This document shows positions 1 through 64,000 of a stretch of 64,000 nt of DNA, in pieces; position 1 is the first letter of the stretch, and each line of letters opens with the position of its first letter. The notes under the pieces were generated by a model that saw only the letters and a list, made by a program, of their open reading frames with translations, was not told the origin of the DNA and did not search any database. The position numbers were made by a program, and so were the translations under genes. The stretch is taken from positions 1-64,000 of the forward strand of contig NZ_RCWL01000007.1 in the NCBI RefSeq assembly GCF_003991195.1, written 5' to 3'. This DNA is from Gynurincola endophyticus. GTDB lineage: Bacteria; Bacteroidota; Bacteroidia; Chitinophagales; Chitinophagaceae.

Positions 1-16
1 TGCCATATTTATTGAA

Positions 17-47
17 GCCTTCATACGCGAGTATGGAGGCTTTTTTT
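17..47 (+). terminator. Rho-independent terminator of an upstream gene outside the window
   Basis: A 10-bp stem (17-26 with 31-40, one G-T pair) closes on a GCGA tetraloop and is followed by seven T. It points rightwards, so a + strand gene must end just before the window. Confidence 0.8.
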
Positions 48-116
48 ATGCCTACACCTGAACAAGGAACAAGGAAGTCCCACACACTCTTAATTTTTAA
101 TGAAGAATTAAGAATT

Positions 117-139
117 AAAAAAAGGGCATTCCGCCCTTT
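117..139 (-). terminator. Terminator of the YegP-like gene
   Basis: On the minus strand the stem AAAGGGC/GCCCTTT (139-133 with 127-121) is followed by a run of T. It lies 8 bp past the stop codon of the YegP-like gene. Confidence 0.75.
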
Positions 140-146
140 AGAATCA

Positions 147-479
147 TTACAATGTGGTGTCTTCTACTGTTGCATCCGGCGCATTCTTCATGACTGAAGC
201 GATTCCGGTTTTTCTGCCTGCCTCAGATTCATACATTTCACTGGTACCAATAATCTGGCCATTACCGGCCTTCAGATTGAAGTAATACTTGCCATTTTTG
301 GCTTCCTTGTGCTCATACCTGGCTTCATCCGTTGAGTTCTTACGAACCGACTCTATTCCATTCTGACAGCTGGCTTTAGACGTATAACCTTCGCTGTTCA
401 AAATAATCTCACCATTTCCTGCTTTTAAATTGAATTGGTATTCATCATTTTTGCGTAAGCTGATAACAAATTTTCCCAT
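147..479 (-). CDS. YegP/DUF1508 family protein with two tandem repeats
   Basis: 110 residues made of two copies of the DUF1508 unit, about residues 1-50 and 58-105. Each has the pattern F-x-LKAGNG-x-I-x-x-SE-Y followed by a GI-x-S-V-x-KN segment. E. coli YegP has the same two-repeat layout. The molecular function of the family is not established; no signal peptide or membrane segment is seen, so a cytoplasmic protein is inferred. The ATG at 479 has no good alternative. The gene stands alone with its own terminator and is not obviously coupled to the RNA-binding protein upstream. Confidence 0.85.
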   Translation of the reverse strand: MGKFVISLRKNDEYQFNLKAGNGEIILNSEGYTSKASCQNGIESVRKNSTDEARYEHKEAKNGKYYFNLKAGNGQIIGTSEMYESEAGRKTGIASVMKNAPDATVEDTTL

Positions 480-587
480 ACAATATTCTTTTAAGTAGAG
501 GTAATTATTTGTAACAATATAAGCAATTTCCCTAAATTGTTAACAGGGCAGATGTTAACTAATGAAGAATCTCTTGGTATATGGGCA

Positions 588-620
588 TAAAAAAAGCCTC
601 TATTGCTAGAGGCTTTTTTT
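588..620. terminator. Bidirectional terminator after the RRM gene
   Basis: The perfect stem AGCCTCTA/TAGAGGCT with loop TTGC (595-602 and 607-614) is flanked by A7 on the left and T7 on the right, so it can work on both strands. Its natural client is the RRM protein gene, which ends at 635 on the minus strand. Confidence 0.8.
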
Positions 621-634
621 CAGTATAGTTGTGA

Positions 635-1015
635 TTAATAATCTCTGTTATAACCACCACCGCCGCCGCCACGGTTGTATCCACCGCCGCCGCCGCCGCT
701 TTTGCGGAAGCCGCCGCCACCGCCGCCGCCGAAGCTTCTTTTCTTGAAACCACCGCCATCACGGCTACCTTGTGGTTTTGGTTGAGCTTCGTTAACGATG
801 ATTTTTCTACCTAAAACTTCTGATTCGTATAAGCTGCTTAATGCATTCTGAGCTTCATTTTCTTCCGGCATTTCAACAAATCCGAATCCTTTGCTACGAC
901 CATTCACTTTGTCAGTAACGATTTTCGCAGATGTAACTGAGCCATATTGCTCGAATAAGGTTCTTAGTTCCTCATCGGTCATTTGCCAAGAGAGGTTCCC
1001 TACATAAATGTTCAT
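635..1015 (-). CDS. RNA-binding protein with one RRM and a glycine-rich tail
   Basis: 126 residues. RNP2 is IYVGNL (3-8) and RNP1 is KGFGFVEM (42-49), the two signatures of the RNA recognition motif. From about residue 80 the chain becomes a low-complexity tail of Gly runs with Arg, Tyr and Asn, encoded by GC-rich CCGCCG-type repeats that stand out from the AT-rich surroundings. Glycine-rich RRM proteins of this build occur in cyanobacteria and Bacteroidota and are often cold-induced RNA chaperones; that role is inferred. I chose the ATG at 1015 because the motif starts there; an ATG 54 bp further upstream would add a non-conserved extension. A terminator follows. Confidence 0.9.
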   Translation of the reverse strand: MNIYVGNLSWQMTDEELRTLFEQYGSVTSAKIVTDKVNGRSKGFGFVEMPEENEAQNALSSLYESEVLGRKIIVNEAQPKPQGSRDGGGFKKRSFGGGGGGGFRKSGGGGGGYNRGGGGGGYNRDY

Positions 1016-1375
1016 TGTAATAAGAATTTTAAATGATCTAAAATCAGGTAATTCACAGTAGTAACACATTGAAATTATAAAACCATAGGGAAATTATTTC
1101 AACCGATGATAACTAAGTGTAATTAACTAATAATGAAGATAACAAATAAATTGATATTTCATAAAAAAAATAACAGATTTTACAGACTAATTACTAATCT
1201 ATTGATTGATAATAACTTTTTTGTTTCTTTTAGCTAAGTTTTGATCAATAGAGGTAGTTTTCAATCCATTTCACCTGTAAAACGTATATGCTTTATTGTA
1301 ACTATTTTTCTAAATGATCAACACTGAATGATGCAGTACCTGTTATCATAAAGAAATGTACAACAAGTCAAAGAG
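1016..1375. other. 360-bp gene-free stretch between htpG and the RRM gene
   Basis: Very AT-rich DNA that must carry the promoter and 5' leader of the RRM gene (minus strand). I looked for TAnnTTTG-type boxes and found no clean match. No open frame, terminator or repeat stands out, and htpG, which ends at 1376, has no clear hairpin terminator here. Confidence 0.5.
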
Positions 1376-3232
1376 CTATTTCATTAAATCAACGCTTCTT
1401 TGAATAAAGTCTGACAAAGCATTGCCTTTTAATAATCCTTGTGATAATAAGGCAAGATCAGCCAGGTTTCTGACTTTCTTTTCTTTTAAAGCAACATCGT
1501 TGATTGTCAATAAGTCCTGATAAATCGGGTGATTACCATTCACTGTTAATGTTACTTCGTCGGGCATATTGGCGTAAAAGCTGCCCATACTTCCTTGTAG
1601 AGAAGCCATGTCTTTCATTCTGCGCATCATTTCCGGACGAGTAGCTATTACCGGTGCCGCTTCTTTGCTCAGCCCTTTCACTTCTACCCCCACTTGTAGT
1701 GATGGGATATTGATTTTGAATAAATCTTTCAACTGATCAGTTTGTTCCTGAGATAATACAGATTCGGTATTCTCCTGAACATCTATCAGGTTATCAGTAA
1801 TATCTGAATCAATGCGGTTGAAAGAAACATCCGCCCACTTCAATTCCATCTGATTAATAAAAGCTGCATCTACCAGTGTGTCGAGTTTGATAACTACATA
1901 ACCTTTCTGTTGCGCCGCTTTAATATAACTGTGTTGAGCAATCGGATCGTTCGAATACAGGATTACAATTTTACCATCTTTATTTTTCTGTAAAACTTCT
2001 GTTGCCCGTTTGTATTCTTCAAGTGTATAAAATTTGGTGCCGGCATCAGAACCGCCGCTACTCACGCCTTCGAATAGGTGAAATTTATTGGCTTTATCCA
2101 GAAATTTATCGTCGGTCATCATTCCATACTTCACGAAGAGGCTTAAATTATCCCACTTTGATTCGAACGAAGTTCTGTCGCCTGAAAAAATTTCTTCTAA
2201 TTTATCAGCTACCTTTTTAGTAATATGATTGTTGATCTTTTTAACATTCGGGTCGCCCTGTAAATAACTTCTGGATACATTTAATGGAATATCCGGAGAG
2301 TCAATGACTCCATGTAACAGCATTAAAAATTCAGGTACGATATCTTTTACTTCGTCGGTAACAAATACCTGGTTACTGTAGAGTTGAATTTTGTCTTTCT
2401 GAATTTCGTAAGATTGTTTAATCTTAGGAAAATAGAGTACGCCTGTAAGTGTAAAAGGGAAGTCAACATTCAGATGAATCCAGAACAAAGGCTTTTCACT
2501 GAACGGATAGAGTTCTTTATAAAAATTCTGATAATCTTCGTCGGTAAGGTCACTTGGTTTTTTTACCCAGATAGGTTGAGTATTGTTAATCTGCTCAGTT
2601 TCTTTTCCTTCACCTGTAGGTTCGAAGAAGATGGGTACTGGTAAAAAGCGGCAGAATCTTTTCAGAATCTGAATAATTCTGAACTCATCTAAAAACTCTG
2701 AACTTTCTTCCGAAATATGTAAGATAATGTCAGTGCCTCTTTCTTGTTTGTCGGTTTCATTCAAAGTATATTCAGTACTGCCATCACAAATCCAGTGAGC
2801 GGCTTTACTATCCTCTTTAAATGATTTGGTGAAAATCTCTACCTTGTCGGCCACCATAAAAGCAGAATAGAATCCTAAACCGAATTTACCGATGATACTA
2901 TTCTCGTTTTGCCCTTTGTACTTTTGAACAAATTCTTCAGCTCCGCTAAAAGCTACCTGATTGATATATTTTTCTACTTCTTCTGCAGTCATACCCACCC
3001 CACGGTCAGAAATAGTAATCGTTTTTGCTTCGGTATCAACTTTTACTGTTATTTTCAGCTCTCCTAATTCTCCTTTAGCTTCCCCGATGGAGGAAAGTGT
3101 TTTCAGCTTTTGAGTGGCATCCACAGCATTACTGATCAGCTCGCGCATGAAAATTTCATGATCAGAATACAAGAATTTTTTAATTACCGGAAAGATGTTT
3201 TCTGTTTGTACACTAATAGTTCCTGTTGCCAT
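1376..3232 (-). CDS. htpG: Molecular chaperone HtpG (Hsp90)
   Basis: 618 residues, the usual length for bacterial Hsp90. The GHKL ATP-binding signatures are all present: ELISNAVDA near residue 25-35 (with the Mg/ATP Asn), DRGVGM, GKFGLGFYSAFMV and GTDIILH. The middle segment holds the SRSYLQGD-like motif (NVSRSYLQGD), and the C-terminal dimerisation domain is complete. It acts as an ATP-driven dimeric chaperone in the cytoplasm. I start at the ATG at 3232 (MATGTISVQTENIF), which matches the family N-terminus; the open frame extends 48 bp further upstream without conservation. It is divergent from rpsF with about 270 bp between the starts. Confidence 0.97.
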   Translation of the reverse strand: MATGTISVQTENIFPVIKKFLYSDHEIFMRELISNAVDATQKLKTLSSIGEAKGELGELKITVKVDTEAKTITISDRGVGMTAEEVEKYINQVAFSGAEEFVQKYKGQNENSIIGKFGLGFYSAFMVADKVEIFTKSFKEDSKAAHWICDGSTEYTLNETDKQERGTDIILHISEESSEFLDEFRIIQILKRFCRFLPVPIFFEPTGEGKETEQINNTQPIWVKKPSDLTDEDYQNFYKELYPFSEKPLFWIHLNVDFPFTLTGVLYFPKIKQSYEIQKDKIQLYSNQVFVTDEVKDIVPEFLMLLHGVIDSPDIPLNVSRSYLQGDPNVKKINNHITKKVADKLEEIFSGDRTSFESKWDNLSLFVKYGMMTDDKFLDKANKFHLFEGVSSGGSDAGTKFYTLEEYKRATEVLQKNKDGKIVILYSNDPIAQHSYIKAAQQKGYVVIKLDTLVDAAFINQMELKWADVSFNRIDSDITDNLIDVQENTESVLSQEQTDQLKDLFKINIPSLQVGVEVKGLSKEAAPVIATRPEMMRRMKDMASLQGSMGSFYANMPDEVTLTVNGNHPIYQDLLTINDVALKEKKVRNLADLALLSQGLLKGNALSDFIQRSVDLMK

Positions 3233-3375
3233 AATGGATAAATATTTTAATCGTTTGAACCTTGTCAAAGTAGGTGCCAACCGTTAAAATAACTGAAAAA
3301 GTGGTAAATTTGACAGCGGGTTGATTTTTGTGTCAGAAATCTTCTTTCCTGCCCCATAAAAAGCTGCATATTATT

Positions 3376-3406
3376 TTCGTAATATCCCAAAAAAGTGTTA
3401 GTTTTG
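3376..3406 (+). promoter_or_regulatory. Promoter of the rpsF operon (Bacteroidota type)
   Basis: TAGTTTTG at 3399-3406 fits the Bacteroidota -7 consensus TAnnTTTG, with a TTCG (one mismatch to TTTG) at 3376-3379 and 19 bp between. It predicts a transcript starting near 3412 with a leader of about 90 nt. Confidence 0.6.
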
Positions 3407-3423
3407 CGCTCCCAATTCTGTAC

Positions 3424-3461
3424 TTGGCAGAATATCCGATTCGTAAAGATTTGGATACCAA
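3424..3461 (+). promoter_or_regulatory. Candidate rpsF leader hairpin
   Basis: In the predicted 5' leader, TTGG (3424-3427) pairs with CCAA (3458-3461) and TATCC (3433-3437) with GGATA (3453-3457), leaving a CAGAA bulge on one side and a 15-nt loop. rpsF leaders that bind the S6:S18 complex are known in several bacterial phyla and feature a CCG; here a CCG occurs at the top of the upper stem. The match to that family is suggestive only. Confidence 0.35.
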
Positions 3462-3500
3462 TGGGCTAAAACCAATTTAAAAATTAAAATTACAGGGATC

Positions 3501-3857
3501 ATGAGCAATTATGAATTGATGGTGATTTTCACCCCTGTGCTTTCTGATGATGATTTTAAATCAGCGCAGAAAAAATTCACTGGCTTCATTCAGGAAAATG
3601 GCGGTGAAATTGTGCACGAAAACCCTTGGGGACTTAAATCACTGGCTTATCCTATTCAAAAGAAAACCACAGCTATCTACTGGGTTATTGAATACAAAGC
3701 GCCAACCAACCTCAACGAATCTTTAAAGATTCAATTATTACGTGACGAGAGTGTTTTACGTCACATGTTCACTGTACTTGATAAATACGCCGTTGAGTAC
3801 AATGAGAAAAAGAGAAGTGGTGTACCTACAGGAACCGAAAAAGTAGCGGAGGCTTAA
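3501..3857 (+). CDS. rpsF: 30S ribosomal protein S6
   Basis: 118 residues, with the S6 N-terminus [17 protein letters not shown], the central motif [23 protein letters not shown] and the LRHMFTVLD strand. It binds 16S rRNA as a heterodimer with S18, whose gene follows after 2 bp. This is the short S6 form without a long acidic tail. No ssb gene lies between rpsF and rpsR, as is usual for Bacteroidota. Confidence 0.98.
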
Positions 3858-3859
3858 TC

Positions 3860-4126
3860 ATGGCAAAAGCAAACGAAATTAAATACCTTACCGCCATTAA
3901 GACGGAAAAACCTCGTAAGAAATTCTGCCGTTTCAAAAAATACGGAATTAAGTACGTTGATTATAAAGACGCAGAATTTTTAAAGAAATTCTTAAACGAG
4001 CAAGGTAAAATGTTACCTCGTCGTATCACTGGTAACTCTTTGAAATTCCAACGCAAAGTAGCTCAGGCAGTGAAAAAAGCCCGTCAAATGGCTTTATTAC
4101 CATACGTAACGGATCTTTTAAAGTAA
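3860..4126 (+). CDS. rpsR: 30S ribosomal protein S18
   Basis: 88 residues with the S18 core: [17 protein letters not shown], then LKKFL, then [32 protein letters not shown]. Of the cysteines that bind zinc in C+ forms of S18 only one is present, so this is a zinc-independent type. It partners S6 in the small subunit platform. It lies 2 bp after rpsF and is followed by a 99-nt structured spacer before rplI. Confidence 0.98.
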
Positions 4127-4136
4127 ACCATCACCC

Positions 4137-4209
4137 CACCGCTCCCTAATCCCGCTCTCCGGGAAACAGTTCTGCAAAGAATTGGGAAACAGGAACGGGC
4201 TAAACGGTG
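4137..4209 (+). promoter_or_regulatory. Candidate structured RNA between rpsR and rplI
   Basis: The spacer folds by eye into nested helices: CACCG (4137-4141) with CGGTG (4205-4209), CCCG (4151-4154) with CGGG (4196-4199), and a 7-bp hairpin CAGTTCT/AGAATTG (4167-4184) capped by a GCAA (GNRA) tetraloop. The sequence GGGAAACAG occurs twice (4161-4169, 4184-4192), flanking the hairpin. Possible roles are feedback control by a ribosomal protein or tuning of L9 output. No known family was recognised. Confidence 0.35.
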
Positions 4210-4225
4210 AACAAATTAAGATAAA

Positions 4226-4672
4226 ATGGATATTATCCTTATACAAGACGTTGACAACTTAGGTGCTGCTAATGAAGTAGTAAAAGTTAAAAACGGTTAT
4301 GCACGTAACTATTTAATTCCTCAAAAGTTCGCAGTAGAAGCAACCGCTACTAACCTGAAAAACTTAGGAGAAAAATTAAAAGTGATTCGTAAGAAAGAAG
4401 AGCAGATGTTAGCAGCTATCAACGAGGTAGTAGCTAAACTGAACGAAGGACCTGTTAAAATCGGTGCTAAAACCGGTACTTCTGGTAAAATCTTCGGTGC
4501 AGTTACTTCTCTTCAGATTTCTCGCGCGATCCGTGAACAAAAAGGTTACACCATCGATCGTAAGAAAATTACTATCGCAGAAGATGTAAAAGAATTAGGT
4601 ACTTATAAAGCAACTATCGATTTCGGTAACGGTAAATCTACTGAAGTTGAATTCGAAGTAGTAGCAGAGTAA
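4226..4672 (+). CDS. rplI: 50S ribosomal protein L9
   Basis: 148 residues with the L9 signature in the N-terminal domain: DVDNLGAANEVVKVKNGYARNYLIPQKFA. A long connecting helix (about 45-75) and the C-terminal rRNA-binding domain (KTGTSGKIFGAVTSLQI) follow. It binds 23S rRNA at the base of the L1 stalk. Last gene of rpsF-rpsR-rplI; a strong terminator begins 22 bp after the stop. Confidence 0.98.
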   Translation: MDIILIQDVDNLGAANEVVKVKNGYARNYLIPQKFAVEATATNLKNLGEKLKVIRKKEEQMLAAINEVVAKLNEGPVKIGAKTGTSGKIFGAVTSLQISRAIREQKGYTIDRKKITIAEDVKELGTYKATIDFGNGKSTEVEFEVVAE

Positions 4673-4694
4673 TCTAACCTCATATATTTTGCTT

Positions 4695-4722
4695 AAACCC
4701 TCCCATTCCGGGAGGGTTTTTT
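4695..4722 (+). terminator. Terminator of the rpsF-rpsR-rplI operon
   Basis: The stem AAACCCTCCC/GGGAGGGTTT (4695-4704 and 4710-4719) ends in a T run. It closes the ribosomal protein operon. Confidence 0.9.
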
Positions 4723-4813
4723 ATTGCATCTAATACTGCTAACCGGCCATTTTATCAGAAACAACCCTTTATTTACATTTTATTCCTTTCTTTGCAGTGA
4801 TCAAACCTTAATT

Positions 4814-6412
4814 ATGCGGTATCTTCTTCTTTTATCGGTTCTTTTTTGTAGTGTTGCCTGTAAAAATAGCTCATCTAAAAACGGATTGAATAAAAAGGAT
4901 TCTCTTCCTGCAACTACCAATATAGACGCCTCTATTAAAGGGAACTTTTCTAATCAGCGAAAATTAGTTTTAACAGATAATGAGATCAGTGCGTTTTTCC
5001 AACAATACAAAGATGTGGAAGTTTATGACAGTGCAGTAACCGCATTCTATCAGATGCGCGAACGCAGATACGCCTGGTTTGATGAGAACGGTTTAACAGA
5101 ACCTGCGCATAATTTATTCAACCGGCTGAGTAATCTGAAGGATGAAGGATTAAGAATGTTTCCTCCTTATATTGATGAGTTAGACAGTATGATGATGGCC
5201 GATCAGGTCTTATCAGTAGAAAAAGATTATCAGACTGAACTGTTGCTTTCCGCACTCTATTTCTATTATGCAAAACACGTTTGGGAAGGAGTAGATGAAA
5301 AAGAATCGATCGCTCAGGAATGGTATCTGCCCCGGAAAAAAGTTAATGCAGGAGATTATCTTGACTCCTTATTGTCAAATTCCTCCAACCAAAGCAATTT
5401 TGAAAAACCACTGTATAAACAGTATTATCTGTTAAGAGATGCGTTGAAAAAATATTATCAGCTTTCAGAATCCGGTGGCTGGGAACAAATTCATACCAAG
5501 CTGAAAAAAATTCAGTTAAAAGATAGTTTACCAGAAATCATAGCAATCAAAACAAGACTGGTTAAAACGGGAGAACTGGCGGTTCATGACTCTTCAATGG
5601 TATTCAATGAGGAGTTGTTGGATGCTGTAAAAAAGTTTCAGGAAAATAACGGCCTGGAAAGTGATGGAATTATCGGTGCAGGAGTTTTAACTGCGATGAA
5701 TGTTTCTGTAGAAAAACGAATTGAGCAGATTATGATTAATATGGAAAGATGCCGTTGGGTTCCTGCTCAGCTAAGTAATGAATACTTAGTGGTAAATATA
5801 CCTGATTATAAATTATATGCTTTTAAAGGTGACTCTTTGTTGTGGGATATGAATGTGGTGGTTGGAAAAGCATTGCATAAAACGGTAATTTTTTATGGTG
5901 AATTGAAATATGTGGTATTTAGCCCTTATTGGAATGTTCCGAATAGTATCTACAAAGCGGAGATCGTACCTGGAATGGCCAAAGATCCTGCCTATCTTGA
6001 AAAACATAATATGGAGAAGTATGGGAATACGGTTCGCCAGAAGCCAGGCCCTAATAATTCTTTAGGATTAGTGAAATTTTTATTTCCTAATAGCTATAAT
6101 ATCTATCTGCATGATACACCTTCTAAAAATTTGTTCAGCAGGTCAAACCGTGCTTTTAGCCATGGATGTATCCGGGTAGCAGATCCGCTCTTTTTATCGA
6201 AGTACCTGTTGCGTGATGAACCTGAATGGACTGAAGAAAAGATTGTTGCCGCTATGCATAAAGGAAAAGAGAGGTATGTACAGTTGAAAGAAACGGTACC
6301 AGTATTTATTGCTTACCTGACCGCATGGGTTTCAGGTGAAGGAGCTTTACAGTTCAGAGAAGACATTTATAAAAGGGATGACCGTTTAGCTAAAACAATT
6401 CTCAAAAAATAA
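4814..6412 (+). CDS. L,D-transpeptidase lipoprotein (YcbB/LdtD-like)
   Basis: 532 residues. The N-terminus is a lipoprotein signal with lipobox SVAC, so the protein is probably anchored in a membrane and faces the periplasm. A long scaffold region is followed by a peptidoglycan-binding segment (FQENNGLESDGIIG, about 275-290) and a YkuD catalytic domain with SHGCIRV; the catalytic Cys is residue 452. Such enzymes make 3-3 crosslinks between meso-DAP residues or attach proteins to peptidoglycan. The order scaffold - PG-binding - YkuD matches the E. coli LdtD group. I start at the ATG at 4814, in front of the signal peptide; the frame is open further upstream but runs back to the rplI terminator. 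Confidence 0.9.
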   Translation: MRYLLLLSVLFCSVACKNSSSKNGLNKKDSLPATTNIDASIKGNFSNQRKLVLTDNEISAFFQQYKDVEVYDSAVTAFYQMRERRYAWFDENGLTEPAHNLFNRLSNLKDEGLRMFPPYIDELDSMMMADQVLSVEKDYQTELLLSALYFYYAKHVWEGVDEKESIAQEWYLPRKKVNAGDYLDSLLSNSSNQSNFEKPLYKQYYLLRDALKKYYQLSESGGWEQIHTKLKKIQLKDSLPEIIAIKTRLVKTGELAVHDSSMVFNEELLDAVKKFQENNGLESDGIIGAGVLTAMNVSVEKRIEQIMINMERCRWVPAQLSNEYLVVNIPDYKLYAFKGDSLLWDMNVVVGKALHKTVIFYGELKYVVFSPYWNVPNSIYKAEIVPGMAKDPAYLEKHNMEKYGNTVRQKPGPNNSLGLVKFLFPNSYNIYLHDTPSKNLFSRSNRAFSHGCIRVADPLFLSKYLLRDEPEWTEEKIVAAMHKGKERYVQLKETVPVFIAYLTAWVSGEGALQFREDIYKRDDRLAKTILKK

Positions 6413-6430
6413 TACTCCTTCAGCAAAACA

Positions 6431-8140
6431 TTACTGACTGGGGCGGATATCGTAAATCAATAATTGTGGATATTCTTTTCCATTCCAGCAATTAATGGTT
6501 ACTGCCGCAGCTATATCAATTTCTTTATTTTCAAGTATTGATTGATAGAGGTGTTTCAGTTTAAAACCGATACCGGTAAGCCGGTATTTTCCTTGTTGAA
6601 GTTCTAACCGGATATGTTCTTCTTTGACTAATCTGCATTGGATGATTTTTACTTGCTGGAACCTCCAGATAGGACGCATGTTATCCGGGCCAAAAGGTTC
6701 CAGACGGTCTAAAAGCGTCAGAAACTTTGTATCAATCTGCTCAAAAGTTAAAAAATCATCTATCCAAAGAATTGGAGTCAGTGAGTCTGCGTCTATGGTA
6801 CCTTGTACAACTTGTTCAAATTTTTCTACAAATGGAGTAAGTTGTTCGGGACGCATGGTTAAACCGGCGGCGAAGAAATGTCCGCCATATCCTAGCAGGT
6901 GTTCACGACAGGCTTCAATAGCGTCATGAATATTAAATCCATGAACGCTTCTGGCAGATCCGGCGATAATATTTCCCGATTGAGTGAGCACAATAGTTGG
7001 TTTATAATAATAATCAACCAGTCTGGACGCTACAATTCCTACCACTCCTTTATGCCAGTGTTCTGCATAAACAACAGTAGACTTTTGTTGAGGAAATTCT
7101 TCATTTTGTTTTAATTGTTCCAAAGCTTCTACTGTAATGAGCTGATCAGTATCTTTTCTTTCTTCGTTATCTACATGCAATTCGTTGGCGATGAGCAGGG
7201 CGGCTGCAACATCAGGAGCAATGAATAATTCTACTGCTTTACGGGCATCATCCATTCTACCGGCAGCGTTTACACGCGGTGCTACGGTAAAAACCAACTT
7301 TTCAATATCTACTTTTTTATCATCCGTTCTTTGTTGCAGTAATGCCTGGATACCAAAGTTGGGTTGTTTGTTTACTTTTTGTAATCCGAGGCTGGCCAAT
7401 ACTCTGTTTTCGCCAACAATTGAAACAATGTCGGCCGCTATGGCAGTGGTAACGAGGTCGAGATATTCTTCGAGGTGCTCAAAAGAAAGTTCATTTTTTT
7501 TGTTGTAGGCACTGATCAGCTTAAAAGCTACACCGCAACCACATAAATCTTTAAAAGGGTAATAGCAATCAGTTTGTTTTGGGTTTAGTACAGCAACAGC
7601 ATCCGGTACTGTTGCATCGGGTGTATGGTGATCGCAAATAATAAAGTCAATACCATAATTGTCTGCAAGACTTACCAGCTGGTGTGATTTTATACCACAA
7701 TCCACACTGATAATAAGGCTGAAATCATTGGCGGCGGCAAACTCAATTCCTTGTTTTGAAATACCATAACCTTCTTTGTACCGGTGGGGAATGTAGAAAT
7801 CAACCAGTTGGGGTTGATATACTTTTCTAAGGAATTTGATCATAATGGCAACGGCAGTAGTACCGTCAACATCATAGTCGCCGAAAACAAGAATTTTCTC
7901 TTTCCGATGAAATGCAAGCAGTACTCTGTCGAGTGCTTTTTGCATGTCTTTCATTAAGAAAGGATCGTGCAGATCATCTTCTGAAGGGTTAAAAAATCGT
8001 TTGGCATCAGTTAAGTTATGGATACCTCTATGTAAATAAATATTGCAGAATTCTTTAGGAATTTTTTGTTGTAATTCGGCGAACAACACATCCACTTCCT
8101 TATGGTGATAAGGTACCAGTCTCCATTCTTTATTTCGCAT
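6431..8140 (-). CDS. recJ: Single-stranded-DNA-specific exonuclease RecJ
   Basis: 569 residues, the usual RecJ length. The DHH phosphoesterase motifs are visible: DYDVDGTTA (motif I), DCGIKS, CDHHTP (the DHH), and the DHHA1 GGHFFAAGLTM glycine-rich motif. It degrades ssDNA 5'-3' in recombinational and mismatch repair. The upstream in-frame codon at 8146 is TTG; the ATG at 8140 gives the conserved start. It lies 12 bp downstream of the polyprenyl synthase gene on the same strand, so co-transcription is likely. Confidence 0.96.
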   Translation of the reverse strand: MRNKEWRLVPYHHKEVDVLFAELQQKIPKEFCNIYLHRGIHNLTDAKRFFNPSEDDLHDPFLMKDMQKALDRVLLAFHRKEKILVFGDYDVDGTTAVAIMIKFLRKVYQPQLVDFYIPHRYKEGYGISKQGIEFAAANDFSLIISVDCGIKSHQLVSLADNYGIDFIICDHHTPDATVPDAVAVLNPKQTDCYYPFKDLCGCGVAFKLISAYNKKNELSFEHLEEYLDLVTTAIAADIVSIVGENRVLASLGLQKVNKQPNFGIQALLQQRTDDKKVDIEKLVFTVAPRVNAAGRMDDARKAVELFIAPDVAAALLIANELHVDNEERKDTDQLITVEALEQLKQNEEFPQQKSTVVYAEHWHKGVVGIVASRLVDYYYKPTIVLTQSGNIIAGSARSVHGFNIHDAIEACREHLLGYGGHFFAAGLTMRPEQLTPFVEKFEQVVQGTIDADSLTPILWIDDFLTFEQIDTKFLTLLDRLEPFGPDNMRPIWRFQQVKIIQCRLVKEEHIRLELQQGKYRLTGIGFKLKHLYQSILENKEIDIAAAVTINCWNGKEYPQLLIYDIRPSQ

Positions 8141-8152
8141 ACACAAGTTCCT

Positions 8153-9115
8153 TTAAAATTTTCTGTCGGTGGTAAAACGCACCAATTCTTCCAGGCTTTC
8201 AATAACCGGGCGGTCTTCAAATTCGTTGAGAATAGCTAATGCTTCATCTCTGTAACGGTACATCACATTTTCAGCATAGGAAATGCCGCCGAAAGCCTTT
8301 ACCTGATCTATTACGTATTGAACCTTTGCCTGGTTTTTATTTTCATTTTTTAAAATGTAAATAATTTTTTTTCGTTGAGCAGGATCAATATTGTTAAGTG
8401 TATATATGAGGGGCAGGGTTAGTTTCTTTTCTTTAATATCATTCCCGGTTGGTTTTCCAACTGCTTCATTACCATAGTCAAATAGGTCATCTTTGATCTG
8501 AAATGCCATGCCGACCTTCTCTCCGAACTGTCTCATTTTTTCAGTTGTGGCAGGATTTTGGGAGGTGCTATAAGCACCGGCAGCACAGGCTGCTGCTAAA
8601 AGTGATGCCGTTTTGCCTTTTATAATGTTATAATATATATCTTCGTTTAAATTTAGAGAACGGGATTTCTCCATTTGAAGGAGTTCGCCTTCGCTCATTT
8701 GTCGAATAGCGTTAGATAGGATCTTCAGAATTTCGAAATCACTATGATCTAAAGAAAGTAGCATACCTTTTGCTAGAAGATAATCACCCACTAATACCGA
8801 CGCCTTAGATTTCCAGAGGGCATATGTTGAGAAAAATCCTCTTCTTTCTAGAGATTCATCAACAACGTCATCATGAACCAATGTAGCAGTATGTAACAAC
8901 TCTACAAGGGAAGCAGCTCTATAAGTAGCATCGTTTATAGAACCGTTTAGTTTGGCTGTCAGTAAAACAAACATAGGCCTTAACTGTTTACCTTTTCTAT
9001 TAACGATAAAACGCATAATGCGGTCGAGCATAGGCACTTGACTTTTGACAGCTTCTTTGAAGTAAGTGTCAAAAATGACCAGCTCATCGCGGAGTATTTG
9101 TTGTGATAATTTCAT
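8153..9115 (-). CDS. Long-chain trans-polyprenyl diphosphate synthase
   Basis: 320 residues. Both aspartate-rich motifs of the isoprenyl synthase fold are present: DDVVD at 82-86 and DDLFD at 209-213, plus GKQLRP near 42. No bulky aromatic pair stands directly in front of the first motif (HTATLVHDD), consistent with a long product such as the C30-C40 side chain of menaquinone. Substrates would be FPP or GGPP and IPP. Bacteroidota rely on menaquinone, so it is probably a heptaprenyl or octaprenyl synthase; exact chain length cannot be read from sequence. I start at the ATG at 9115, seven codons inside the open frame, where MKLSQQIL matches the family. Confidence 0.92.
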   Translation of the reverse strand: MKLSQQILRDELVIFDTYFKEAVKSQVPMLDRIMRFIVNRKGKQLRPMFVLLTAKLNGSINDATYRAASLVELLHTATLVHDDVVDESLERRGFFSTYALWKSKASVLVGDYLLAKGMLLSLDHSDFEILKILSNAIRQMSEGELLQMEKSRSLNLNEDIYYNIIKGKTASLLAAACAAGAYSTSQNPATTEKMRQFGEKVGMAFQIKDDLFDYGNEAVGKPTGNDIKEKKLTLPLIYTLNNIDPAQRKKIIYILKNENKNQAKVQYVIDQVKAFGGISYAENVMYRYRDEALAILNEFEDRPVIESLEELVRFTTDRKF

Positions 9116-9231
9116 TCTAAAAATTAGTTGTCGCAAATTAATACATTCGAATGGAATTGCACCTTTAAATTATTGGATTAATAATTGCATATAGTATGAT
9201 GAAATCCAGTGAACTGAGTAGTAGAAAAATA

Positions 9232-9262
9232 TTTGGTTTTTAGGATTCTATTAATATTTTTG
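9232..9262 (+). promoter_or_regulatory. Promoter of the OmpA-family gene
   Basis: TTTG at 9232-9235, then 19 bp, then TATTTTTG at 9255-9262: an exact fit to the Bacteroidota promoter consensus. It predicts a start near 9268 and a leader of about 40 nt. Confidence 0.75.
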
Positions 9263-9308
9263 CAAGTAATTCGGATATGTTTCTTAATCCTTCACATAAA
9301 CTTTAGTT

Positions 9309-10970
9309 ATGGCAAGCAAAAAGTACACAAGTCTATTTGCGTTATTATGCCTTGTTTTCTCGGGTGCTTACGCACAAATCGGAGGTACATACGATGTTCA
9401 AGACTCATCTTATGTTCCGTCTAATAGATTGCCGCAGCACGCTGAATTCATGGCAAACGATTATCCTTTTCCTGCGAAACCAAGAAACCAGTGGGAAATC
9501 GGTCTCAAAGGTGGATTATTTAATGTAAGAGGAGATGTTGCATCTCTACCATCCTGGGGCGCTGGTTTACACGTTCGTAAAGCAATAGGTTATATTTTCT
9601 CTATTCGAGGTGAATTGGGATATAATGTAGGGAAAGGTTTAAACTGGAGACCTTCATATGCAGGACCTCACGACCAATGGGGACCTTACACTGCTCCTCC
9701 AGGATCAGCTAGTTCGCAAGTATTTCACAACTACAAAACCACAGTTATTGATGGTAGTTTACAAGGGGTAATCACCTTAAATAACTTACGTTTTCACAAA
9801 GCGAAAACCGGGTTTAACCTTTACTTCTTCGGAGGTATCGGAGGTATGATTTATGACACTAAATTAGATATCCTGAACAGTTCTGGCGGTTTATATAACT
9901 TCAGTTCTGCACTGGCTATTCCTAACAACCGCGATAACCGCAAAGACATTAGGAAAGAGCTAAAGGATAATATCTTTGACGGTAATTACGAAACGGATGC
10001 ACCAAGAAACGGTGACGAAGCTGAATTGTTCGACAAGCCGTTCAAACCAACTGTCGTTTTCGGTGCCGGTATGCAGTTCAAATTATCTGACCGCGTATCA
10101 TTAGCAATCGAAAACAAAGTAACTGTTCCTAAGTCTGATTTAATCGACGGAGTACAGTTCCAGGAAACAGTAGTAGCTGGTCAGGCTGTTCGCGTTTTAA
10201 CGCCGGATAAAGATATCCTTAATAACCTGTCTTTAGGTTTGAACTTCAACATCGGAAACAAATCAAAATCTGTTGCTCCATTGTGGTGGTTAAATCCATT
10301 GGATTACGCTTACAACGAAATCAACAGACCTCGCCACATGAAATTACCTAAGCCAATCTTAGATGATTCTGATGGTGATGGTGTTCCTGATCAGTTCGAT
10401 TTAGAGCCAAATACACCAGCAGGTGCAGCAGTTAACACCCGTGGTGTTGCGCTGGATACCGACGGTGATGGTGTTCCTGATTACAGAGATAAAGAGAAAA
10501 TCACTCCAACTCAATGTCAACCAGTTGATGCTGATGGTGTTGGTACTTGTCCTCCTCCAGCTTGTTGCGACGAAATCAAACAAATGATGGAGAACTGGTC
10601 ACCTAAATCTAAATGTAATATCTCTGCTTTACCAAGCATTACTTTCAAAGGCAATACTGTAGCGTTAAGCAATGATTCTAAAGCTCTTTTAGCTTCTGTT
10701 GCTCAACAAATCAAAAATAGCCCTGATTGTAAAATCGCTGTAGTAGGTTATTGCGCATCTAACAAATCTCAACAACAATTAAGCTGGGATCGTGTAAATG
10801 CTGTAATCAACCACCTGGTAGAGAAAGAAGGTATCAGTGCTGACCGTTTCATCTTCAAATATGGTGAATTAGGTGGCGACTGTAATACCGTTGATCTGCG
10901 CGATGGTACAGGTGAAGAAGGACCGACAACCGTTCCGGCTCCTCACCCGAACTTACGCCGTAGAGGTTAA
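9309..10970 (+). CDS. OmpA-family outer membrane protein with thrombospondin type-3 repeats
   Basis: 553 residues. A signal peptide ends at about residue 22 (GAYA-Q). A predicted beta-barrel fills about 40-320 with many alternating aromatic strands. Two calcium-binding-type repeats DSDGDGVPD (about 355) and DTDGDGVPD (about 384) link to a C-terminal OmpA-like domain (about 440-540) that would grip peptidoglycan. A short Pro/Cys-rich segment (CPPPACCDE) sits before that domain. The LSWDRVNAV helix corresponds to the OmpA peptidoglycan-binding helix with its Arg kept. This build is typical of abundant Bacteroidota porin-like proteins; the strong promoter fits that. Confidence 0.9.
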   Translation: MASKKYTSLFALLCLVFSGAYAQIGGTYDVQDSSYVPSNRLPQHAEFMANDYPFPAKPRNQWEIGLKGGLFNVRGDVASLPSWGAGLHVRKAIGYIFSIRGELGYNVGKGLNWRPSYAGPHDQWGPYTAPPGSASSQVFHNYKTTVIDGSLQGVITLNNLRFHKAKTGFNLYFFGGIGGMIYDTKLDILNSSGGLYNFSSALAIPNNRDNRKDIRKELKDNIFDGNYETDAPRNGDEAELFDKPFKPTVVFGAGMQFKLSDRVSLAIENKVTVPKSDLIDGVQFQETVVAGQAVRVLTPDKDILNNLSLGLNFNIGNKSKSVAPLWWLNPLDYAYNEINRPRHMKLPKPILDDSDGDGVPDQFDLEPNTPAGAAVNTRGVALDTDGDGVPDYRDKEKITPTQCQPVDADGVGTCPPPACCDEIKQMMENWSPKSKCNISALPSITFKGNTVALSNDSKALLASVAQQIKNSPDCKIAVVGYCASNKSQQQLSWDRVNAVINHLVEKEGISADRFIFKYGELGGDCNTVDLRDGTGEEGPTTVPAPHPNLRRRG

Positions 10971-11000
10971 TAGATCTATAAATCTTTACATATTGTCGAA

Positions 11001-11026
11001 AAACCTCCACATTGTGGAGGTTTTTT
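11001..11026 (+). terminator. Terminator of the OmpA-family gene
   Basis: The stem AACCTCCAC/GTGGAGGTT with loop ATT is followed by T6. Confidence 0.9.
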
Positions 11027-11089
11027 GTTTTTGTTAACGAATCAATTCCTTATTTTTAAAGTTCTTATTTTTAATTGCGATTATTTTAG

Positions 11090-11097
11090 TAATTTTG
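11090..11097 (+). promoter_or_regulatory. -7 box of the bamD operon
   Basis: TAATTTTG fits TAnnTTTG and ends only 9 bp before the bamD ATG at 11107. If used, the mRNA would have almost no 5' leader. Confidence 0.5.
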
Positions 11098-11106
11098 TCC
11101 ACTTTT

Positions 11107-11922
11107 ATGCGTTTATCCATCTTTATTCTCTCACTGGTCGTACTCCTTAGTAGCTGTACTGAATTTACCAAAGTTCAGAAGAGTAATGATTATGAGTACA
11201 AACTGAGAATGGCTGATAAGTTCTATTTGAATGAGAAGTATAACTGGGCCTCCCAGCTTTATGCGGAGCTTTTTCCGCTCTATAAAGGGCAACCCCAGTT
11301 TGAAGACTTGTTTTATAAGTACGCTTATTCAGCTTATAACTTAAAAGACTGGATGAATGCTGAAAACCTCTTTAAACAGTTCGTTGACGTATTCCCTACC
11401 AGCTCAAGAGCCGAAGAAATGGAGTTTATGCGCGCTTATACATTTTATCGCCAATCTCCCAAACCGGACCTTGACCAGACCAATACGCAACGTACCATCG
11501 GATTGATGCAGACTTTTGCAAACATGCATCCAAAGTCTGAAAGAGCTAAAGAAGCATTGGCTATCATTGAAATATGTAGAAATAAACTGGAAGACAAAGC
11601 ATCAAATTCGGCTCAGCTTTATTACAATATGCGCCAGTATAAAGCTGCCGCTATCGCTTTCAACAGTGTGCTCGAAGATTTCCCTGATACGCAAAGAGGT
11701 GACTTGTATAAATTGAACATCATCAAATCTTACTATAATTACGCTGAACGCAGTATTGATACAAAGAAGATTGAACGTTACGAAAAAGTGATTATTGAAA
11801 TCAATGACTTTATCGACAGGTATGAAAACAGTCAGTATCGTAAGCAAGTAGATGATTTATTAAATATTACTCAAAACAATATCAAAGCTTTCAATAATGA
11901 GCAAATTAAGACGGCAGATTAG
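11107..11922 (+). CDS. bamD: Outer membrane assembly lipoprotein BamD
   Basis: 271 residues with a lipoprotein signal (VVLLSSC, lipobox LSSC). The mature part is a chain of TPR-like helix pairs: YNWASQLYAELFPLYKGQP, YSAYNLKDWMNAENLFKQFVDVFPTS, YYNMRQYKAAAIAFNSVLEDFPDT. This is the YfiO/BamD layout. BamD works with BamA at the inner face of the outer membrane to insert beta-barrel proteins. The upstream in-frame codon at 11095 is TTG and lies inside the -7 box, so the ATG at 11107 is the start. Its 3' end overlaps rpoZ by 26 bp. Confidence 0.93.
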   Translation: MRLSIFILSLVVLLSSCTEFTKVQKSNDYEYKLRMADKFYLNEKYNWASQLYAELFPLYKGQPQFEDLFYKYAYSAYNLKDWMNAENLFKQFVDVFPTSSRAEEMEFMRAYTFYRQSPKPDLDQTNTQRTIGLMQTFANMHPKSERAKEALAIIEICRNKLEDKASNSAQLYYNMRQYKAAAIAFNSVLEDFPDTQRGDLYKLNIIKSYYNYAERSIDTKKIERYEKVIIEINDFIDRYENSQYRKQVDDLLNITQNNIKAFNNEQIKTAD

Positions 11923-12238
11923 TGCCAACATCTCAAGTGTTGCTGAAACTAAAGATCTGAAAGTGATCAAAAGCAAAACCGGTAATCTTTATGAAAGTAT
12001 TGCCATCATTGCTAAAAGATCAAACCAAATCAATATCTCTTTGAAAGAAGAGTTGCATAACAAATTAGACGAATTTGCTACGCATACTGATAGCTTGGAA
12101 GAAATTCATGAGAATAAAGAACAAATTGAAATTTCAAGAGCTTATGAGCGTATGCCAAATCCTGCTCTTTTAGCAACTCAGGAGTTTCTGGAAGATAAAA
12201 TCTACCATCGTAAGAACGATAACGATCTTTTCAGCTAA
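11897..12238 (+). CDS. rpoZ: RNA polymerase omega/Rpb6-like subunit
   Basis: 113 residues. The segment KTGNLYESIAIIAKRSNQINISLKEELHNKLDEFA (about 29-63) is the Bacteroidota form of the omega subunit fold, with the conserved N-LYES and KR-NQI elements. The C-terminal PNPALLATQEFLEDKIYHRK is also typical of that group. It helps assemble and stabilise core RNA polymerase through the beta' subunit. The start overlaps the bamD stop region by 26 bp, so translation is probably coupled. A terminator follows 21 bp after the stop, separating it from coaBC, which is its usual neighbour in the phylum. Confidence 0.9.
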   Translation: MSKLRRQISANISSVAETKDLKVIKSKTGNLYESIAIIAKRSNQINISLKEELHNKLDEFATHTDSLEEIHENKEQIEISRAYERMPNPALLATQEFLEDKIYHRKNDNDLFS

Positions 12239-12259
12239 TAAAAGCTGTTAATGTATATC

Positions 12260-12288
12260 AAGGCTGTCTTTACCCGACAGCCTTTTTT
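12260..12288 (+). terminator. Terminator of bamD-rpoZ
   Basis: AAGGCTGTC/GACAGCCTT (12260-12268 and 12276-12284) with a 7-nt loop, followed by T6. Confidence 0.88.
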
Positions 12289-12335
12289 ATTGTTAGTCAT
12301 CTATCAATGTACACCTGTCGCTTTAACTCACTACC

Positions 12336-14030
12336 ATGAAATACATCTTCATTGCTTTAGCCGCCCTCTTTACCTGCATTGCTTCTTTTGCTCAACAACC
12401 CGTATCGCATGACAGTACTTATCTGATGCAGGATAGTGTACTGATTCCGACAAAAAGCGGTATTGATATTTCTGCTGTTATCGTACGTAAAAAAGTAAAC
12501 ATATCCCCATTACCTGTAGTACTGTTTTATACCACTTATTACCAGGGGGCAGGTGACGCTGTTTTTGCCAGGCGATCGGCAGATAAAGATTATGTAGGAG
12601 TAGTGGCTTATACACGCGGAGTGAGAACTGACCTGGCTCGTTACATGCCCTTTGAACATGAAGGAACTGACGTATACGATATCATCGACTGGATCAGTAA
12701 ACAGCCCTGGTGTGATGGAAAAGTAGCAATGTTTGGCGGTAGTTATACAGGATATGCTCAATGGGCAACGGTTAAAAATATTCATCCGGCTCTAAAAACA
12801 ATTGTTCCGCAGGTAGCAGTGATGCCCGGTTATGATTTTCCGATGGAAAACAATGTTCCTTTAAGCCATCTATTAGGTTGGAGTAACGATAATATTTACA
12901 AAAACAAACCTTTATCCCGAAGTTTACCGTTTGATTATTTCAATTCAGGTATTGCTTATAATAAAATGGATAGCCTGGCAGGGATACAAAATCCCATTTT
13001 CCAAAACTGGCTGGCACATCCGGCTTATGACCAGTATTGGAAGTCAATGGTTCCGACTCCTGCAGAATATTCAAAAATTAATATTCCTGTATTAACAACA
13101 ACCGGGTATTATGACGGCTCGCAGATAGGCGCCCTTGAATATTTCAGACAACATAACCGGTATAACAAAAACGCCAATCACTACCTCGTAATCGGCCCAT
13201 ATGATCATTGGGGCGCGCAACGCAGGCCGTCAAAAAACTTAATGGGCTATGACATTGACAGTGTTGCTGAAGTGAGTATGATGGACCTCGCTTATGATTG
13301 GCTGGATTATATTTTAAAAAACAAGCCCAAACCTGTGTTACTAAAAGATAAAGTAAACTTTCAGGTGATGGGAACTAACCGGTGGACACATGTGCCGGCA
13401 TTACAAAATGTAAGCAACGATACATTTACCTTTTATCTGGATGGGGAGGTGCTGGCAGTAAAAAAACCTTCTGCAAAAAAAGCGAATCATCAAACAGTAG
13501 ATTTTGTTGACCGCGAAAACCAGCACAACTATTTTACACCGGAAATTATTTTTGATACACTGGATGCCAGTAACGGATTAATTTTTACCTCAGCGCCATT
13601 TACAAATGAATTTTTAATCAATGGCTCTTTTGCAGGAAATCTGTTTACCACGATTAATAAAAAAGATATGGATATTTCATTAGCACTGTATGAGCTCAGG
13701 CCGGATGGAAAATATTTTTTTCTGACACGTTATGTGGGGCGTGCCAGTTATGCCAAAAATAATGCTATCAGACAACTTTTAAGCCCGGGTAAAAAAGAAA
13801 GTATCCCTTTTGCAAACACCAGGTTTGTGAGTAAGAAGGTGAGTGCAGGAAGCCGTTTGGTAATATTACTAAACATCAATAAACATCCGTTTGAAATAAT
13901 CAATTATGGATCCGGAAAACCTGTTGCTGAAGAAACGTTGCAGGATGCCGGTGAGCCATTGAAGATAAAATGGCATAACGATAGTTATATTAAGATTCCT
14001 GTATGGAAAATAAATGAAAAAGTACATTAG
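12336..14030 (+). CDS. Secreted CocE/NonD-type S15 hydrolase (X-Pro dipeptidyl-peptidase or acylase family)
   Basis: 564 residues with a signal peptide ending near residue 19 (ASFA-Q). The alpha/beta-hydrolase nucleophile motif FGGSYTGYAQW carries Ser136; the Asp of TTTGYYDGSQ and the His of GPYDHWG (His291) complete the expected triad. A C-terminal beta-sandwich of the PepX_C type follows (about 340-560). The family cleaves X-Pro dipeptides, cephalosporin side chains or cocaine-like esters; substrate cannot be told here. It sits between rpoZ and coaBC, which are adjacent in many Bacteroidota, so it looks like an insertion into that gene string. It is preceded by a terminator and has no clear promoter box. 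Confidence 0.88.
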   Translation: MKYIFIALAALFTCIASFAQQPVSHDSTYLMQDSVLIPTKSGIDISAVIVRKKVNISPLPVVLFYTTYYQGAGDAVFARRSADKDYVGVVAYTRGVRTDLARYMPFEHEGTDVYDIIDWISKQPWCDGKVAMFGGSYTGYAQWATVKNIHPALKTIVPQVAVMPGYDFPMENNVPLSHLLGWSNDNIYKNKPLSRSLPFDYFNSGIAYNKMDSLAGIQNPIFQNWLAHPAYDQYWKSMVPTPAEYSKINIPVLTTTGYYDGSQIGALEYFRQHNRYNKNANHYLVIGPYDHWGAQRRPSKNLMGYDIDSVAEVSMMDLAYDWLDYILKNKPKPVLLKDKVNFQVMGTNRWTHVPALQNVSNDTFTFYLDGEVLAVKKPSAKKANHQTVDFVDRENQHNYFTPEIIFDTLDASNGLIFTSAPFTNEFLINGSFAGNLFTTINKKDMDISLALYELRPDGKYFFLTRYVGRASYAKNNAIRQLLSPGKKESIPFANTRFVSKKVSAGSRLVILLNINKHPFEIINYGSGKPVAEETLQDAGEPLKIKWHNDSYIKIPVWKINEKVH

Positions 14031-14136
14031 CCCACCTTAACCGGATGGAAAAGTGCTGAATAACCGGATTTTACTCTTCTGAAAGGCAAATGAACACTTT
14101 TTTCATTTGTCCGTTAAACAAATTACCTTTATAACT

Positions 14137-15327
14137 ATGATCAAGGGTAAAAAAATTATTGTTGGTATCACTGGTGGGATTGCTGCCTACAAAGCAATAC
14201 TATTAACCCGCCTGTTGATAAAAGCGGGTGCTGAAGTACAGATTATCATGACTCCGGCAGCCAAAGATTTTGTTACTCCGTTAACACTTTCTACGCTTTC
14301 GAAAAGACCGGTGATTATTGATTTATTTAATGAACAGGCCTGGGAAAATCATGTTGCATTGGGTAGATGGGCCGATTTAATGCTCATTGCTCCGGCTAGC
14401 TGTAATACGATTGCTAAGATGGCTAACGGATTGTGCGATAATATGTTATTAGCTACTTATCTGAGTGCTACCTGTGCGGTGTGGATTGCTCCGGCTATGG
14501 ATGAAGATATGTGGCACCATAAAAGCACACAGTTAAACCTTGAAAAAATCAGCAGTTTCGGTAATCATATTATTCCGAGTGAGGAAGGTGAATTAGCCAG
14601 TGGTTTATTTGGGATGGGTCGAATGGCTGAACCTGAAACAATCTTACAGGCAATTGAGCACTTTTTTACCCCCAAAATATTATTGGGAAAAAAAGTATTA
14701 ATAACGGCAGGTCCCACATATGAACCGATTGACCCCGTTCGTTTTATAGGTAACCGCTCGAGTGGAAAGATGGGGATTGCACTTGCAAAAGCCGCAGCTG
14801 CTGCCGGCGCCGAAGTGACGCTGGTGTTAGGCCCTTCATCCATAGATATCAGCGCTTTACCAGTAAATGTGGTAAAAGTAGAAACCGCAGAAGAAATGTT
14901 TCAGGCGGCAATGAAGGAACAAAAAAACTTTGATATAGCTATTTTATCAGCTGCCGTGGCCGATTATACTCCGGAAACAGTAGCAGAAGAAAAAATAAAA
15001 AAGTCGGGTGATGCATTATCTCTTCACCTGAAAAAAACAAAAGACATATTAGGTGTTTTGGGAAAAGAAAAAAGCAATGGTCAGATCGTTGTAGGATTCG
15101 CACTGGAAACACATAATGCAGAAGCGTATGCGCAAGAAAAATTGCAACGCAAAAATGCAGATATGATTGTAATGAATTCATTGCAGGATCCGAATGCAGG
15201 ATTCGGATACAATACCAATACCGTTACCATCTTTACTCATCAGCAAAAACCGCAGGCATTTCCAAACCAGTCTAAGGATAATGTAGCGAAAGCTATTCTC
15301 GCTGAAATTCAAAAAATAACAGCATGA
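14137..15327 (+). CDS. coaBC: Bifunctional phosphopantothenoylcysteine decarboxylase / phosphopantothenate-cysteine ligase
   Basis: 396 residues. The N-terminal flavoprotein domain (1-175) has GITGGIAAYKA, PASCNTIAKMANGLCDN and APAMDEDMW; the C-terminal ligase domain starts with ITAGPTYEPIDPVRFIGNRSSGKMG (about 190-215). Together they turn 4'-phosphopantothenate and cysteine into 4'-phosphopantetheine for CoA synthesis. The ATG at 14137 gives the standard N-terminus; the frame is open 30 bp further upstream. Its last 4 bp overlap the start of the DUF4835 gene (ATGA), which implies coupling. Confidence 0.96.
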   Translation: MIKGKKIIVGITGGIAAYKAILLTRLLIKAGAEVQIIMTPAAKDFVTPLTLSTLSKRPVIIDLFNEQAWENHVALGRWADLMLIAPASCNTIAKMANGLCDNMLLATYLSATCAVWIAPAMDEDMWHHKSTQLNLEKISSFGNHIIPSEEGELASGLFGMGRMAEPETILQAIEHFFTPKILLGKKVLITAGPTYEPIDPVRFIGNRSSGKMGIALAKAAAAAGAEVTLVLGPSSIDISALPVNVVKVETAEEMFQAAMKEQKNFDIAILSAAVADYTPETVAEEKIKKSGDALSLHLKKTKDILGVLGKEKSNGQIVVGFALETHNAEAYAQEKLQRKNADMIVMNSLQDPNAGFGYNTNTVTIFTHQQKPQAFPNQSKDNVAKAILAEIQKITA

Positions 15328-16244
15328 TTAAAAAGTTTCTGACTACTATTTTTTTTGTTATAAGCACCATCTGCGCCTATACTCAGGAGTTAGAAGCACG
15401 CGTTATGATAAATGCTGATCGTGTAGGTTCAAAAGTTGATAAAAAGATATTCCAAACCTTGCAACAGGCATTGAATAGCTTTTTGAATAATCAAAAATGG
15501 ACAAGGGAAAATTTTCAGACCAATGAAAAAATTAACTGCCAGTTTTTATTGAATATCAGCGATCAGATAAGTGAAAATGTATACAAGGCAAGTTTGTCGG
15601 TGCAAGCTGCCCGTCCGATTTATAATACCAGTTATGAAAGTCCGCTGGTGAACTTTATTGACGAACAGGTCACTTTCAGATATATAGAATTTCAACCCCT
15701 GGCATTTAATGAAAATCGTATCAGTGGCAGTGAACCTTTGTCAGCCAATCTGACGGCAATACTCGCTTTTTATGTAAACTTAATTCTGGGAATGGATTAT
15801 GATTCGTTTTCTTTGAATACAGGAACTTTGTATTTTAACAAAATGCAGAATATCGTGAATAATGCTCCTGAAGGAAGTGATATAGTAGGGTGGAAAGCGT
15901 TTGACGGAATGAGAAACCGGTATTGGATGATGGATAATCTAACCAATCCTAAGTACAAAGATATAAGAGAAGCATTTTTTACTTACTACAGACTGGGGCT
16001 GGATAAGATGTATGACAAAGAACCGGAAGCACGGGCTTCTATTTTAGCTGCTTTGTTAAAGTTGGAGGCATTTCATGCTGAGTTTAATAATACAATGATC
16101 TTACCTTTATTTTTGCAGGGTAAACAACGGGAGCTGATTGGAATTTATAAAAAGGCAACTCCCGAACTAAAAAATAAAGCTCGCGACATTTTAATGAAAA
16201 TTGATGTCACAAATGCGAACACCTATAAACAAGAGTTGAAATAG
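15324..16244 (+). CDS. DUF4835 family secreted protein
   Basis: 306 residues with a signal peptide (ICAYTQ cut site near residue 20). The body begins LEARVMINADRVGSKVDKKIFQTLQQALNSFLNN-KW, which is the hallmark of DUF4835, found almost only in Bacteroidota and regularly next to coaBC. The mature protein is probably periplasmic or on the outer membrane. Function is not known. It overlaps coaBC by 4 bp and is followed 8 bp later by the DUF4296 gene. Confidence 0.88.
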   Translation: MIKKFLTTIFFVISTICAYTQELEARVMINADRVGSKVDKKIFQTLQQALNSFLNNQKWTRENFQTNEKINCQFLLNISDQISENVYKASLSVQAARPIYNTSYESPLVNFIDEQVTFRYIEFQPLAFNENRISGSEPLSANLTAILAFYVNLILGMDYDSFSLNTGTLYFNKMQNIVNNAPEGSDIVGWKAFDGMRNRYWMMDNLTNPKYKDIREAFFTYYRLGLDKMYDKEPEARASILAALLKLEAFHAEFNNTMILPLFLQGKQRELIGIYKKATPELKNKARDILMKIDVTNANTYKQELK

Positions 16245-16252
16245 CGCTTACT

Positions 16253-16834
16253 ATGAAGTATTGGATGATTATAATCGTTTTTTTGATGGGAACTGCCTGT
16301 AGCGATCTGAATAGTGTACCACAACAATACCTGCAACCGGCTAAAATGCAGGATGTTTTATGGGATATGATGCTGGCAGATAGATTTATCGAGCAATACG
16401 TGAAATATAATCAAACCCTGGATGTAGAAAAAGAACGTTTTACCCGCTATGCAGAAGTCTTTGCGGTACATAATATCGATTATGATCAATTTAAAGAATC
16501 GATGGATTATTATGTTTCGCGCCCCGATCAATTGAAAGCGATTTATGTTGACCTCAATAAAAAACGTGAGGCTGTTAAATTACAACGTGAACAGGAACAA
16601 CAAGAACTCGAAGAAGCACAATTGAAAGAACAGGACTCATTATTGAATCTGCAGAATGATACTTTAAAAACAGGTAAAGATTCTTCATTCATAGAACAGG
16701 CAGATAGTTTGTTGAATCATAATGATTCAGCTAAGCTCAAAAGTGCAGAACCAGACTCTGTTAAAAAAATAATCAATTCACTGAAAGACTCTATCACTAA
16801 GGTGCAGCCTGCATCACGCCCGCTTTCTCAATAA
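16253..16834 (+). CDS. DUF4296 family lipoprotein
   Basis: 193 residues. A lipoprotein signal ends in GTAC. The conserved part (about 25-115) has the family pattern: MQDVLWDMMLADRF, then FTRYAEVFAVHNIDYDQFKESMDYYVSRPDQLKAIY. The last 80 residues form a charged, coiled-coil-like tail rich in Glu, Gln, Lys and Ser/Asp. Function unknown; Bacteroidota-specific. It closes the coaBC-DUF4835-DUF4296 unit. Confidence 0.82.
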   Translation: MKYWMIIIVFLMGTACSDLNSVPQQYLQPAKMQDVLWDMMLADRFIEQYVKYNQTLDVEKERFTRYAEVFAVHNIDYDQFKESMDYYVSRPDQLKAIYVDLNKKREAVKLQREQEQQELEEAQLKEQDSLLNLQNDTLKTGKDSSFIEQADSLLNHNDSAKLKSAEPDSVKKIINSLKDSITKVQPASRPLSQ

Positions 16835-16924
16835 TGATTTAGGTTAATAATAACAATAAATTCAACAACACACTTTTATACGGCTACAAAACTTACTATA
16901 TTTAGCGTATAAATGATGCTTGCT

Positions 16925-17620
16925 ATGAATAAAATTGTTGCAGATGCTACTACCGCAATTCACGATATTCAGGATGGTGCTACCATCATGTTAGGTGGAT
17001 TCGGGTTATGTGGCATTCCTGAAAACTGTATCCGTGCACTGGCGGATAAAAATGTAAAAGAACTTACTTGTATTTCTAATAATGCAGGTGTTGATGAGTT
17101 CGGCTTAGGTATTTTGCTCAAAACTCGTCAGATCAAAAAAATGATGAGTTCATATGTTGGGGAAAATGCCGAGTTTGAACGGCAATTACTAAATGGTGAA
17201 CTTGAGGTAGATTTAATTCCTCAGGGAACACTTGCTACGCGGATTCAAATGGCCGGTATGGGAATACCTGCATTCTTCACTCCTGCAGGTTACGGCACAG
17301 AAATAGCCCAAGGTAAAGAAGTCAGAGTTTTTAATGGGAAACACTATTTGATGGAACATGCGTTACATGCTGATTTTGCTATCGTAAAAGCATGGAAAGG
17401 CGACCCGGCAGGAAATCTGTTGTTTAGGAAAACAACACGAAATTTTTCTACTTCTATGGCAAAAGCCGGTACAATTACCATTGCTGAAGTAGAAGAATTA
17501 GTACCATTGGGCGCTTTGGATCCTGATCAGATTCATGTGGCAGGAATTTATGTTCACAGAATATTTCAGGGAAATCAGTATGAAAAACGCATCGAAAAAA
17601 GAACTGTTCAAATCAAATAA
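16925..17620 (+). CDS. scoA: 3-oxoacid CoA-transferase subunit A
   Basis: 231 residues with the CoA-transferase family I alpha-subunit signature [20 protein letters not shown] (about 17-36) and the later [11 protein letters not shown]-like segment ([11 protein letters not shown]). With ScoB it moves CoA from succinyl-CoA to acetoacetate (ketone-body and leucine breakdown). ATG codons also exist at 16913 and 16916; I prefer 16925 because MNKIV is the family start. A TATATTTA sequence at 16897-16904 (one mismatch to TAnnTTTG) may be its promoter. scoB follows 6 bp later. Confidence 0.93.
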
Positions 17621-17626
17621 TTTATT

Positions 17627-18286
17627 ATGGCTTTAGATAAATACGGTATCGCAAAACGGATTGCACAAGAACTGCAGGACGGTATGTATATAAATCTGGG
17701 AATTGGTATTCCTACACTGGTAGCTAACTATATTCCGGAAGGTATTTCAGTCATGTTACAATCTGAAAATGGGATGTTGGGAATAGGACCTTATCCTACA
17801 GAAGAAGAAATAGACGCCGATTTGATTAATGCCGGTAAAGAAACCGTGACGGTAATTCCGGGAAGTGTATTCTTTGATAGTGCAGAGAGTTTCGGAATGA
17901 TCAGAGCAGGAAAGGTTGACCTGACAGTACTGGGGGCAATGGAAGTCAGCGAAAAAGGAGATATTGCCAACTGGAAAATTCCGAATAAAATGGTGAAGGG
18001 CATGGGTGGTGCGATGGATCTGGTAGCGAGCGCTAAAAATATTATCGTGGCTATGATGCATACGAATCCCAAAGGAGAATCTAAATTACTTCCGGAGTGT
18101 ACTTTACCATTAACCGGTGTGAGCTGTGTAAAAAAGGTCATTACCGAGCTGGCAGTACTGGAGATTGAACCGGGTGTAGGCTTCATTCTAAAAGAGACAG
18201 CTCCCGGGGTAACAGTAGAAGAAGTACAGACTAAAACACTCGGTAAACTAATTGTTAGCCCCGATGTAAAAGAAATGAAAATTTAA
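17627..18286 (+). CDS. scoB: 3-oxoacid CoA-transferase subunit B
   Basis: 219 residues. LGIGIPTLVANYIP and the catalytic-Glu motif SENGMLGIGPYP (about 46-57) identify the beta subunit; the Glu forms the glutamyl-CoA intermediate. It forms the enzyme with ScoA. The stop overlaps, tail to tail, the last 4 bp of the response-regulator gene on the other strand, and there is no terminator between them. Confidence 0.95.
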   Translation: MALDKYGIAKRIAQELQDGMYINLGIGIPTLVANYIPEGISVMLQSENGMLGIGPYPTEEEIDADLINAGKETVTVIPGSVFFDSAESFGMIRAGKVDLTVLGAMEVSEKGDIANWKIPNKMVKGMGGAMDLVASAKNIIVAMMHTNPKGESKLLPECTLPLTGVSCVKKVITELAVLEIEPGVGFILKETAPGVTVEEVQTKTLGKLIVSPDVKEMKI

Positions 18287-18939
18287 TCGATCAAATTATT
18301 TTTAACGGCAAAGAAAACCAGCCCCGCTGTGTTTTTAGAGCCGAATCTTTCCATTAATCGGTCCTTGATGGCTTCTACGGTTCGAGGACTGATTTCCATT
18401 TTTTGGGCAATTTCATGCGCCGTATACTCCATACAAATGTATTTCACTACATCACGCTCTCTTTCACTCAGCGTAATTTCTGAATTCAGGTTTGGAATTA
18501 CTTTTTGACGGGCATGTGATTTTTTTAATAGAATTCTATTGACGAAATTATTGAGGTAGTAACCTTTGCTGGTTACTTCTGTGATTGCTTTTTTAATCTC
18601 TGAAGGATCGGCACTTTTTAACAGGTAACCATTAGCGCCAATCTCCATCATATGACTCACGAAACGTTCGTCTTCGTACATGGTTAAAGCAATGACGAAA
18701 ATACTGGGATATTGTTTGGCTACAATTTTAGTGGTTTCAATTCCGTCTTTTAATGGCATTCTCAAATCCATCAAAATAACATCCGGCATTTCTTCAGCTG
18801 TACCGAGGGTATCCAATAATTCCTGCCCGTTTTCCGCTTCGAAAACAAAACGAATATTAGTGTAAGGACGTAACGATAGAATTACGCCCTTGCGGAAAAT
18901 TTTATGATCATCAGCTATTGCTACTTTAATCGGACCCAT
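18283..18939 (-). CDS. NarL/FixJ-type response regulator
   Basis: 218 residues. A receiver domain (1-125) has the acidic pair ADDH, phospho-acceptor Asp in VILMDLRMP (about 56), the Thr of ALTMYED and Lys of YLLKSADP. A LuxR-type HTH (about 150-212) carries LSERERDVVKYICMEYTAHEIAQKMEISPRTVEAIKDRLMERF. It is the last gene of a three-gene operon with the kinase and the membrane protein and should be the kinase's partner. It is clearly paralogous to the regulator at 21.6-22.3 kb, with the same start (IKVAIADDHKIFR) and the same C-terminal NNLID/RNRLID ending. Confidence 0.95.
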   Translation of the reverse strand: MGPIKVAIADDHKIFRKGVILSLRPYTNIRFVFEAENGQELLDTLGTAEEMPDVILMDLRMPLKDGIETTKIVAKQYPSIFVIALTMYEDERFVSHMMEIGANGYLLKSADPSEIKKAITEVTSKGYYLNNFVNRILLKKSHARQKVIPNLNSEITLSERERDVVKYICMEYTAHEIAQKMEISPRTVEAIKDRLMERFGSKNTAGLVFFAVKNNLID

Positions 18940-18971
18940 AAATCTTAGATATTGGCGTTTTAAAAAATCAG

Positions 18972-19805
18972 TTATTCATCTTCGTCATTCGTCGGTATCT
19001 CAATCGTTACTTTATAGTAACTCTGAGATGCATCTTTTTCAAACAAAATTAATCCATGCAGCAACCTTAACCTGCTTTGAATATTTTTCAGACCTAGTCC
19101 TGCATTAAAACTTTTACTTAACCGTTCAAAATCCTGCTGAGTAATACCCTTTCCATCATGGTGCATTCTGATATAAAGTTTATTACCGCCCAGGTTCTGT
19201 GTTAAGTGGATAAAGCTGGAGTTACTATGTTTGATAATATTATTCACTAACTCCTGAATAACACGGAAAATAATCAGTTCGGTATCAGGGTGTAAACGCT
19301 CTTTATATTCATGAAATCTTGACGTGGCATTCATTGAACCGGAGCCGCTGATCTTTTGAAAAAGGTCATTTACCGCAGATTCTAAACCGAAGTTCTTTAA
19401 AGTGGGCGGCATCAGGCTATGTGATATATTCCGGATTAACTGAATCGTATCGTCGATAATTTGTTTAGCATTATAAATGCTTTGTAATTGAGACGATTTA
19501 TCAAGATTGACAAGATTTTCATTTAAATACAGACGGGCAGTAGCCAATAAAGGACCTGCATCGTCATGTAAATCTGCTGCTATCCGTTGACGCTCTTCTT
19601 CCTGTAAACGGATAGAGGCGTTTAAGAGCATTTTCTGCTGTTCCTGCTCCAACTTTTGCAAACGCATCTGGTAACGAATTACCTTGCGCTGATGAAATAT
19701 AATAAATACAATCAAGCCTATCGTAAGTGCCAGCATTCCTACTGTTCCGAAAAACAGTACTAGTGAAACCGGACTTTGATGGTTACTTATTTGAATGAAG
19801 AACAT
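18972..19805 (-). CDS. Sensor histidine kinase (HisKA_3/HATPase type)
   Basis: 277 residues. One membrane helix (about 15-38) is followed by a coiled coil (40-65), the HisKA_3 phospho-acceptor box EEERQRIAADLHDDAGPLL (His near residue 80) and a HATPase domain with NNIIKHS (N box), HHDGKGI and GLGLKNIQSRL (G boxes). There is no recognisable extracellular or PAS sensor domain, so signal input probably comes from another protein. The membrane protein encoded 7 bp upstream in the same operon is the obvious candidate. Output should be the regulator encoded 32 bp downstream. Confidence 0.94.
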   Translation of the reverse strand: MFFIQISNHQSPVSLVLFFGTVGMLALTIGLIVFIIFHQRKVIRYQMRLQKLEQEQQKMLLNASIRLQEEERQRIAADLHDDAGPLLATARLYLNENLVNLDKSSQLQSIYNAKQIIDDTIQLIRNISHSLMPPTLKNFGLESAVNDLFQKISGSGSMNATSRFHEYKERLHPDTELIIFRVIQELVNNIIKHSNSSFIHLTQNLGGNKLYIRMHHDGKGITQQDFERLSKSFNAGLGLKNIQSRLRLLHGLILFEKDASQSYYKVTIEIPTNDEDE

Positions 19806-19812
19806 GTGTTTT

Positions 19813-20493
19813 TTAGTTTAAAAATGGGTGCTCGTCATAGGAATGGAACTCTTTCTTAGGTTGATTGTTCTCACTAACAGGTAATATAAACGCTATAGTG
19901 AAAAGAATATTTTTCAAAGTGTTGGATGTGTCGTTGATGAACCAATAAAAATTTCTTTCTTCCGGAGTTAAATACTTGGAGGTAATAAATAAGAAAAGAT
20001 TTGCTGAGAGGTAAACGAGCATAGCAGCAACAATCCAAAAGGACTTGTTGGCATATATGATAGATACGGTATTACGTTGTATTACTTCATAAAAGTAGGT
20101 AATACTCAAGAGGATGATTAAAATAGCCTCAATAGAAGTGGTAACAGCGTCAAATTCTTCAATAATTTCTACACCGATTACATATTTGATATTGATAACA
20201 ATGATAAAAATACCTACTAACGGAATCAGCCACTTTTTGAAACTGATAGTAAGAATAGAATAGAGGTAATAAGAAAAACAAAAGTATTCAATAACTGTAA
20301 AGGCCCTGAACAGATAAAATTCAAGAAATTGATCCTGGGTTACACTTCTTACTGCATCAAATAAGAAGGTAAGTATTAAATATATAAAAATTACCCATAG
20401 TGGTTTTCTGTTATTCCTTTTTTTAAGAAATAAGAAAACGACTATGGGTAATAATGGGGATAATATACTTGTATTTGCTATTATTTGGTTCAA
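19813..20493 (-). CDS. Polytopic membrane protein of the two-component operon
   Basis: 226 residues with about seven hydrophobic segments and short charged loops. I recognise no named family. The start is TTG at 20493: an in-frame stop lies two codons upstream and no nearby ATG fits. A good promoter lies 23-53 bp upstream. It is the first gene of an operon with a histidine kinase that lacks a sensor domain, so a role as the membrane sensor or as a signal-modulating partner is inferred from position and topology only. Confidence 0.75.
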   Translation of the reverse strand: MNQIIANTSILSPLLPIVVFLFLKKRNNRKPLWVIFIYLILTFLFDAVRSVTQDQFLEFYLFRAFTVIEYFCFSYYLYSILTISFKKWLIPLVGIFIIVINIKYVIGVEIIEEFDAVTTSIEAILIILLSITYFYEVIQRNTVSIIYANKSFWIVAAMLVYLSANLFLFITSKYLTPEERNFYWFINDTSNTLKNILFTIAFILPVSENNQPKKEFHSYDEHPFLN

Positions 20494-20515
20494 GGCTTAA
20501 ATCTTGAGTTACACT

Positions 20516-20546
20516 CAAATATAAAAGCCTTTTATCGAATAGTCAA
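20516..20546 (-). promoter_or_regulatory. Promoter of the membrane protein-kinase-regulator operon
   Basis: On the minus strand TTG (20546-20544), 20 bp, then TATATTTG (20523-20516) fits the Bacteroidota consensus exactly. The predicted transcript starts about 17 nt before the TTG start codon, which supports that start. Confidence 0.7.
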
Positions 20547-20561
20547 GTATAAATTTATAAA

Positions 20562-20936
20562 TTAACTCCACAACCACTCCCAGATATCAGCAATCCACTC
20601 AGATTTAGAAGATCTGTCGGCTACGATTGCTTGTTTCTTAGTAATTTCACCTGTGGTGTTTACTAAGTTGTATTCAACAATCGATTTTCCTTGCGCGTCA
20701 ATACCCATGTAAACCAAAGTTTTTTCTCCGGCTTCATTGTATGCGTGGTGGAAACGAATACCTTCACAACCTGGTTGTGCTAAAATTTCAAGGATAATGT
20801 TTTTGCCAATTACTTGAGCGTGTTCTGTAGGATTAGCAGTGTAATAATCTTTAATCATTTCAAACCCTAACTCATGCGGAATGGCTTCTCCAATTTGAGA
20901 AATAGATTTTTTTACTCCAATTTCCTGTTGTGTCAT
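20562..20936 (-). CDS. Small conserved-looking protein of unknown function
   Basis: 124 residues, no signal peptide or membrane segment, so probably cytoplasmic. It contains ELGFEMIKDYYTANP, GCEGIRFHHAYNEAGEKTLVYMGIDAQGKSI and a Trp-rich end (WIADIWEWLWS). I do not recognise the family. Codon use looks like its neighbours and the reading frame is clean, so it is very likely a real gene. A 10-bp inverted repeat, GGTTTTTAGA with TCTAAAAACC (20953-20962 and 20986-20995), lies just upstream and would form a leader hairpin. The operon promoter at 20516-20546 lies after its stop, so it is probably a separate transcript. Confidence 0.75.
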   Translation of the reverse strand: MTQQEIGVKKSISQIGEAIPHELGFEMIKDYYTANPTEHAQVIGKNIILEILAQPGCEGIRFHHAYNEAGEKTLVYMGIDAQGKSIVEYNLVNTTGEITKKQAIVADRSSKSEWIADIWEWLWS

Positions 20937-21595
20937 AAGGAATTTTTTTCGAGGTTTTTAGAATAGTAGTTCGGTGTAAAAGACCTCTAAAAACCAAATA
21001 TGGACAACAGGTTATTTTCGTAAAGAAAATAGGAAAAAAGGTTAAAGTATTGAAGGATAGTGAGTTTCCGATATTTTTTATCGTTTATTTACGATGAAAA
21101 ATTGAGTACTTTTACGTTGCTAATTTCGTAAAACTACTAAAACGGAAATAGAAAATTTCCCATGGATTTTGGACTCAAAGTTACGCTTATCCACATTGTG
21201 GATAACCCACAATAAGTTTTCTGACTAAGCGTTTTAAAGGATGCAGATTTTAAAAGCGGAGCACGCCTTATAACGGTTTTATCATATCAATTGGATAGTC
21301 AGTGCTTCATGTCAGCACATAGTTTCATATAGGATATACAAATATACCTACATATGTTCTGCCATACAAGAGAATAAGTACCTGATTATCAATATTCAGT
21401 TTTTACTAAGTGATTAGTAAATTTACGATAGCCGTAAAAATGTGACCAATTATTTTCCCTTTTAAACTTTGAAGATCGATATACAATCCGTTTATTTGTA
21501 AGGCTCTTGTGTAATCGATTGAAATCGATATCTTTAAATATCGTGTAATTACGTTTTATAAAGACTATTTATAACCCATAATAACCTGGTTGAAA
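20937..21595. other. 659-bp divergent intergenic region rich in repeats
   Basis: It separates the small unknown gene (minus) from the second response regulator (plus). It holds a leader inverted repeat (20953-20995), a pair of perfect DnaA boxes (21187-21205), the sequence TTTACG at 21088, 21111 and 21422 and its complement CGTAAA at 21019, 21127 and 21433, an ATCGT-N6-ACGAT repeat (21080-21095) and several ATCGAT motifs (around 21475-21535). No open frame or known RNA was recognised. It is far larger than other gaps here and looks regulatory. Confidence 0.6.
21187..21205. promoter_or_regulatory. Inverted pair of perfect DnaA boxes
   Basis: TTATCCACA at 21187-21195 and its exact reverse complement TGTGGATAA at 21197-21205, one base apart. 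The sequence equals the consensus DnaA box. Only this pair was found in the gap, so it may be a DnaA-regulated or titrating site rather than an origin. Confidence 0.5.
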
Positions 21596-22255
21596 ATGAG
21601 TTCTGATTTGGTAATTAAAGTAGCAATAGCTGATGATCATAAAATCTTCCGTGATGGCATCCGTATGGCATTAAAAGATAGAGATTATTTAAAGCTGTTG
21701 TGGGAGGCTGAAGACGGTAAAGACCTCATGCATAAGATTAAAATGAAAAAGCCCGACGTGCTTTTAATGGATATCCGAATGCCTGAAGTGGATGGCGTGA
21801 ATGCAATCGGAATTTTACGAAAAGAATATGCAGATATTAAAATCATTATTCTTACCATGTATGATGATCAGGAAATGATCACCAAAATGATGGAAATGGG
21901 CGCAAATGCCTATCTTACCAAAACCTCCGATCCTGATGAAATCTATCAGGCTATCTTGTCTTGCATGAATGACGATTTCTATTTTAATGATCTAGTGAAC
22001 AAAGCAGTGCTCTCTAAACTGCAAACTAAAAAACAGGTTCGTCAGTTCTATCCCAACCCCATTAAGTTTTCTGAAAAAGAAATTAATATTCTGCGACTGA
22101 TTGCACAGGATAAAACGACTGACGAAATTTCGAAAGAAGTGTTCCTGAGCCCACGTACTATCGAAACAATCAGGCAGAATATGAAAAATAAAGTCGGCGC
22201 GAAAACGATCGCCGGACTTATTATGTACGGAATGAGAAACAGATTGATCGACTAA
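21596..22255 (+). CDS. NarL/FixJ-type response regulator (second copy)
   Basis: 219 residues. The receiver domain has ADDH, phospho-acceptor Asp in VLLMDIRMP, ILTMYDD and YLTKTSDP; the LuxR HTH has FSEKEINILRLIAQDKTTDEISKEVFLSPRTIETIRQNM. It is a paralogue of the regulator at 18.3 kb. No kinase gene is adjacent on this strand, so it is either an orphan or shares the kinase at 19-20 kb. The frame begins at a TTG; I prefer the ATG at 21596. Upstream lies the large repeat-rich gap, which could include its own binding sites. Confidence 0.94.
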   Translation: MSSDLVIKVAIADDHKIFRDGIRMALKDRDYLKLLWEAEDGKDLMHKIKMKKPDVLLMDIRMPEVDGVNAIGILRKEYADIKIIILTMYDDQEMITKMMEMGANAYLTKTSDPDEIYQAILSCMNDDFYFNDLVNKAVLSKLQTKKQVRQFYPNPIKFSEKEINILRLIAQDKTTDEISKEVFLSPRTIETIRQNMKNKVGAKTIAGLIMYGMRNRLID

Positions 22256-22573
22256 TTTTACGCTACCAATAATAACGAAATGTATAAATGCTGTATGGCG
22301 CAATTCTGCTGCCTGCAGCTTTTTTTGTTATATACCCTCCTTTCTACACAAGACTTTAAAACATTACTTTTTATAGTTGATTGATTGTTAATGAATAAAC
22401 TTCAATAAATATTCTTTTGTTTTAGATATAATATTGTTCATATTTAAATATTTTAGATAATATTTACTAAAAAGGGATTTTTTTTGTATTTTTAGTAGAG
22501 TTGCTTGCCGTGATTTTCAATTCCTATAGAAGATCCGAATAGATCGTTGTTTCTACTTTCTAAACTATAACTA
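22256..22573. other. 318-bp gap before gltB
   Basis: Contains the likely terminator of the regulator gene (22290-22326) and then a very AT-rich stretch (about 22380-22500) that should hold the gltB promoter. TATTTTTA near 22481-22488 is one mismatch from TAnnTTTG, but no matching upstream box is present. No open frame seen. Confidence 0.45.
22290..22326 (+). terminator. Probable terminator of the second response regulator
   Basis: GCTG (22290-22293) and GGC (22297-22299) can pair with GCC (22311-22313) and CAGC (22316-22319) with bulges, and T7 follows at once. The stem is imperfect. Confidence 0.45.
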
Positions 22574-25500
22574 ATGGCAAGCAATCAAGGACTGTATCAC
22601 CCATCTTTTGAACATGATGCCTGCGGTATTGGCTTCGTAGCGAATATCAAAGGGCACAAATCGCATCAGCATATTGCAGATGCCCTCACCGTGCTTGAAA
22701 ACATGGAACATCGGGGCGCATGTGGCTGTGAAGCTAACTCCGGCGACGGTGCCGGTATTATGATTCAAATTCCACATGAGTTTTTCTTTGAAGAATGTTT
22801 AAAGCTCAATACCCATCTCCCGCCGTTCGCAAAATATGGCGTCGGTGTACTTTTTTTTCCGAAAGACATTCGCCTGCGCGAAGAATGCCGTGAAATTTTC
22901 AACAGAACTGTTGAAACCCTCGGCCTCGAAATTATTACTTACCGGAAAGTTCCTGTCAATACTTATGATATCGGTCAAACAGCATTGAGTGTTGAGCCGG
23001 AAATGGAACAGGTTTTTATCGCATGTCCCGATCATATCCAATCACCTGAGGCTTTCGAACGTAAGCTATTTGTACTGAGAAATTATGCGTCACACACGAT
23101 TCATAATACAGTAAGAAAAGACGAAATCGGTTTTTATATCGCTTCTCTTTCTTATAAAACAGTTGTTTATAAGGGACAGCTTACCTCTAAACAGGTGCGT
23201 GGATACTTTCCGGATCTGCAAAATAAAAAAGTAGTAAGTGCTTTTGGTTTGGTGCATTCCCGTTTTGCTACCAACACTTTTCCTTCGTGGAAACTCGCAC
23301 AGCCTTTCCGTTATATTGCTCATAATGGAGAAATCAATACACTGCAGGGTAACCTTAACTGGTTAAAAACAGCAGAGCAGTCTTTTATCACTCCCTATTT
23401 CTCGAAAGAAGAAATGGAAATGTTACTACCGATTATTACTGAAGGACAATCAGATTCTGCTTGTCTCGATAATATGGTTGAGTTACTGACTCTTACCGGC
23501 AGGTCATTACCACAGGTGATGATGATGCTGATTCCTGAAGCATGGGATGGTAATGAATCGATGGATCCGGTGAAAAAATCTTTCTATGAATTTCATGCAG
23601 CGTTAATGGAGCCCTGGGATGGCCCGGCATCTATTTCGTTTACTGATGGAAGAATGATCGGCGCTACACTCGACAGAAATGGGTTACGGCCTTCCAGGTT
23701 TTGTGTTACTACCGATGACCGCGTTATTATGGCATCAGAAGCCGGTGTATTACCGGTGCATCCAACCCTGATTAAAGAAAAAGGAAGATTACAACCAGGA
23801 AAAATGTTTGTTGTTGATATAGAGCAGGGACGAATTATCAGCGACGATGAACTGAAAGCTGAAATCTGCTCGCAAAAACCTTACGCCGACTGGTTAAATA
23901 AATATAAAATCCGTTTAAATGAATTGCCTGAACCGAGAGTAATGTTTACCCATCTCGAGTCTGATCAGATTCACCGGTATCATAAAGCTTTCGGTTATAC
24001 AACAGAAGATCTCGATGTGATTATTGCTCCGATGGCATTAGACGGAAAAGAACCTATCGGTTCAATGGGAACCGATACACCACTTGCCGTATTGAGCGAT
24101 CAGCCGCAGCACCTTAGCAGTTATTTTAAACAACTTTTTGCACAGGTAACCAATCCGCCGATCGATCCTATTCGTGAAAAAATGGTAATGTCATTGGCCA
24201 CCTTTGTAGGAAGCAATGGAAATCTGCTGGTGGAAGATCCGCTGTGTTGTCATACGGTCGCTTTGAAACATCCGGTATTAACCAATCATGAGTTAGAAAA
24301 AATCAGAAGTATAGATACAGGTATATTCCAGGCAAAAACATTACAATGTTATTTCAGGGCAGATGGTAAGCCGGGATCAATGAAAAAAGCATTAGACAGA
24401 ATTTGCAGGTATGCAGTAGATTCAGTTGAAGACGGATTCGAAGTGCTGATTTTGCAAGACCGTGCGATAGATTCTGATCATGCACCTATTCCTACATTAC
24501 TGGCTACAGCAGCCGTGCACCATCATCTTATCCGTAAAGGGTTAAGAGGAAAAGTAGGCTTAATCGTAGAAGCAGGGGATGTTTGGGAAGTACATCATTT
24601 TGCCTGTTTGTTAGGGTTCGGGGCTACGGCGATCAATCCTTACCTGGCATTGAGTACAATTCGGGATATGAAGCTCGGCGGTAAGTTGAGTACTGAATTG
24701 GATGTGGAAACACTCAAGAAGAACTATATCAAAGCCATTAATGAAGGTTTGCTGAAAGTTTTTTCTAAGATGGGAATTTCTACTTTGCAATCTTATCAGG
24801 GCGCGCAGATATTTGAAATCATTGGCATCAATAAATCAGTGGTGAATCAGTATTTTACCGGTGCTACATCGCGTATTGAAGGACTGGGGCTGGATGAAAT
24901 TGCCACAGAAGCTTTGATGAAACATTATTTTGGTTTCAGTCAGCAGCAGCATCCGGTTCAGAAATTAACAACAGGAGGTTTTTATCAATGGAAGCGTAAA
25001 GGAGAAGTGCATCTTTTCAATCCTCAAACGATCCATCTGTTGCAGTACTCTACCCGCAAGAATGATTATAATACATTTAAAAAGTATTCAAAGCTGGTAA
25101 ATGATCAGAGTGAAAAGGCGGTTACGCTGCGAAGCTTGTTTGATTTTAACAGAACCCGGCCTTCTATTTCAATTGATGAAGTAGAACCGGCTGAAAGTAT
25201 TTATAAAAGATTTGCGACCGGCGCCATGTCGTTCGGATCTATTTCATGGGAGGCGCATACAACACTTGCTATTGCTATGAATCGCCTGGGTGGAAAAAGT
25301 AATACAGGAGAAGGGGGAGAAGATGAACGTCGTTATACGCCGCTTGCAAATGGTGATTCAATGCGTAGTGCTATCAAGCAGGTGGCTTCAGCGCGATTTG
25401 GAGTAACTTCTCATTACCTCACAGAAGCGGATGAGTTGCAGATTAAAATGGCTCAGGGTGCAAAACCTGGTGAAGGAGGACAATTGCCCGGACATAAAGT

Positions 25501-27091
25501 GGATGACTGGATTGGTAAAACCCGCCATGCTACTCCGGGAGTGGGTCTGATATCTCCTCCTCCGCACCATGATATTTATTCAATTGAAGACCTTGCTCAA
25601 TTGATATTCGATCTTAAAAACGCTAACCGGAATGCACGCATTAATGTAAAACTGGTATCGAAGGCCGGTGTTGGTACTATTGCTGCAGGTGTTGCAAAAG
25701 CAAAAGCAGATGTGGTATTGATAGCCGGGTATGATGGAGGTACAGGGGCTAGTCCGGTAAGTTCGATTCGTCATGCCGGATTACCATGGGAGTTAGGATT
25801 GGCTGAAACACACCAGACGCTGGTGAAAAATAAATTGAGAAGCAGAGTGGTGGTGCAGGCAGACGGTCAGATGAAAACAGGAAGGGATATTGCCATTGCA
25901 ACTTTGTTGGGTGCAGAAGAATGGGGCGTGGCTACCGCTGCATTGGTAGTAGAAGGTTGTATTATGATGCGCAAATGTCATTTGAATACATGTCCGGTAG
26001 GAATTGCTACTCAGAATCCTGAATTGCGTAATCGTTTTTCAGGTAATGCAGATCATGTAGTGAACTTTTTCAGGTTTATTACGCAGGAGTTACGTGAAAT
26101 TATGGCGGAGCTTGGTTTCAGAACCATTGATGAAATGGTAGGACAGGTAGATGTGCTTCGTATGCGCGACCGTATTGAGCATTGGAAATATGCTAAGCTG
26201 GATTTAAGTGCAGTGCTCTATAAAGAACCGGCTGCTTCATTTACGGGTTTGTATTGTCAGGAAAAACAGGATCATGGATTGGCTGATGTGTTAGATTGGC
26301 AACTGCTGGAGGCAGCAACGCCGGCGATTCAGCATCAGCAGCCAGTTGCGGCGCACTATCAGATATTGAATACCGATAGAACTGTCGGTACTATTCTTTC
26401 TAATGAGATTACTAAGATTTACAAAGACCAGGGATTACCGCATCGAACGATTCATTATAAATTCAGTGGTACAGCCGGGCAAAGTTTCGGAGCTTTCAAT
26501 ACGAAAGGAGTTACACTCGAACTGGAAGGTGATGCGAATGATTACTTTGGAAAAGGGTTAAGCGGAGCCGAGTTGATTGTGTATCCCCCGAAGCAATGTT
26601 CTTTTATTCCGGAAAACAATATTATTATAGGCAATGTGGCTCTTTATGGAGCAACGAGTGGAGAAGCTTATATCAGAGGTAAAGCAGGTGAGCGATTCTG
26701 TGTAAGAAATTCCGGAGCAACTGTAGTGGTAGAAGGTGTGGGTGATCATGGTTGTGAATATATGACTGGTGGAAGAGCGATTATTCTGGGTAGTACCGGA
26801 AGGAATTTTGCTGCCGGTATGAGCGGAGGAATAGCTTACATCTATGATTATAAAAATCAGTTTGCTGATAAGTGTAACCAGGAAATGGTGTTGTTAGAGC
26901 CGGTTAATGAAGATGATATTCTGTTTTTGCAAACTTATATAGAGAAACATGTTCAGAATACAGGTAGTACGGTAGGTAGTTTCATATTGGATGATCTTGA
27001 GGCCCAGATGAAATATTTTGTAAAAGTGTTTCCTGCAGATTATAAAAAAGCATTGGAAATGCAACGGGCGAAAGAAATGGTAACTAAATAA
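22574..27091 (+). CDS. gltB: Glutamate synthase large subunit
   Basis: 1505 residues, full length. The N-terminal nucleophile of the glutaminase domain is Cys17 (HDACGIGF), exposed after removal of a 16-residue propeptide. The central and FMN domains follow ([25 protein letters not shown]), then the 3Fe-4S cysteines C1129, C1135 and C1140 ([12 protein letters not shown]) and the C-terminal GXGXG beta-helix. It makes two glutamate from glutamine and 2-oxoglutarate with electrons from GltD, whose gene starts 23 bp downstream. With amt further on it forms an ammonium assimilation group. Confidence 0.98.
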
Positions 27092-27114
27092 TGAACTCCT
27101 TAAAATTTTGAACA

Positions 27115-28623
27115 ATGGGAAAACCTACAGGTTTTTTAGAATATACAAGAGCGTTACCTTCAAAAAAAGCGGTGAAGGATCGCCTGCAACACTATAATGA
27201 ATTTGTTGAGAAATTTTCTGATGAAGAATTGAATCAGCAATCTGCCCGGTGCATGAACTGTGGTGTTCCGTTTTGTCATAGCGGATGCCCTTTGGGGAAT
27301 GTTATTCCTGAATTCAATGATGCCGTTTATAAGAAAAACTGGATGGAGGCTTATGAAATATTAAGTGCTACTAATAATTTTCCTGAATTTACCGGACGTA
27401 TATGCCCTGCGCCCTGTGAATCGGCGTGTGTATTAGGAATCAATCAGCCACCGGTTACAATTGAGGAAATTGAAAAACATATTATAGAAATTGCTTTTGA
27501 AAGGGGATATGTGAAACCTCAGACGCCTAATATCCGTTCGGGCAAAAAAGTGGCAGTAGTGGGTTCCGGTCCTGCCGGATTAGCTGCAGCAACACAGTTG
27601 AATTATGCCGGCCATAATGTTACTGTTTTTGAACGCGATGATCAGCCCGGAGGGTTGCTTCGTTACGGTATTCCGGATTTTAAGTTGGAAAAATGGGTGA
27701 TAGACAGAAGGGTGGAGCTGATGAAAGATGAAGGTGTACAGTTTTTGTGCAATGCGAATGTTGGTGTAAATATACATGTCAATGATTTGCTGCGCGAGTA
27801 TCACGCGATTGTATTGGCGGGAGGATCAACTGTACCGAGAGATTTACCTGTGCCTGGCAGGGAATTGAAGGGCGTTTATTTCGCCATGCAGTATCTGAAA
27901 CAGCAAAATAAACGCAATGCAGCTTTAAATGCAACTGCATATGCGGGGCATGTGGAGAGTAATTTGTTAGAGCAGCCGGTGAATGCAAAAGGGAAGAAGG
28001 TGATCGTAATTGGAGGTGGTGATACCGGTAGTGATTGTGTAGGAACTGCTAATCGCCAGGGCGCGAGGTCGGTTACGCAATTTGAATTAATGCCAATGCC
28101 ACCTACGGAAAGGACGGAGCAAATGCCGTGGCCGGGTTATCCGATGTTGTTAAAAACAACCACTTCTCATGAAGAAGGTGCAGATCGTCTGTGGTCGATT
28201 GTTACGAAAGCATTTATTGGCGACGGTCAGGGTAATTTGAAAGCTGTAAGAATAGCTGAAGTGAAATGGACCGCCAGCGGCGATGGCCGTCCGGCAGGGT
28301 TTGAGGAAGTGCCCGGAACGGAGCGTGAGCTGGAATGTGAGCTCGTATTTCTGGCAATGGGATTTCTGCATCCTCAAAAAGAGGGCATGATACAATCATT
28401 AGATTTAGCACTTGATGATAGGGGAAATGTATTGGCGGGTGTTCAGACTTATCAGACCAATATGCATAAAGTATTTGCTGCGGGAGATATGAGGCGCGGG
28501 CAAAGTCTGGTAGTGTGGGCAATCAGTGAAGGAAGGGAGTGTGCGTCAAGTGTTGATGAATTTCTGACAGGCAGGCCTAGTATATTAGAACGAAAAGACA
28601 AGAACATTCTCAGTTTTGGTTAA
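27115..28623 (+). CDS. gltD: Glutamate synthase small subunit (NADPH-dependent)
   Basis: 502 residues. The N-terminal 4Fe-4S cysteines are C46, C49, C54 and C58 (CMNCGVPFCHSGC), with a second set in CPAPCESACVLG. An FAD site GSGPAGLAAA (about 147-156) and an NAD(P)H site GGGDTGSD follow. It passes electrons from NADPH through FAD and iron-sulfur clusters to GltB. It is co-transcribed with gltB and ends at a clear terminator. Confidence 0.98.
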   Translation: MGKPTGFLEYTRALPSKKAVKDRLQHYNEFVEKFSDEELNQQSARCMNCGVPFCHSGCPLGNVIPEFNDAVYKKNWMEAYEILSATNNFPEFTGRICPAPCESACVLGINQPPVTIEEIEKHIIEIAFERGYVKPQTPNIRSGKKVAVVGSGPAGLAAATQLNYAGHNVTVFERDDQPGGLLRYGIPDFKLEKWVIDRRVELMKDEGVQFLCNANVGVNIHVNDLLREYHAIVLAGGSTVPRDLPVPGRELKGVYFAMQYLKQQNKRNAALNATAYAGHVESNLLEQPVNAKGKKVIVIGGGDTGSDCVGTANRQGARSVTQFELMPMPPTERTEQMPWPGYPMLLKTTTSHEEGADRLWSIVTKAFIGDGQGNLKAVRIAEVKWTASGDGRPAGFEEVPGTERELECELVFLAMGFLHPQKEGMIQSLDLALDDRGNVLAGVQTYQTNMHKVFAAGDMRRGQSLVVWAISEGRECASSVDEFLTGRPSILERKDKNILSFG

Positions 28624-28631
28624 ATGAAGAA

Positions 28632-28657
28632 AAGGGCAGCGTAAGCTGCTCTTTTTT
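28632..28657 (+). terminator. Terminator of gltBD
   Basis: AAGGGCAGC/GCTGCTCTT around a GTAA loop, followed by T6. Confidence 0.85.
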
Positions 28658-28678
28658 ATTTTTTAGAAGCGAAACTGT

Positions 28679-28745
28679 TTTTTTGGGAGTGGAGGGCTGG
28701 GAAAAATGACTTTTTGGGAGAGCAAGGGCTTTTTGAAAGGGGGTA
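28679..28745 (+). repeat. G-rich imperfect direct repeat
   Basis: Two copies of a TTTTTGGGAGNGNAGGGCT unit (28680-28698 and 28711-28730) with additional G runs (GGG at 28699-28701 and GGGGG near 28739). The stretch is unusually rich in G for this AT-rich DNA and lies between the gltBD terminator and amt. It might form a G-quadruplex, or be a degraded duplication. Confidence 0.4.
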
Positions 28746-28874
28746 TTTACTAAAATTATAAATATTATAAAAATAAATATATGATGAATTTCTTTGAAAA
28801 AGTTTCAAATTCTTTAGCTTTGATTAAAATATATCACATATATTAAATTATAATATATTCATAACCCAACTGCC

Positions 28875-30266
28875 ATGAGCCAAGTGACTTTAAAAAAATA
28901 TGCCCCTTTTGCAGTGTTGATATTGGTAGCGCTCGGCGCTGTTTTTATTCCGTCATTGCCTGATTTTGAGGATGTTAACGGGGTGTATGACCCTGCAGAT
29001 ATGGCCTGGGTAATGGTGTCGGCTGCTTTGGTATTTTTGATGACTCCGGGTCTGGCACTCTTTTACGGAGGTATGGTTGACCGTAAAAATGTTATTTCAA
29101 CAATTTTCAAATCTGTTGCAGCAGCAGGTGTTGTTTCTATTTTGTGGATTGTGGTAGGGTTTAGCCTTTGCTTCGGAGATTCTATCGGTGGTTTTATCGG
29201 AGATCCCACTACACATTTTTTCTTTAAGGGGGTTAACTCTGGTGAACCCAAGGGAACGATTCCTTTGTCGTTATTTGCCGTTTTTCAACTCATGTTTGCA
29301 ATTATTACTCCCGGTTTAATTGTAGGGGCTGTGGCTGAGCGGATTCGTTTCACTTCTTATATTCTGTTTATCGTTTTATTCAGTTTGTTAGTGTATGCGC
29401 CTTTAGCTCACTGGACCTGGCATCCTGATGGAATTCTTTATAAAATGGGGGTTCTTGACTTTGCCGGAGGTACTGTTGTACATATTTCGGCCGGTTGTGC
29501 AGCTTTAGCGGGTGCTATTGTTTTAAAAGCAAGACGTTCAAAACTTGAAAGAAAAGAGCTTTTACCTGCAAATATTCCTTATGTATTAATCGGTACCAGT
29601 TTGTTATGGTTTGGCTGGTTCGGCTTTAATGCCGGTTCTGCTTTAGGTGCTAATAAGTTGGGCGTGTCAGCTTTTTTAACCACTAATACCGCCGCCGCTG
29701 CAGCAGGCCTGGCCTGGATGTTTTTTGATGTAGCCCGTGGTAAAAAACCTTCTATTGTCGGATTCTGTATAGGCGCTGTGGTTGGCCTCGTGGCAATTAC
29801 CCCCGGAGCCGGTTTTGTGGCTATTCCGCAAAGTATTACGATTGGTGTAATCGCTTCTCTGATTTCAAATATAGCCGTTTATTATAAAGAAAGGTCTACC
29901 CTTGATGATACACTCGATGTATTCCCTTGTCATGGCCTGGGAGGTATCGTAGGAATGCTGTTAACCGGGGTATTTGCCAGTAGTGCTGTAAATGCTGATG
30001 GTGTTGACGGACTCTGGTTAGGCAACTTTGGTTTCTTCTGGACGCAGGTGAAAGGGATGCTGATTTCTGTCGGATTCAGTTTTGTGATGAGTTATCTGAT
30101 CTTCAAGTTTATCAATTTTATTCTTCCGTTACGGGTGAGCTCGCATGAAGAAGATCTTGGTTTGGATACCACCCAGCACAATGAAAAATATATTCAGGGA
30201 ACTTTACTCGTTACCAGCGGTGAAGACTCTTATGAAGAAGAATTAGATATTAAAGTTTTTAAATAA
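28875..30266 (+). CDS. amt: Ammonium transporter (Amt/MEP family)
   Basis: 463 residues with about eleven hydrophobic helices. The Amt signature DFAGGTVVHISAG (about 196-208) carries the first pore His; the second is in DVFPCHGLGGIVG (about 349-361). The channel moves ammonium across the inner membrane. A cytoplasmic acidic tail of about 30 residues follows the last helix. It lies 250 bp after gltD behind a terminator, so it probably has its own promoter, but location links it to nitrogen assimilation. No glnK (PII) gene is next to it, unlike in many bacteria. Confidence 0.96.
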   Translation: MSQVTLKKYAPFAVLILVALGAVFIPSLPDFEDVNGVYDPADMAWVMVSAALVFLMTPGLALFYGGMVDRKNVISTIFKSVAAAGVVSILWIVVGFSLCFGDSIGGFIGDPTTHFFFKGVNSGEPKGTIPLSLFAVFQLMFAIITPGLIVGAVAERIRFTSYILFIVLFSLLVYAPLAHWTWHPDGILYKMGVLDFAGGTVVHISAGCAALAGAIVLKARRSKLERKELLPANIPYVLIGTSLLWFGWFGFNAGSALGANKLGVSAFLTTNTAAAAAGLAWMFFDVARGKKPSIVGFCIGAVVGLVAITPGAGFVAIPQSITIGVIASLISNIAVYYKERSTLDDTLDVFPCHGLGGIVGMLLTGVFASSAVNADGVDGLWLGNFGFFWTQVKGMLISVGFSFVMSYLIFKFINFILPLRVSSHEEDLGLDTTQHNEKYIQGTLLVTSGEDSYEEELDIKVFK

Positions 30267-30300
30267 TGCTGTTGATACATGTCCTTTGATTTTTAACTAG

Positions 30301-30328
30301 AAAAGGCACTGGTTCTCCAGTGCCTTTG
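30301..30328. terminator. Shared terminator between amt and ppc
   Basis: An 11-bp perfect stem AAAGGCACTGG/CCAGTGCCTTT (30302-30312 and 30317-30327) lies between convergent genes. T-rich DNA follows on the + side and four T on the - side. Confidence 0.8.
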
Positions 30329-30351
30329 TTGTTATATAGAACAGATAACTA

Positions 30352-32931
30352 TTATGCAGAGTTTCTGCCGGCATTGATTATTCCGAACGAACACCTCATA
30401 ACCAGCTTTTCATAGATTTCTTTCAGCTCCTGCGGTGCCAGTTCTTTTTCCAGTTCACGAATAGCTGTCATTGCATATTGTTGAATGGTTAACAACGGAA
30501 GTACTATTCTGTCGCGCATCTGAATTGATAGTTGTTCCACAGGATAATCGGCCATTAATTCATGATGTCCGCTAATCATCAGAACATATTTTTTAGTTAG
30601 CTCATATTCATCATAAATATTCAACCACAGATCTTTGTAGGTTTCATCTTTCATCAGATAGTTAGTTAATGGAAAGAAACATTTTTTCATCGCCATTTCA
30701 CAGTTATCAATCAGGGTTTTAAAGAAAAGAGATCTTTTATATAAATTGATCACTTCGCCTAATCGCCCATCCTGTTCGATCTTTTGCAATGCCGTTCCTA
30801 CGCCGTAGTAACCGGTTACATTTTGTTTTAATTGACTCCAGGCGCCTACAAACGGAATGGCTCTTAAATCACTCATGTTGATTTTGGAAGAACTACCACG
30901 TTTGGCAGGACGGGAGCCAATGTTGGTAGCGCTATAAAATTTTAGCGGACTTACATGTGCCAGATAATCTAAGAATGCAGGATCTTCTTTAAATGAAATA
31001 TATGATTTGAACGATAACTCTGCGAGCTCTTTCAACAGGTTTTCTTCATCATCGGTAAGTGTGTTTTTATTTTCATTGAGTAAACCGTTACTTAACCCTG
31101 CGTGTAACAGTTGTTCAATATTAAACTGTGCGGCATCTATTGTTCCGAAATTTGAACTCACCGTTTGTCCTTGTATGGTTAGTTGAATTTCTTTATTAGA
31201 AATATTATTTCCCATTGAAGCATAGAACTTATGAGTTTTGCCGCCACCACGGGCAGGTGGGCCGCCACGTCCGTCAAAAAACACAACATCGATGCCGTAT
31301 TGCATAGAGATTTGTGTAAGCGCTTCTTTAGCTTTATAAATACTCCAGTTTGCCATCAGGTAACCGCCGTCTTTTGTTCCGTCTGAAAATCCGAGCATAA
31401 TCGATTGGCGGTTTTTTCTCTTCTTCAGGTGTGCCCGGTATTGCGAATGCGAATACAATTGCTCCATAATCGCCGCAGCGCCTTTCAGATCGTCGATCGT
31501 TTCAAATAAAGGAACAATATCTATTGTTAAGTTCTCTTCTTTCCAACCGTTCAGTAAGAACAAATGAAATACTTCCAATACATGTAGTGCTGATTCACAA
31601 TGGCTGATAATATAACGATTACAACCCTGTTCCCCATTGTAAGCTTGTATAGATTGTATAGCCTGAATGGTGGAGATAGCGTCTTTAATTAATGTGTCTT
31701 CGTATAAATGCGGTTGTGTATAACCTTTAGCTTTTGATAACGATTCCAGTTTTTGATCTGATGTAAGGTGCTGGTAATTCTTGTCAAGGTAGCCTTCTTT
31801 CGTTGCAATTTCCTGTAATACGCTGGCGTGTACACTACTGTCCTGGCGAATATCTAATGATGCGAAGTGTAATCCGAATACGTATATTTTATTGATTAAA
31901 TTTTCAACCAGGGATAAGAAAAGTCCATTGTGTTGATAAATAATAATGTCTTTGATTTTGTATAAAGCTTCCAGAATAGCTTCTTTGGTAAGCATTGTAC
32001 GATGCCCCGGAATAAAAATATTATTGTACAGTTCTTTTTCAAGATCTGTTAAAATAACATCACAGCCTTTAAAGGTGAGTCTTCTTTTCAGTCTTCTTAC
32101 ATCGGTATAGTAAGACTTTATAATTCCTCCTCTCAGTTCATCAGCTACTTTCAATGTAGTGTCTGTAGTTACATGCGGATTACCGTCTCTGTCTCCACCC
32201 GGCCAGAATCCCATTGTGATGATTGACTGGTTATTATTGATCAGATCGGGGTATTCGCTCTTTAATTCGGAAATAATTCTGCCGGCAGCCGGATAAAAAA
32301 CATTTTCCAGATACCATATTAAGCTGATGGCTTCGTCGTATGGAGTGGGTTTTTGCTTTTTAAAGAAAGGAGTTTTTCCTAATTGTTGAAGATACATATT
32401 AACCTTGTTAGCGTCATTTTCGGCTAAAGCTTTGGCAAGATCATGTATAATTCCTAACACGGAACCGGGGTAAAATTGTGTAGGGTGCGCTGTTAACACG
32501 AGGCGGATAGAAAACTCTTTAAGCTTTTCAGCCAGTGCCTCATGCAGGTCTCTTCTGTTTACTTCATTAGACAAATGCTTTAAAGTACCCATGCCGGTAG
32601 TATCATTTACCTTGGGAAAAGCTGCATCCTCTAATGCATCAAATAAAACTACCTGACGCTCTACATATTGAATAAATCGGAAGAGTAAATCTAAGCGGTC
32701 TTTGGGTTGGGCATACGATGTGTGTTTGTCAAAAAACTGATCGATAATCTGTTTAGGGCTCAGGTTTTTCTGATAGCCTTCTTCACACTCGTTTTGTAGT
32801 ACAGAAAGTAAGATACCTGTTTTCTCAATTCTGTGAAACGGCAGAGAAGTGAACAGGCTATTGTACAATTGAAATTTAATGCCCACAAAATTATTAAACT
32901 GTTGCAGGCTCCTCGACAGCTGGTGATCCAT
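30352..32931 (-). CDS. ppc: Phosphoenolpyruvate carboxylase
   Basis: 859 residues. The catalytic His motif VLTAHPTQ and the WPGGDRDGNPHV motif are present. The usual FHGRGG loop reads FFDGRGGPPARGGG, so its His is Asp here, and the later EQGE-I-RFKYG segment reads IQGQTVSSNFGT; I believe this is a Bacteroidota subtype of PEPC rather than a defect. The C-terminus ends GRNSA instead of the classic RNTG. The enzyme fixes bicarbonate onto PEP to form oxaloacetate, the precursor of aspartate and thus of the thr and met pathways encoded next to it. It is divergent from the thr operon. Confidence 0.95.
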   Translation of the reverse strand: MDHQLSRSLQQFNNFVGIKFQLYNSLFTSLPFHRIEKTGILLSVLQNECEEGYQKNLSPKQIIDQFFDKHTSYAQPKDRLDLLFRFIQYVERQVVLFDALEDAAFPKVNDTTGMGTLKHLSNEVNRRDLHEALAEKLKEFSIRLVLTAHPTQFYPGSVLGIIHDLAKALAENDANKVNMYLQQLGKTPFFKKQKPTPYDEAISLIWYLENVFYPAAGRIISELKSEYPDLINNNQSIITMGFWPGGDRDGNPHVTTDTTLKVADELRGGIIKSYYTDVRRLKRRLTFKGCDVILTDLEKELYNNIFIPGHRTMLTKEAILEALYKIKDIIIYQHNGLFLSLVENLINKIYVFGLHFASLDIRQDSSVHASVLQEIATKEGYLDKNYQHLTSDQKLESLSKAKGYTQPHLYEDTLIKDAISTIQAIQSIQAYNGEQGCNRYIISHCESALHVLEVFHLFLLNGWKEENLTIDIVPLFETIDDLKGAAAIMEQLYSHSQYRAHLKKRKNRQSIMLGFSDGTKDGGYLMANWSIYKAKEALTQISMQYGIDVVFFDGRGGPPARGGGKTHKFYASMGNNISNKEIQLTIQGQTVSSNFGTIDAAQFNIEQLLHAGLSNGLLNENKNTLTDDEENLLKELAELSFKSYISFKEDPAFLDYLAHVSPLKFYSATNIGSRPAKRGSSSKINMSDLRAIPFVGAWSQLKQNVTGYYGVGTALQKIEQDGRLGEVINLYKRSLFFKTLIDNCEMAMKKCFFPLTNYLMKDETYKDLWLNIYDEYELTKKYVLMISGHHELMADYPVEQLSIQMRDRIVLPLLTIQQYAMTAIRELEKELAPQELKEIYEKLVMRCSFGIINAGRNSA

Positions 32932-33144
32932 ATTGTATTATTAAGAATTTTTAACTAGTAAATATGGCCAATGGTTAAGTTTCGAATATACTATAAAATA
33001 TTCTTATTTTAATGAATTTGAAACAGAATCGATATTGTATTGAAATATTTATTAAGATATTTGCTTTTGTTGAATGCGGTCAAAAAAAATAATATTTTTT
33101 TTAAAAAAGCTTAAAAACTAACAGACGTTATTGTAAACAATACC

Positions 33145-33152
33145 TATATTTG
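33145..33152 (+). promoter_or_regulatory. -7 box of the thr operon
   Basis: TATATTTG fits TAnnTTTG. A transcript would start near 33158, about 13 nt before the leader peptide GTG. I see no good -33 element at the expected distance. Confidence 0.5.
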
Positions 33153-33170
33153 ATTCACGATAACAAAATA

Positions 33171-33257
33171 GTGATTTACACAGCTTCACATATTATTTCA
33201 TCTTCTGTTACTGTAGCTACTACGGCTACAACGATTACTATTATTACAACCCTTTAA
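33171..33257 (+). CDS. Threonine operon leader peptide
   Basis: A 28-residue open frame starting with GTG and ending in TAA, 106 bp upstream of thrA. It has 9 Thr and 6 Ile codons, most packed near the end (ATTATTTIT, then TT before the stop). This is the composition of thr attenuator peptides such as E. coli ThrL, where scarcity of charged tRNA-Thr or tRNA-Ile stalls the ribosome and changes RNA folding downstream. No ATG start is available in frame. It is too short to be found by length-based gene calls. Confidence 0.75.
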   Translation: MIYTASHIISSSVTVATTATTITIITTL

Positions 33258-33350
33258 GGGTTGTGCATTACTATATTATCCATTGGGGAGCCGGTCTCCT
33301 GAATTTCCAGAAATCTTTCTCTTGTAGAAAATCTTTCAACTAATTTTTTT
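33246..33350 (+). promoter_or_regulatory. Attenuator region of the thr operon
   Basis: The hairpin ACAACCCTT/AAGGGTTGT (33246-33264) overlaps the last Thr codons and the stop of the leader peptide, so a stalled ribosome would block it. A second hairpin GGAG/CTCC follows (33287-33299), then short A/T hairpins (TTTCT/AGAAA at 33316-33330, GAAA/TTTC at 33327-33337) leading into T8 at 33343-33350. The exact terminator and antiterminator pairing cannot be settled by eye. Confidence 0.55.
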
Positions 33351-33363
33351 TCAAATTAATCTT

Positions 33364-35805
33364 ATGCAAGTTTTAAAATTTGGCGGCACTTCTGTGGCCA
33401 ATGCCGAGAATATCAACAAAGTGGTCGCTATTGTTAAAAATGCTGTTCAGCAGGATAGAACCATTGTCGTTGTTTCAGCATTCGGAGGAGTAACCGACCA
33501 ACTCTTGCTGGCCGGGTCGCTGGCTGCAAGTGGAAACGAAGAATATAAAGAAGTACTGAGCAAAATAGAAGATCGTCATTTGACAGCCGTTAAAGAACTG
33601 GTGCCGGTAGCTCAGCAAAGCAGTGTTTTGAGTTGGGTAAAACAACGCTGTAATGAAATTGAAGATATCTGTAACGGTGTTTTTTTATTAGGTGAATTGT
33701 CGCCTAGAACCAAAGATAAAATGGTAAGTTTCGGAGAACTGGTTTCTTCTAATATTATTGCACACCGCTTTAATCTGGTGTCGGTTCCTGCACAATGGAA
33801 AGATTCGCGTGAACTGATTAAAACAGATAATCAATATGGTAGTGCTTTGGTAAATGTTGAGAAAACCAATCAGCTGATTCAGCAATATTTTACCGAAGCT
33901 TCGCAAAACCTTTTTATTTTGCCTGGTTTTATTGCTTCAAATGAAGAAGGTATTACTACAACTTTAGGAAGAGGCGGCTCTGATTTTACAGCTGCAATCT
34001 TTGCTGCTGCTTTAAATGCCGATAATCTGGAAATATGGACGGATGTCAGCGGTATGATGACTGCCGATCCGCGGTTAGTACCCCATGCTAAAATATTATC
34101 GCATATTTCTTATCAGGAAGCGATGGAATTGTCGCATTTTGGCGCGAAAGTTATTTATCCGCCAACTATTCAACCCGTGATGCAAAAGAATATTCCGACC
34201 TGGATTAAAAACACTTTTGCTCCCGAAGACAGAGGTACTGTAATTCAGTCAAACGTTGAGCATAAAAATGGTCACATACGTGGTATTACTTCTATTAACA
34301 ATATCGCATTGCTTAGTCTGGAAGGAAGTGGTATGGTTGGTATCCCCGGTTTTTCAAAGAGATTGTTTGAAACACTGGCGAATGCTCAGATTAATGTTAT
34401 TCTGATTACACAAGGTTCTTCTGAACATTCTATTTGTGTAGGAGTGGAAGTAGGAAAAACAGAACAGGCTAAATTGATTCTTGATCAGACTTTCAAACAT
34501 GAAATTGACAGGGGGCAGGTACAGCCTATTACAGTGGAAACGCAACTGTCAGTAGTAGCACTTGTAGGCGACCAGATGAAATCACAGCCCGGTGTGAGCG
34601 GTAAAATGTTTGGTGCGCTGGGTAGAAACGGAGTGAATGTTCGTGCTATTGCACAGGGATCTTCTGAGCGAAATATATCAGCGGTTATTACTACTGCTGA
34701 TGTAAAGAAAGCCATCAATGTATTACACGAAGAATTTTTTGAAACCTCCTATAAACAAATACATCTTTTTATTGCCGGTACCGGTAATGTAGGTGGTAAA
34801 CTGATTGATCAGTTGTATCAGCAAAAAGATTACCTCAAACATCATCTGAAACTGATCATTAAAGTAATAGGTGTTGCGAATAGTAAAAAGATGTTATTTG
34901 ATGATCAGGGCATTGATTTAGCTAACTGGAAGTCTTTACTTGTCAATGGTACAGATTCTTCACTGGATGATTTTGTTGAAAACATAAAACTAAAAAATTT
35001 ACGCAATTCTATTTTTGTAGATGTTACTGCTAACGAGGCTGTGGCAAAGGTATATGCTACTTTATTAGAAAAAAGTGTGGCTGTAGTGGCCTGTAACAAA
35101 ATTGCAGCAGCAGCTGAATATAATTACTATAAAGAACTGAAAGATCTGGCCCGGGTACATAATACTTTTTATCTCTTTGAAACAAATGTAGGCGCAGCCC
35201 TGCCGATAATAGGTACATTGAACGATTTACTAAGGAGTGGTGATCAGATTAACCGAATTGAAGCGGTATTAAGCGGAACACTGAATTTTGTGTTTAATAA
35301 TTATGACGGATCTGTTTCGTTTGCCAGTGTGGTACAGCAAGCGCAGCAGGAAGGTTATACGGAGCCGGATCCGCGTTTAGATTTAAGTGGTGTTGATGTG
35401 ATGCGTAAAATTATGATTCTGACCCGTGAAGCAGGTTATGTTATTGAGATGAATGAGGTAGATAATACTGCGTTTTTGCCAGCATCCTGTATGAACGGGT
35501 CTGTAGAGGATTTTTATCTGGAGATGGAGAAACAGGAAAGTCATTTTAAAAACATCTACGACCAGGCTGCTGCAAATGGTATGAAGTTGAAATTTGTTGC
35601 CCGGTTTGAAGATGGGAAAGCGAGTGTAGGTTTGCAACATATCGATCCGGCCCATAACTTATACCATTTATATGGAAAAGATAATATTGTACTTTTCTAT
35701 ACACAACGTTATGTTGATCAGCCGTTGGTAGTGAAAGGAGCGGGTGCCGGCGCTGAAGTAACAGCCTCAGGTGTTTTTGCCGACATTGTACGTGCAGCCA
35801 GATAA
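33364..35805 (+). CDS. thrA: Bifunctional aspartokinase / homoserine dehydrogenase
   Basis: 813 residues, the length of E. coli ThrA. The kinase domain starts MQVLKFGGTSVANAE and has TLGRGGSDFTAA; two ACT regulatory domains lie about 315-460; the dehydrogenase domain begins IAGTGNVGGKLIDQL (NAD site) and holds SGTLNF and EPDPRLDLSGVDVMRK (catalytic Asp and Lys). It carries out the first and third steps from aspartate to homoserine. It heads thrA-thrB-thrC behind a Thr/Ile leader peptide, so it is the threonine-side enzyme; a separate Hom lies at 41-42 kb under a SAM riboswitch. Confidence 0.97.
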   Translation: MQVLKFGGTSVANAENINKVVAIVKNAVQQDRTIVVVSAFGGVTDQLLLAGSLAASGNEEYKEVLSKIEDRHLTAVKELVPVAQQSSVLSWVKQRCNEIEDICNGVFLLGELSPRTKDKMVSFGELVSSNIIAHRFNLVSVPAQWKDSRELIKTDNQYGSALVNVEKTNQLIQQYFTEASQNLFILPGFIASNEEGITTTLGRGGSDFTAAIFAAALNADNLEIWTDVSGMMTADPRLVPHAKILSHISYQEAMELSHFGAKVIYPPTIQPVMQKNIPTWIKNTFAPEDRGTVIQSNVEHKNGHIRGITSINNIALLSLEGSGMVGIPGFSKRLFETLANAQINVILITQGSSEHSICVGVEVGKTEQAKLILDQTFKHEIDRGQVQPITVETQLSVVALVGDQMKSQPGVSGKMFGALGRNGVNVRAIAQGSSERNISAVITTADVKKAINVLHEEFFETSYKQIHLFIAGTGNVGGKLIDQLYQQKDYLKHHLKLIIKVIGVANSKKMLFDDQGIDLANWKSLLVNGTDSSLDDFVENIKLKNLRNSIFVDVTANEAVAKVYATLLEKSVAVVACNKIAAAAEYNYYKELKDLARVHNTFYLFETNVGAALPIIGTLNDLLRSGDQINRIEAVLSGTLNFVFNNYDGSVSFASVVQQAQQEGYTEPDPRLDLSGVDVMRKIMILTREAGYVIEMNEVDNTAFLPASCMNGSVEDFYLEMEKQESHFKNIYDQAAANGMKLKFVARFEDGKASVGLQHIDPAHNLYHLYGKDNIVLFYTQRYVDQPLVVKGAGAGAEVTASGVFADIVRAAR

Positions 35806-35829
35806 TTTACATTCATCAATTCAATTACA

Positions 35830-36792
35830 ATGAACTTACATAAAGGTCAGCATATAAAACAAACCGTAAAAGTTTTTGCTCCGGCTACAGTGGCAAACCT
35901 GGTTTGCGGTTTTGATATTCTCGGATTAGCATTAGAACATCCCCAGGATGAAATGATCGTGAGTCTTTCCGGTCAAACAGGTATTCGAATTGAGCATCTT
36001 GATGCGTATGATCTACCTACCGAACCTGAAAAAAATGTAGCTGGCGCAGCTTTACTTGCAATGATGGAAGAATATCACGAGCCGGTAGGTTTTGAAGTGA
36101 GTATTCAGAAAATGATTAAACCCGGCAGTGGATTGGGATCTTCGGCTGCCAGTTCGGTAGGGGCAGTTGTTGGTGCTAATTATCTGCTGGGAAATCCTTT
36201 CTCAAAAGATGACCTTGTTCGTTTTGCCATGTTCGGTGAAAAAGTTGCCAGCGGAGTCAAACATGCTGATAATATTGCTCCCGGAATATTCGGGGGCGTT
36301 ACGTTAATCAGGTCTATTTTCCCGCTGGATATCGTACCGGTTCCTGCCCCGCAGTTATTCATTACCGTTGTTCATCCGCAGATAGAGGTAAAAACAGCCG
36401 ATGCACGGCAGATTCTCAGAAAAGAAGTACTTCTGAAAAATGCGATTAAACAATGGGGAAATATTGCCGGCCTGATGGCCGGTTTAATGAAAGGTGATTA
36501 TGATTTAATCGGCCGGTCACTTGAAGATGTTATCATAGAGCCTGTACGAAGTATACTGATACCCGGTTTTGATGAAGTGAAGAAACAAAGTATCTCCGTT
36601 GGTGCATTAGGAGGAGGTATTTCAGGTTCAGGCCCATCAATATTTATGCTGAGTAAAGGACAGGCTGCGGCACGTGCTGTAGAAGAAGTAATGATAGATG
36701 TGTATCAGCGGCTTGGAGTAGAGTACAAAACATATGTTACTAATTTAAATCATCAGGGAGCAATCGTTGAGCCCTATAAAATAATTGAGTAA
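35830..36792 (+). CDS. thrB: Homoserine kinase
   Basis: 320 residues of the GHMP kinase fold. The start VKVFAPATVANLVCGFDILGLAL matches ThrB, and the ATP loop is PGSGLGSSAASSVGAVVG (about 98-115); GGGISGSGPSIF near 260 is the third GHMP motif. It phosphorylates homoserine with ATP. It begins 24 bp after thrA, and its stop overlaps the thrC start by one base (TAATG). Confidence 0.96.
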   Translation: MNLHKGQHIKQTVKVFAPATVANLVCGFDILGLALEHPQDEMIVSLSGQTGIRIEHLDAYDLPTEPEKNVAGAALLAMMEEYHEPVGFEVSIQKMIKPGSGLGSSAASSVGAVVGANYLLGNPFSKDDLVRFAMFGEKVASGVKHADNIAPGIFGGVTLIRSIFPLDIVPVPAPQLFITVVHPQIEVKTADARQILRKEVLLKNAIKQWGNIAGLMAGLMKGDYDLIGRSLEDVIIEPVRSILIPGFDEVKKQSISVGALGGGISGSGPSIFMLSKGQAAARAVEEVMIDVYQRLGVEYKTYVTNLNHQGAIVEPYKIIE

Positions 36793-38087
36793 TGCTGTAT
36801 TATAATCTGAATGATCGTGACGAAAAGGTAGATTTTAAAACTGCGGCTATTAAAGGGCAAGGTAATAAAAAAGGCTTGTTCTTTCCTGAAAAAGTACCGG
36901 TTTTGCCGGCCACCTTCTGGAAACATTTTCATCAACTATCAAAAGCTGAAATGGCTTTTGAAGTATTGCGCCCGTATGTGCAACCTTCATTAACAGAACA
37001 ACAGCTGTTTAATATAGTAGAAGAAACGTTCAACTTTGATATTCCTTTGGTAAACGTCAATGAGAATATTTCTTCACTCGAACTGTTTCATGGTCCTACT
37101 TTAGCTTTTAAAGATGTAGGAGCGCGGTTTATGAGCCGCTGTTTAGGACTGTTTGCGCAAAACAGAGCTGATAAGTTAACAGTATTGGTAGCTACCTCCG
37201 GAGATACCGGCGGTGCTGTTGCCAATGGCTTTTATGATGTGGACGGTGTGGAAGTGATCATCTTGTATCCTTCCGGAAAAGTAAGTGAAGTGCAGGAAAA
37301 ACAGCTCACCACTTTAGGAAAAAATATCCGGGCAATTGAAATTAAAGGAACGTTTGATGATTGTCAGGCATTGGTAAAGCAGGCTTTTGCTGATGAAGAA
37401 CTACAACAAAAATTATTTTTGACTTCTGCAAATTCAATTAATGTTGCCCGTTGGTTACCGCAACAGATGTATTATTTTTTCGCATACCAGCAATGGGAAG
37501 ATTCTGTCAATCCACCGGTCATTTCTGTACCCAGCGGAAATTTCGGAAATATTTGTGCAGGCCTGTTAGCACAACAGTCAGGGTTACCGGTAAAACATTT
37601 TATTGCGGCCTGCAATATCAATGATGTGGTACCCAGATACCTTCGTTCAGGGAAGTATACCCCTCAACCGGCACAGGCTACTTTATCAAATGCCATGGAT
37701 GTAGGCATTCCGAGTAACTTTGTACGCATAGAAGAATTGTTTACACAATCATTACCGTTATTGCAGTCAAACCTTTCAGGTGCCACGGTCACTGATAAAA
37801 TAACTATTGAAACCATTCAGAAAGTATATGCAGCTTATGATTATATGCTTGATCCACACGGAGCAGTAGCTTATAAGGCACTGGAGGATTATCTGAAAAA
37901 TCACCGGGAAGAAAAAGGCATATTCCTCGAAACGGCTCACCCCGTTAAATTTATAAGTACTGTAGAGCAGGCTTTACACAAAAAAATAGCACTGCCCGAA
38001 AGTCTTTCAATATTAATGAAAGCACAAAAAAAAGCTGATCTGCTGGATGTTAGTTATGATGAATTTAAATCATATATTTTGTCTTAA
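36792..38087 (+). CDS. thrC: Threonine synthase
   Basis: 431 residues. PLP lysine in HGPTLAFKDVGARFM (about 97-111), phosphate-binding ATSGDTGGAVANGFY, and SANSINVARWLPQ. It turns O-phosphohomoserine into threonine. It is the last gene of the operon, with a one-base overlap with thrB and a hairpin terminator downstream. Confidence 0.96.
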   Translation: MLYYNLNDRDEKVDFKTAAIKGQGNKKGLFFPEKVPVLPATFWKHFHQLSKAEMAFEVLRPYVQPSLTEQQLFNIVEETFNFDIPLVNVNENISSLELFHGPTLAFKDVGARFMSRCLGLFAQNRADKLTVLVATSGDTGGAVANGFYDVDGVEVIILYPSGKVSEVQEKQLTTLGKNIRAIEIKGTFDDCQALVKQAFADEELQQKLFLTSANSINVARWLPQQMYYFFAYQQWEDSVNPPVISVPSGNFGNICAGLLAQQSGLPVKHFIAACNINDVVPRYLRSGKYTPQPAQATLSNAMDVGIPSNFVRIEELFTQSLPLLQSNLSGATVTDKITIETIQKVYAAYDYMLDPHGAVAYKALEDYLKNHREEKGIFLETAHPVKFISTVEQALHKKIALPESLSILMKAQKKADLLDVSYDEFKSYILS

Positions 38088-38108
38088 GCTGGTTATAAAT
38101 CAAAGCGT

Positions 38109-38133
38109 GGGGAGGATGTGGATCCTCCCTTTT
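38109..38133 (+). terminator. Terminator of the thr operon
   Basis: GGGAGGAT/ATCCTCCC (38110-38117 and 38122-38129) with a 4-nt loop, followed by TTTT. Confidence 0.75.
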
Positions 38134-38222
38134 AATTGATAATGAAAAAAATATATATTGACACTTGATAATAAAAACTTCTTCGATTATGTTTACACTA
38201 TTATAAATTTAATAGCATATTC

Positions 38223-39107
38223 ATGAGATCTTATCCAATGACATTACTGTTGTTGTTTGTGTCTTTCTTCGCGTTGGCAAATGACACAACAAAAGTAGCT
38301 CAGCAACAGGAAGCAGAAAGCAATATCAAATACATCACTGAACCTTCTATTACCTATCAGAACTATATAAAGATTAATGTACCTAAAGGCTTTAAACTAT
38401 TAGACAGAGAAAGTGCAAATTATGTAAGTGAAGAGATTTTTCAGAATCAACCTGATAAAGATTTATTAGGTTTATTGCTGAAAATGGATGAAGAGGAAAA
38501 TATAATTTACTCCGTATACATATCTGAAAATAAAGAAGGCTACATTGAAGACAAGGATGCTTCTAAAATTGACAAGAATGAGATACTAAAAGAACAGCAG
38601 AAAAGCGAGAAGGAATTTTATAAACAAAATCCTGATATTCCTGTAAAGCTCTACTTTACAGGTTGGGGAATGGATCCTGAGTATGATCAGCCTAACCATA
38701 CATTACATTTTGCAAAAGTTTTCCGTGAGGGTAGTAGTGATGAATCGGTATTGAATTATCAATTGTATAAGTTAAACAAGTACGGTTATGTGAATATTAC
38801 AGTAGCGGCTGATACAGCGCTTCTGGGAATGATCAGAGAAGATATTCCGGTATTATATGATATGGTAGCCTATGAAAATCAATCAGGCTACGGTGACTTT
38901 GATCCGAGCACCGGTAGTTATGCACAGTGGACGGTAGGTGGTTTGGTAGCAGGAAAAATTCTGGCCAAAACAGGTATACTGGCACTTATTCTGAAGAATA
39001 TTAAATTAGTACTGATCGGAATAGGCGCTGCTTTTTATGCGATCGTTCGTTTTTTTAAGCGTAAGAAGAAAGATGAAATCATTGTAGAAAACCCTGAGAA
39101 TAATTAA
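38223..39107 (+). CDS. DUF2167 family membrane-anchored protein
   Basis: 294 residues. A signal peptide (ALA-N near residue 19) is followed by the DUF2167 region, which includes INVPKGFKLLDRESA, GYIEDKDASKIDKNEILK, LYFTGWGMDPEYDQPNHTLHFAK and VLNYQLYKLNKYGYVNI. Two hydrophobic segments (about 235-280) and a basic end (RFFKRKKKDE) close the protein, so most of it would face the periplasm. Function is not known. It stands alone with a terminator on each side. Confidence 0.85.
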   Translation: MRSYPMTLLLLFVSFFALANDTTKVAQQQEAESNIKYITEPSITYQNYIKINVPKGFKLLDRESANYVSEEIFQNQPDKDLLGLLLKMDEEENIIYSVYISENKEGYIEDKDASKIDKNEILKEQQKSEKEFYKQNPDIPVKLYFTGWGMDPEYDQPNHTLHFAKVFREGSSDESVLNYQLYKLNKYGYVNITVAADTALLGMIREDIPVLYDMVAYENQSGYGDFDPSTGSYAQWTVGGLVAGKILAKTGILALILKNIKLVLIGIGAAFYAIVRFFKRKKKDEIIVENPENN

Positions 39108-39136
39108 TAGAAATATTTTAGTGAACTTCCTGTATT

Positions 39137-39166
39137 GAGCGGTCTTTGATGACCGCTCTTTTTTTA
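39137..39166 (+). terminator. Terminator of the DUF2167 gene
   Basis: GAGCGGTC/GACCGCTC (39137-39144 and 39151-39158) followed by T7. It lies just before the convergent metallophosphoesterase gene ends at 39171. Confidence 0.88.
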
Positions 39167-39170
39167 TTCA

Positions 39171-39944
39171 CTAATAACCTCTTCTGAGGTTAAGAGCATA
39201 TTCATTGGGCAGAATACTGGTTTCAATGCCCCGCGCTGCTCTTTCAACATCATAATTGAAGCGTATGAACTCAACCTGTATACTGTGCGGATTCCAAACA
39301 GAACTGAATTCATTAAGCGTTATCATTACATAACATCCCCTGATATCTTTATCTTTTGGTTTTCCTACTGAACCGGTGTTCACTGCATGGCGGTAATGAG
39401 GCTGGTTAGCTTTTTCCGTACGTATAATTTTGTGATAAGGCTGATGTGTATGACCAAAGCAAAGAATATCAGCACCGGCTTTTTCCATGATACGTAACAT
39501 GCTTTTATCATCTCTGTCTTCAAAAAGATATTCGTTTATCCTTCTTGGACTGCCATGTACTAAGAGTAATGAGAGTTGCTGATTGTTGAATTGAAATTCA
39601 ATACGGATATGAGCCGGTAGTGATTGTAAATACTTTCGCTGCTCAGGCTTAATCATTTCGTTTGTAAATGCAATAGAGATTGCTCCATTTGCTTTTTCAG
39701 CAGTTGATTTATAAGCACAGCCACAATCATTACCGGCTTGTCCGATACCCCAATCATAGTTGCCGGCAATTGCAGGTATTTTTCTTTTGCGAATTTCTTC
39801 TATTACTTCGTTAGGCCAGATATTGTAACCTACCAGGTCTCCCAGGCAATACAAACTGTCTGGTTGTTTTTTTTCCACATCCTCGAGGAAGGCTTCTAAC
39901 GCCGGCAGGTTAGCATGAATATCACTGAATAATGCAATCTTCAT
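39171..39944 (-). CDS. Calcineurin-like metallophosphoesterase
   Basis: 257 residues. Metal-binding motifs in order: FSDIHANLPALEAFL (D-x-H), LGDLVGYN (GD), GNYDWG (GN-D), LVHGSP (H) and GHTHQPY (GH-H). This matches the DUF2851/YfcE-like single-domain phosphoesterases; substrate unknown (nucleotide or phospho-ester). A run of Cys (NDCGCAYKS) after the GNYD motif is unusual for a metallophosphatase. It lies 22 bp after the DUF6428 gene on the same strand and may belong to the ArsR-controlled unit. Confidence 0.88.
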   Translation of the reverse strand: MKIALFSDIHANLPALEAFLEDVEKKQPDSLYCLGDLVGYNIWPNEVIEEIRKRKIPAIAGNYDWGIGQAGNDCGCAYKSTAEKANGAISIAFTNEMIKPEQRKYLQSLPAHIRIEFQFNNQQLSLLLVHGSPRRINEYLFEDRDDKSMLRIMEKAGADILCFGHTHQPYHKIIRTEKANQPHYRHAVNTGSVGKPKDKDIRGCYVMITLNEFSSVWNPHSIQVEFIRFNYDVERAARGIETSILPNEYALNLRRGY

Positions 39945-39966
39945 ATAATTTTTTGCAGATGATAAG

Positions 39967-40431
39967 TTAGCAGTTACCCGGGTTTCCGGTACAGCAAGGT
40001 TGATGTTGAGATACTATGGATGTGTTATTAACTGATGGGGTTATACCGCAGGCATCATTTGCCAGACAGGCAGTTCTTTTATTTTTTAAGATGAAGTGTT
40101 TGCCGTTAAAGTCGAGTTCATATCTGCCAATGGTTTCGGCCTGATATTCAACCTCTATTTCTGCTTCGCCAATACCTAATTTTTCCTCAGAGAGTTGAAT
40201 GATATTTAGTAGTTTGTCAGGTTTTAAACGATGTTCGTAATCATCTGCATTCCATAGTTGAAAGTTTACTGTTTTTTCATTTCTGATAGTGCCACCGCAA
40301 TCAATAAAATTCCTGGTTATTATTCCCACTTCTGTAACATGAAAGTGTTCAGGCACAAATATTCCGTTCTCCAGTTGAAATTCAACATTATTCAGAGAAG
40401 GCAGAATTTGTTTAATAGTTGATAGTTTCAT
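39967..40431 (-). CDS. DUF6428 family protein
   Basis: 154 residues. The pattern VEFQLENGIFVPEHFHVTEVG, FIDCGGTIRNEKTVNFQLW and DDYEHRL is that of DUF6428, which is found in Bacteroidota beside ArsR regulators and arsenic genes. The C-terminal part has several Cys (CLANDACG, then CCTGNPGNC at the end) that could bind a metal or arsenite. It is cytoplasmic by sequence. A perfect palindromic operator lies 22 bp upstream of the ATG, so it probably has its own ArsR-controlled promoter besides being downstream of arsR. Confidence 0.8.
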   Translation of the reverse strand: MKLSTIKQILPSLNNVEFQLENGIFVPEHFHVTEVGIITRNFIDCGGTIRNEKTVNFQLWNADDYEHRLKPDKLLNIIQLSEEKLGIGEAEIEVEYQAETIGRYELDFNGKHFILKNKRTACLANDACGITPSVNNTSIVSQHQPCCTGNPGNC

Positions 40432-40452
40432 ATATGTAATTTTTTTAGTAAT

Positions 40453-40468
40453 ATCGCAATATTGCGAT
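40453..40468. promoter_or_regulatory. ArsR operator in front of the DUF6428 gene
   Basis: A perfect 16-bp palindrome ATCGCAATATTGCGAT lies between the arsR stop and the DUF6428 start. It matches the site upstream of arsR in 14 of 16 positions. Confidence 0.65.
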
Positions 40469-40488
40469 GATGTGTTTCAAAAAAATGC

Positions 40489-40818
40489 TTAGCAGCATTG
40501 GTTGATATTTATATCCTGATCAAAAAAGCGGCTGAAAACTTTCCGAACTTTTTGCCATTTTTTTTCGTCGATACAGTAACAAACAGATTTTCCTTCTATG
40601 GTTCCTTTAATAATACCAATATTCTTAAGTTCTTTCAGGTGTTGTGAAATAGTAGCCTGGGCCAGGCCCAACTCATCTACTAAATCATTGCAAATACATG
40701 CTTTTTGATGAATAATGTGTTGTAGGATAGCTATTCTGGCAGGATGCCCCAGTACTTTAAAAAAAGATGCTATTTCATTCTGTTCAGCAGTATGAATAGC
40801 TGTTTTAGTTATTCCCAT
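40489..40818 (-). CDS. arsR: ArsR/SmtB family repressor
   Basis: 109 residues. A winged-helix HTH is visible (about 45-66: LVDELGLAQATISQHLKELKNIGII) with the metal motif KACICNDL just before it (Cys41, Cys43), the position used by ArsR and SmtB type-alpha3 sensors. More Cys lie in CYC and at the C-terminus (QCC). It should leave DNA when As(III), Sb(III) or another soft metal binds. It is flanked by two near-identical palindromes. No arsenite pump or arsenate reductase is in the group, so the inducing metal is uncertain. Confidence 0.92.
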   Translation of the reverse strand: MGITKTAIHTAEQNEIASFFKVLGHPARIAILQHIIHQKACICNDLVDELGLAQATISQHLKELKNIGIIKGTIEGKSVCYCIDEKKWQKVRKVFSRFFDQDININQCC

Positions 40819-40831
40819 ACGTTATTTTAAT

Positions 40832-40847
40832 ATTGCAATATTACGAT
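40832..40847. promoter_or_regulatory. ArsR operator in front of arsR
   Basis: ATTGCAATATTACGAT, 14 bp upstream of the arsR ATG, is an imperfect palindrome with the same core as the site at 40453-40468. It fits autorepression. Confidence 0.6.
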
Positions 40848-40890
40848 ATTAAATGAATGCGGCAAATTATTTTTGCAAAGATTCTTCCAC

Positions 40891-40917
40891 AAAAAAAGAT
40901 GGCCTTCGCAGACCACC
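40891..40917 (-). terminator. Terminator of the SAM-riboswitch operon
   Basis: On the minus strand GGTGGTC pairs with GGCCATC (two G-U pairs) and is followed by T7. It lies 40 bp past the hom stop and upstream of arsR. Confidence 0.75.
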
Positions 40918-40956
40918 TTATTCTATTTAATAAAACACCGCAATTTATATTGATTA

Positions 40957-42216
40957 CTAATCGAGAATACCTGCTAATTGTAAGCTTTTTTGTTTAAGTT
41001 TTCTTACTGCAACGTCTTCTATAATGGCTTTTGGAGCTAGTATCAGTGACGTATTGTTTTCTTTCCACCAGGTGGTGTTTTTTATTTCAGAGAAGGGGAG
41101 TACACCTACAAGATACTTTCTTTCTTTATCGGCATGCCATTCTTCAATCCATTCAAATTTATCTTTAGGGATATACTTAATGTCGTCAAAACTCAGGAAT
41201 ACTTTTACGTGATATTCGTCTGTTAATTCTAATGGGCTATGATGATAAAGCTTTTTATACTCGTATTGATACTGGTACCTTAAAGCAGATATGTCTGACA
41301 ATACAGCTGATGCGGTAGGGAAGCTACCGGCACCTTTTCCGTAGAAGAACTGTTTGTCTGCAAATCCTGATTCAATCACCACTCCATTGTATTCGTTTTT
41401 AACGAAACTCAGGTGATCATCTTTTTCAACAAATTGTGGTAACACGAAGGCTGCTACTTTACCATTGTTTAATTTTTGTGCTGATGCTACCAGTTTAATA
41501 TCGAGGTTCTTTTCTCTTGCCACCAATGCATCTGCCGCATGTATATTACGGATACCATTAAAAACAATATCGGAATATTGTGCGGTAATGCCATATGCAT
41601 GCGTTAGTAAAAAACTCCATTTGTACACTGCATCATAGCCGTCTACATCAAGTGATGGGTCTGATTCTGCAAAACCTAATTGTTGCGCAAGTAATAAAGC
41701 CGATTTGAAATCGAGTTTCTCTTCGAACATTTTGGTTAAGATAAAATTGGTTGATCCGTTTACAATAGCTTTAATAGAGTGTAACAGATCATTGTCATAG
41801 TATTCTTCGAGGTTTCTGATAACAGGGATGGAAGCACATGCCGCCGCTTCATATAAAAATGATTTGCCTGTATCTTTTTGCAGTTGTAATAAACTGTTTA
41901 AGTTTTCTGAGATCATTTTTTTTGAAGCAGATACTACATGTTTTCCGTTTTTTAAGGCAGTACTTACGATCTGAAATGCAGCATCTGCTTCATTAATTAC
42001 TTCTACTATTACATTGATAGAAGAGTCGTTTAATATTTCGTCTTTATCGGTGGTGAATAATTCATCAGGTGCATTTCTTTTTTTACCTGCATCTTTGATA
42101 CATACTTTTTTAATGGATGCTTTTAATGAAGGTGTTTGTTGTAACACTTTATACAAACCTTCACCTACTACACCAAAACCGAATAATCCTATTGTAAGTT
42201 GTTTATGATTGTCCAT
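40957..42216 (-). CDS. hom: Homoserine dehydrogenase (monofunctional, SAM-riboswitch controlled)
   Basis: 419 residues, with no kinase domain. NAD-binding GLFGFGVVG is at residues 10-18; VNGSTNFIL and AESDPSLDVDGYDAVYK carry the substrate and catalytic residues (Asp and Lys). The C-terminal third (about 330-419) is a small extra domain that may be regulatory. It reduces aspartate semialdehyde to homoserine. It is the second such activity in this window, after ThrA. It lies 18 bp after the QueF-like gene and behind a SAM-I riboswitch, so it should feed methionine synthesis. Confidence 0.94.
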   Translation of the reverse strand: MDNHKQLTIGLFGFGVVGEGLYKVLQQTPSLKASIKKVCIKDAGKKRNAPDELFTTDKDEILNDSSINVIVEVINEADAAFQIVSTALKNGKHVVSASKKMISENLNSLLQLQKDTGKSFLYEAAACASIPVIRNLEEYYDNDLLHSIKAIVNGSTNFILTKMFEEKLDFKSALLLAQQLGFAESDPSLDVDGYDAVYKWSFLLTHAYGITAQYSDIVFNGIRNIHAADALVAREKNLDIKLVASAQKLNNGKVAAFVLPQFVEKDDHLSFVKNEYNGVVIESGFADKQFFYGKGAGSFPTASAVLSDISALRYQYQYEYKKLYHHSPLELTDEYHVKVFLSFDDIKYIPKDKFEWIEEWHADKERKYLVGVLPFSEIKNTTWWKENNTSLILAPKAIIEDVAVRKLKQKSLQLAGILD

Positions 42217-42234
42217 TGTTAATTTTTTTGTTGA

Positions 42235-42660
42235 TTACCATTGATCTTCTATTCCACCCCAGTCATTAAACTCTTCGTTACCGCCTCTGGCTTTCCAGTC
42301 TGAATCGATGGTGAGTTTAGAACTGATACCTCCTCTCGGATTGCAAATCATGACAAGGCGTAGTCGTTCCGGTTGGTATACATTCATTAAGTCATTGTAA
42401 ATAATATTAATGAGGCGCTCATAAGAAGCTACAATATCTCTCAGTTGAAAAACATATTGTTTGAGAGATTTTAATTCGATAACATGTTTTCCCGGATAGA
42501 AAGTTAGATAGATAACAGCAAAGTCTGGCTGCTCTTTTACTCCCAGAAAAGTAAATTCGGGAATCTTAATTTTGATCTCGTACGCTTGTTGAGACGGATT
42601 GGGTATCGCTTGCAGATAAGCAGCGTCAATGTCTTTGTACGTCTTTAATAATGTTGGCAT
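42235..42660 (-). CDS. QueF-like protein without the catalytic cysteine
   Basis: 141 residues of the T-fold. Segments IPEFTFLGVKEQPDFAVIYL (34-52), IELKSLKQYVF, YERLINIIYNDL (80-91) and NPRGGIS (107-113) match 7-cyano-7-deazaguanine reductase QueF. In B. subtilis QueF the nucleophile is Cys55 in SLCPKTGQPDF; here the same place is Gly40. Asp46 (Asp62 of QueF) and Glu81 (Glu97) are kept, while His96 is Tyr80. So the purine-type pocket may remain but nitrile reduction should not be possible. It is the first gene behind a SAM-I riboswitch and lies 18 bp before hom. I infer a function in methionine or SAM metabolism, not in queuosine synthesis; annotation as queF would be misleading. Confidence 0.8.
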   Translation of the reverse strand: MPTLLKTYKDIDAAYLQAIPNPSQQAYEIKIKIPEFTFLGVKEQPDFAVIYLTFYPGKHVIELKSLKQYVFQLRDIVASYERLINIIYNDLMNVYQPERLRLVMICNPRGGISSKLTIDSDWKARGGNEEFNDWGGIEDQW

Positions 42661-42732
42661 TGTTAAACAGTATTAACCTTAAATGTTATGACAGGAATAC
42701 TATTAAGAAGAAAGTCCGATGGGAAACACTTA

Positions 42733-42767
42733 TAAAAAAAGCGCTTCCAACATCGTCAGAAGCGCTT
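42733..42767 (-). terminator. Riboswitch expression-platform terminator
   Basis: On the minus strand AAGCGCTTC/GAAGCGCTT (42767-42759 and 42747-42739) is followed by T7. It lies between the SAM-I aptamer and the QueF-like gene. The TCTGAC at its left arm (42760-42755) can instead pair with GTCAGA next to aptamer helix P1 (42819-42814), which would break the terminator. Confidence 0.88.
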
Positions 42768-42817
42768 AATATCGTAGATACACGGAAGTGTATAGCGTAT
42801 GTAAAGCTTAGCATCTG

Positions 42818-42931
42818 ACTTATCTGTCCCGATTATCCATCGGGATGGAGTTGGCACCTTATCCCCAACAATGTTGGAGGTAGGTTGTCAAGGCTTCAAC
42901 GGGCCATTTCCCTCAGCCTTTCTTGATAAGT
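42818..42931 (-). ncRNA. SAM-I riboswitch (S-box) aptamer
   Basis: Read on the minus strand, the conserved blocks are in order: P1 ACTTATC, then AAGAAAGGCTGAGGGAAA, TGGCCC, GAAGCCTTGACAACC, then GGGGATAAGGTGCCAACTCC, and a closing stem CATCCCGATGGATAATCGGG ending in CAGATAAGT, which re-forms P1. These match the S-box consensus in sequence and spacing. Binding of S-adenosylmethionine should stabilise P1 and favour the downstream terminator, so the operon is off when SAM is plentiful. It controls the QueF-like gene and hom. Confidence 0.95.
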
Positions 42932-42949
42932 AGTATTCAAGAACTGGTG

Positions 42950-42982
42950 CAAAGTTAACGTCTGCTAAACGAATTTTCCAAA
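42950..42982 (-). promoter_or_regulatory. Promoter of the SAM-riboswitch operon
   Basis: On the minus strand TTTG (42982-42979), 21 bp, then TAACTTTG (42957-42950). The predicted start near 42944 lies about 13 nt before the aptamer. Confidence 0.7.
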
Positions 42983-43255
42983 TAATAATTTAAATTAAAT
43001 GTATTTGGCTGATTATCAGTCTGTTTTAAAATGTCGATTTTTTTTCGTATCTTATTAGAAGGAGTTGTTATTATTCCACATTGTAGAAAATAAAAGGCGT
43101 ACACAGGGTGTTCTGCCCTGTTATTTTTGGTTGGAGGTAGAGTTACTCCGTGCCATTAATACCACCATGAATATGGCTGAAAACTTTCATCCGTAAGAAC
43201 GGATTTTAATCTTATTTCTTCCCTGATTATGAAGCGCCTGAAACGGAACTAAATA
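42983..43255. other. Gene-free stretch between the riboswitch promoter and the porin gene
   Basis: About 270 bp without a supported gene. A hairpin ACAGGG/CCCTGT followed by TATTTTT lies near 43098-43122 (+ strand) and resembles a terminator, but no + strand gene precedes it. The rest is AT-rich and unremarkable. Confidence 0.4.
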
Positions 43256-43286
43256 AAAAAGCCGCCTGTTTTATAACAGGCGGCTT
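43251..43286 (-). terminator. Terminator of the outer-membrane beta-barrel gene
   Basis: A 12-bp perfect stem AAGCCGCCTGTT/AACAGGCGGCTT (43259-43270 and 43275-43286) followed on the minus strand by a T-rich run. Confidence 0.88.
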
Positions 43287-43304
43287 TTATGATGAGTTTT
43301 AAAA

Positions 43305-43910
43305 TTAAAACTTGTAACCTAAAGAAACACCAAATACGGTATTGTTCAGTTTGTTGTTACTGTCTCCATTGTTTAAAATATTACCCATACCCAATTGTGC
43401 ATTTAACTGTGCAGATAAACCATTGGCCAGTTGATAACCGAATAATAAGTTTCCACCGAAATCCATTGCTTTATATACTTCATCTTTACCGAATTTTACA
43501 TCGGTTTCAGCATTGCCAAGTTTAGCTTTACCTCCCACACCGTAAGCTGCGTATGGTCCTACTCCTAACAATAAATTACCGGTACCTAATTCTGGTTTGT
43601 ATAAAAAGTTAACAGGAAGTTCAATGTAATTTAAAGTAGTACTGGCATCAACATTCTTTGCTTTAGAACCTTTGGTGGTATACAATAAACCGGGTTGAAT
43701 AAAAAATTCATCGGCCAGATTGATATCGGCAGTAACACCTGCATTAAATCCTGTCAAAAGTTTGCCGTCCGTGCTAATACTTGCAATTTTTCCATTCAGG
43801 TTAGAGAAGTTAACACCTGCTCTAACACCCCATTGTACCTGTGAGAAAGCTGCATTGGTAAATAACATACCGGTCAGTGCAAACGCTAAAGTTTTGAATT
43901 TTAGTTTCAT
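43305..43910 (-). CDS. Outer-membrane beta-barrel protein (porin/PorT-like family)
   Basis: 201 residues. A signal peptide ends at AAFS-Q (about 23). The mature chain QWGVRAGVNFSNLNG... has the repeated short amphipathic strands of a small eight-stranded barrel and ends in NNTVFGVSLGYKF with a terminal Phe, as outer-membrane proteins do. The family is common in Bacteroidota with no assigned function. I start at the ATG at 43910, which gives the signal peptide; the frame is open 39 bp further. Confidence 0.85.
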   Translation of the reverse strand: MKLKFKTLAFALTGMLFTNAAFSQVQWGVRAGVNFSNLNGKIASISTDGKLLTGFNAGVTADINLADEFFIQPGLLYTTKGSKAKNVDASTTLNYIELPVNFLYKPELGTGNLLLGVGPYAAYGVGGKAKLGNAETDVKFGKDEVYKAMDFGGNLLFGYQLANGLSAQLNAQLGMGNILNNGDSNNKLNNTVFGVSLGYKF

Positions 43911-43994
43911 AAGAATTACTTTAAAATTTAGCACAAAATAGTGCTTCAATTATTACGAAAAAGTTAAAACTGTTCTGATCAAGAATAGATCAGA

Positions 43995-44669
43995 TTAGTT
44001 TTCACCTGCTTCTTTTTTCGCGTCATTCACCATTTTATCATTTGCTGTAATGATGAAGTTTACGCGGCGGTTTTCCATTCTTCCTTCAGGCGTATCATTA
44101 GATGCAATCGGAACGTGAAAACTGTGACCAACTACTTTGATTCTGTTAGAAGCAAGTCCTTTGCTTTTAAGGTAAGTAGATACTTCTCCTGCTCTTCTTT
44201 CAGATAGCGTCTGGTTGTATGCTTCTGTTCCGGTATTATCAGTATGCCCCTGAATTTCGATATCTGTATCAGGATATTCAGTTAAGATTGTATATAACTT
44301 GTCAAGGTTTTGTTTTGCATCTGCAGACAATTTACTTTGATCGAAACCGAATAAAATTTTGCTGTTAAATTCTACTACAATACCTTCTCCTACACGTTCA
44401 ACTTTTGCGCCAGGAACTTTATTTTCAATTTCTGCTGCTTGTTTATCCATTTTTTTACCGATTACGGCTCCGGTACCCCCACCTACGGCAGCACCTATAA
44501 CAGCTCCTAATCCGGCATTACCTGCTGCCTTACCGATTACAGCGCCTATTGCAGCACCTCCGGCGGTACCAATGGCAGCACCTTTCTGTGTTTTATTCAT
44601 ACTTTCACAGCTTGATAAAATCAATGCGGCAGCGGCTAAAGCAATGAATGTTTTCTTTGCGGAAATCAT
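43995..44669 (-). CDS. OmpA-family lipoprotein with glycine-zipper segment
   Basis: 224 residues. Lipobox LSSC near residue 21, then a glycine-zipper (about 30-72: GAAIGTAGGAAIGAVIGKAAGNAGLGAV...) that probably inserts in a membrane, then a C-terminal OmpA domain (about 95-215) with the peptidoglycan-binding signature HTDNTGTEAYNQTLSERRAGEVSTYL and NRRVNF. It is expected to link the outer membrane to peptidoglycan. The small beta-barrel gene follows 84 bp downstream on the same strand. Confidence 0.92.
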   Translation of the reverse strand: MISAKKTFIALAAAALILSSCESMNKTQKGAAIGTAGGAAIGAVIGKAAGNAGLGAVIGAAVGGGTGAVIGKKMDKQAAEIENKVPGAKVERVGEGIVVEFNSKILFGFDQSKLSADAKQNLDKLYTILTEYPDTDIEIQGHTDNTGTEAYNQTLSERRAGEVSTYLKSKGLASNRIKVVGHSFHVPIASNDTPEGRMENRRVNFIITANDKMVNDAKKEAGEN

Positions 44670-44797
44670 AAGTAAAATTTTATTTTTTGAAAATTTTGTT
44701 AACGCTTAACAAAGGTTATACCATTTTTGTTAATTTAAAAATCCGACTAATCTTTCCTTTAAATGTTAACTTAACTTTTAGAAGTCTATTAGTTTTA

Positions 44798-44805
44798 TAT
44801 CTTTG
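44798..44805 (+). promoter_or_regulatory. -7 box of uvrA
   Basis: TATCTTTG fits TAnnTTTG and places the transcript start near 44811. It overlaps the first in-frame TTG codon, which therefore cannot be the translation start. Confidence 0.5.
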
Positions 44806-44835
44806 ATATACACCCTTTTTAATAAAATTAAGATT

Positions 44836-47724
44836 GTGAAAAAAAAGGATACTACCCAGCATACTACAAAACCTATTCCACCCTTGAACGGAGAAACGAT
44901 AGAAGTACTAGGAGCTCGTGTACATAACTTGAAAAACATTGACATAAGTATACCAAAAAATAAATTGGTGGTGATTACCGGTATCTCCGGATCAGGTAAA
45001 TCATCACTGGCTTTTGATACCATTTATGCGGAAGGTCAACGACGTTATATGGAGACTTTTGGTGCATATGCGCGTCAGTTTATGGGGAATATGGAAAGAC
45101 CCGATGTTGATAAAATATCAGGACTTTCTCCTGTGATTTCCATTGAACAGAAAACGACTAACCGTAACCCGCGTTCAACCGTTGGTACAGTAACCGAAGT
45201 ATATGATTTCATGCGTTTATTGTACGCCCGTATCGGTGAAGCATACAGCTATCATACGGGAAAGAAGATGGTCAAGTTCAATGAACAGGAAATTATTCAA
45301 AACATTTTTGAGAAATATCAAGATCGTAAGATCACACTTTTAGCGCCTATTGTAAGGGGTAGAAAAGGGCATTACCGCGAACTTTTTGAAGATATCAGAA
45401 AAAAAGGATTTGTTAAAGCCCGTATTGATGGAGAAATTACTGATTTAGTGCCGAAACTGCAGTTAGACCGGTACAAGATCCACGATATTGAAGTAGTGAT
45501 AGACCGCCTGGTAGTGAAGAATGAAATGAAGACCCGTTTGATTTCATCTATCGGGCAGGCATTGAAAATGGGTAAAGACCTCATGTTTTTGTTGGTACAC
45601 CCCGACGATACCAGAAAAAAAGCGAAGGATGAACTGGTGCAGTTCTCCAGCCAGCTGATGTGTATTGATACAGGTATGAGTTATGAAGAACCCTCACCCA
45701 ATACCTTTTCATTCAATACGCCGTATGGAGCCTGCCCTGTTTGTAAAGGACTGGGAAATGTTTACCAGATCAATCTGGAGGCAGTAATTCCGGATCCGTC
45801 TTTGTCAATCATTGACGGAGGTTTGGCACCGTTGGGAGAAGAAAGAGATACCGGTTCATTTAAGAATGTGCAGGTGTTTGCCAAAAAACATAAAATCGAT
45901 ATTAAGAAACCGGTTTCGTCGCTTACTGAAAAACAACTCAACCTTTTATTATACAATGATGAAAAAGGTGCGTCAAATGAAATTTTAGACTTTGGAGATG
46001 ATACCGGTGTATATGATGGCGAATTCGAAGGTATCGTTAATCAGGTTAAACGATATTTTGCCACAACAACCAGTGAGTATGTAAAAACATGGGCTGAAAA
46101 GTTCATGATATTGAATACTTGTCCGGAATGTAATGGCGACCGGTTAAAAAAAGAAGCACTTTGGTTCAAAGTAGATGAGAAAAATATTAGTGAGCTGGCA
46201 GCCTTTAATCTTGATAAATTATTGCAATGGTTTGAAGGTATTGAAAAACGTTTATCGGAAAAACAAAATATCATTGCTAAAGACATTGTAAAAGAAATCA
46301 GGGAGCGGCTATCATTTTTACTGGAGGTAGGATTGTCTTACCTCACCCTGAACCGCACTTCCAGTACCCTGAGTGGGGGAGAGTCACAACGTATACGGCT
46401 TGCTACACAGATAGGTTCTCAATTGCAGGGTATTACATATATCCTTGACGAGCCTTCTATCGGGTTGCACCAGCGCGATAACGAACGCTTGATTCATGCG
46501 CTTCAAAACCTGAGAAATATCGGTAACAGTGTTTTGGTGGTAGAGCATGATAAAGATATTATGATGGCTGCTGATTGGGTGGTAGATATTGGTCCTAAAG
46601 CAGGTGTACATGGTGGCCAGATAGTAGCGCAGGGTACACCGGAAAGCTTATTAAAACTGGATACACTTACGGCAGCTTATATCAATGGTGAAAAACAAAT
46701 TGCAATACCCAAAGAAAGAAGAAAAGGAAACGGTAAACAACTGGTGTTAAAAGGTGCGAGCGGCAACAACCTGAAAAAAGTGAATGTTCAGTTTCCTTTA
46801 GGAAAGTTGATTGTTGTAACAGGCGTTAGCGGTAGCGGAAAATCAACGTTAATCAATGAAACGCTTTACCCTATATTAAGTCAGTATTGTTACAATTCGA
46901 AACAACAGCCCTTGCCGTATACTTCAGTAAAGGGGCTTGAATTGATTGATAAAGTAATTGAGATTGATCAGTCTCCTATCGGACGTACACCCAGAAGTAA
47001 TCCGGCAACTTATTGCGGATTTTTTAACGATATCAGAACACTGTATGCGAGTGTACCCGAAGCAAAGATCAGAGGTTACAATGCAGGAAGATTTTCATTC
47101 AATGTAAAAACCGGCCGCTGTGATGTTTGTGAAGGTGGGGGAATGCGGGTAATTGAAATGAACTTCTTACCGGATGTATATGTTCCTTGCGAAAAATGCC
47201 AGGGTAAAAGATATAACCGCGAGACATTGGAAATCCGTTACAAAGGAAAATCAATCAGCGATGTATTGGATATGACTGTAACGGAAGCGGTGGAGTTCTT
47301 CCAGAATATACCTTACATTTATAGAAAGATCAAAGTGCTGGAAGAAGTAGGATTGGGTTATATTACTTTAGGTCAATCGGCTGTTACACTTTCAGGCGGT
47401 GAAGCTCAGCGTGTGAAACTCGCAACAGAATTAGCTAAAAAAGATACCGGTAAAACATTCTATATCCTCGATGAACCAACAACCGGTTTACATTTTGAGG
47501 ATATCAGTCATTTACTGGAAGTACTTAATAAATTAGTAGACAGAGGAAATACCGTGTTAGTGATTGAGCATAATATGGATGTGATCAAAGTAGCCGATCA
47601 TATTATTGATATCGGACCGGAAGGAGGTGATGGCGGAGGAACAGTGCTGTTTGAAGGAACGCCTGAAGAAATGATTAAAGTAAAGAAGAGTTTTACTGCG
47701 GCTTTTTTAAAGAAAGAACTTTAA
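44836..47724 (+). CDS. uvrA: Excinuclease ABC subunit A
   Basis: 962 residues from a GTG start. Two ABC modules: Walker A GISGSGKSSL and GVSGSGKSTL, signatures SGGESQRIRLA and SGGEAQRVKLA, Walker B ILDEPSIGLH and ILDEPTTGLH. Zinc sites are seen as CPVC/CPEC in the first half and CDVC/CEKC in the second. UvrA dimers find bulky DNA lesions and load UvrB. No ATG is available near the N-terminus; the GTG at 44836 lies about 25 nt after the predicted transcription start and just before KKKDTTQ, so I choose it. Confidence 0.96.
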   Translation: MKKKDTTQHTTKPIPPLNGETIEVLGARVHNLKNIDISIPKNKLVVITGISGSGKSSLAFDTIYAEGQRRYMETFGAYARQFMGNMERPDVDKISGLSPVISIEQKTTNRNPRSTVGTVTEVYDFMRLLYARIGEAYSYHTGKKMVKFNEQEIIQNIFEKYQDRKITLLAPIVRGRKGHYRELFEDIRKKGFVKARIDGEITDLVPKLQLDRYKIHDIEVVIDRLVVKNEMKTRLISSIGQALKMGKDLMFLLVHPDDTRKKAKDELVQFSSQLMCIDTGMSYEEPSPNTFSFNTPYGACPVCKGLGNVYQINLEAVIPDPSLSIIDGGLAPLGEERDTGSFKNVQVFAKKHKIDIKKPVSSLTEKQLNLLLYNDEKGASNEILDFGDDTGVYDGEFEGIVNQVKRYFATTTSEYVKTWAEKFMILNTCPECNGDRLKKEALWFKVDEKNISELAAFNLDKLLQWFEGIEKRLSEKQNIIAKDIVKEIRERLSFLLEVGLSYLTLNRTSSTLSGGESQRIRLATQIGSQLQGITYILDEPSIGLHQRDNERLIHALQNLRNIGNSVLVVEHDKDIMMAADWVVDIGPKAGVHGGQIVAQGTPESLLKLDTLTAAYINGEKQIAIPKERRKGNGKQLVLKGASGNNLKKVNVQFPLGKLIVVTGVSGSGKSTLINETLYPILSQYCYNSKQQPLPYTSVKGLELIDKVIEIDQSPIGRTPRSNPATYCGFFNDIRTLYASVPEAKIRGYNAGRFSFNVKTGRCDVCEGGGMRVIEMNFLPDVYVPCEKCQGKRYNRETLEIRYKGKSISDVLDMTVTEAVEFFQNIPYIYRKIKVLEEVGLGYITLGQSAVTLSGGEAQRVKLATELAKKDTGKTFYILDEPTTGLHFEDISHLLEVLNKLVDRGNTVLVIEHNMDVIKVADHIIDIGPEGGDGGGTVLFEGTPEEMIKVKKSFTAAFLKKEL

Positions 47725-47751
47725 TTGGGTAAAACGTAAAATCATACTTAA

Positions 47752-47790
47752 TATAAAAGGCCATCAGCATTGCTGATGGCCTTTTATATT
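47752..47790. terminator. Shared terminator between uvrA and a convergent lipoprotein gene
   Basis: A long perfect hairpin AAAAGGCCATCAGC/GCTGATGGCCTTTT with loop ATT; T-rich ends on both sides let it serve both strands. Confidence 0.9.
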
Positions 47791-48187
47791 AATTTTTATA
47801 AACAAAATACTTGCCTCCATTTGTAGTACTGCTTCCATTACCCCACGAACCTTCCATAAAAGTAAACATACTGTTTACGATAGCTTCACTGGAGTAAGTA
47901 CCGGAGCCAATCACGTAAGTATAGTTACAGGTAACTTTGTTTCCCGCCACCTGATAAGTACCCTCGGCTTTACCACTGGCAGCCGCCGTGTCAGACGAAT
48001 TAAAAACTCTTACAGTACCGTCTTTTCTGAAAAGAAATGCATAACCCAATGTCGGGTACGCGGTAGCTGAGGATGAATATTTTCCGATCCAAAGACCTGC
48101 GATGCCAGGATCTTCGTCTTTATCTTTTTTACAGGCGATGAGTGTAACGGATAAGGCGGCAATTGCTAATGCAAATTTGAATTTCAT
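47789..48187 (-). CDS. Small lipoprotein, lipocalin-like
   Basis: 132 residues with lipobox LIAC followed by KKDKDED, the charged start seen in many Bacteroidota surface lipoproteins. The rest (GIAGLWIGKYSS..., FLFRKDGTVRVFN, GTYQVAGNKVTCNYTY) has the strand pattern of lipocalin-like domains that begin with a G-x-W motif. Function unknown. Confidence 0.72.
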   Translation of the reverse strand: MKFKFALAIAALSVTLIACKKDKDEDPGIAGLWIGKYSSSATAYPTLGYAFLFRKDGTVRVFNSSDTAAASGKAEGTYQVAGNKVTCNYTYVIGSGTYSSEAIVNSMFTFMEGSWGNGSSTTNGGKYFVYKN

Positions 48188-48562
48188 AAAATTTGTTTTT
48201 TCGAATGGTTAGAACAATTAATTTCTAACTGATAAAGTTTGAGGCAAGATAAATTGGAGAGATACTATTGAATAGTAAAAAAAAACATTTTTACAAAAAA
48301 CTGTTCAGCAGAAGGCATTTTCATACGAAAAAGAAAGTTGGTATGGTGGAAATGCGCTGCTATTAAAATGATGCGGTATAGGCAGTAATTATAAAAAAAC
48401 AGACGTGAACTTGCTATTGTTATACTACAAAGCGGGTGTAATTACCGATGAAATAAATATTGATTAAAGACATTCATATTCCGGATAGAAAGCTAAAAGA
48501 AAGAGGGATATCGAAATCCGATATCCCTCTTTAAAAGAGTAAAAATATTTGAATAAGCTTTA
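48188..48562. other. 375-bp gap between two small secreted-protein genes
   Basis: Holds the upstream region of the lipoprotein gene and the terminator of the next gene (48500-48532). The remainder is AT-rich with A runs; no gene, promoter box or repeat was recognised. Confidence 0.45.
48500..48532 (-). terminator. Terminator of the 133-residue secreted protein gene
   Basis: A 14-bp perfect stem AAAGAGGGATATCG/CGATATCCCTCTTT (48500-48513 and 48519-48532) with loop AAATC, followed on the minus strand by CTTTTAGC. The T run is short. Confidence 0.65.
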
Positions 48563-48964
48563 TTATTTTATGATAATTAAACCATCTTCAATTTTATCGT
48601 CATCAGCAAACGTTTCAAACACATAGTTACCTTTTTCTAAAGCACTGAGTGCGGTTGTTTCGTTATTTCTGATTTTAACCTGTTTAATAATATTACCGTC
48701 GATATCAAACAATGTCAGGTGATATACTTTTCCTGAAATTCCTTTAGCAGAGAAAAAGAGAACATTCTGGTCAAAATTGTGATAGAGACGAGTTAGTTTC
48801 TTTTTATCTACCATGTTTTTTTCGATGGTAATGGTCTGTTTTTGCTTTTTTTCTTCTTTTACAGGATCATTATTATTTGCCAGTAAGAGGTTTCCTGTAG
48901 CCATAAAAGCTATAAAAACAAACGCACGAATGGTAGTCAGGTATACAGATTTTCTACAATTCAT
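48563..48964 (-). CDS. Secreted protein of unknown function
   Basis: 133 residues. A signal peptide ends near LLLA-NNN (about 29). After a Lys/Glu-rich linker the chain has beta-strands (VLFFSAKGISGKVYHLTLFDIDGNIIKQVKIRNNETTALSALEKGNYVFETFADDDKIEDGLIIIK) that resemble the C-terminal sorting-type or carboxypeptidase-regulatory Ig-like folds of Bacteroidota. Whether it is a type IX secretion cargo cannot be shown. Confidence 0.65.
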   Translation of the reverse strand: MNCRKSVYLTTIRAFVFIAFMATGNLLLANNNDPVKEEKKQKQTITIEKNMVDKKKLTRLYHNFDQNVLFFSAKGISGKVYHLTLFDIDGNIIKQVKIRNNETTALSALEKGNYVFETFADDDKIEDGLIIIK

Positions 48965-49027
48965 AAGGATCAGATTTTCAATTACGGTTATGCACTAGGA
49001 TTAATAAAAACAATATACAATTTGTTT

Positions 49028-49996
49028 TTAGAATCTCACAGGGCATTTGGTAGAATTTTTCCATGGGTTTAATCCCCCACCGAATCTCCAGCCAAAAGTA
49101 ATACCTACTGTATAGAATGCGTCATTGTTTGTTTCTGTACCTCTTTTGCTGCCCGGAGCATATAAAGGGCCATTACCGTGAATATCAACAGATTTGTTTG
49201 ACATTCTTTGTGCCAGCGCTCTTTGACTGCCGTTCATCGGTGCTGTAGCATAGATAGACGGGTCAACATAAGTGGTGCTTACATCGTCGATATAATCGGT
49301 AAAGGTTTTACGGTAAATAACTTCTCCGCTGATAGTGAAAGTCTGACTTACATAATATTTAAAACCGAATCCTAAAGGAATACTTACTCCACTTAATTTA
49401 TAAGGGTCTCTTCCCGGAATAAGGCCCTGACCTTCTGTTCTCAGTGGTTGTAGAGCTACCCAGTCACCTGTGAGTGGATCCTGTCCGTGCGGATTGAATT
49501 TAAAAAATCCTACTCCCGCACTTACAAACGGTTGAAAACTTCCGGTCATATCTTCTCCTGCTCTGATAAAAATAGCTGTTGGGTAGAAGATCGCCATTAC
49601 ACTTGCATCAGCAATACTGGTTCTTACATTGTTATTTCTGGCGATACGGGCTTGTTCCAAACCACCTTTTGCTTTGATAAGGTTATCATCAGCATAATAT
49701 CTGCCATAGTTGAATGATGCACGAAAACCCAGAAAGTTAACAGGGTGATAAGTAGCGAATACGCCACCGGCTAAACGGGTTGCCGGAAAGTTGTTGTCTT
49801 TTAAGAAGGTCATACCTTTACCACCGGTACCGCCCAGGTCGCTCAACAAGTTAGAGCCGCCAATGGTAAAGCCTAATTCAACAAATTTGTCAGAGTCGTA
49901 ATATTGCGCTTTGACATTTGTGGTTCCTAGCGTTAGGGTTGCAGCTAGCAATACCCATAGTTTTTTGCCTACGGAATAGCGAGGTTGCTGATTCAT
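49028..49996 (-). CDS. DUF6089 family outer-membrane beta-barrel protein
   Basis: 322 residues with a signal peptide ending near NVKA-Q (about 30). The start of the mature part, FVELGFTIGGSNLLSDLGG, then a barrel with FLGFRASFNYGRYYADDN and FYTVGITFGWRFGGGLNPW, matches DUF6089 proteins (PorG-like). PorG itself belongs to type IX secretion, but the family is wider and no other T9SS gene is nearby, so only an outer-membrane role is inferred. It ends in CPVRF. Confidence 0.78.
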   Translation of the reverse strand: MNQQPRYSVGKKLWVLLAATLTLGTTNVKAQYYDSDKFVELGFTIGGSNLLSDLGGTGGKGMTFLKDNNFPATRLAGGVFATYHPVNFLGFRASFNYGRYYADDNLIKAKGGLEQARIARNNNVRTSIADASVMAIFYPTAIFIRAGEDMTGSFQPFVSAGVGFFKFNPHGQDPLTGDWVALQPLRTEGQGLIPGRDPYKLSGVSIPLGFGFKYYVSQTFTISGEVIYRKTFTDYIDDVSTTYVDPSIYATAPMNGSQRALAQRMSNKSVDIHGNGPLYAPGSKRGTETNNDAFYTVGITFGWRFGGGLNPWKNSTKCPVRF

Positions 49997-50113
49997 GGAA
50001 TATCAGATTTATAGTTTTCAGTTGGTCGTCGATTGCACCCCATTCAGGGCTAATACTCTTTATTAACGCAGTATTTCCCTTTTTATGATGCTGAAACTGA
50101 AAAAAAAATCTTA

Positions 50114-50566
50114 TCAATTGATATACAACATCTCTATATGTGGGATATCATCTTCCAGATAAGATTCTCCAACTGTTGAAAAACCAAGATTCTGATAAAA
50201 CTGAAGCAGGTAAAGTTGTGCGGATATACGAATTCCCTGGTGGGGCCAGCTGGCAGATACTGAATCTATTGCCTTTTGCATTAATGCTTTTCCAAATCCT
50301 GCTTTTCTAAAAGAAGGATTTGATACTACCCGGCCGATTGATGGCTCGGTATAAGAGGTATGAGGTGGTAACAAGCGGGCATAAGCCAGTAGTGTTCCTT
50401 CGTCTGATTTTACTAATAAATGCAAACCAGCCTGATCTTTACCGTCCATATCCTGATAAACACAGTTCTGCTCCACTACAAAAACAGCTGTTCTCAATTG
50501 TAGAATATCGTATAATTCTGCAACTGTTAATTCATTGAACGGAGTTATTTGAAAGTGGATATTCAT
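50114..50566 (-). CDS. GNAT acetyltransferase of the ElaA type
   Basis: 150 residues. LQLRTAVFVVEQNCVYQDMDGKD is the ElaA N-terminal motif, and IGRVVSNPSFRKAGFGKALM is the acetyl-CoA-binding loop (R-x-x-G-x-G variant). ElaA proteins are small N-acetyltransferases of unknown target. It sits alone between the DUF6089 gene and rarA. Confidence 0.88.
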   Translation of the reverse strand: MNIHFQITPFNELTVAELYDILQLRTAVFVVEQNCVYQDMDGKDQAGLHLLVKSDEGTLLAYARLLPPHTSYTEPSIGRVVSNPSFRKAGFGKALMQKAIDSVSASWPHQGIRISAQLYLLQFYQNLGFSTVGESYLEDDIPHIEMLYIN

Positions 50567-50646
50567 AATAAGTTAAGAATGGAGAGTGAAGAGTTAAGAG
50601 TTGTATCGCCGTGGTTTTATTTCAATTATTAATTCTTAATTATTAA

Positions 50647-51924
50647 CTAATAATTGTATTTAGTGCCCCAAAGTTGCTGCAGGTATTTTCTCATTTCTTC
50701 TTCTCTTGCATTTTTTCCGGGAACAAAAAAGCTGGTTCCGCTAATTGTTTCTGGTAAAAACTCCTGATTCACGAAATTGTTTTCAAAATTATGAGCATAC
50801 TGATAGTCTTTTCCATAATCAAGTTGCTTCATTAGTTTTGTAGGAGCATTGCGCAGGTGCAATGGTACAGGCAGATCTCCGGTTTTTCTGATGAGCGATA
50901 AAGCAGCATTAATAGCTGTATAGCTGGCATTACTTTTAGCTGATGTTGCAAGATAGATGGCGCATTGAGATAAAATTATTCTGGCTTCAGGGTTTCCGAT
51001 TTTATTAACGGCATCAAATGTACTGTTGGCTAAAATAAGGGCAGTAGGATTGGCATTACCAATATCTTCACTTGCCGAAATGACCATTCTGCGCGCAATA
51101 AATTTGATATCTTCACCACCGGCCAGCATTCTACCCAGCCAATAAACCGCTCCATTCGGGTCACTACCTCTGATCGATTTGATAAAAGCAGAAATAATAT
51201 CATAATGTTGTTCTCCGTTTTTATCATAAACCATCACTTTTTGCTGAGCGATCTGCATTACTGCACGGTCGGTGATTTCTACTTCCGGATTTTTTTGTCC
51301 TAAACTAACAACTACCAGCTCAAGCAGATTCAGCAGTTTTCTGGCATCTCCTCCGGCAATCTGAATCAGTGCGGCTGTTTCTTTAAGGTGAACTGTAAAC
51401 TGTTGCATCCATTCGTCACGTAACAGTACGTCTTTCATCAGAGTGATCTGCTCTTCAGGGTTGAGCGACTTCAGCACGTAAACCATACACCTGCTCAGTA
51501 AAGCTGAGTTTACTTCGAAAGAGGGATTTTCAGTAGTGGCACCGATCAGCGTAACCGTACCCTTTTCTACAGCATTCAGCAAGGCATCCTGTTGCGATTT
51601 ATTAAAACGGTGTATCTCGTCAATAAATAAAATGGCGTGTTGCGTTTTTTTTGCAAGTTCCAGTATCTCGCGCATGTCTTTTACCCCGGCACTGATTGCA
51701 CTCAGGCTGAAAAATGGCAGCGATAATGTATTGGCGATTACATTGGCAAGCGTGGTTTTTCCGGTTCCCGGAGGTCCCCACAAAATCATTGAAGGAATTT
51801 TACCTTGCTGAATTGAATTATAAAGAATAGATCCTTCTCCCACCAAATGAGATTGCCCCACGATATGTTTTAAATCTGTAGGACGCATTCTTTCAGCCAA
51901 TGGTGCGGATGGATAATTTTGCAT
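50647..51924 (-). CDS. rarA: Replication-associated recombination protein RarA/MgsA
   Basis: 425 residues. AAA+ motifs: PLAERMRPTDLKHIVGQ at the start, Walker A GPPGTGKTTLA, Walker B ILFIDEIHRFNKSQQDALL, sensor GATTENPSFEV; the C-terminal MgsA tetramerisation domain contains SAFIKSIRGSDPNGAVYWLGRM. It acts at stalled replication forks. The in-frame codon at 51948 is TTG, so I use the ATG at 51924. It starts 7 bp after the stop of the small membrane protein gene, which is probably co-transcribed. Confidence 0.96.
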   Translation of the reverse strand: MQNYPSAPLAERMRPTDLKHIVGQSHLVGEGSILYNSIQQGKIPSMILWGPPGTGKTTLANVIANTLSLPFFSLSAISAGVKDMREILELAKKTQHAILFIDEIHRFNKSQQDALLNAVEKGTVTLIGATTENPSFEVNSALLSRCMVYVLKSLNPEEQITLMKDVLLRDEWMQQFTVHLKETAALIQIAGGDARKLLNLLELVVVSLGQKNPEVEITDRAVMQIAQQKVMVYDKNGEQHYDIISAFIKSIRGSDPNGAVYWLGRMLAGGEDIKFIARRMVISASEDIGNANPTALILANSTFDAVNKIGNPEARIILSQCAIYLATSAKSNASYTAINAALSLIRKTGDLPVPLHLRNAPTKLMKQLDYGKDYQYAHNFENNFVNQEFLPETISGTSFFVPGKNAREEEMRKYLQQLWGTKYNY

Positions 51925-51931
51925 AGATTGA

Positions 51932-52429
51932 TTAAGCTTGATCGTCAAAAAGGTAAGCGTATTTTTTTATTAACTTTAAAGTTACAAACACATGGACTGT
52001 TACTAAGCTAAAAAAGATGCCTATTCCGATTGAAGTCTTCCTGAGAAGTTCTGTTAGAGCCTCATGGCTCATGTCTATATTGTTGTTGGAAATAAAGTCT
52101 TCCACCGTTTTATCTAATGCATCGGGCTTCATTAATAAATACCCAAGGTTTATAAATATAATGAGGGCCATCACCAGTGTTCCAAAACAATTTACTCTGA
52201 GAAAACCTTTGAATGATTTTTTGAAGCTTAGCTGGTTGATCATTCCTCTTGACATGAAACGATAGCTGGTATAAGAATAGAGTATATATGAGGCTAAAAG
52301 AAAACATTCAAATAACAGTTGGGGGTGCGCTAATGCAATGGATAAAAATGACATTAACAATATGGCAGAAAAACCAATCGACAACAATAGGAGATAGGTA
52401 CCTATCCTATAAAATATAAATCCCTTCAT
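51932..52429 (-). CDS. Four-helix membrane protein of unknown function
   Basis: 165 residues with about four hydrophobic helices (10-32, 37-53, 80-100, 132-155) and a loop with acidic residues between the third and fourth. It resembles the DUF4199-type membrane proteins of Bacteroidota in size and layout, but I cannot make a firm family call. It lies directly upstream of rarA (7 bp). Confidence 0.7.
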   Translation of the reverse strand: MKGFIFYRIGTYLLLLSIGFSAILLMSFLSIALAHPQLLFECFLLASYILYSYTSYRFMSRGMINQLSFKKSFKGFLRVNCFGTLVMALIIFINLGYLLMKPDALDKTVEDFISNNNIDMSHEALTELLRKTSIGIGIFFSLVTVHVFVTLKLIKKYAYLFDDQA

Positions 52430-52472
52430 AATAAATTATTAACAACTAAATTGAATGTAAGGTTCAAGGTAC

Positions 52473-52498
52473 AAAAAAAGTCGGGACAAGCCCGACTT
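52473..52498 (-). terminator. Terminator of aspS
   Basis: AAGTCGGG/CCCGACTT stem (52479-52486 and 52491-52498), then T7 on the minus strand, 24 bp past the aspS stop. Confidence 0.85.
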
Positions 52499-52521
52499 CT
52501 CCGATACTTGTAAGGTATTGA

Positions 52522-54348
52522 TTATTTTACGTTAAGCTGAATACTTAACTCATCTAACTGTTTTTGGTCAATTTGTGCCGGCGCGTCTAACATCACGTCT
52601 CTTCCGCTATTGTTTTTAGGGAAGGCGATGAAGTCGCGAATGGTTTCGCTACCGCCCAATAAGGAGCACAAGCGGTCGAAACCAAAAGCAATACCCCCAT
52701 GCGGTGGCGCACCATATTCAAAAGCTCCCAAAAGGAATCCGAATTTATGATTGGCTTCTTCTGTTGACATACCCAGTGCCGCAAACATTTTCTCCTGTAG
52801 CTCTCTCTGGAAAATACGGATACTACCTCCGCCTATTTCATTGCCATTCAATACCATATCGTAAGCATTTGCTTTGATATTGGCATATGGATGTTGCAGA
52901 TAATTGGCGGCGTCTCTGATTTCCGGATCGTTCTGAATCATGATGTCAATATGATCAGGTTTCGGGGCAGTGAACGGGTGGTGACGCGCTACCCAGCGAT
53001 TTTCTTCTTCTGCATATTCAAAAAGCGGAAAATCAAGTACCCACAACAGTTTATAATGATCTTTATTTCTTAATCCTAATCTGTTACCCAATTCTAAACG
53101 CAATTCACTCATTGCTTTACGGGTACGTTCTTCCAATCCTGCCAGCATCAATACCATATCCCCGGCTTTAGCTCGGGCCGCATCGGCAATCGCTTTTAAC
53201 TGAGGTTCTGTAAAGAATTTATCAACACTTGATTTGTAAGTGCCGTCTGCATTGCATTTGATGTAAACCAATCCCTGCATACCGATCTGTGGGCGTTTTA
53301 CCCACTCGGTTAATTCGTCGATTTGTTTACGGGTATATTCTGCGATACCGGGTACTGCAATGGCTAACACGGTTTCAGCATCGTTAAACACTTTAAAATC
53401 TACACCGTTCAGTAATGAACCGTCTGCTTTGATTTCTCCGTTGACTTTGAATACTGATTTGATGTTCAGTAGTTGCATGTCAAAGCGGATATCCGGTTTG
53501 TCATTACCATAGGTCCACATGGCTTCATCCCACGACATTCTTTGTACGGTTTCGTTATAATCAATACCTTTTACGGTTTTGAAAATATACTTTACCATTC
53601 CTTCGAACATATTCAGAATATCTTCCTGCTCAACAAAACTCATTTCACAGTCAATCTGGGTAAATTCAGGTTGACGGTCGGCACGCAAATCCTCATCTCT
53701 GAAACATTTTACAATCTGGTAATAGCGGTCATAGCCACTCACCATCAGTAATTGCTTGAAGGTTTGGGGAGATTGTGGTAATGCATAAAACTGTCCTGCA
53801 TTCATACGCGAAGGCACTACGAAGTCGCGTGCTCCTTCGGGAGTAGATTTAATCAGAAACGGTGTTTCGATATCCATGAAATGATTTTCATGCAAATAAT
53901 TTCTGGCTGCCCTGTTTACTGAATATCTCAGCTCAAGATTTTTACGAACGATTGCTCTTCTCAAATCAAGGAAGCGATATTTCATACGTAAATCATCACC
54001 GCCGTCGGTATCATCCTGAATAGTGAAGGGAGGAGTAGCCGCTTTATTTAAAATTTTGAAACTATCTACCAGAATTTCAATTTCTCCCGTAGCGATGTTC
54101 GGGTTTTTATTTGAACGTTCCGCTACTTTTCCGGTAACCTGCAATACAAACTCTCTACCTAAAGGCTGATTGTCTAAGGTTGCATTTAAGTTTTCTCCAA
54201 ATAACAATTGAGTAATTCCATAGCGGTCTCTGAGGTCCACAAAGGTGATGCTTCCAAACTTTCTTACGGTTTGCACCCAGCCAGCCAGTGTTACTGTTTG
54301 ATTTACAGCCTGGATGTTGAGTTCCCCACAGGTATGCGTTCTGTACAT
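52522..54348 (-). CDS. aspS: Aspartyl-tRNA synthetase
   Basis: 608 residues of the bacterial class II type. OB-fold anticodon domain with [23 protein letters not shown]; motif 2 region [24 protein letters not shown]; the bacterial GAD insert (about 290-420); motif 3 GIAFGFDRL. It charges tRNA-Asp. A TAACTTTG box (54397-54390 on the minus strand) lies about 45 bp upstream. Confidence 0.97.
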
Positions 54349-54389
54349 TCCGGAAATATTTTAATAATGTTTGCGTGTCAAATAGTTTG

Positions 54390-54397
54390 CAAAGTTA
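54390..54397 (-). promoter_or_regulatory. -7 box of aspS
   Basis: TAACTTTG on the minus strand, identical to the box of the SAM-riboswitch promoter. No clear -33 element at the right spacing. Confidence 0.45.
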
Positions 54398-55095
54398 ATG
54401 GGATTTAGAGTATGCTGTATTTTATTTGTATAATTTTCGGCAAGAGATAATGTTATTCCGGTGAATATGATCGATGGGCATTCGGGCCATTGATTTTGCA
54501 GTCATTCTGAGCCTGAACTATTATTCCTTACAATATTTGTTTATTTGATTGATAATTATTGTTTTAGGAGCTTTCGACGTGATGGGGAATATAGTTTATA
54601 TGACATTGTACACCTGGTGGTGTTACAGCTAATTGTACTCATCAAAGGGATATTGATTATTATATCCTCCGGTTACTAACAAATATAGAAATCTGCAGGT
54701 GGTGTGTTTGGGAACAGTTTTTTCTCGGATCGGCAGTTTTTAAGTTTATTTCAATTGTAGCGGCTATTGTAGTTACCGAAGTGTCGACAGGTGCATTATT
54801 GAACGGATTTTGCAATAAGGTGTCTGTTCGCTCGAGTAAAAGAAAAAAGGAAGACATTACCACCAGTAAGTGAATTGCAGGAATAATATCAAAAAACAAT
54901 TCGTTATGGAAAATCCTATCAAGCTGATAATAAGTGCATAAAAAAATTCCTGATTTTGCGAAAAATGTAAAGAACCGGCATTTTAGTGTCTAAATGTACA
55001 ATCTTTAATTTTGTAGTGATTGAAATCAGAATGATTATTTCCGATAATCTTACCTGATCTTGTAAAAGAAAGTATTGATGTGAGAATGTAATTTA
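54398..55095. other. About 700 bp without a supported gene
   Basis: The longest gap apart from the 21-kb one, judged by what can be supported. A minus-strand frame of 79 codons (54660-54899) starts with ATG and a hydrophobic segment, and a + strand frame without start codon is open from about 54597 to 54871 and also codes for a hydrophobic stretch and a basic tail (SSKRKKEDITTSK). Neither resembles a known protein. The region may hold a decayed gene. Confidence 0.35.
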
Positions 55096-55124
55096 ACAAG
55101 AGGCTGCAGGTAGCAGCCTCTTGT
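55096..55124 (-). terminator. Strong hairpin at the end of a lipoprotein gene
   Basis: A 12-bp perfect stem ACAAGAGGCTGC/GCAGCCTCTTGT (55096-55107 and 55113-55124) touches the stop codon. There is no T run after it, so it may protect the mRNA end rather than terminate by itself. Confidence 0.5.
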
Positions 55125-55642
55125 CAGGAGTTGATCAAATAATCATTCTGGGTTTGTTTCTTTAATGATTCCGTAAACGCTTCTTCTAACTTTTTTATGA
55201 GGAGTTTTATTTCCTTTTGCAGGTTCCTGAGTTGCTCCTCTAACGTATCCTCTTTCTTATTTCGCCCAGGATCTGATAAAGTCAGACCGCTTGCCCCGTT
55301 GTAGTATAATTTGTTAAATGAGTGATTACTACCTGATGACAGGTTAATAAAACAGAGGTTCCGGTCCGGCCGTAGGTTTCCCGTGAAATTAATCAGCGTA
55401 TTGTCAGATAAGTAAGTATTGTTTGCTTTGGGTAAAGCAAATTTTTTACTGGTAAAGGATGAGTTATAAGACAACAGTTCTCCTTTATTGTTAGTGTACG
55501 CTGTTATTGTTCGGTTTCCGTTATGATCAGCGCTCGTAATTGTTTCTTTTACTATAAAATATTCAACCTCTTTCTCCTGACCTTCACAAGCGCTTAAAAT
55601 ACAAAGAGAGGCCATTAATAAAGCCATTACTTTCATCTTCAT
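55124..55642 (-). CDS. Lipoprotein of unknown function
   Basis: 172 residues with lipobox LSAC near residue 19. The middle is a beta-type segment with Asn/Ser-rich stretches; the end (about 128-165) is an amphipathic coiled coil (TLEEQLRNLQKEIKLLIKKLEEAF). I do not recognise a family. Two ATG codons (55642 and 55636) are both usable. It lies 104 bp after hsp20 on the same strand. Confidence 0.68.
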   Translation of the reverse strand: MKMKVMALLMASLCILSACEGQEKEVEYFIVKETITSADHNGNRTITAYTNNKGELLSYNSSFTSKKFALPKANNTYLSDNTLINFTGNLRPDRNLCFINLSSGSNHSFNKLYYNGASGLTLSDPGRNKKEDTLEEQLRNLQKEIKLLIKKLEEAFTESLKKQTQNDYLINS

Positions 55643-55746
55643 ATTTAAAACATGTTAAAAGTTAAAAAATACAGATGTTACAGTAATAGATGGTTTGTTT
55701 TTACATTTGTAGGATGTGCTTTCCTTTAAAGATTAGTGAAGGATAA

Positions 55747-56193
55747 TTATCCTACACTAATCTGTTTGGGTGCTTTCTTTTTAGCATTTTCTTTTTTCGG
55801 AATATCTATGATGAGTAAGCCGTTTTCATATCTGGCTTTTATGTTATCAGCATCCACCGTATTATCCGGAAGAGAAAAACTACGTTGAAAAGACTGGTAA
55901 CTGAATTCTCTACGTGTATAGTTCTCTTCCTTGTTTTCATTTTCTTGTTTTTTAGAAGAAGAGATAATGAGTCGGTTACCTTCGAGTTCGATATTGAAGT
56001 CTGATTTTTCCATTCCGGGAACTGCCAGCTCTACCTCATAAGCATTATTTGTTTCTTTAATGTTGACAGAGGGAATCGTTGTACTGGTAACGGAAAAATT
56101 TTCATTTCTCCAGTCAGATAATTCTCTTCCGAAAAAGTCTTCAAATAGTTTAGGAAATGTGTTAAAGATGTCATTTCTCTTAATCAGTGACAT
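55747..56193 (-). CDS. Small heat-shock protein (Hsp20/alpha-crystallin)
   Basis: 148 residues. Starts NDIFNTFPKLFEDFFG, then the alpha-crystallin domain (about 35-140) with AVPGMEKSDFNIELEGNRLIISS and the closing ARYENGLLIIDIPK (the conserved A-x-x-x-x-G-L pattern). It holds unfolding proteins for refolding by other chaperones. It follows groL on the same strand after 151 bp and an intercistronic hairpin, forming a heat-shock group with groES and groL. Confidence 0.95.
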   Translation of the reverse strand: MSLIKRNDIFNTFPKLFEDFFGRELSDWRNENFSVTSTTIPSVNIKETNNAYEVELAVPGMEKSDFNIELEGNRLIISSSKKQENENKEENYTRREFSYQSFQRSFSLPDNTVDADNIKARYENGLLIIDIPKKENAKKKAPKQISVG

Positions 56194-56287
56194 GATTTAC
56201 CTCCTTGTTTTGTGGTTAAACTATTATTAATGAATCATCAAAGTATGATTTGTTTTTACAGTTATAGTTTAATTGCAGCCTGTATTA

Positions 56288-56328
56288 TTTTGAATACAGC
56301 ACCTTTGCTTCCGGCACTGTATTCAAAA
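56288..56328 (-). terminator. Hairpin between groL and hsp20
   Basis: Arms TTTTGAATACAG and CTGTATTCAAAA (56288-56299, 56317-56328) pair perfectly, with two G-C pairs and two wobble pairs added inside on the minus strand. T-rich arms make it a plausible, perhaps partial, terminator of groES-groL. Confidence 0.55.
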
Positions 56329-56344
56329 ATGTGAAAAGAGGATA

Positions 56345-57976
56345 TTAATAATCGATTCCTGACATTGCCGGAATGTTAACCGAAGATTTAGTTTCATCAG
56401 CCGGTTTTTCGGCAATTATGCATTCTGTGGTTAGTAACATTCCTGCTACAGACGCGGCGTTTTCAAGTGCTGTACGTGTAACTTTTGTAGGATCGATTAC
56501 ACCGCTTTGCAATAAGTTTTCATATTGTTCGGTTCTGGCATTAAAACCGAAATCATTTTTACCATCAGCTACTTTTTGTACTACAACGTCGCCTTCCAGC
56601 CCAGCATTTCGGATAATTTGTTTTAACGGTGCTGCCAATGCACGGCGAATGATGCCGATGCCGGCCTTTTCTGCTTCATTCTCTGAAGTCAGCTTTTCCA
56701 GCGCTTCCATAGCACGTACCAGAGCTGTACCACCACCCGGAACAATGCCTTCTTCTATAGCAGCACGTGTAGCGTGAAGCGCATCGTCTACGCGATCTTT
56801 TTTCTCTTTCATTTCTACTTCTGATACAGCGCCTACGTACAATACGGCTACACCTCCGCTAAGTTTTGCAAGCCGCTCTCTTAACTTTTCCTTGTCATAG
56901 TCGGATGTTGTTGTGTCAATCTGGGCTTTAATTTGTGCTATACGTGCTTTAATCTGCTCTTTATTGCCAGCGCCACCAACGATCGTAGTGAAATCTTTAT
57001 TCGTTACTACTGTATCAGCAGTACCCAGATAATCTATGGTAATATCTTGTAATTTGTACCCCTGCTCTTCACTTATAAAAGTTGCACCGGTAAGTATCGC
57101 AATGTCTTGCATCATTTCTTTTCTTCTGTCTCCAAAGCCGGGAGCTTTCACAGCAGCTACTTTAAGGCTTCCGCGAAGCTTATTGACTACCAGTGTTGCT
57201 AATGCTTCACCATCAATATCTTCAGCAATAATTAAAAGAGGTCTTCCGCTTTGTGCAGTGGTTTCTAATACGGGAAGAATATCTTTCATTACTGAAATTT
57301 TCTTATCATACAAGAGTATGTAAGGTTTGTTCAGTTCGGTTTGCATTTTTTCGGTATTCGTTACAAAGTAAGGAGAGAGGTAACCTTTATCAAATTGCAT
57401 ACCTTCAACCACTTCTACATAAGTATCAGTATTCTTAGATTCTTCAACCGTGATAACTCCTTCTTTACCAACTTTGCTAAATGCTTCTGCTATAAGCTGG
57501 CCGATTTCTTCATCATTATTGGCAGAAACGGTAGCTACCTGGCGTAACTTACCGGATTGAATATCTATTTTTTCACTTTGGTTTCTAAGATGTTGTATGG
57601 CCGCACTTACGGCTTTATCAATTCCTTTTTTCAATTCAATGGGATTAGCCCCGGCGGCTACATTTCTAAGGCCATTGGCATAGATAGACTGTGCGAGAAT
57701 AGTTGCTGTGGTTGTACCATCCCCTGCAATATCGGCCGTTTTAGAAGCTACTGTCTTTACCATTTGAGCACCTATATTTTCAATAGGATCTTCCAGCTCT
57801 ATTTCTTTAGCAACACTAACCCCATCTTTTGTAATGGCAGATACACCAAATTTTTTTTCAAGTATTACATTTCTACCTTTAGGGCCAAGAGTTACTTTTA
57901 CAGCATTCGCAAGGGTGTCTATACCATTTTTTACCCTGTTTCTAGCTTCAAGATCAAACAAAATTTGTTTAGCCAT
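56345..57976 (-). CDS. groL: Chaperonin GroEL
   Basis: 543 residues. Hallmarks: [56 protein letters not shown] (the ATPase Asp loop), [15 protein letters not shown] and [13 protein letters not shown]. It forms the double-ring folding chamber with GroES. The C-terminus is odd: it ends [22 protein letters not shown], without the GGM repeats seen in most GroELs. It is downstream of groES by 75 bp. Confidence 0.97.
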
Positions 57977-58051
57977 AATCTTAAAAAATTTAGCAGTTTA
58001 AAAATTGTATGAAAATAAAAGTTGAAAGGATAATAATATTGTATCTGACTA

Positions 58052-58336
58052 TTAATTGAGTATTGCCAGTATATCAGACTCACGCATGATCAGATAATTT
58101 TCTCCTTCTACCTGAATTTCCGTACCGGCATATTTTGTAAATAATACATTGTCGCCTGGTTTTACAGAAACAGGTTCGTCTTTTTTACCGGGGCCTGATG
58201 CTATAACTTCGCCTTTAAGCGGTTTTTCTTTAGCGGTATCAGGAATAATAATTCCCCCTGCTGTTTTTTCTTCTGCTTTTACCGGTCTGATAATGACCCT
58301 GTCGTGAAGTGGTTGTGCCATTGTTCTGGTAGCCAT
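58052..58336 (-). CDS. groS: Co-chaperonin GroES
   Basis: 94 residues. [42 protein letters not shown] contains the mobile loop that contacts GroEL; the rest has [17 protein letters not shown]. It caps the GroEL ring. First gene of groES-groL(-hsp20). No CIRCE element was seen upstream; instead a 12-bp palindrome lies 66 bp before the start. Confidence 0.97.
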
Positions 58337-58692
58337 AATTAAAAGTTTTGTGAATTAAAATGTTTAAAACAAATACTAATAATAATGTCTAAGTAATTTT
58401 ATTCTTCGAAGAACATTACTGCTTAAACAAAGGGTATACCAATGGAAAAAAAACTGAAATTCTGACTCTGTATTTGAAATTTTGACCTGATAAATGTTGA
58501 ATTGACAGCATTGTAATATATCGCATTGACTAAACAAATTAATGTAACCTCTAAAAGTTTAATTTTCAATGTTTTTTCATGCGAGGCAAAAAAAAATAAG
58601 AAATACTTGACGTAGCCGTATAAAATTTGTATTTTTTATGGTACTGAAACTTCCTATACCCAACCTGTGAAAAATCTTTAAAGATTTAGCAT
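58337..58692. other. 356-bp divergent region between groES and the MtfA-like gene
   Basis: AT-rich, with the perfect palindrome TTCTTCGAAGAA at 58402-58413. No TAnnTTTG box with exact spacing was found on either strand; CAAATACTA and CAAAGGGTA on the + strand are one base too long. No gene seen. Confidence 0.45.
58402..58413. promoter_or_regulatory. Palindrome upstream of groES
   Basis: TTCTTCGAAGAA is self-complementary over 12 bp and sits 66 bp before the groES start. It could be an operator for a heat-shock regulator. Confidence 0.3.
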
Positions 58693-59505
58693 ATGGCAGG
58701 GATTTTATTGATTACAATCGTCTTGTTTTTAGTATTCGCACTCTATCTCGTTATCGGGATTCCTTACAGAGTGCGCAGGCTTCTTTTGCACCACTATCGC
58801 AATGATGCTACTGCCTATCATCAGATTTTACAAACACACTTCAGGTATTATAACCGGCTGACATCAGCTGAAAAAGAACGTTTCGTCTGGCGAACATTTC
58901 AATTTGTAAATAGTAAAAGGTTTCACTATGTCGGCTTAAAGGAGCGGGATGAAATGCCCGTACTGGTAGCAGCAACTGCTGTTCAGTTGAGTTTTGGTTT
59001 GGAAAATTTTGAGTTAAGTTTTTTCAGAGACATTTATATTTTTAAAAACGATTATTTTCTGACACAATATAAAGCACCGATTCAAGGGCATGTAAACCGT
59101 CATGGTATTTATCTTACCTGGCCGCACTTCGTGAAAGGAATGAATGGTATGGAGAGTAATGCTAATTTAGGACTGCATGAAATGGCACATGCTTATACGT
59201 TTGTGAATTTTGTTACCGGGTGTGGTGTTGATAAACATTTTTCAAAAGAGTTCAAGCGTTATATGAAAGTAGCCAAAACCATTTATCTTGAAATGAATGC
59301 CGGCAGAAAAACAATACTGGGGCATTACGCTACTTTAAACATGCATGAGTTCTGGGCTGTTAGTGTAGAAGTATTTTTCGAAAACCCTGTTTTGCTGTAC
59401 CACGAGTTGCCGGAACTGTTTCAATCACTGGCAAAACTCTTACAACAGAATCCGCTTAACGCCATCCGTAAAAAAACACTATCGGCTAATTACTCTTCCA
59501 TTTAA
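58693..59505 (+). CDS. MtfA-like zinc metallopeptidase (M90 type)
   Basis: 270 residues. One N-terminal membrane helix (3-22) and a zincin domain with HEMAH at 162-166 (HExxH). The segment WPHFVKG..., LGLHEMAHAYTF, and NMHEFWAVSVEVFFENP resemble E. coli MtfA, a peptidase that binds the regulator Mlc; here the second Glu-containing motif (EFWAVSVEVFFE) supplies the third metal ligand. The membrane anchor is an addition to the E. coli form. The C-terminus overlaps the convergent membrane protein gene by 20 bp. Confidence 0.85.
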   Translation: MAGILLITIVLFLVFALYLVIGIPYRVRRLLLHHYRNDATAYHQILQTHFRYYNRLTSAEKERFVWRTFQFVNSKRFHYVGLKERDEMPVLVAATAVQLSFGLENFELSFFRDIYIFKNDYFLTQYKAPIQGHVNRHGIYLTWPHFVKGMNGMESNANLGLHEMAHAYTFVNFVTGCGVDKHFSKEFKRYMKVAKTIYLEMNAGRKTILGHYATLNMHEFWAVSVEVFFENPVLLYHELPELFQSLAKLLQQNPLNAIRKKTLSANYSSI

Positions 59506-59860
59506 AAATTTCATATACAAAATAGTAATAAGCAAGAATCAGCAAACCTACTGTAAAGGGAATCCATAAGTAGGGTTTAATGAGCTCATCATAACCGTAA
59601 AACTCACTGATCATCCAAACGGAATTGGTTAAAATCCAAATGGTGATAGCTATGTTATGACACAATTCTGCAGGGATTGCGCTGTTTTTAATGGTAAAGT
59701 AAATAGAAACGGTGAGAGTTGGCAGAATCATAAACATACCCAGCCAACGGTATTCGATCAGCCAGCATAAATCTTTAATCAGCCAAAAAAGGATGTGCAA
59801 GTTTTCAATTCTTCTGAATTGCTTGTATCTACGGTCTGAAAAGATGGTTTGATGCTCCAT
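59486..59860 (-). CDS. Small membrane protein of unknown function
   Basis: 124 residues with four hydrophobic segments (about 22-36, 39-57, 66-84 and 95-117) and a conserved-looking start (SDRRYKQFRRIENLHILFWLIKDLCWL). It is found by eye only as a Bacteroidota-type hypothetical; no family named. It overlaps the FAD oxidoreductase gene by 32 bp upstream and the MtfA-like gene by 20 bp at its end, so the locus is very compact. Confidence 0.72.
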   Translation of the reverse strand: MEHQTIFSDRRYKQFRRIENLHILFWLIKDLCWLIEYRWLGMFMILPTLTVSIYFTIKNSAIPAELCHNIAITIWILTNSVWMISEFYGYDELIKPYLWIPFTVGLLILAYYYFVYEIFKWKSN

Positions 59861-60917
59861 TTGTTTGATTCAAAATATATTTAAACCTGTTAATAGCTGC
59901 TTCCCGGTGAACCGGTTTGCCATTCAGTAAATGCTCACTGAATTCGTTTGCAAAGTAAGGAGTTAAACTGCATCCTTTCGTACCCATTCCATTGAATATG
60001 CCGATTTGTGGATAATTCGGGTGTAACCCCACAAAAGGACGACGTTCAAGCGTTGCCGGACGTACTGCTGCCTGATGATCCAGTATTTTGTAAGGAAGTT
60101 TAAGGTATTCGTTTAACCAATTGATGCATTGCTGCTTGAAAGTGTCAGTAGGATCGGGGTGGTCGAACTTCCATTGGTAAGTGGAGCCTAACCAGAAACT
60201 GCTGTTGTTCCAGGGAACGATATTCATGCCTCTTTTGATGACGTGGGTACGGGGAAGGCCGTCTATTTCCAGAATTAATGCTTCCCCCTTATTCGGAGCA
60301 AACGGTAAGCCTTTGAAGAAGGGTAGGTTTTCGTCTTCTATTCCACTGCAAAAAATGATTTTTTGAGCGTGAATATCTTTGTAACGTACACTGTTATTCT
60401 GAAGCGAAAGATGATCGATGTGAAACCTTTCTTCTAATAATATACGTTGCCGGAGTGCGTGTTCCCGATAGGCTTTCACCAGTTTCGGAGTATTGATCAT
60501 TAAAGCCGGACGAATAATTCCCCAACCATGTTCGTAGCTGATATAGTTATTCCAGTAGTCCTGAGATTCAGGGAGGGAGAGGTATTGCCGGTCTTCTGCG
60601 TAACGTTCATGAAAGGCATCTTTCATCTGTAAACTGGTAAATACGTCGGCAATCTCAATAGATTGTTTACTGTTGGTTTGTAAAAAACGATCAATAGAGT
60701 CGTAGGCGGCATCAGCAAACGGCAGCACTTCGTCAATCATCCAGGTTTTAACGATACGGCGCCCTGTTACAGGGTTAATGATTCCTGCAGCTATCGAAGA
60801 AGGCGTGTTGGATACTGATTGGTCAATAATGATATGACTGATGCCTTTTCCGGTTAAGTAATAACTCAGAAATGTACCTGAAATTCCTTGCCCTACAAGA
60901 ATAATATCCGTTTGCAT
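59829..60917 (-). CDS. FAD-dependent oxidoreductase of the DAO/MnmC-like type
   Basis: 362 residues. FAD-binding GQGISGTFLSYYL (9-21), SSIAAGIINPVTGRRIVKTW (about 40-59, the motif seen in glycine/D-amino acid oxidases and the C-terminal half of MnmC), and late GIFNGMGTKGCSLTPYFANEF which holds the flavin near its end. Substrate cannot be told; a role in tRNA wobble modification, as in MnmC, is possible but there is no methyltransferase domain here. A TACCTTTG box ends 4 bp before the ATG. Confidence 0.85.
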   Translation of the reverse strand: MQTDIILVGQGISGTFLSYYLTGKGISHIIIDQSVSNTPSSIAAGIINPVTGRRIVKTWMIDEVLPFADAAYDSIDRFLQTNSKQSIEIADVFTSLQMKDAFHERYAEDRQYLSLPESQDYWNNYISYEHGWGIIRPALMINTPKLVKAYREHALRQRILLEERFHIDHLSLQNNSVRYKDIHAQKIIFCSGIEDENLPFFKGLPFAPNKGEALILEIDGLPRTHVIKRGMNIVPWNNSSFWLGSTYQWKFDHPDPTDTFKQQCINWLNEYLKLPYKILDHQAAVRPATLERRPFVGLHPNYPQIGIFNGMGTKGCSLTPYFANEFSEHLLNGKPVHREAAINRFKYILNQTNGASNHLFRP

Positions 60918-61446
60918 GCTACAAAGGTAAGTGATGAGAAAATAAAAAAAGATGATTTGTGTATGGGATGAGGAATGAAAAAGGTGACATAACTATCCGA
61001 CCCCTTCAGGGTCGTTCGCATAGCGATGCCCAGGGTTATAAAGGTGTCATCCCTTCGGGATGGAGTGGGTTTATGATACTGAGATGATCCGGTTTTAGCT
61101 ATTCAGTGAAAAGATTCATCATATCATTAGTGAATTTACATAGTTTCTAGCCAGGGTTATAAAGGTGTCATCCCTTCGGGATGGAGTGGGTTTATAATAC
61201 TCAGCCCATCATATTTTGATATTGGTAAATGAATAGAATCATAGGATGATAAAGGATCAATGAGTCTATATAGGTCTTTGATACCGGAGGTGCTTTATTC
61301 TGTTTTACAATTTTAGCCGGTAGATGTAAATGATCTTTATGATAAAGGATCAATGAGTTGATACAGCTCCCTGATCCCGAAGGGATCATATATTTACTAC
61401 AAAGGCTGGCTAAAATAGCCAGCCTTTGTAGTAAAAGAATTTGTTA
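60918..61446. repeat. Intergenic repeat block
   Basis: A 51-bp unit occurs twice (61030-61080 and 61151-61201, one mismatch), centred on the palindrome CATCCCTTCGGGATG. A 20-bp unit ATGATAAAGGATCAATGAGT also occurs twice (61246-61265 and 61339-61358). Related palindromes are at 60999-61014 (CCCCTTCAGGG core) and 61372-61388 (TGATCCCGAAGGGATCA). These look like the short palindromic repeats scattered in Bacteroidota genomes. No gene is supported here. Confidence 0.7.
61396..61432 (-). terminator. Hairpin after the A2M-like gene
   Basis: A 16-bp perfect stem ACTACAAAGGCTGGCT/AGCCAGCCTTTGTAGT with loop AAAAT, 15 bp past the stop. It lacks a long T run but is very stable. Confidence 0.7.
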
Positions 61447-64000
61447 TTAATTTGAACTGATCTTAGCCGTAGCCGATTGATTTCTATAATTCGGTGCATA
61501 ATACGATTCGATAATACTTACTCCATTGTAGAAACTTCCGGTTTGATTAATGAAACACTCATACTCAATGTTATGCGTTCCGGCCGGTAAATTATCAATG
61601 AAGAAATGATTATTAGCGTCTTTGATGCTTTGATAATAGAATAAACGGTTAGTGAATCGATAACCGCTCATTTGTTCTGTCGGCTCCATATTGGCTGCGC
61701 GGTCGTCCTGAATATGAATATACTCCATCGGACGATCTGTGCTGATACTCATCACTACTTTTACTTTAGTACCTACCGGTAATGACTGATTGACTTCCAC
61801 TTTCTTCCAGATATTATTGTCGTTGTAGAAGATGGTTTTATTTATTTTCAGTTCATTGTCGTTCGGTTGAATCTGATCAAAAGGAAGCTGGTATCTCCAA
61901 ATGATATTACCCCAGATCATATTCTTCTGATCGGCATTTTTCACTTTTATTTTGATATTGTCAGATTTGATGTCTTTTGCGCTATATTCTTTATAAATCT
62001 GAATATATCCTTTTTGTACTTCTTTTTCTTTGAAATCAAATTTACTCTTATTGAATTGTACGCTTACCGATGGATTATGTGTAAATGCAATACCGTCTTT
62101 CACAAAGAAAGCTTTGATAATATTCGCTGTAGATGCGGCATTTTCCCAACGATTGGTTTCTTTCAGGCGTAATAACCATTTCTGCATTTGATGAATAGTG
62201 GTAACATCTTCCTGCATGAGGTCGAAGAATTCAATCAAAGAAGCTTGTACGAGCAATTGGTTTTGCGACCAGAAATAACCGCTGATATTTTCTTTCCAAT
62301 ACATTCCTAATGTATCTGAAACGGTTGCTCTGTCTTTTAAAGAAGCCAGAATACGTTTACTCAATGCTTCGTTGTTATTGTTTTTAGCAATCGTACCCAG
62401 CACGGCATCTCCGTAAATAGATAACTTATCCCAGCTGTTATACGCCGCATTTAAATAAGCGTTATGATAAGTTTGATATTCTTTTTCAATCGGCTTTTTA
62501 AACATATCACGCATGTACAGGTACATCAGTGTGGTATTGCTGATATGTTTTGCACTATCATATCTGTATTGTTCTTTTAATGATCTGTCCAGATAATTGA
62601 GTGCGTTGTTGATCATTTCCTGCCAATGTTCTTCGAATGTAATGGCATTCCATTTATTCAATTCACCTAATAATAGTAAGATGTTGGTAGTGATATAAGT
62701 TGAACTGTACTCAGAACCTTTGAACCACGAGAAACCACCATCTAAGCGTTGGTTACCGCGTAGTTTTTCAAAACCCTGGGCAATCTGACTTTGAATCAAT
62801 GTATCATTGAACAAATGGATAATGGCAGCTTTATGAGCTTTTTCATTTTCTGCCTCAGCCAGCCATGGTGAAGACTCAGTAGAAATCGCCTGGAAGGCGA
62901 GATCTTCTAATGTTCCTTTCGGTGTTGTTTTTAGAAGCTCTTCTTTCCATTCTCCCATGATATCTTTAATTGCAGGATTATCCTTTACTATTTTATGGGC
63001 CAGCGCATTTGCATAAATCTGTAACGCATACTCTGTATTGCTTTCGTATCTTACTTTGGCAATATAAGGTAATGAGTTGATCACTTCCCAACTTGGGTTG
63101 AGATGCATGCTTACCATTACCGGTGACTCACCTAAAGTGGATGCCGACAAAGTGGATTTTAATTCAGGGAATTTAAAATCGTAGTTGCCATTACCGCTTA
63201 GATAAAAGTTTCTTGCGGCAGTAATGACGCTGCTGTTCGGTAATACCTGAATTACATTTTTTACAGCATCGGTTAATCCCGGTTGATCGGTATTTACTCT
63301 TAATGTAATTTCAATCTGGTCGAGTAAATCTGCCGGAATGATTCCTCTCAGGTCAATAGCTTTGGTACTATTGGCAGGTACTGAAATTCTGATTGGTTTC
63401 TGATCAGCGAATATTGAAGTGGTATTTTTACCGTCGGATAACAGGTTAGACTGATATTCTAAGGTAGCTTCGATATTCTTATTACTTACATTAATCAGTT
63501 TAGCAACGTAATTGATACTATCGCCCTGGCGTAAGAATCTGGGTACGTTCGTTTCAATCATCAGGTCTTTCTGGGTAATCACTCTGTCGGTAATATAAGA
63601 AAATCCTAAGTCAGTATTATGTGCCAGAATCATCCATTTCCATTCGGTTAATGCATCCGGAATGGTAAAAGTAATGGTCGCTTTTCCATTAGCATCTTTT
63701 TCAATATGCGGATAGAAGAAGGCGGTTTCATTGAAATTTTCTCTCAATGGTCCTTCCTGTTCTTCCTGTTCAGGTGCGGCGGCCGGTGGTGGCGGTGCTG
63801 CTGTATCAAAAGCGGCCTGCGCTTCTTGTTGTACAGGAGCGGCAGCCATTTCCGCCATTTCTCTTTCGCCACCTCTTGCTGCAACACTTCTTACAGTTGT
63901 ATTTTTCATATACAGCCTGTTATAATAGATATTGTATTCGCCTATAGATAAACCAATCAATTCTACCAGGCTATCTGTTTTGATTTCCTTTTTAGGATCG
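61447..64000 (-). CDS. Alpha-2-macroglobulin family protein, C-terminal part
   Basis: The frame is open to the window edge (851 codons seen), so the start and N-terminal domains are missing. The visible order is: a linker with a Pro/Ala/Gln/Glu-rich stretch, the A2M core (FFYPHIEKDANGKATITFTIPDALTEWKWMILAH), the MG10-like region (QGDSINYVAKLINVSN), the all-helical thioester-type domain (GGFSWFKGSEYSSTYITTNILLLLGEL) and a C-terminal receptor-like domain. The CxEQ thioester is absent: the matching region reads SLPYIAKVRYESNTEYALQIYA. Such proteins trap proteases in the periplasm or on the surface; without the thioester covalent trapping is not expected. Confidence 0.88.
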   Translation of the reverse strand, partial: DPKKEIKTDSLVELIGLSIGEYNIYYNRLYMKNTTVRSVAARGGEREMAEMAAAPVQQEAQAAFDTAAPPPPAAAPEQEEQEGPLRENFNETAFFYPHIEKDANGKATITFTIPDALTEWKWMILAHNTDLGFSYITDRVITQKDLMIETNVPRFLRQGDSINYVAKLINVSNKNIEATLEYQSNLLSDGKNTTSIFADQKPIRISVPANSTKAIDLRGIIPADLLDQIEITLRVNTDQPGLTDAVKNVIQVLPNSSVITAARNFYLSGNGNYDFKFPELKSTLSASTLGESPVMVSMHLNPSWEVINSLPYIAKVRYESNTEYALQIYANALAHKIVKDNPAIKDIMGEWKEELLKTTPKGTLEDLAFQAISTESSPWLAEAENEKAHKAAIIHLFNDTLIQSQIAQGFEKLRGNQRLDGGFSWFKGSEYSSTYITTNILLLLGELNKWNAITFEEHWQEMINNALNYLDRSLKEQYRYDSAKHISNTTLMYLYMRDMFKKPIEKEYQTYHNAYLNAAYNSWDKLSIYGDAVLGTIAKNNNNEALSKRILASLKDRATVSDTLGMYWKENISGYFWSQNQLLVQASLIEFFDLMQEDVTTIHQMQKWLLRLKETNRWENAASTANIIKAFFVKDGIAFTHNPSVSVQFNKSKFDFKEKEVQKGYIQIYKEYSAKDIKSDNIKIKVKNADQKNMIWGNIIWRYQLPFDQIQPNDNELKINKTIFYNDNNIWKKVEVNQSLPVGTKVKVVMSISTDRPMEYIHIQDDRAANMEPTEQMSGYRFTNRLFYYQSIKDANNHFFIDNLPAGTHNIEYECFINQTGSFYNGVSIIESYYAPNYRNQSATAKISSN

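Follow-up and report, generated by a model that had tools for sequence, protein, structure and literature searches.

What is the function of a protein with the QueF fold that lacks the catalytic cysteine of QueF, and whose gene lies between a SAM-I riboswitch and a homoserine dehydrogenase gene? The question is raised by a locus in the window, the whole stretch of 64,000 nucleotides of Gynurincola endophyticus DNA analysed here. On the minus strand, from 42932 down to 40957, we found a SAM-I aptamer, a hairpin, the gene that we call queFx, a gap of 18 bp and hom. The aptamer (RF00162; 42817..42932, minus strand) was detected by cmscan with 83.9 bits and an E-value of 2.4e-18. Between it and queFx lies the intrinsic-terminator-like hairpin of the riboswitch, a 13-pair stem followed by a T-run (42739..42767, minus strand), and queFx thus has upstream of it both elements by which a gene of the SAM-I regulon is recognized. 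The queFx ORF (42235..42660, minus strand) codes for 141 residues and is followed by hom (40957..42216, minus strand), the next gene of the operon, which codes for homoserine dehydrogenase (Pfam PF00742, 2.6e-49). This arrangement, with queFx as the first gene behind the riboswitch and 18 bp before hom, had been described in a first-pass annotation of the locus, and the aptamer and terminator bear it out. No metB-like gene separates the riboswitch from queFx in the window. In the genome, metH_N-metH_C and metF sit at two other places, and no SAM-I match over the cut-off was found in the stretches read there. The last ~100 residues of Hom (about 318-419) fall outside its best family match (residues 4-317, PRK06349.1). 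Downstream of hom and on the same strand, the gene for an ArsR-family regulator stands beside a DUF6428 gene (39967-40818, minus strand).

Fold and key residues of the queFx protein

In a Pfam search, the queFx protein matched QueF models only (PF14489, 3.2e-18), and B. subtilis QueF chains come closest to it among solved proteins, in sequence as well as in structure. An AlphaFold2 model (pLDDT 83.8) shows the T-fold of QueF; its best PDB matches are QueF, with a Z-score of 14.5 and an rmsd of 3.1 over 131 residues for 4f8b_B (VIA-align), and the next structural neighbours are pterin-binding folds. The NCBIfam model TIGR03139, 'preQ(1) synthase', was also matched, with 91.6 bits and just over the cut-off of 86.9. 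This equivalog would label the window protein 'preQ(1) synthase', which may point to misannotation on a wider scale.

When the protein was aligned with B. subtilis QueF, the segment EFTFLGVKE-QPDFA stood opposite EFTSLCPKTGQPDFA (SLA in the record of the C55A mutant). This pairing places Gly40 (codon at 42541..42543, minus strand) opposite the nucleophile Cys55, in a loop shortened by one residue. When all sequences of the set were aligned automatically, the gap moved and Gly40 came to stand opposite the next residue, Pro; with either placement, the loop of the queFx protein contains no Cys. The catalytic Cys55 of QueF is thus a Gly in the window protein, as the first-pass annotation had read it. 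Asp46, Glu62 and Glu81 lie opposite Asp62, Glu78 and Glu97 of the B. subtilis enzyme, and the Asp62 and Glu97 of QueF are therefore kept, as also claimed earlier, in the form of Asp46 (codon at 42523..42525, minus strand) and Glu81 (codon at 42418..42420, minus strand). Codons 62-69 (42454..42477, minus strand) spell ELKSLKQY, which corresponds to the NADPH-binding QueF motif E(S/L)K(S/A)hK(L/Y)(Y/F/W), as defined in PMC5372742, and departs from it at the seventh position, with Q for L/Y. The position of His96 is occupied by Tyr80. This substitution, which had been listed beside the missing Cys, is real, but we rejected it as a sign of inactivity: the position is Phe in 14, Tyr in 12 and His in one of 27 Cys-containing QueFs, so that Tyr or Phe is found in 26 of the 27.

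Relatives, gene neighbourhoods and the queuosine question

When 84,980 species genomes were scanned with two patterns, one that included the Gly and one that did not, 162 relatives of queFx were found, and the best 80 of them were returned. Their titles name Chitinophagaceae, Cyclobacteriaceae or Flammeovirgaceae, Crocinitomicaceae and Marinilabiliaceae, together with Syntrophorhabdus and other Deltaproteobacteria, Aliikangiella and Kangiellaceae, Neomarinimicrobiota and Halanaerobiales, and all of these best 80 of 162 have G/D/E/Y/E at positions 40, 46, 62, 80 and 81. Across 188 Gly proteins, Asp46, Glu62, Lys67 and Glu81 are invariant; Asp at 46 and Glu at 81 are also present in 27/27 Cys proteins. 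Arg82, Arg99 and Arg101 are invariant or nearly so in the 188 Gly proteins, unlike in the 27 Cys proteins, and they could hold the glutamate of a folate. A quick tree, built from 121 sequences (18 of 139 were omitted as repeat genomes or three weak hits) and carrying a long-branch warning, had 93 Gly rows on one side of a single branch, with an SH-aLRT of 99.9. By sequence, the Cys-less protein is a family and not a single mutant, and the tree comparison that the first-pass annotation had called for came out as a Gly clade with one outlier, L143. The QueF protein encoded there (L143:1486-1998; 36% identity) has Gly-Pro where the Cys would stand and may have lost the Cys independently; no telling neighbour was recognised among the ORFs of its locus.

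Among 147 genomes of the window's family, Chitinophagaceae, eight carry queFx, the window genome included; a ninth genome over the cut-off (G032) has no match to the window protein. The proteins of the eight carriers share a mean column identity of 87%, and in all eight queFx lies directly before hom, which argues against chance. Over the best 80 of the 162 bacterial loci, the neighbour is hom in 23, metH in 22 (in the opposite direction at three) and thyX in 10. These do not overlap, and 55 of the 80 loci therefore have a methionine or folate neighbour, a recurrence that supports the role in methionine supply suggested for the gene at first. The hom neighbours are found only in Chitinophagaceae (21 titled so and 2 titled Bacteroidetes bacterium), and a metB-like PLP enzyme is encoded at 23 of the same 80 loci, all of the Chitinophagaceae group; 24 of the 80 have none of hom, metB, thyX and metH nearby. 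A SAM-I riboswitch was found upstream and on the same strand at 12/12 Chitinophagaceae loci (4 kb away in two), at 11/12 loci of the metH type and at 2/13 other loci, L072 from Halanaerobiales and L105; the Halanaerobiales genome with SAM-I before queFx has no MetF. At one Bacteroidales locus (L078), queFx lies between two cobalamin riboswitches (3506-3718 and 6471-6690), behind a gene for anaerobic ribonucleotide reductase. At the loci of the Syntrophorhabdales type (L060-L068 and L070), thyX is directly beside queFx in 10/10. A MetF homologue was present in 8/8 genomes of this type tested, and DHFR and the MetH activation domain were absent from 4/4 tested.

In all likelihood the queFx product does not act in queuosine synthesis, in agreement with what had been proposed from its residues. 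No true QueC was found in the window genome, where the best match reached 8.1e-5 over 59 of 210 positions, and hence no source of preQ0 was found there. True QueC (E 4e-61 or better) was detected in 15/60 carriers and in 0/8 of the window's family; one further genome has a partial match, and weak matches (E 4e-8 and worse) were taken, by inference, as other ATP-pyrophosphatases. A second QueF was sought in the window genome itself, in its family and in two cross-tabulated families. The window genome, 99.9% complete, has none, the only other matches at E <= 10 being at 0.11 and 0.61. That queFx is the sole QueF-like gene found there, that its product exceeds the NCBIfam cut-off for preQ(1) synthase and that QueC occurs in a quarter of the carriers (15/60) would suit a preQ0 reductase working without the Cys. 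The missing QueC in 8/8 carriers of the window's family and a gene context of methionine, not queuosine, speak against it, as does PMC5372742, which lists Cys55 as a defining residue and treats sequences without it as non-QueF. We regard a remaining preQ0 reductase activity as highly improbable.

MetF in queFx carriers, operon arrangements and viral contigs

Comparison of genomes points to one specific step, the reduction of methylene-tetrahydrofolate. We scored MetF as absent when there was no PF02219 match over the cut-off; PF02219 misses the flavin-free Mfr of mycobacteria, a route outside this count (PMC7857596). In the family of Crocinitomix algicola, MetF is absent from 12/15 carriers and from 8/105 non-carriers (Fisher 4e-9, inflated by genome kinship), and in the MED636/Marinoscillum family from 9/13 carriers and 6/183 non-carriers, three weak other hits being taken as non-carriers (Fisher 3e-9, likewise inflated by kinship). 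MetF is retained in 3/15 and 4/13 carriers of the two families, respectively. In the window's family, MetF is present in 8/8 carriers sampled, the window genome included, and in 130/139 non-carriers, with no association between queFx and MetF absence (Fisher p = 1). This refutes the idea that queFx replaces MetF everywhere, and since MetF is kept there, queFx would be a second enzyme beside it in the window's family.

A mixed panel of 50 carriers (L037 together with 49 of the 56 loci from L060 to L115) includes 23 without MetF, and in nine of the 23 queFx is not accompanied by metH, hom or thyX. When the 50 proteins were placed on a tree, which carries a long-branch warning and a bootstrap that had not settled, the presence of MetF switched about 10 times along it; well-supported branches account for at least 5 of these changes. 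A control panel of 80 genomes (60 carriers and 20 non-carriers) includes 28 MetF-less carriers, among which the MetH activation domain is found in 25 and DHFR in 26; a 26th genome with MetH, G541, has the protein without its activation domain. The MetF-less carriers thus still have use for methyl-THF. Missing sequence is an unlikely cause of the absence of MetF, and we rejected it, because these 28 genomes keep MetH (25) and DHFR (26). One of the MetF-less carriers with both MetH and DHFR, Crocinitomix algicola 0182 (G550, L081), is a cultured strain.

The arrangement of the metH operon in the MED636/Marinoscillum family forms a series. Of six non-carriers in the panel, one (G696), whose MetF and MetH lie on separate contigs, was left out of the reading; in four of the five read, the order is SAM-I, metH_N, metH_C and metF, and metH_N was not recognised in the fifth. 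The four carriers with MetF have SAM-I, metH_N, queFx, metH_C and metF, and the three MetF-less carriers read have metH_N, queFx and metH_C. The last order is also found in Crocinitomix algicola. Three non-carriers of the Crocinitomix family were read and have metH_N and metH_C with no metF alongside, and the series is therefore seen in one family only.

A scan of IMG/VR returned 81 relatives of queFx, the best 80 of them at 48-72% identity, on contigs that are viral as classified by that collection. The five key residues (G/D/E/Y/E) are identical in all of these best 80 of 81. Within 4 kb of queFx, the same 80 loci have sahH in 29, metK in 17, at least one of the two in 34 and both in 12; in 24 loci sahH, and in 16 metK, is a same-strand direct neighbour of queFx. 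SahH and MetK catalyse two steps of the activated-methyl cycle, and the reduction of methylene-THF is the step that brings new methyl groups. A UvsX-like gene at 9 of the viral loci, an AAA/clamp-loader-like gene at 9 and a gene for the small chain of ribonucleotide reductase at 7 fit a phage origin. Among isolated phages, 19 records match viral queFx, all below 60% identity, and the annotated ones are called QueF, QueF-like, 7-cyano-7-deazaguanine reductase or GTP cyclohydrolase; no named phage isolate was counted as a bearer of queFx. A PHROG hit with the name 'GTP cyclohydrolase' was taken to reflect the shared T-fold. A DUF2452 gene occurs near queFx in 11 of the best 80 of 81 viral loci (L230-L235, L238, L243, L245, L259 and L264), adjacent and on the same strand in nine, and at seven other viral loci a 212-aa protein without a family match is encoded directly before queFx.

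A proposed T-fold methylene-tetrahydrofolate reductase

On this evidence, queFx probably codes for an NADPH-dependent, flavin-free methylene-tetrahydrofolate reductase with a T-fold. The residue roles that we propose are based on alignment. Glu81 would bind the pterin at its 2-amino-4-oxo edge, in the way that preQ0 is held by Glu97 in QueF (PMC5372742). With a proton from Asp46, 5,10-methylene-THF would open to the 5-iminium cation, whose exocyclic CH2 would receive a hydride from the NADPH at the ELKSLKQY motif, giving 5-methyl-THF for methionine synthase. The pieces of the QueF pocket would suit this reaction, with a Glu for a guanine-like edge, an acidic residue and NADPH beside an exocyclic carbon; nitrile chemistry with a covalent Cys would no longer be required, and the Cys may have gone for this reason. 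Through the riboswitch, SAM would switch the expression of queFx, together with hom in the window and with metH elsewhere. In some relatives queFx would stand in for a lost MetF, and in the window organism it would act beside MetF.

Such an enzyme would resemble several known ones in part. The queFx protein shares with unimodular QueF of the B. subtilis type the fold, Asp62, Glu97 and the NADPH motif, at 30-45% identity to Cys proteins, but it lacks the catalytic Cys, has a loop shortened by one residue, carries a C-terminal IDSDW..RGG stretch and Arg82/Arg99/Arg101, and stands in a methionine context with QueC mostly absent. The archaeosine synthase QueF-Like (QueF-L) likewise has the QueF fold and has left the nitrile-reductase role (Z 13.1 between queFx and 5jyx_G); it forms a thioimide, according to the title of entry 5jyx, whereas the queFx family has no Cys there. 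MetF (PF02219) catalyses the reaction proposed here, and in one family it belongs to the same metH operon behind SAM-I, but it is a TIM barrel of about 320 aa with FAD; the queFx protein is predicted to be a T-fold of 141 aa, and a Pfam search found no PF02219 match in it. The mycobacterial Mfr resembles our proposal in that NAD(P)H passes its hydride directly to the protonated, 5-iminium form of the folate, but it is a (beta-alpha)8 barrel (PMC11094777). According to that paper, the methylene-tetrahydropterin reductases known so far, three in number, all have the (beta-alpha)8 barrel and protonate their substrate to the 5-iminium cation, to which a hydride is added; the paper states that candidates outside Mycobacteriales were not investigated. 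In the open-licence literature, we did not find a methylene-THF reductase function named for a QueF-like protein.

Two other readings keep queFx in the methyl cycle. It may be an NADPH-dependent reductase of that cycle or of the folate pool with another substrate, such as dihydrofolate or another pterin C=N bond, or it may be an electron donor that reactivates cob(II)alamin MetH. The pterin-binding folds that follow QueF as structural neighbours are compatible with this, as are thyX beside queFx in 10 of the best 80 of 162 bacterial loci, the four tested Syntrophorhabdales-type genomes without DHFR and the halves of MetH that flank queFx on both sides in many loci. MetF is, however, what is missing from the MetF-less carriers, and with DHFR in 26/28 of them we rejected a dihydrofolate reductase; a MetH reactivator explains neither the absence of MetF nor why viral contigs have the gene next to metK and sahH. 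We consider this reading unlikely.

Less probable still, and doubtful to our minds, is a non-catalytic sensor of the folate or SAM cycle, or a partner of MetH or Hom, as the first-pass annotation had allowed for Hom. The loss of the Cys would agree with such a role, and so would the tight linkage to hom (23, in Chitinophagaceae) and metH (22, elsewhere) in the best 80 of 162 loci. Yet a sensor would have no need to conserve Asp46, Glu62, Lys67 and Glu81, which do not vary across 188 sequences, the products of hom, metH, thyX and metK/sahH are not one complex, and the fact that MetF can be absent would be left unexplained. A partner specific for Hom was rejected, because among the best 80 of 162 loci only those of the Chitinophagaceae group have hom nearby; outside it queFx is accompanied by metH or thyX, and on viral contigs by metK or sahH. 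Of the ligands and roles suggested for the pocket at first, a pterin with catalysis fits best, and regulation of or partnership with Hom is unsupported.

For the family as a whole, our reading is that it rather likely represents a previously unrecognised family of T-fold methylene-tetrahydrofolate reductases, either derived from QueF or a sister group of it. Its members would be the first such reductases without a TIM barrel and would use NADPH but no flavin. The family would be spread over several bacterial phyla, where it would have taken over from MetF more than once, and would also occur in viruses of bacteria, where metK and sahH would join it in a compact cassette for the methyl cycle. 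If this is true, a central step of one-carbon metabolism gains another enzyme, unrelated to those known, for which current annotation would give the name 'preQ(1) synthase', gaps in the methionine pathway of MetF-less bacteria would be closed, and some viral 'queF' genes would serve the supply of methyl groups and not deazaguanines in DNA or tRNA.
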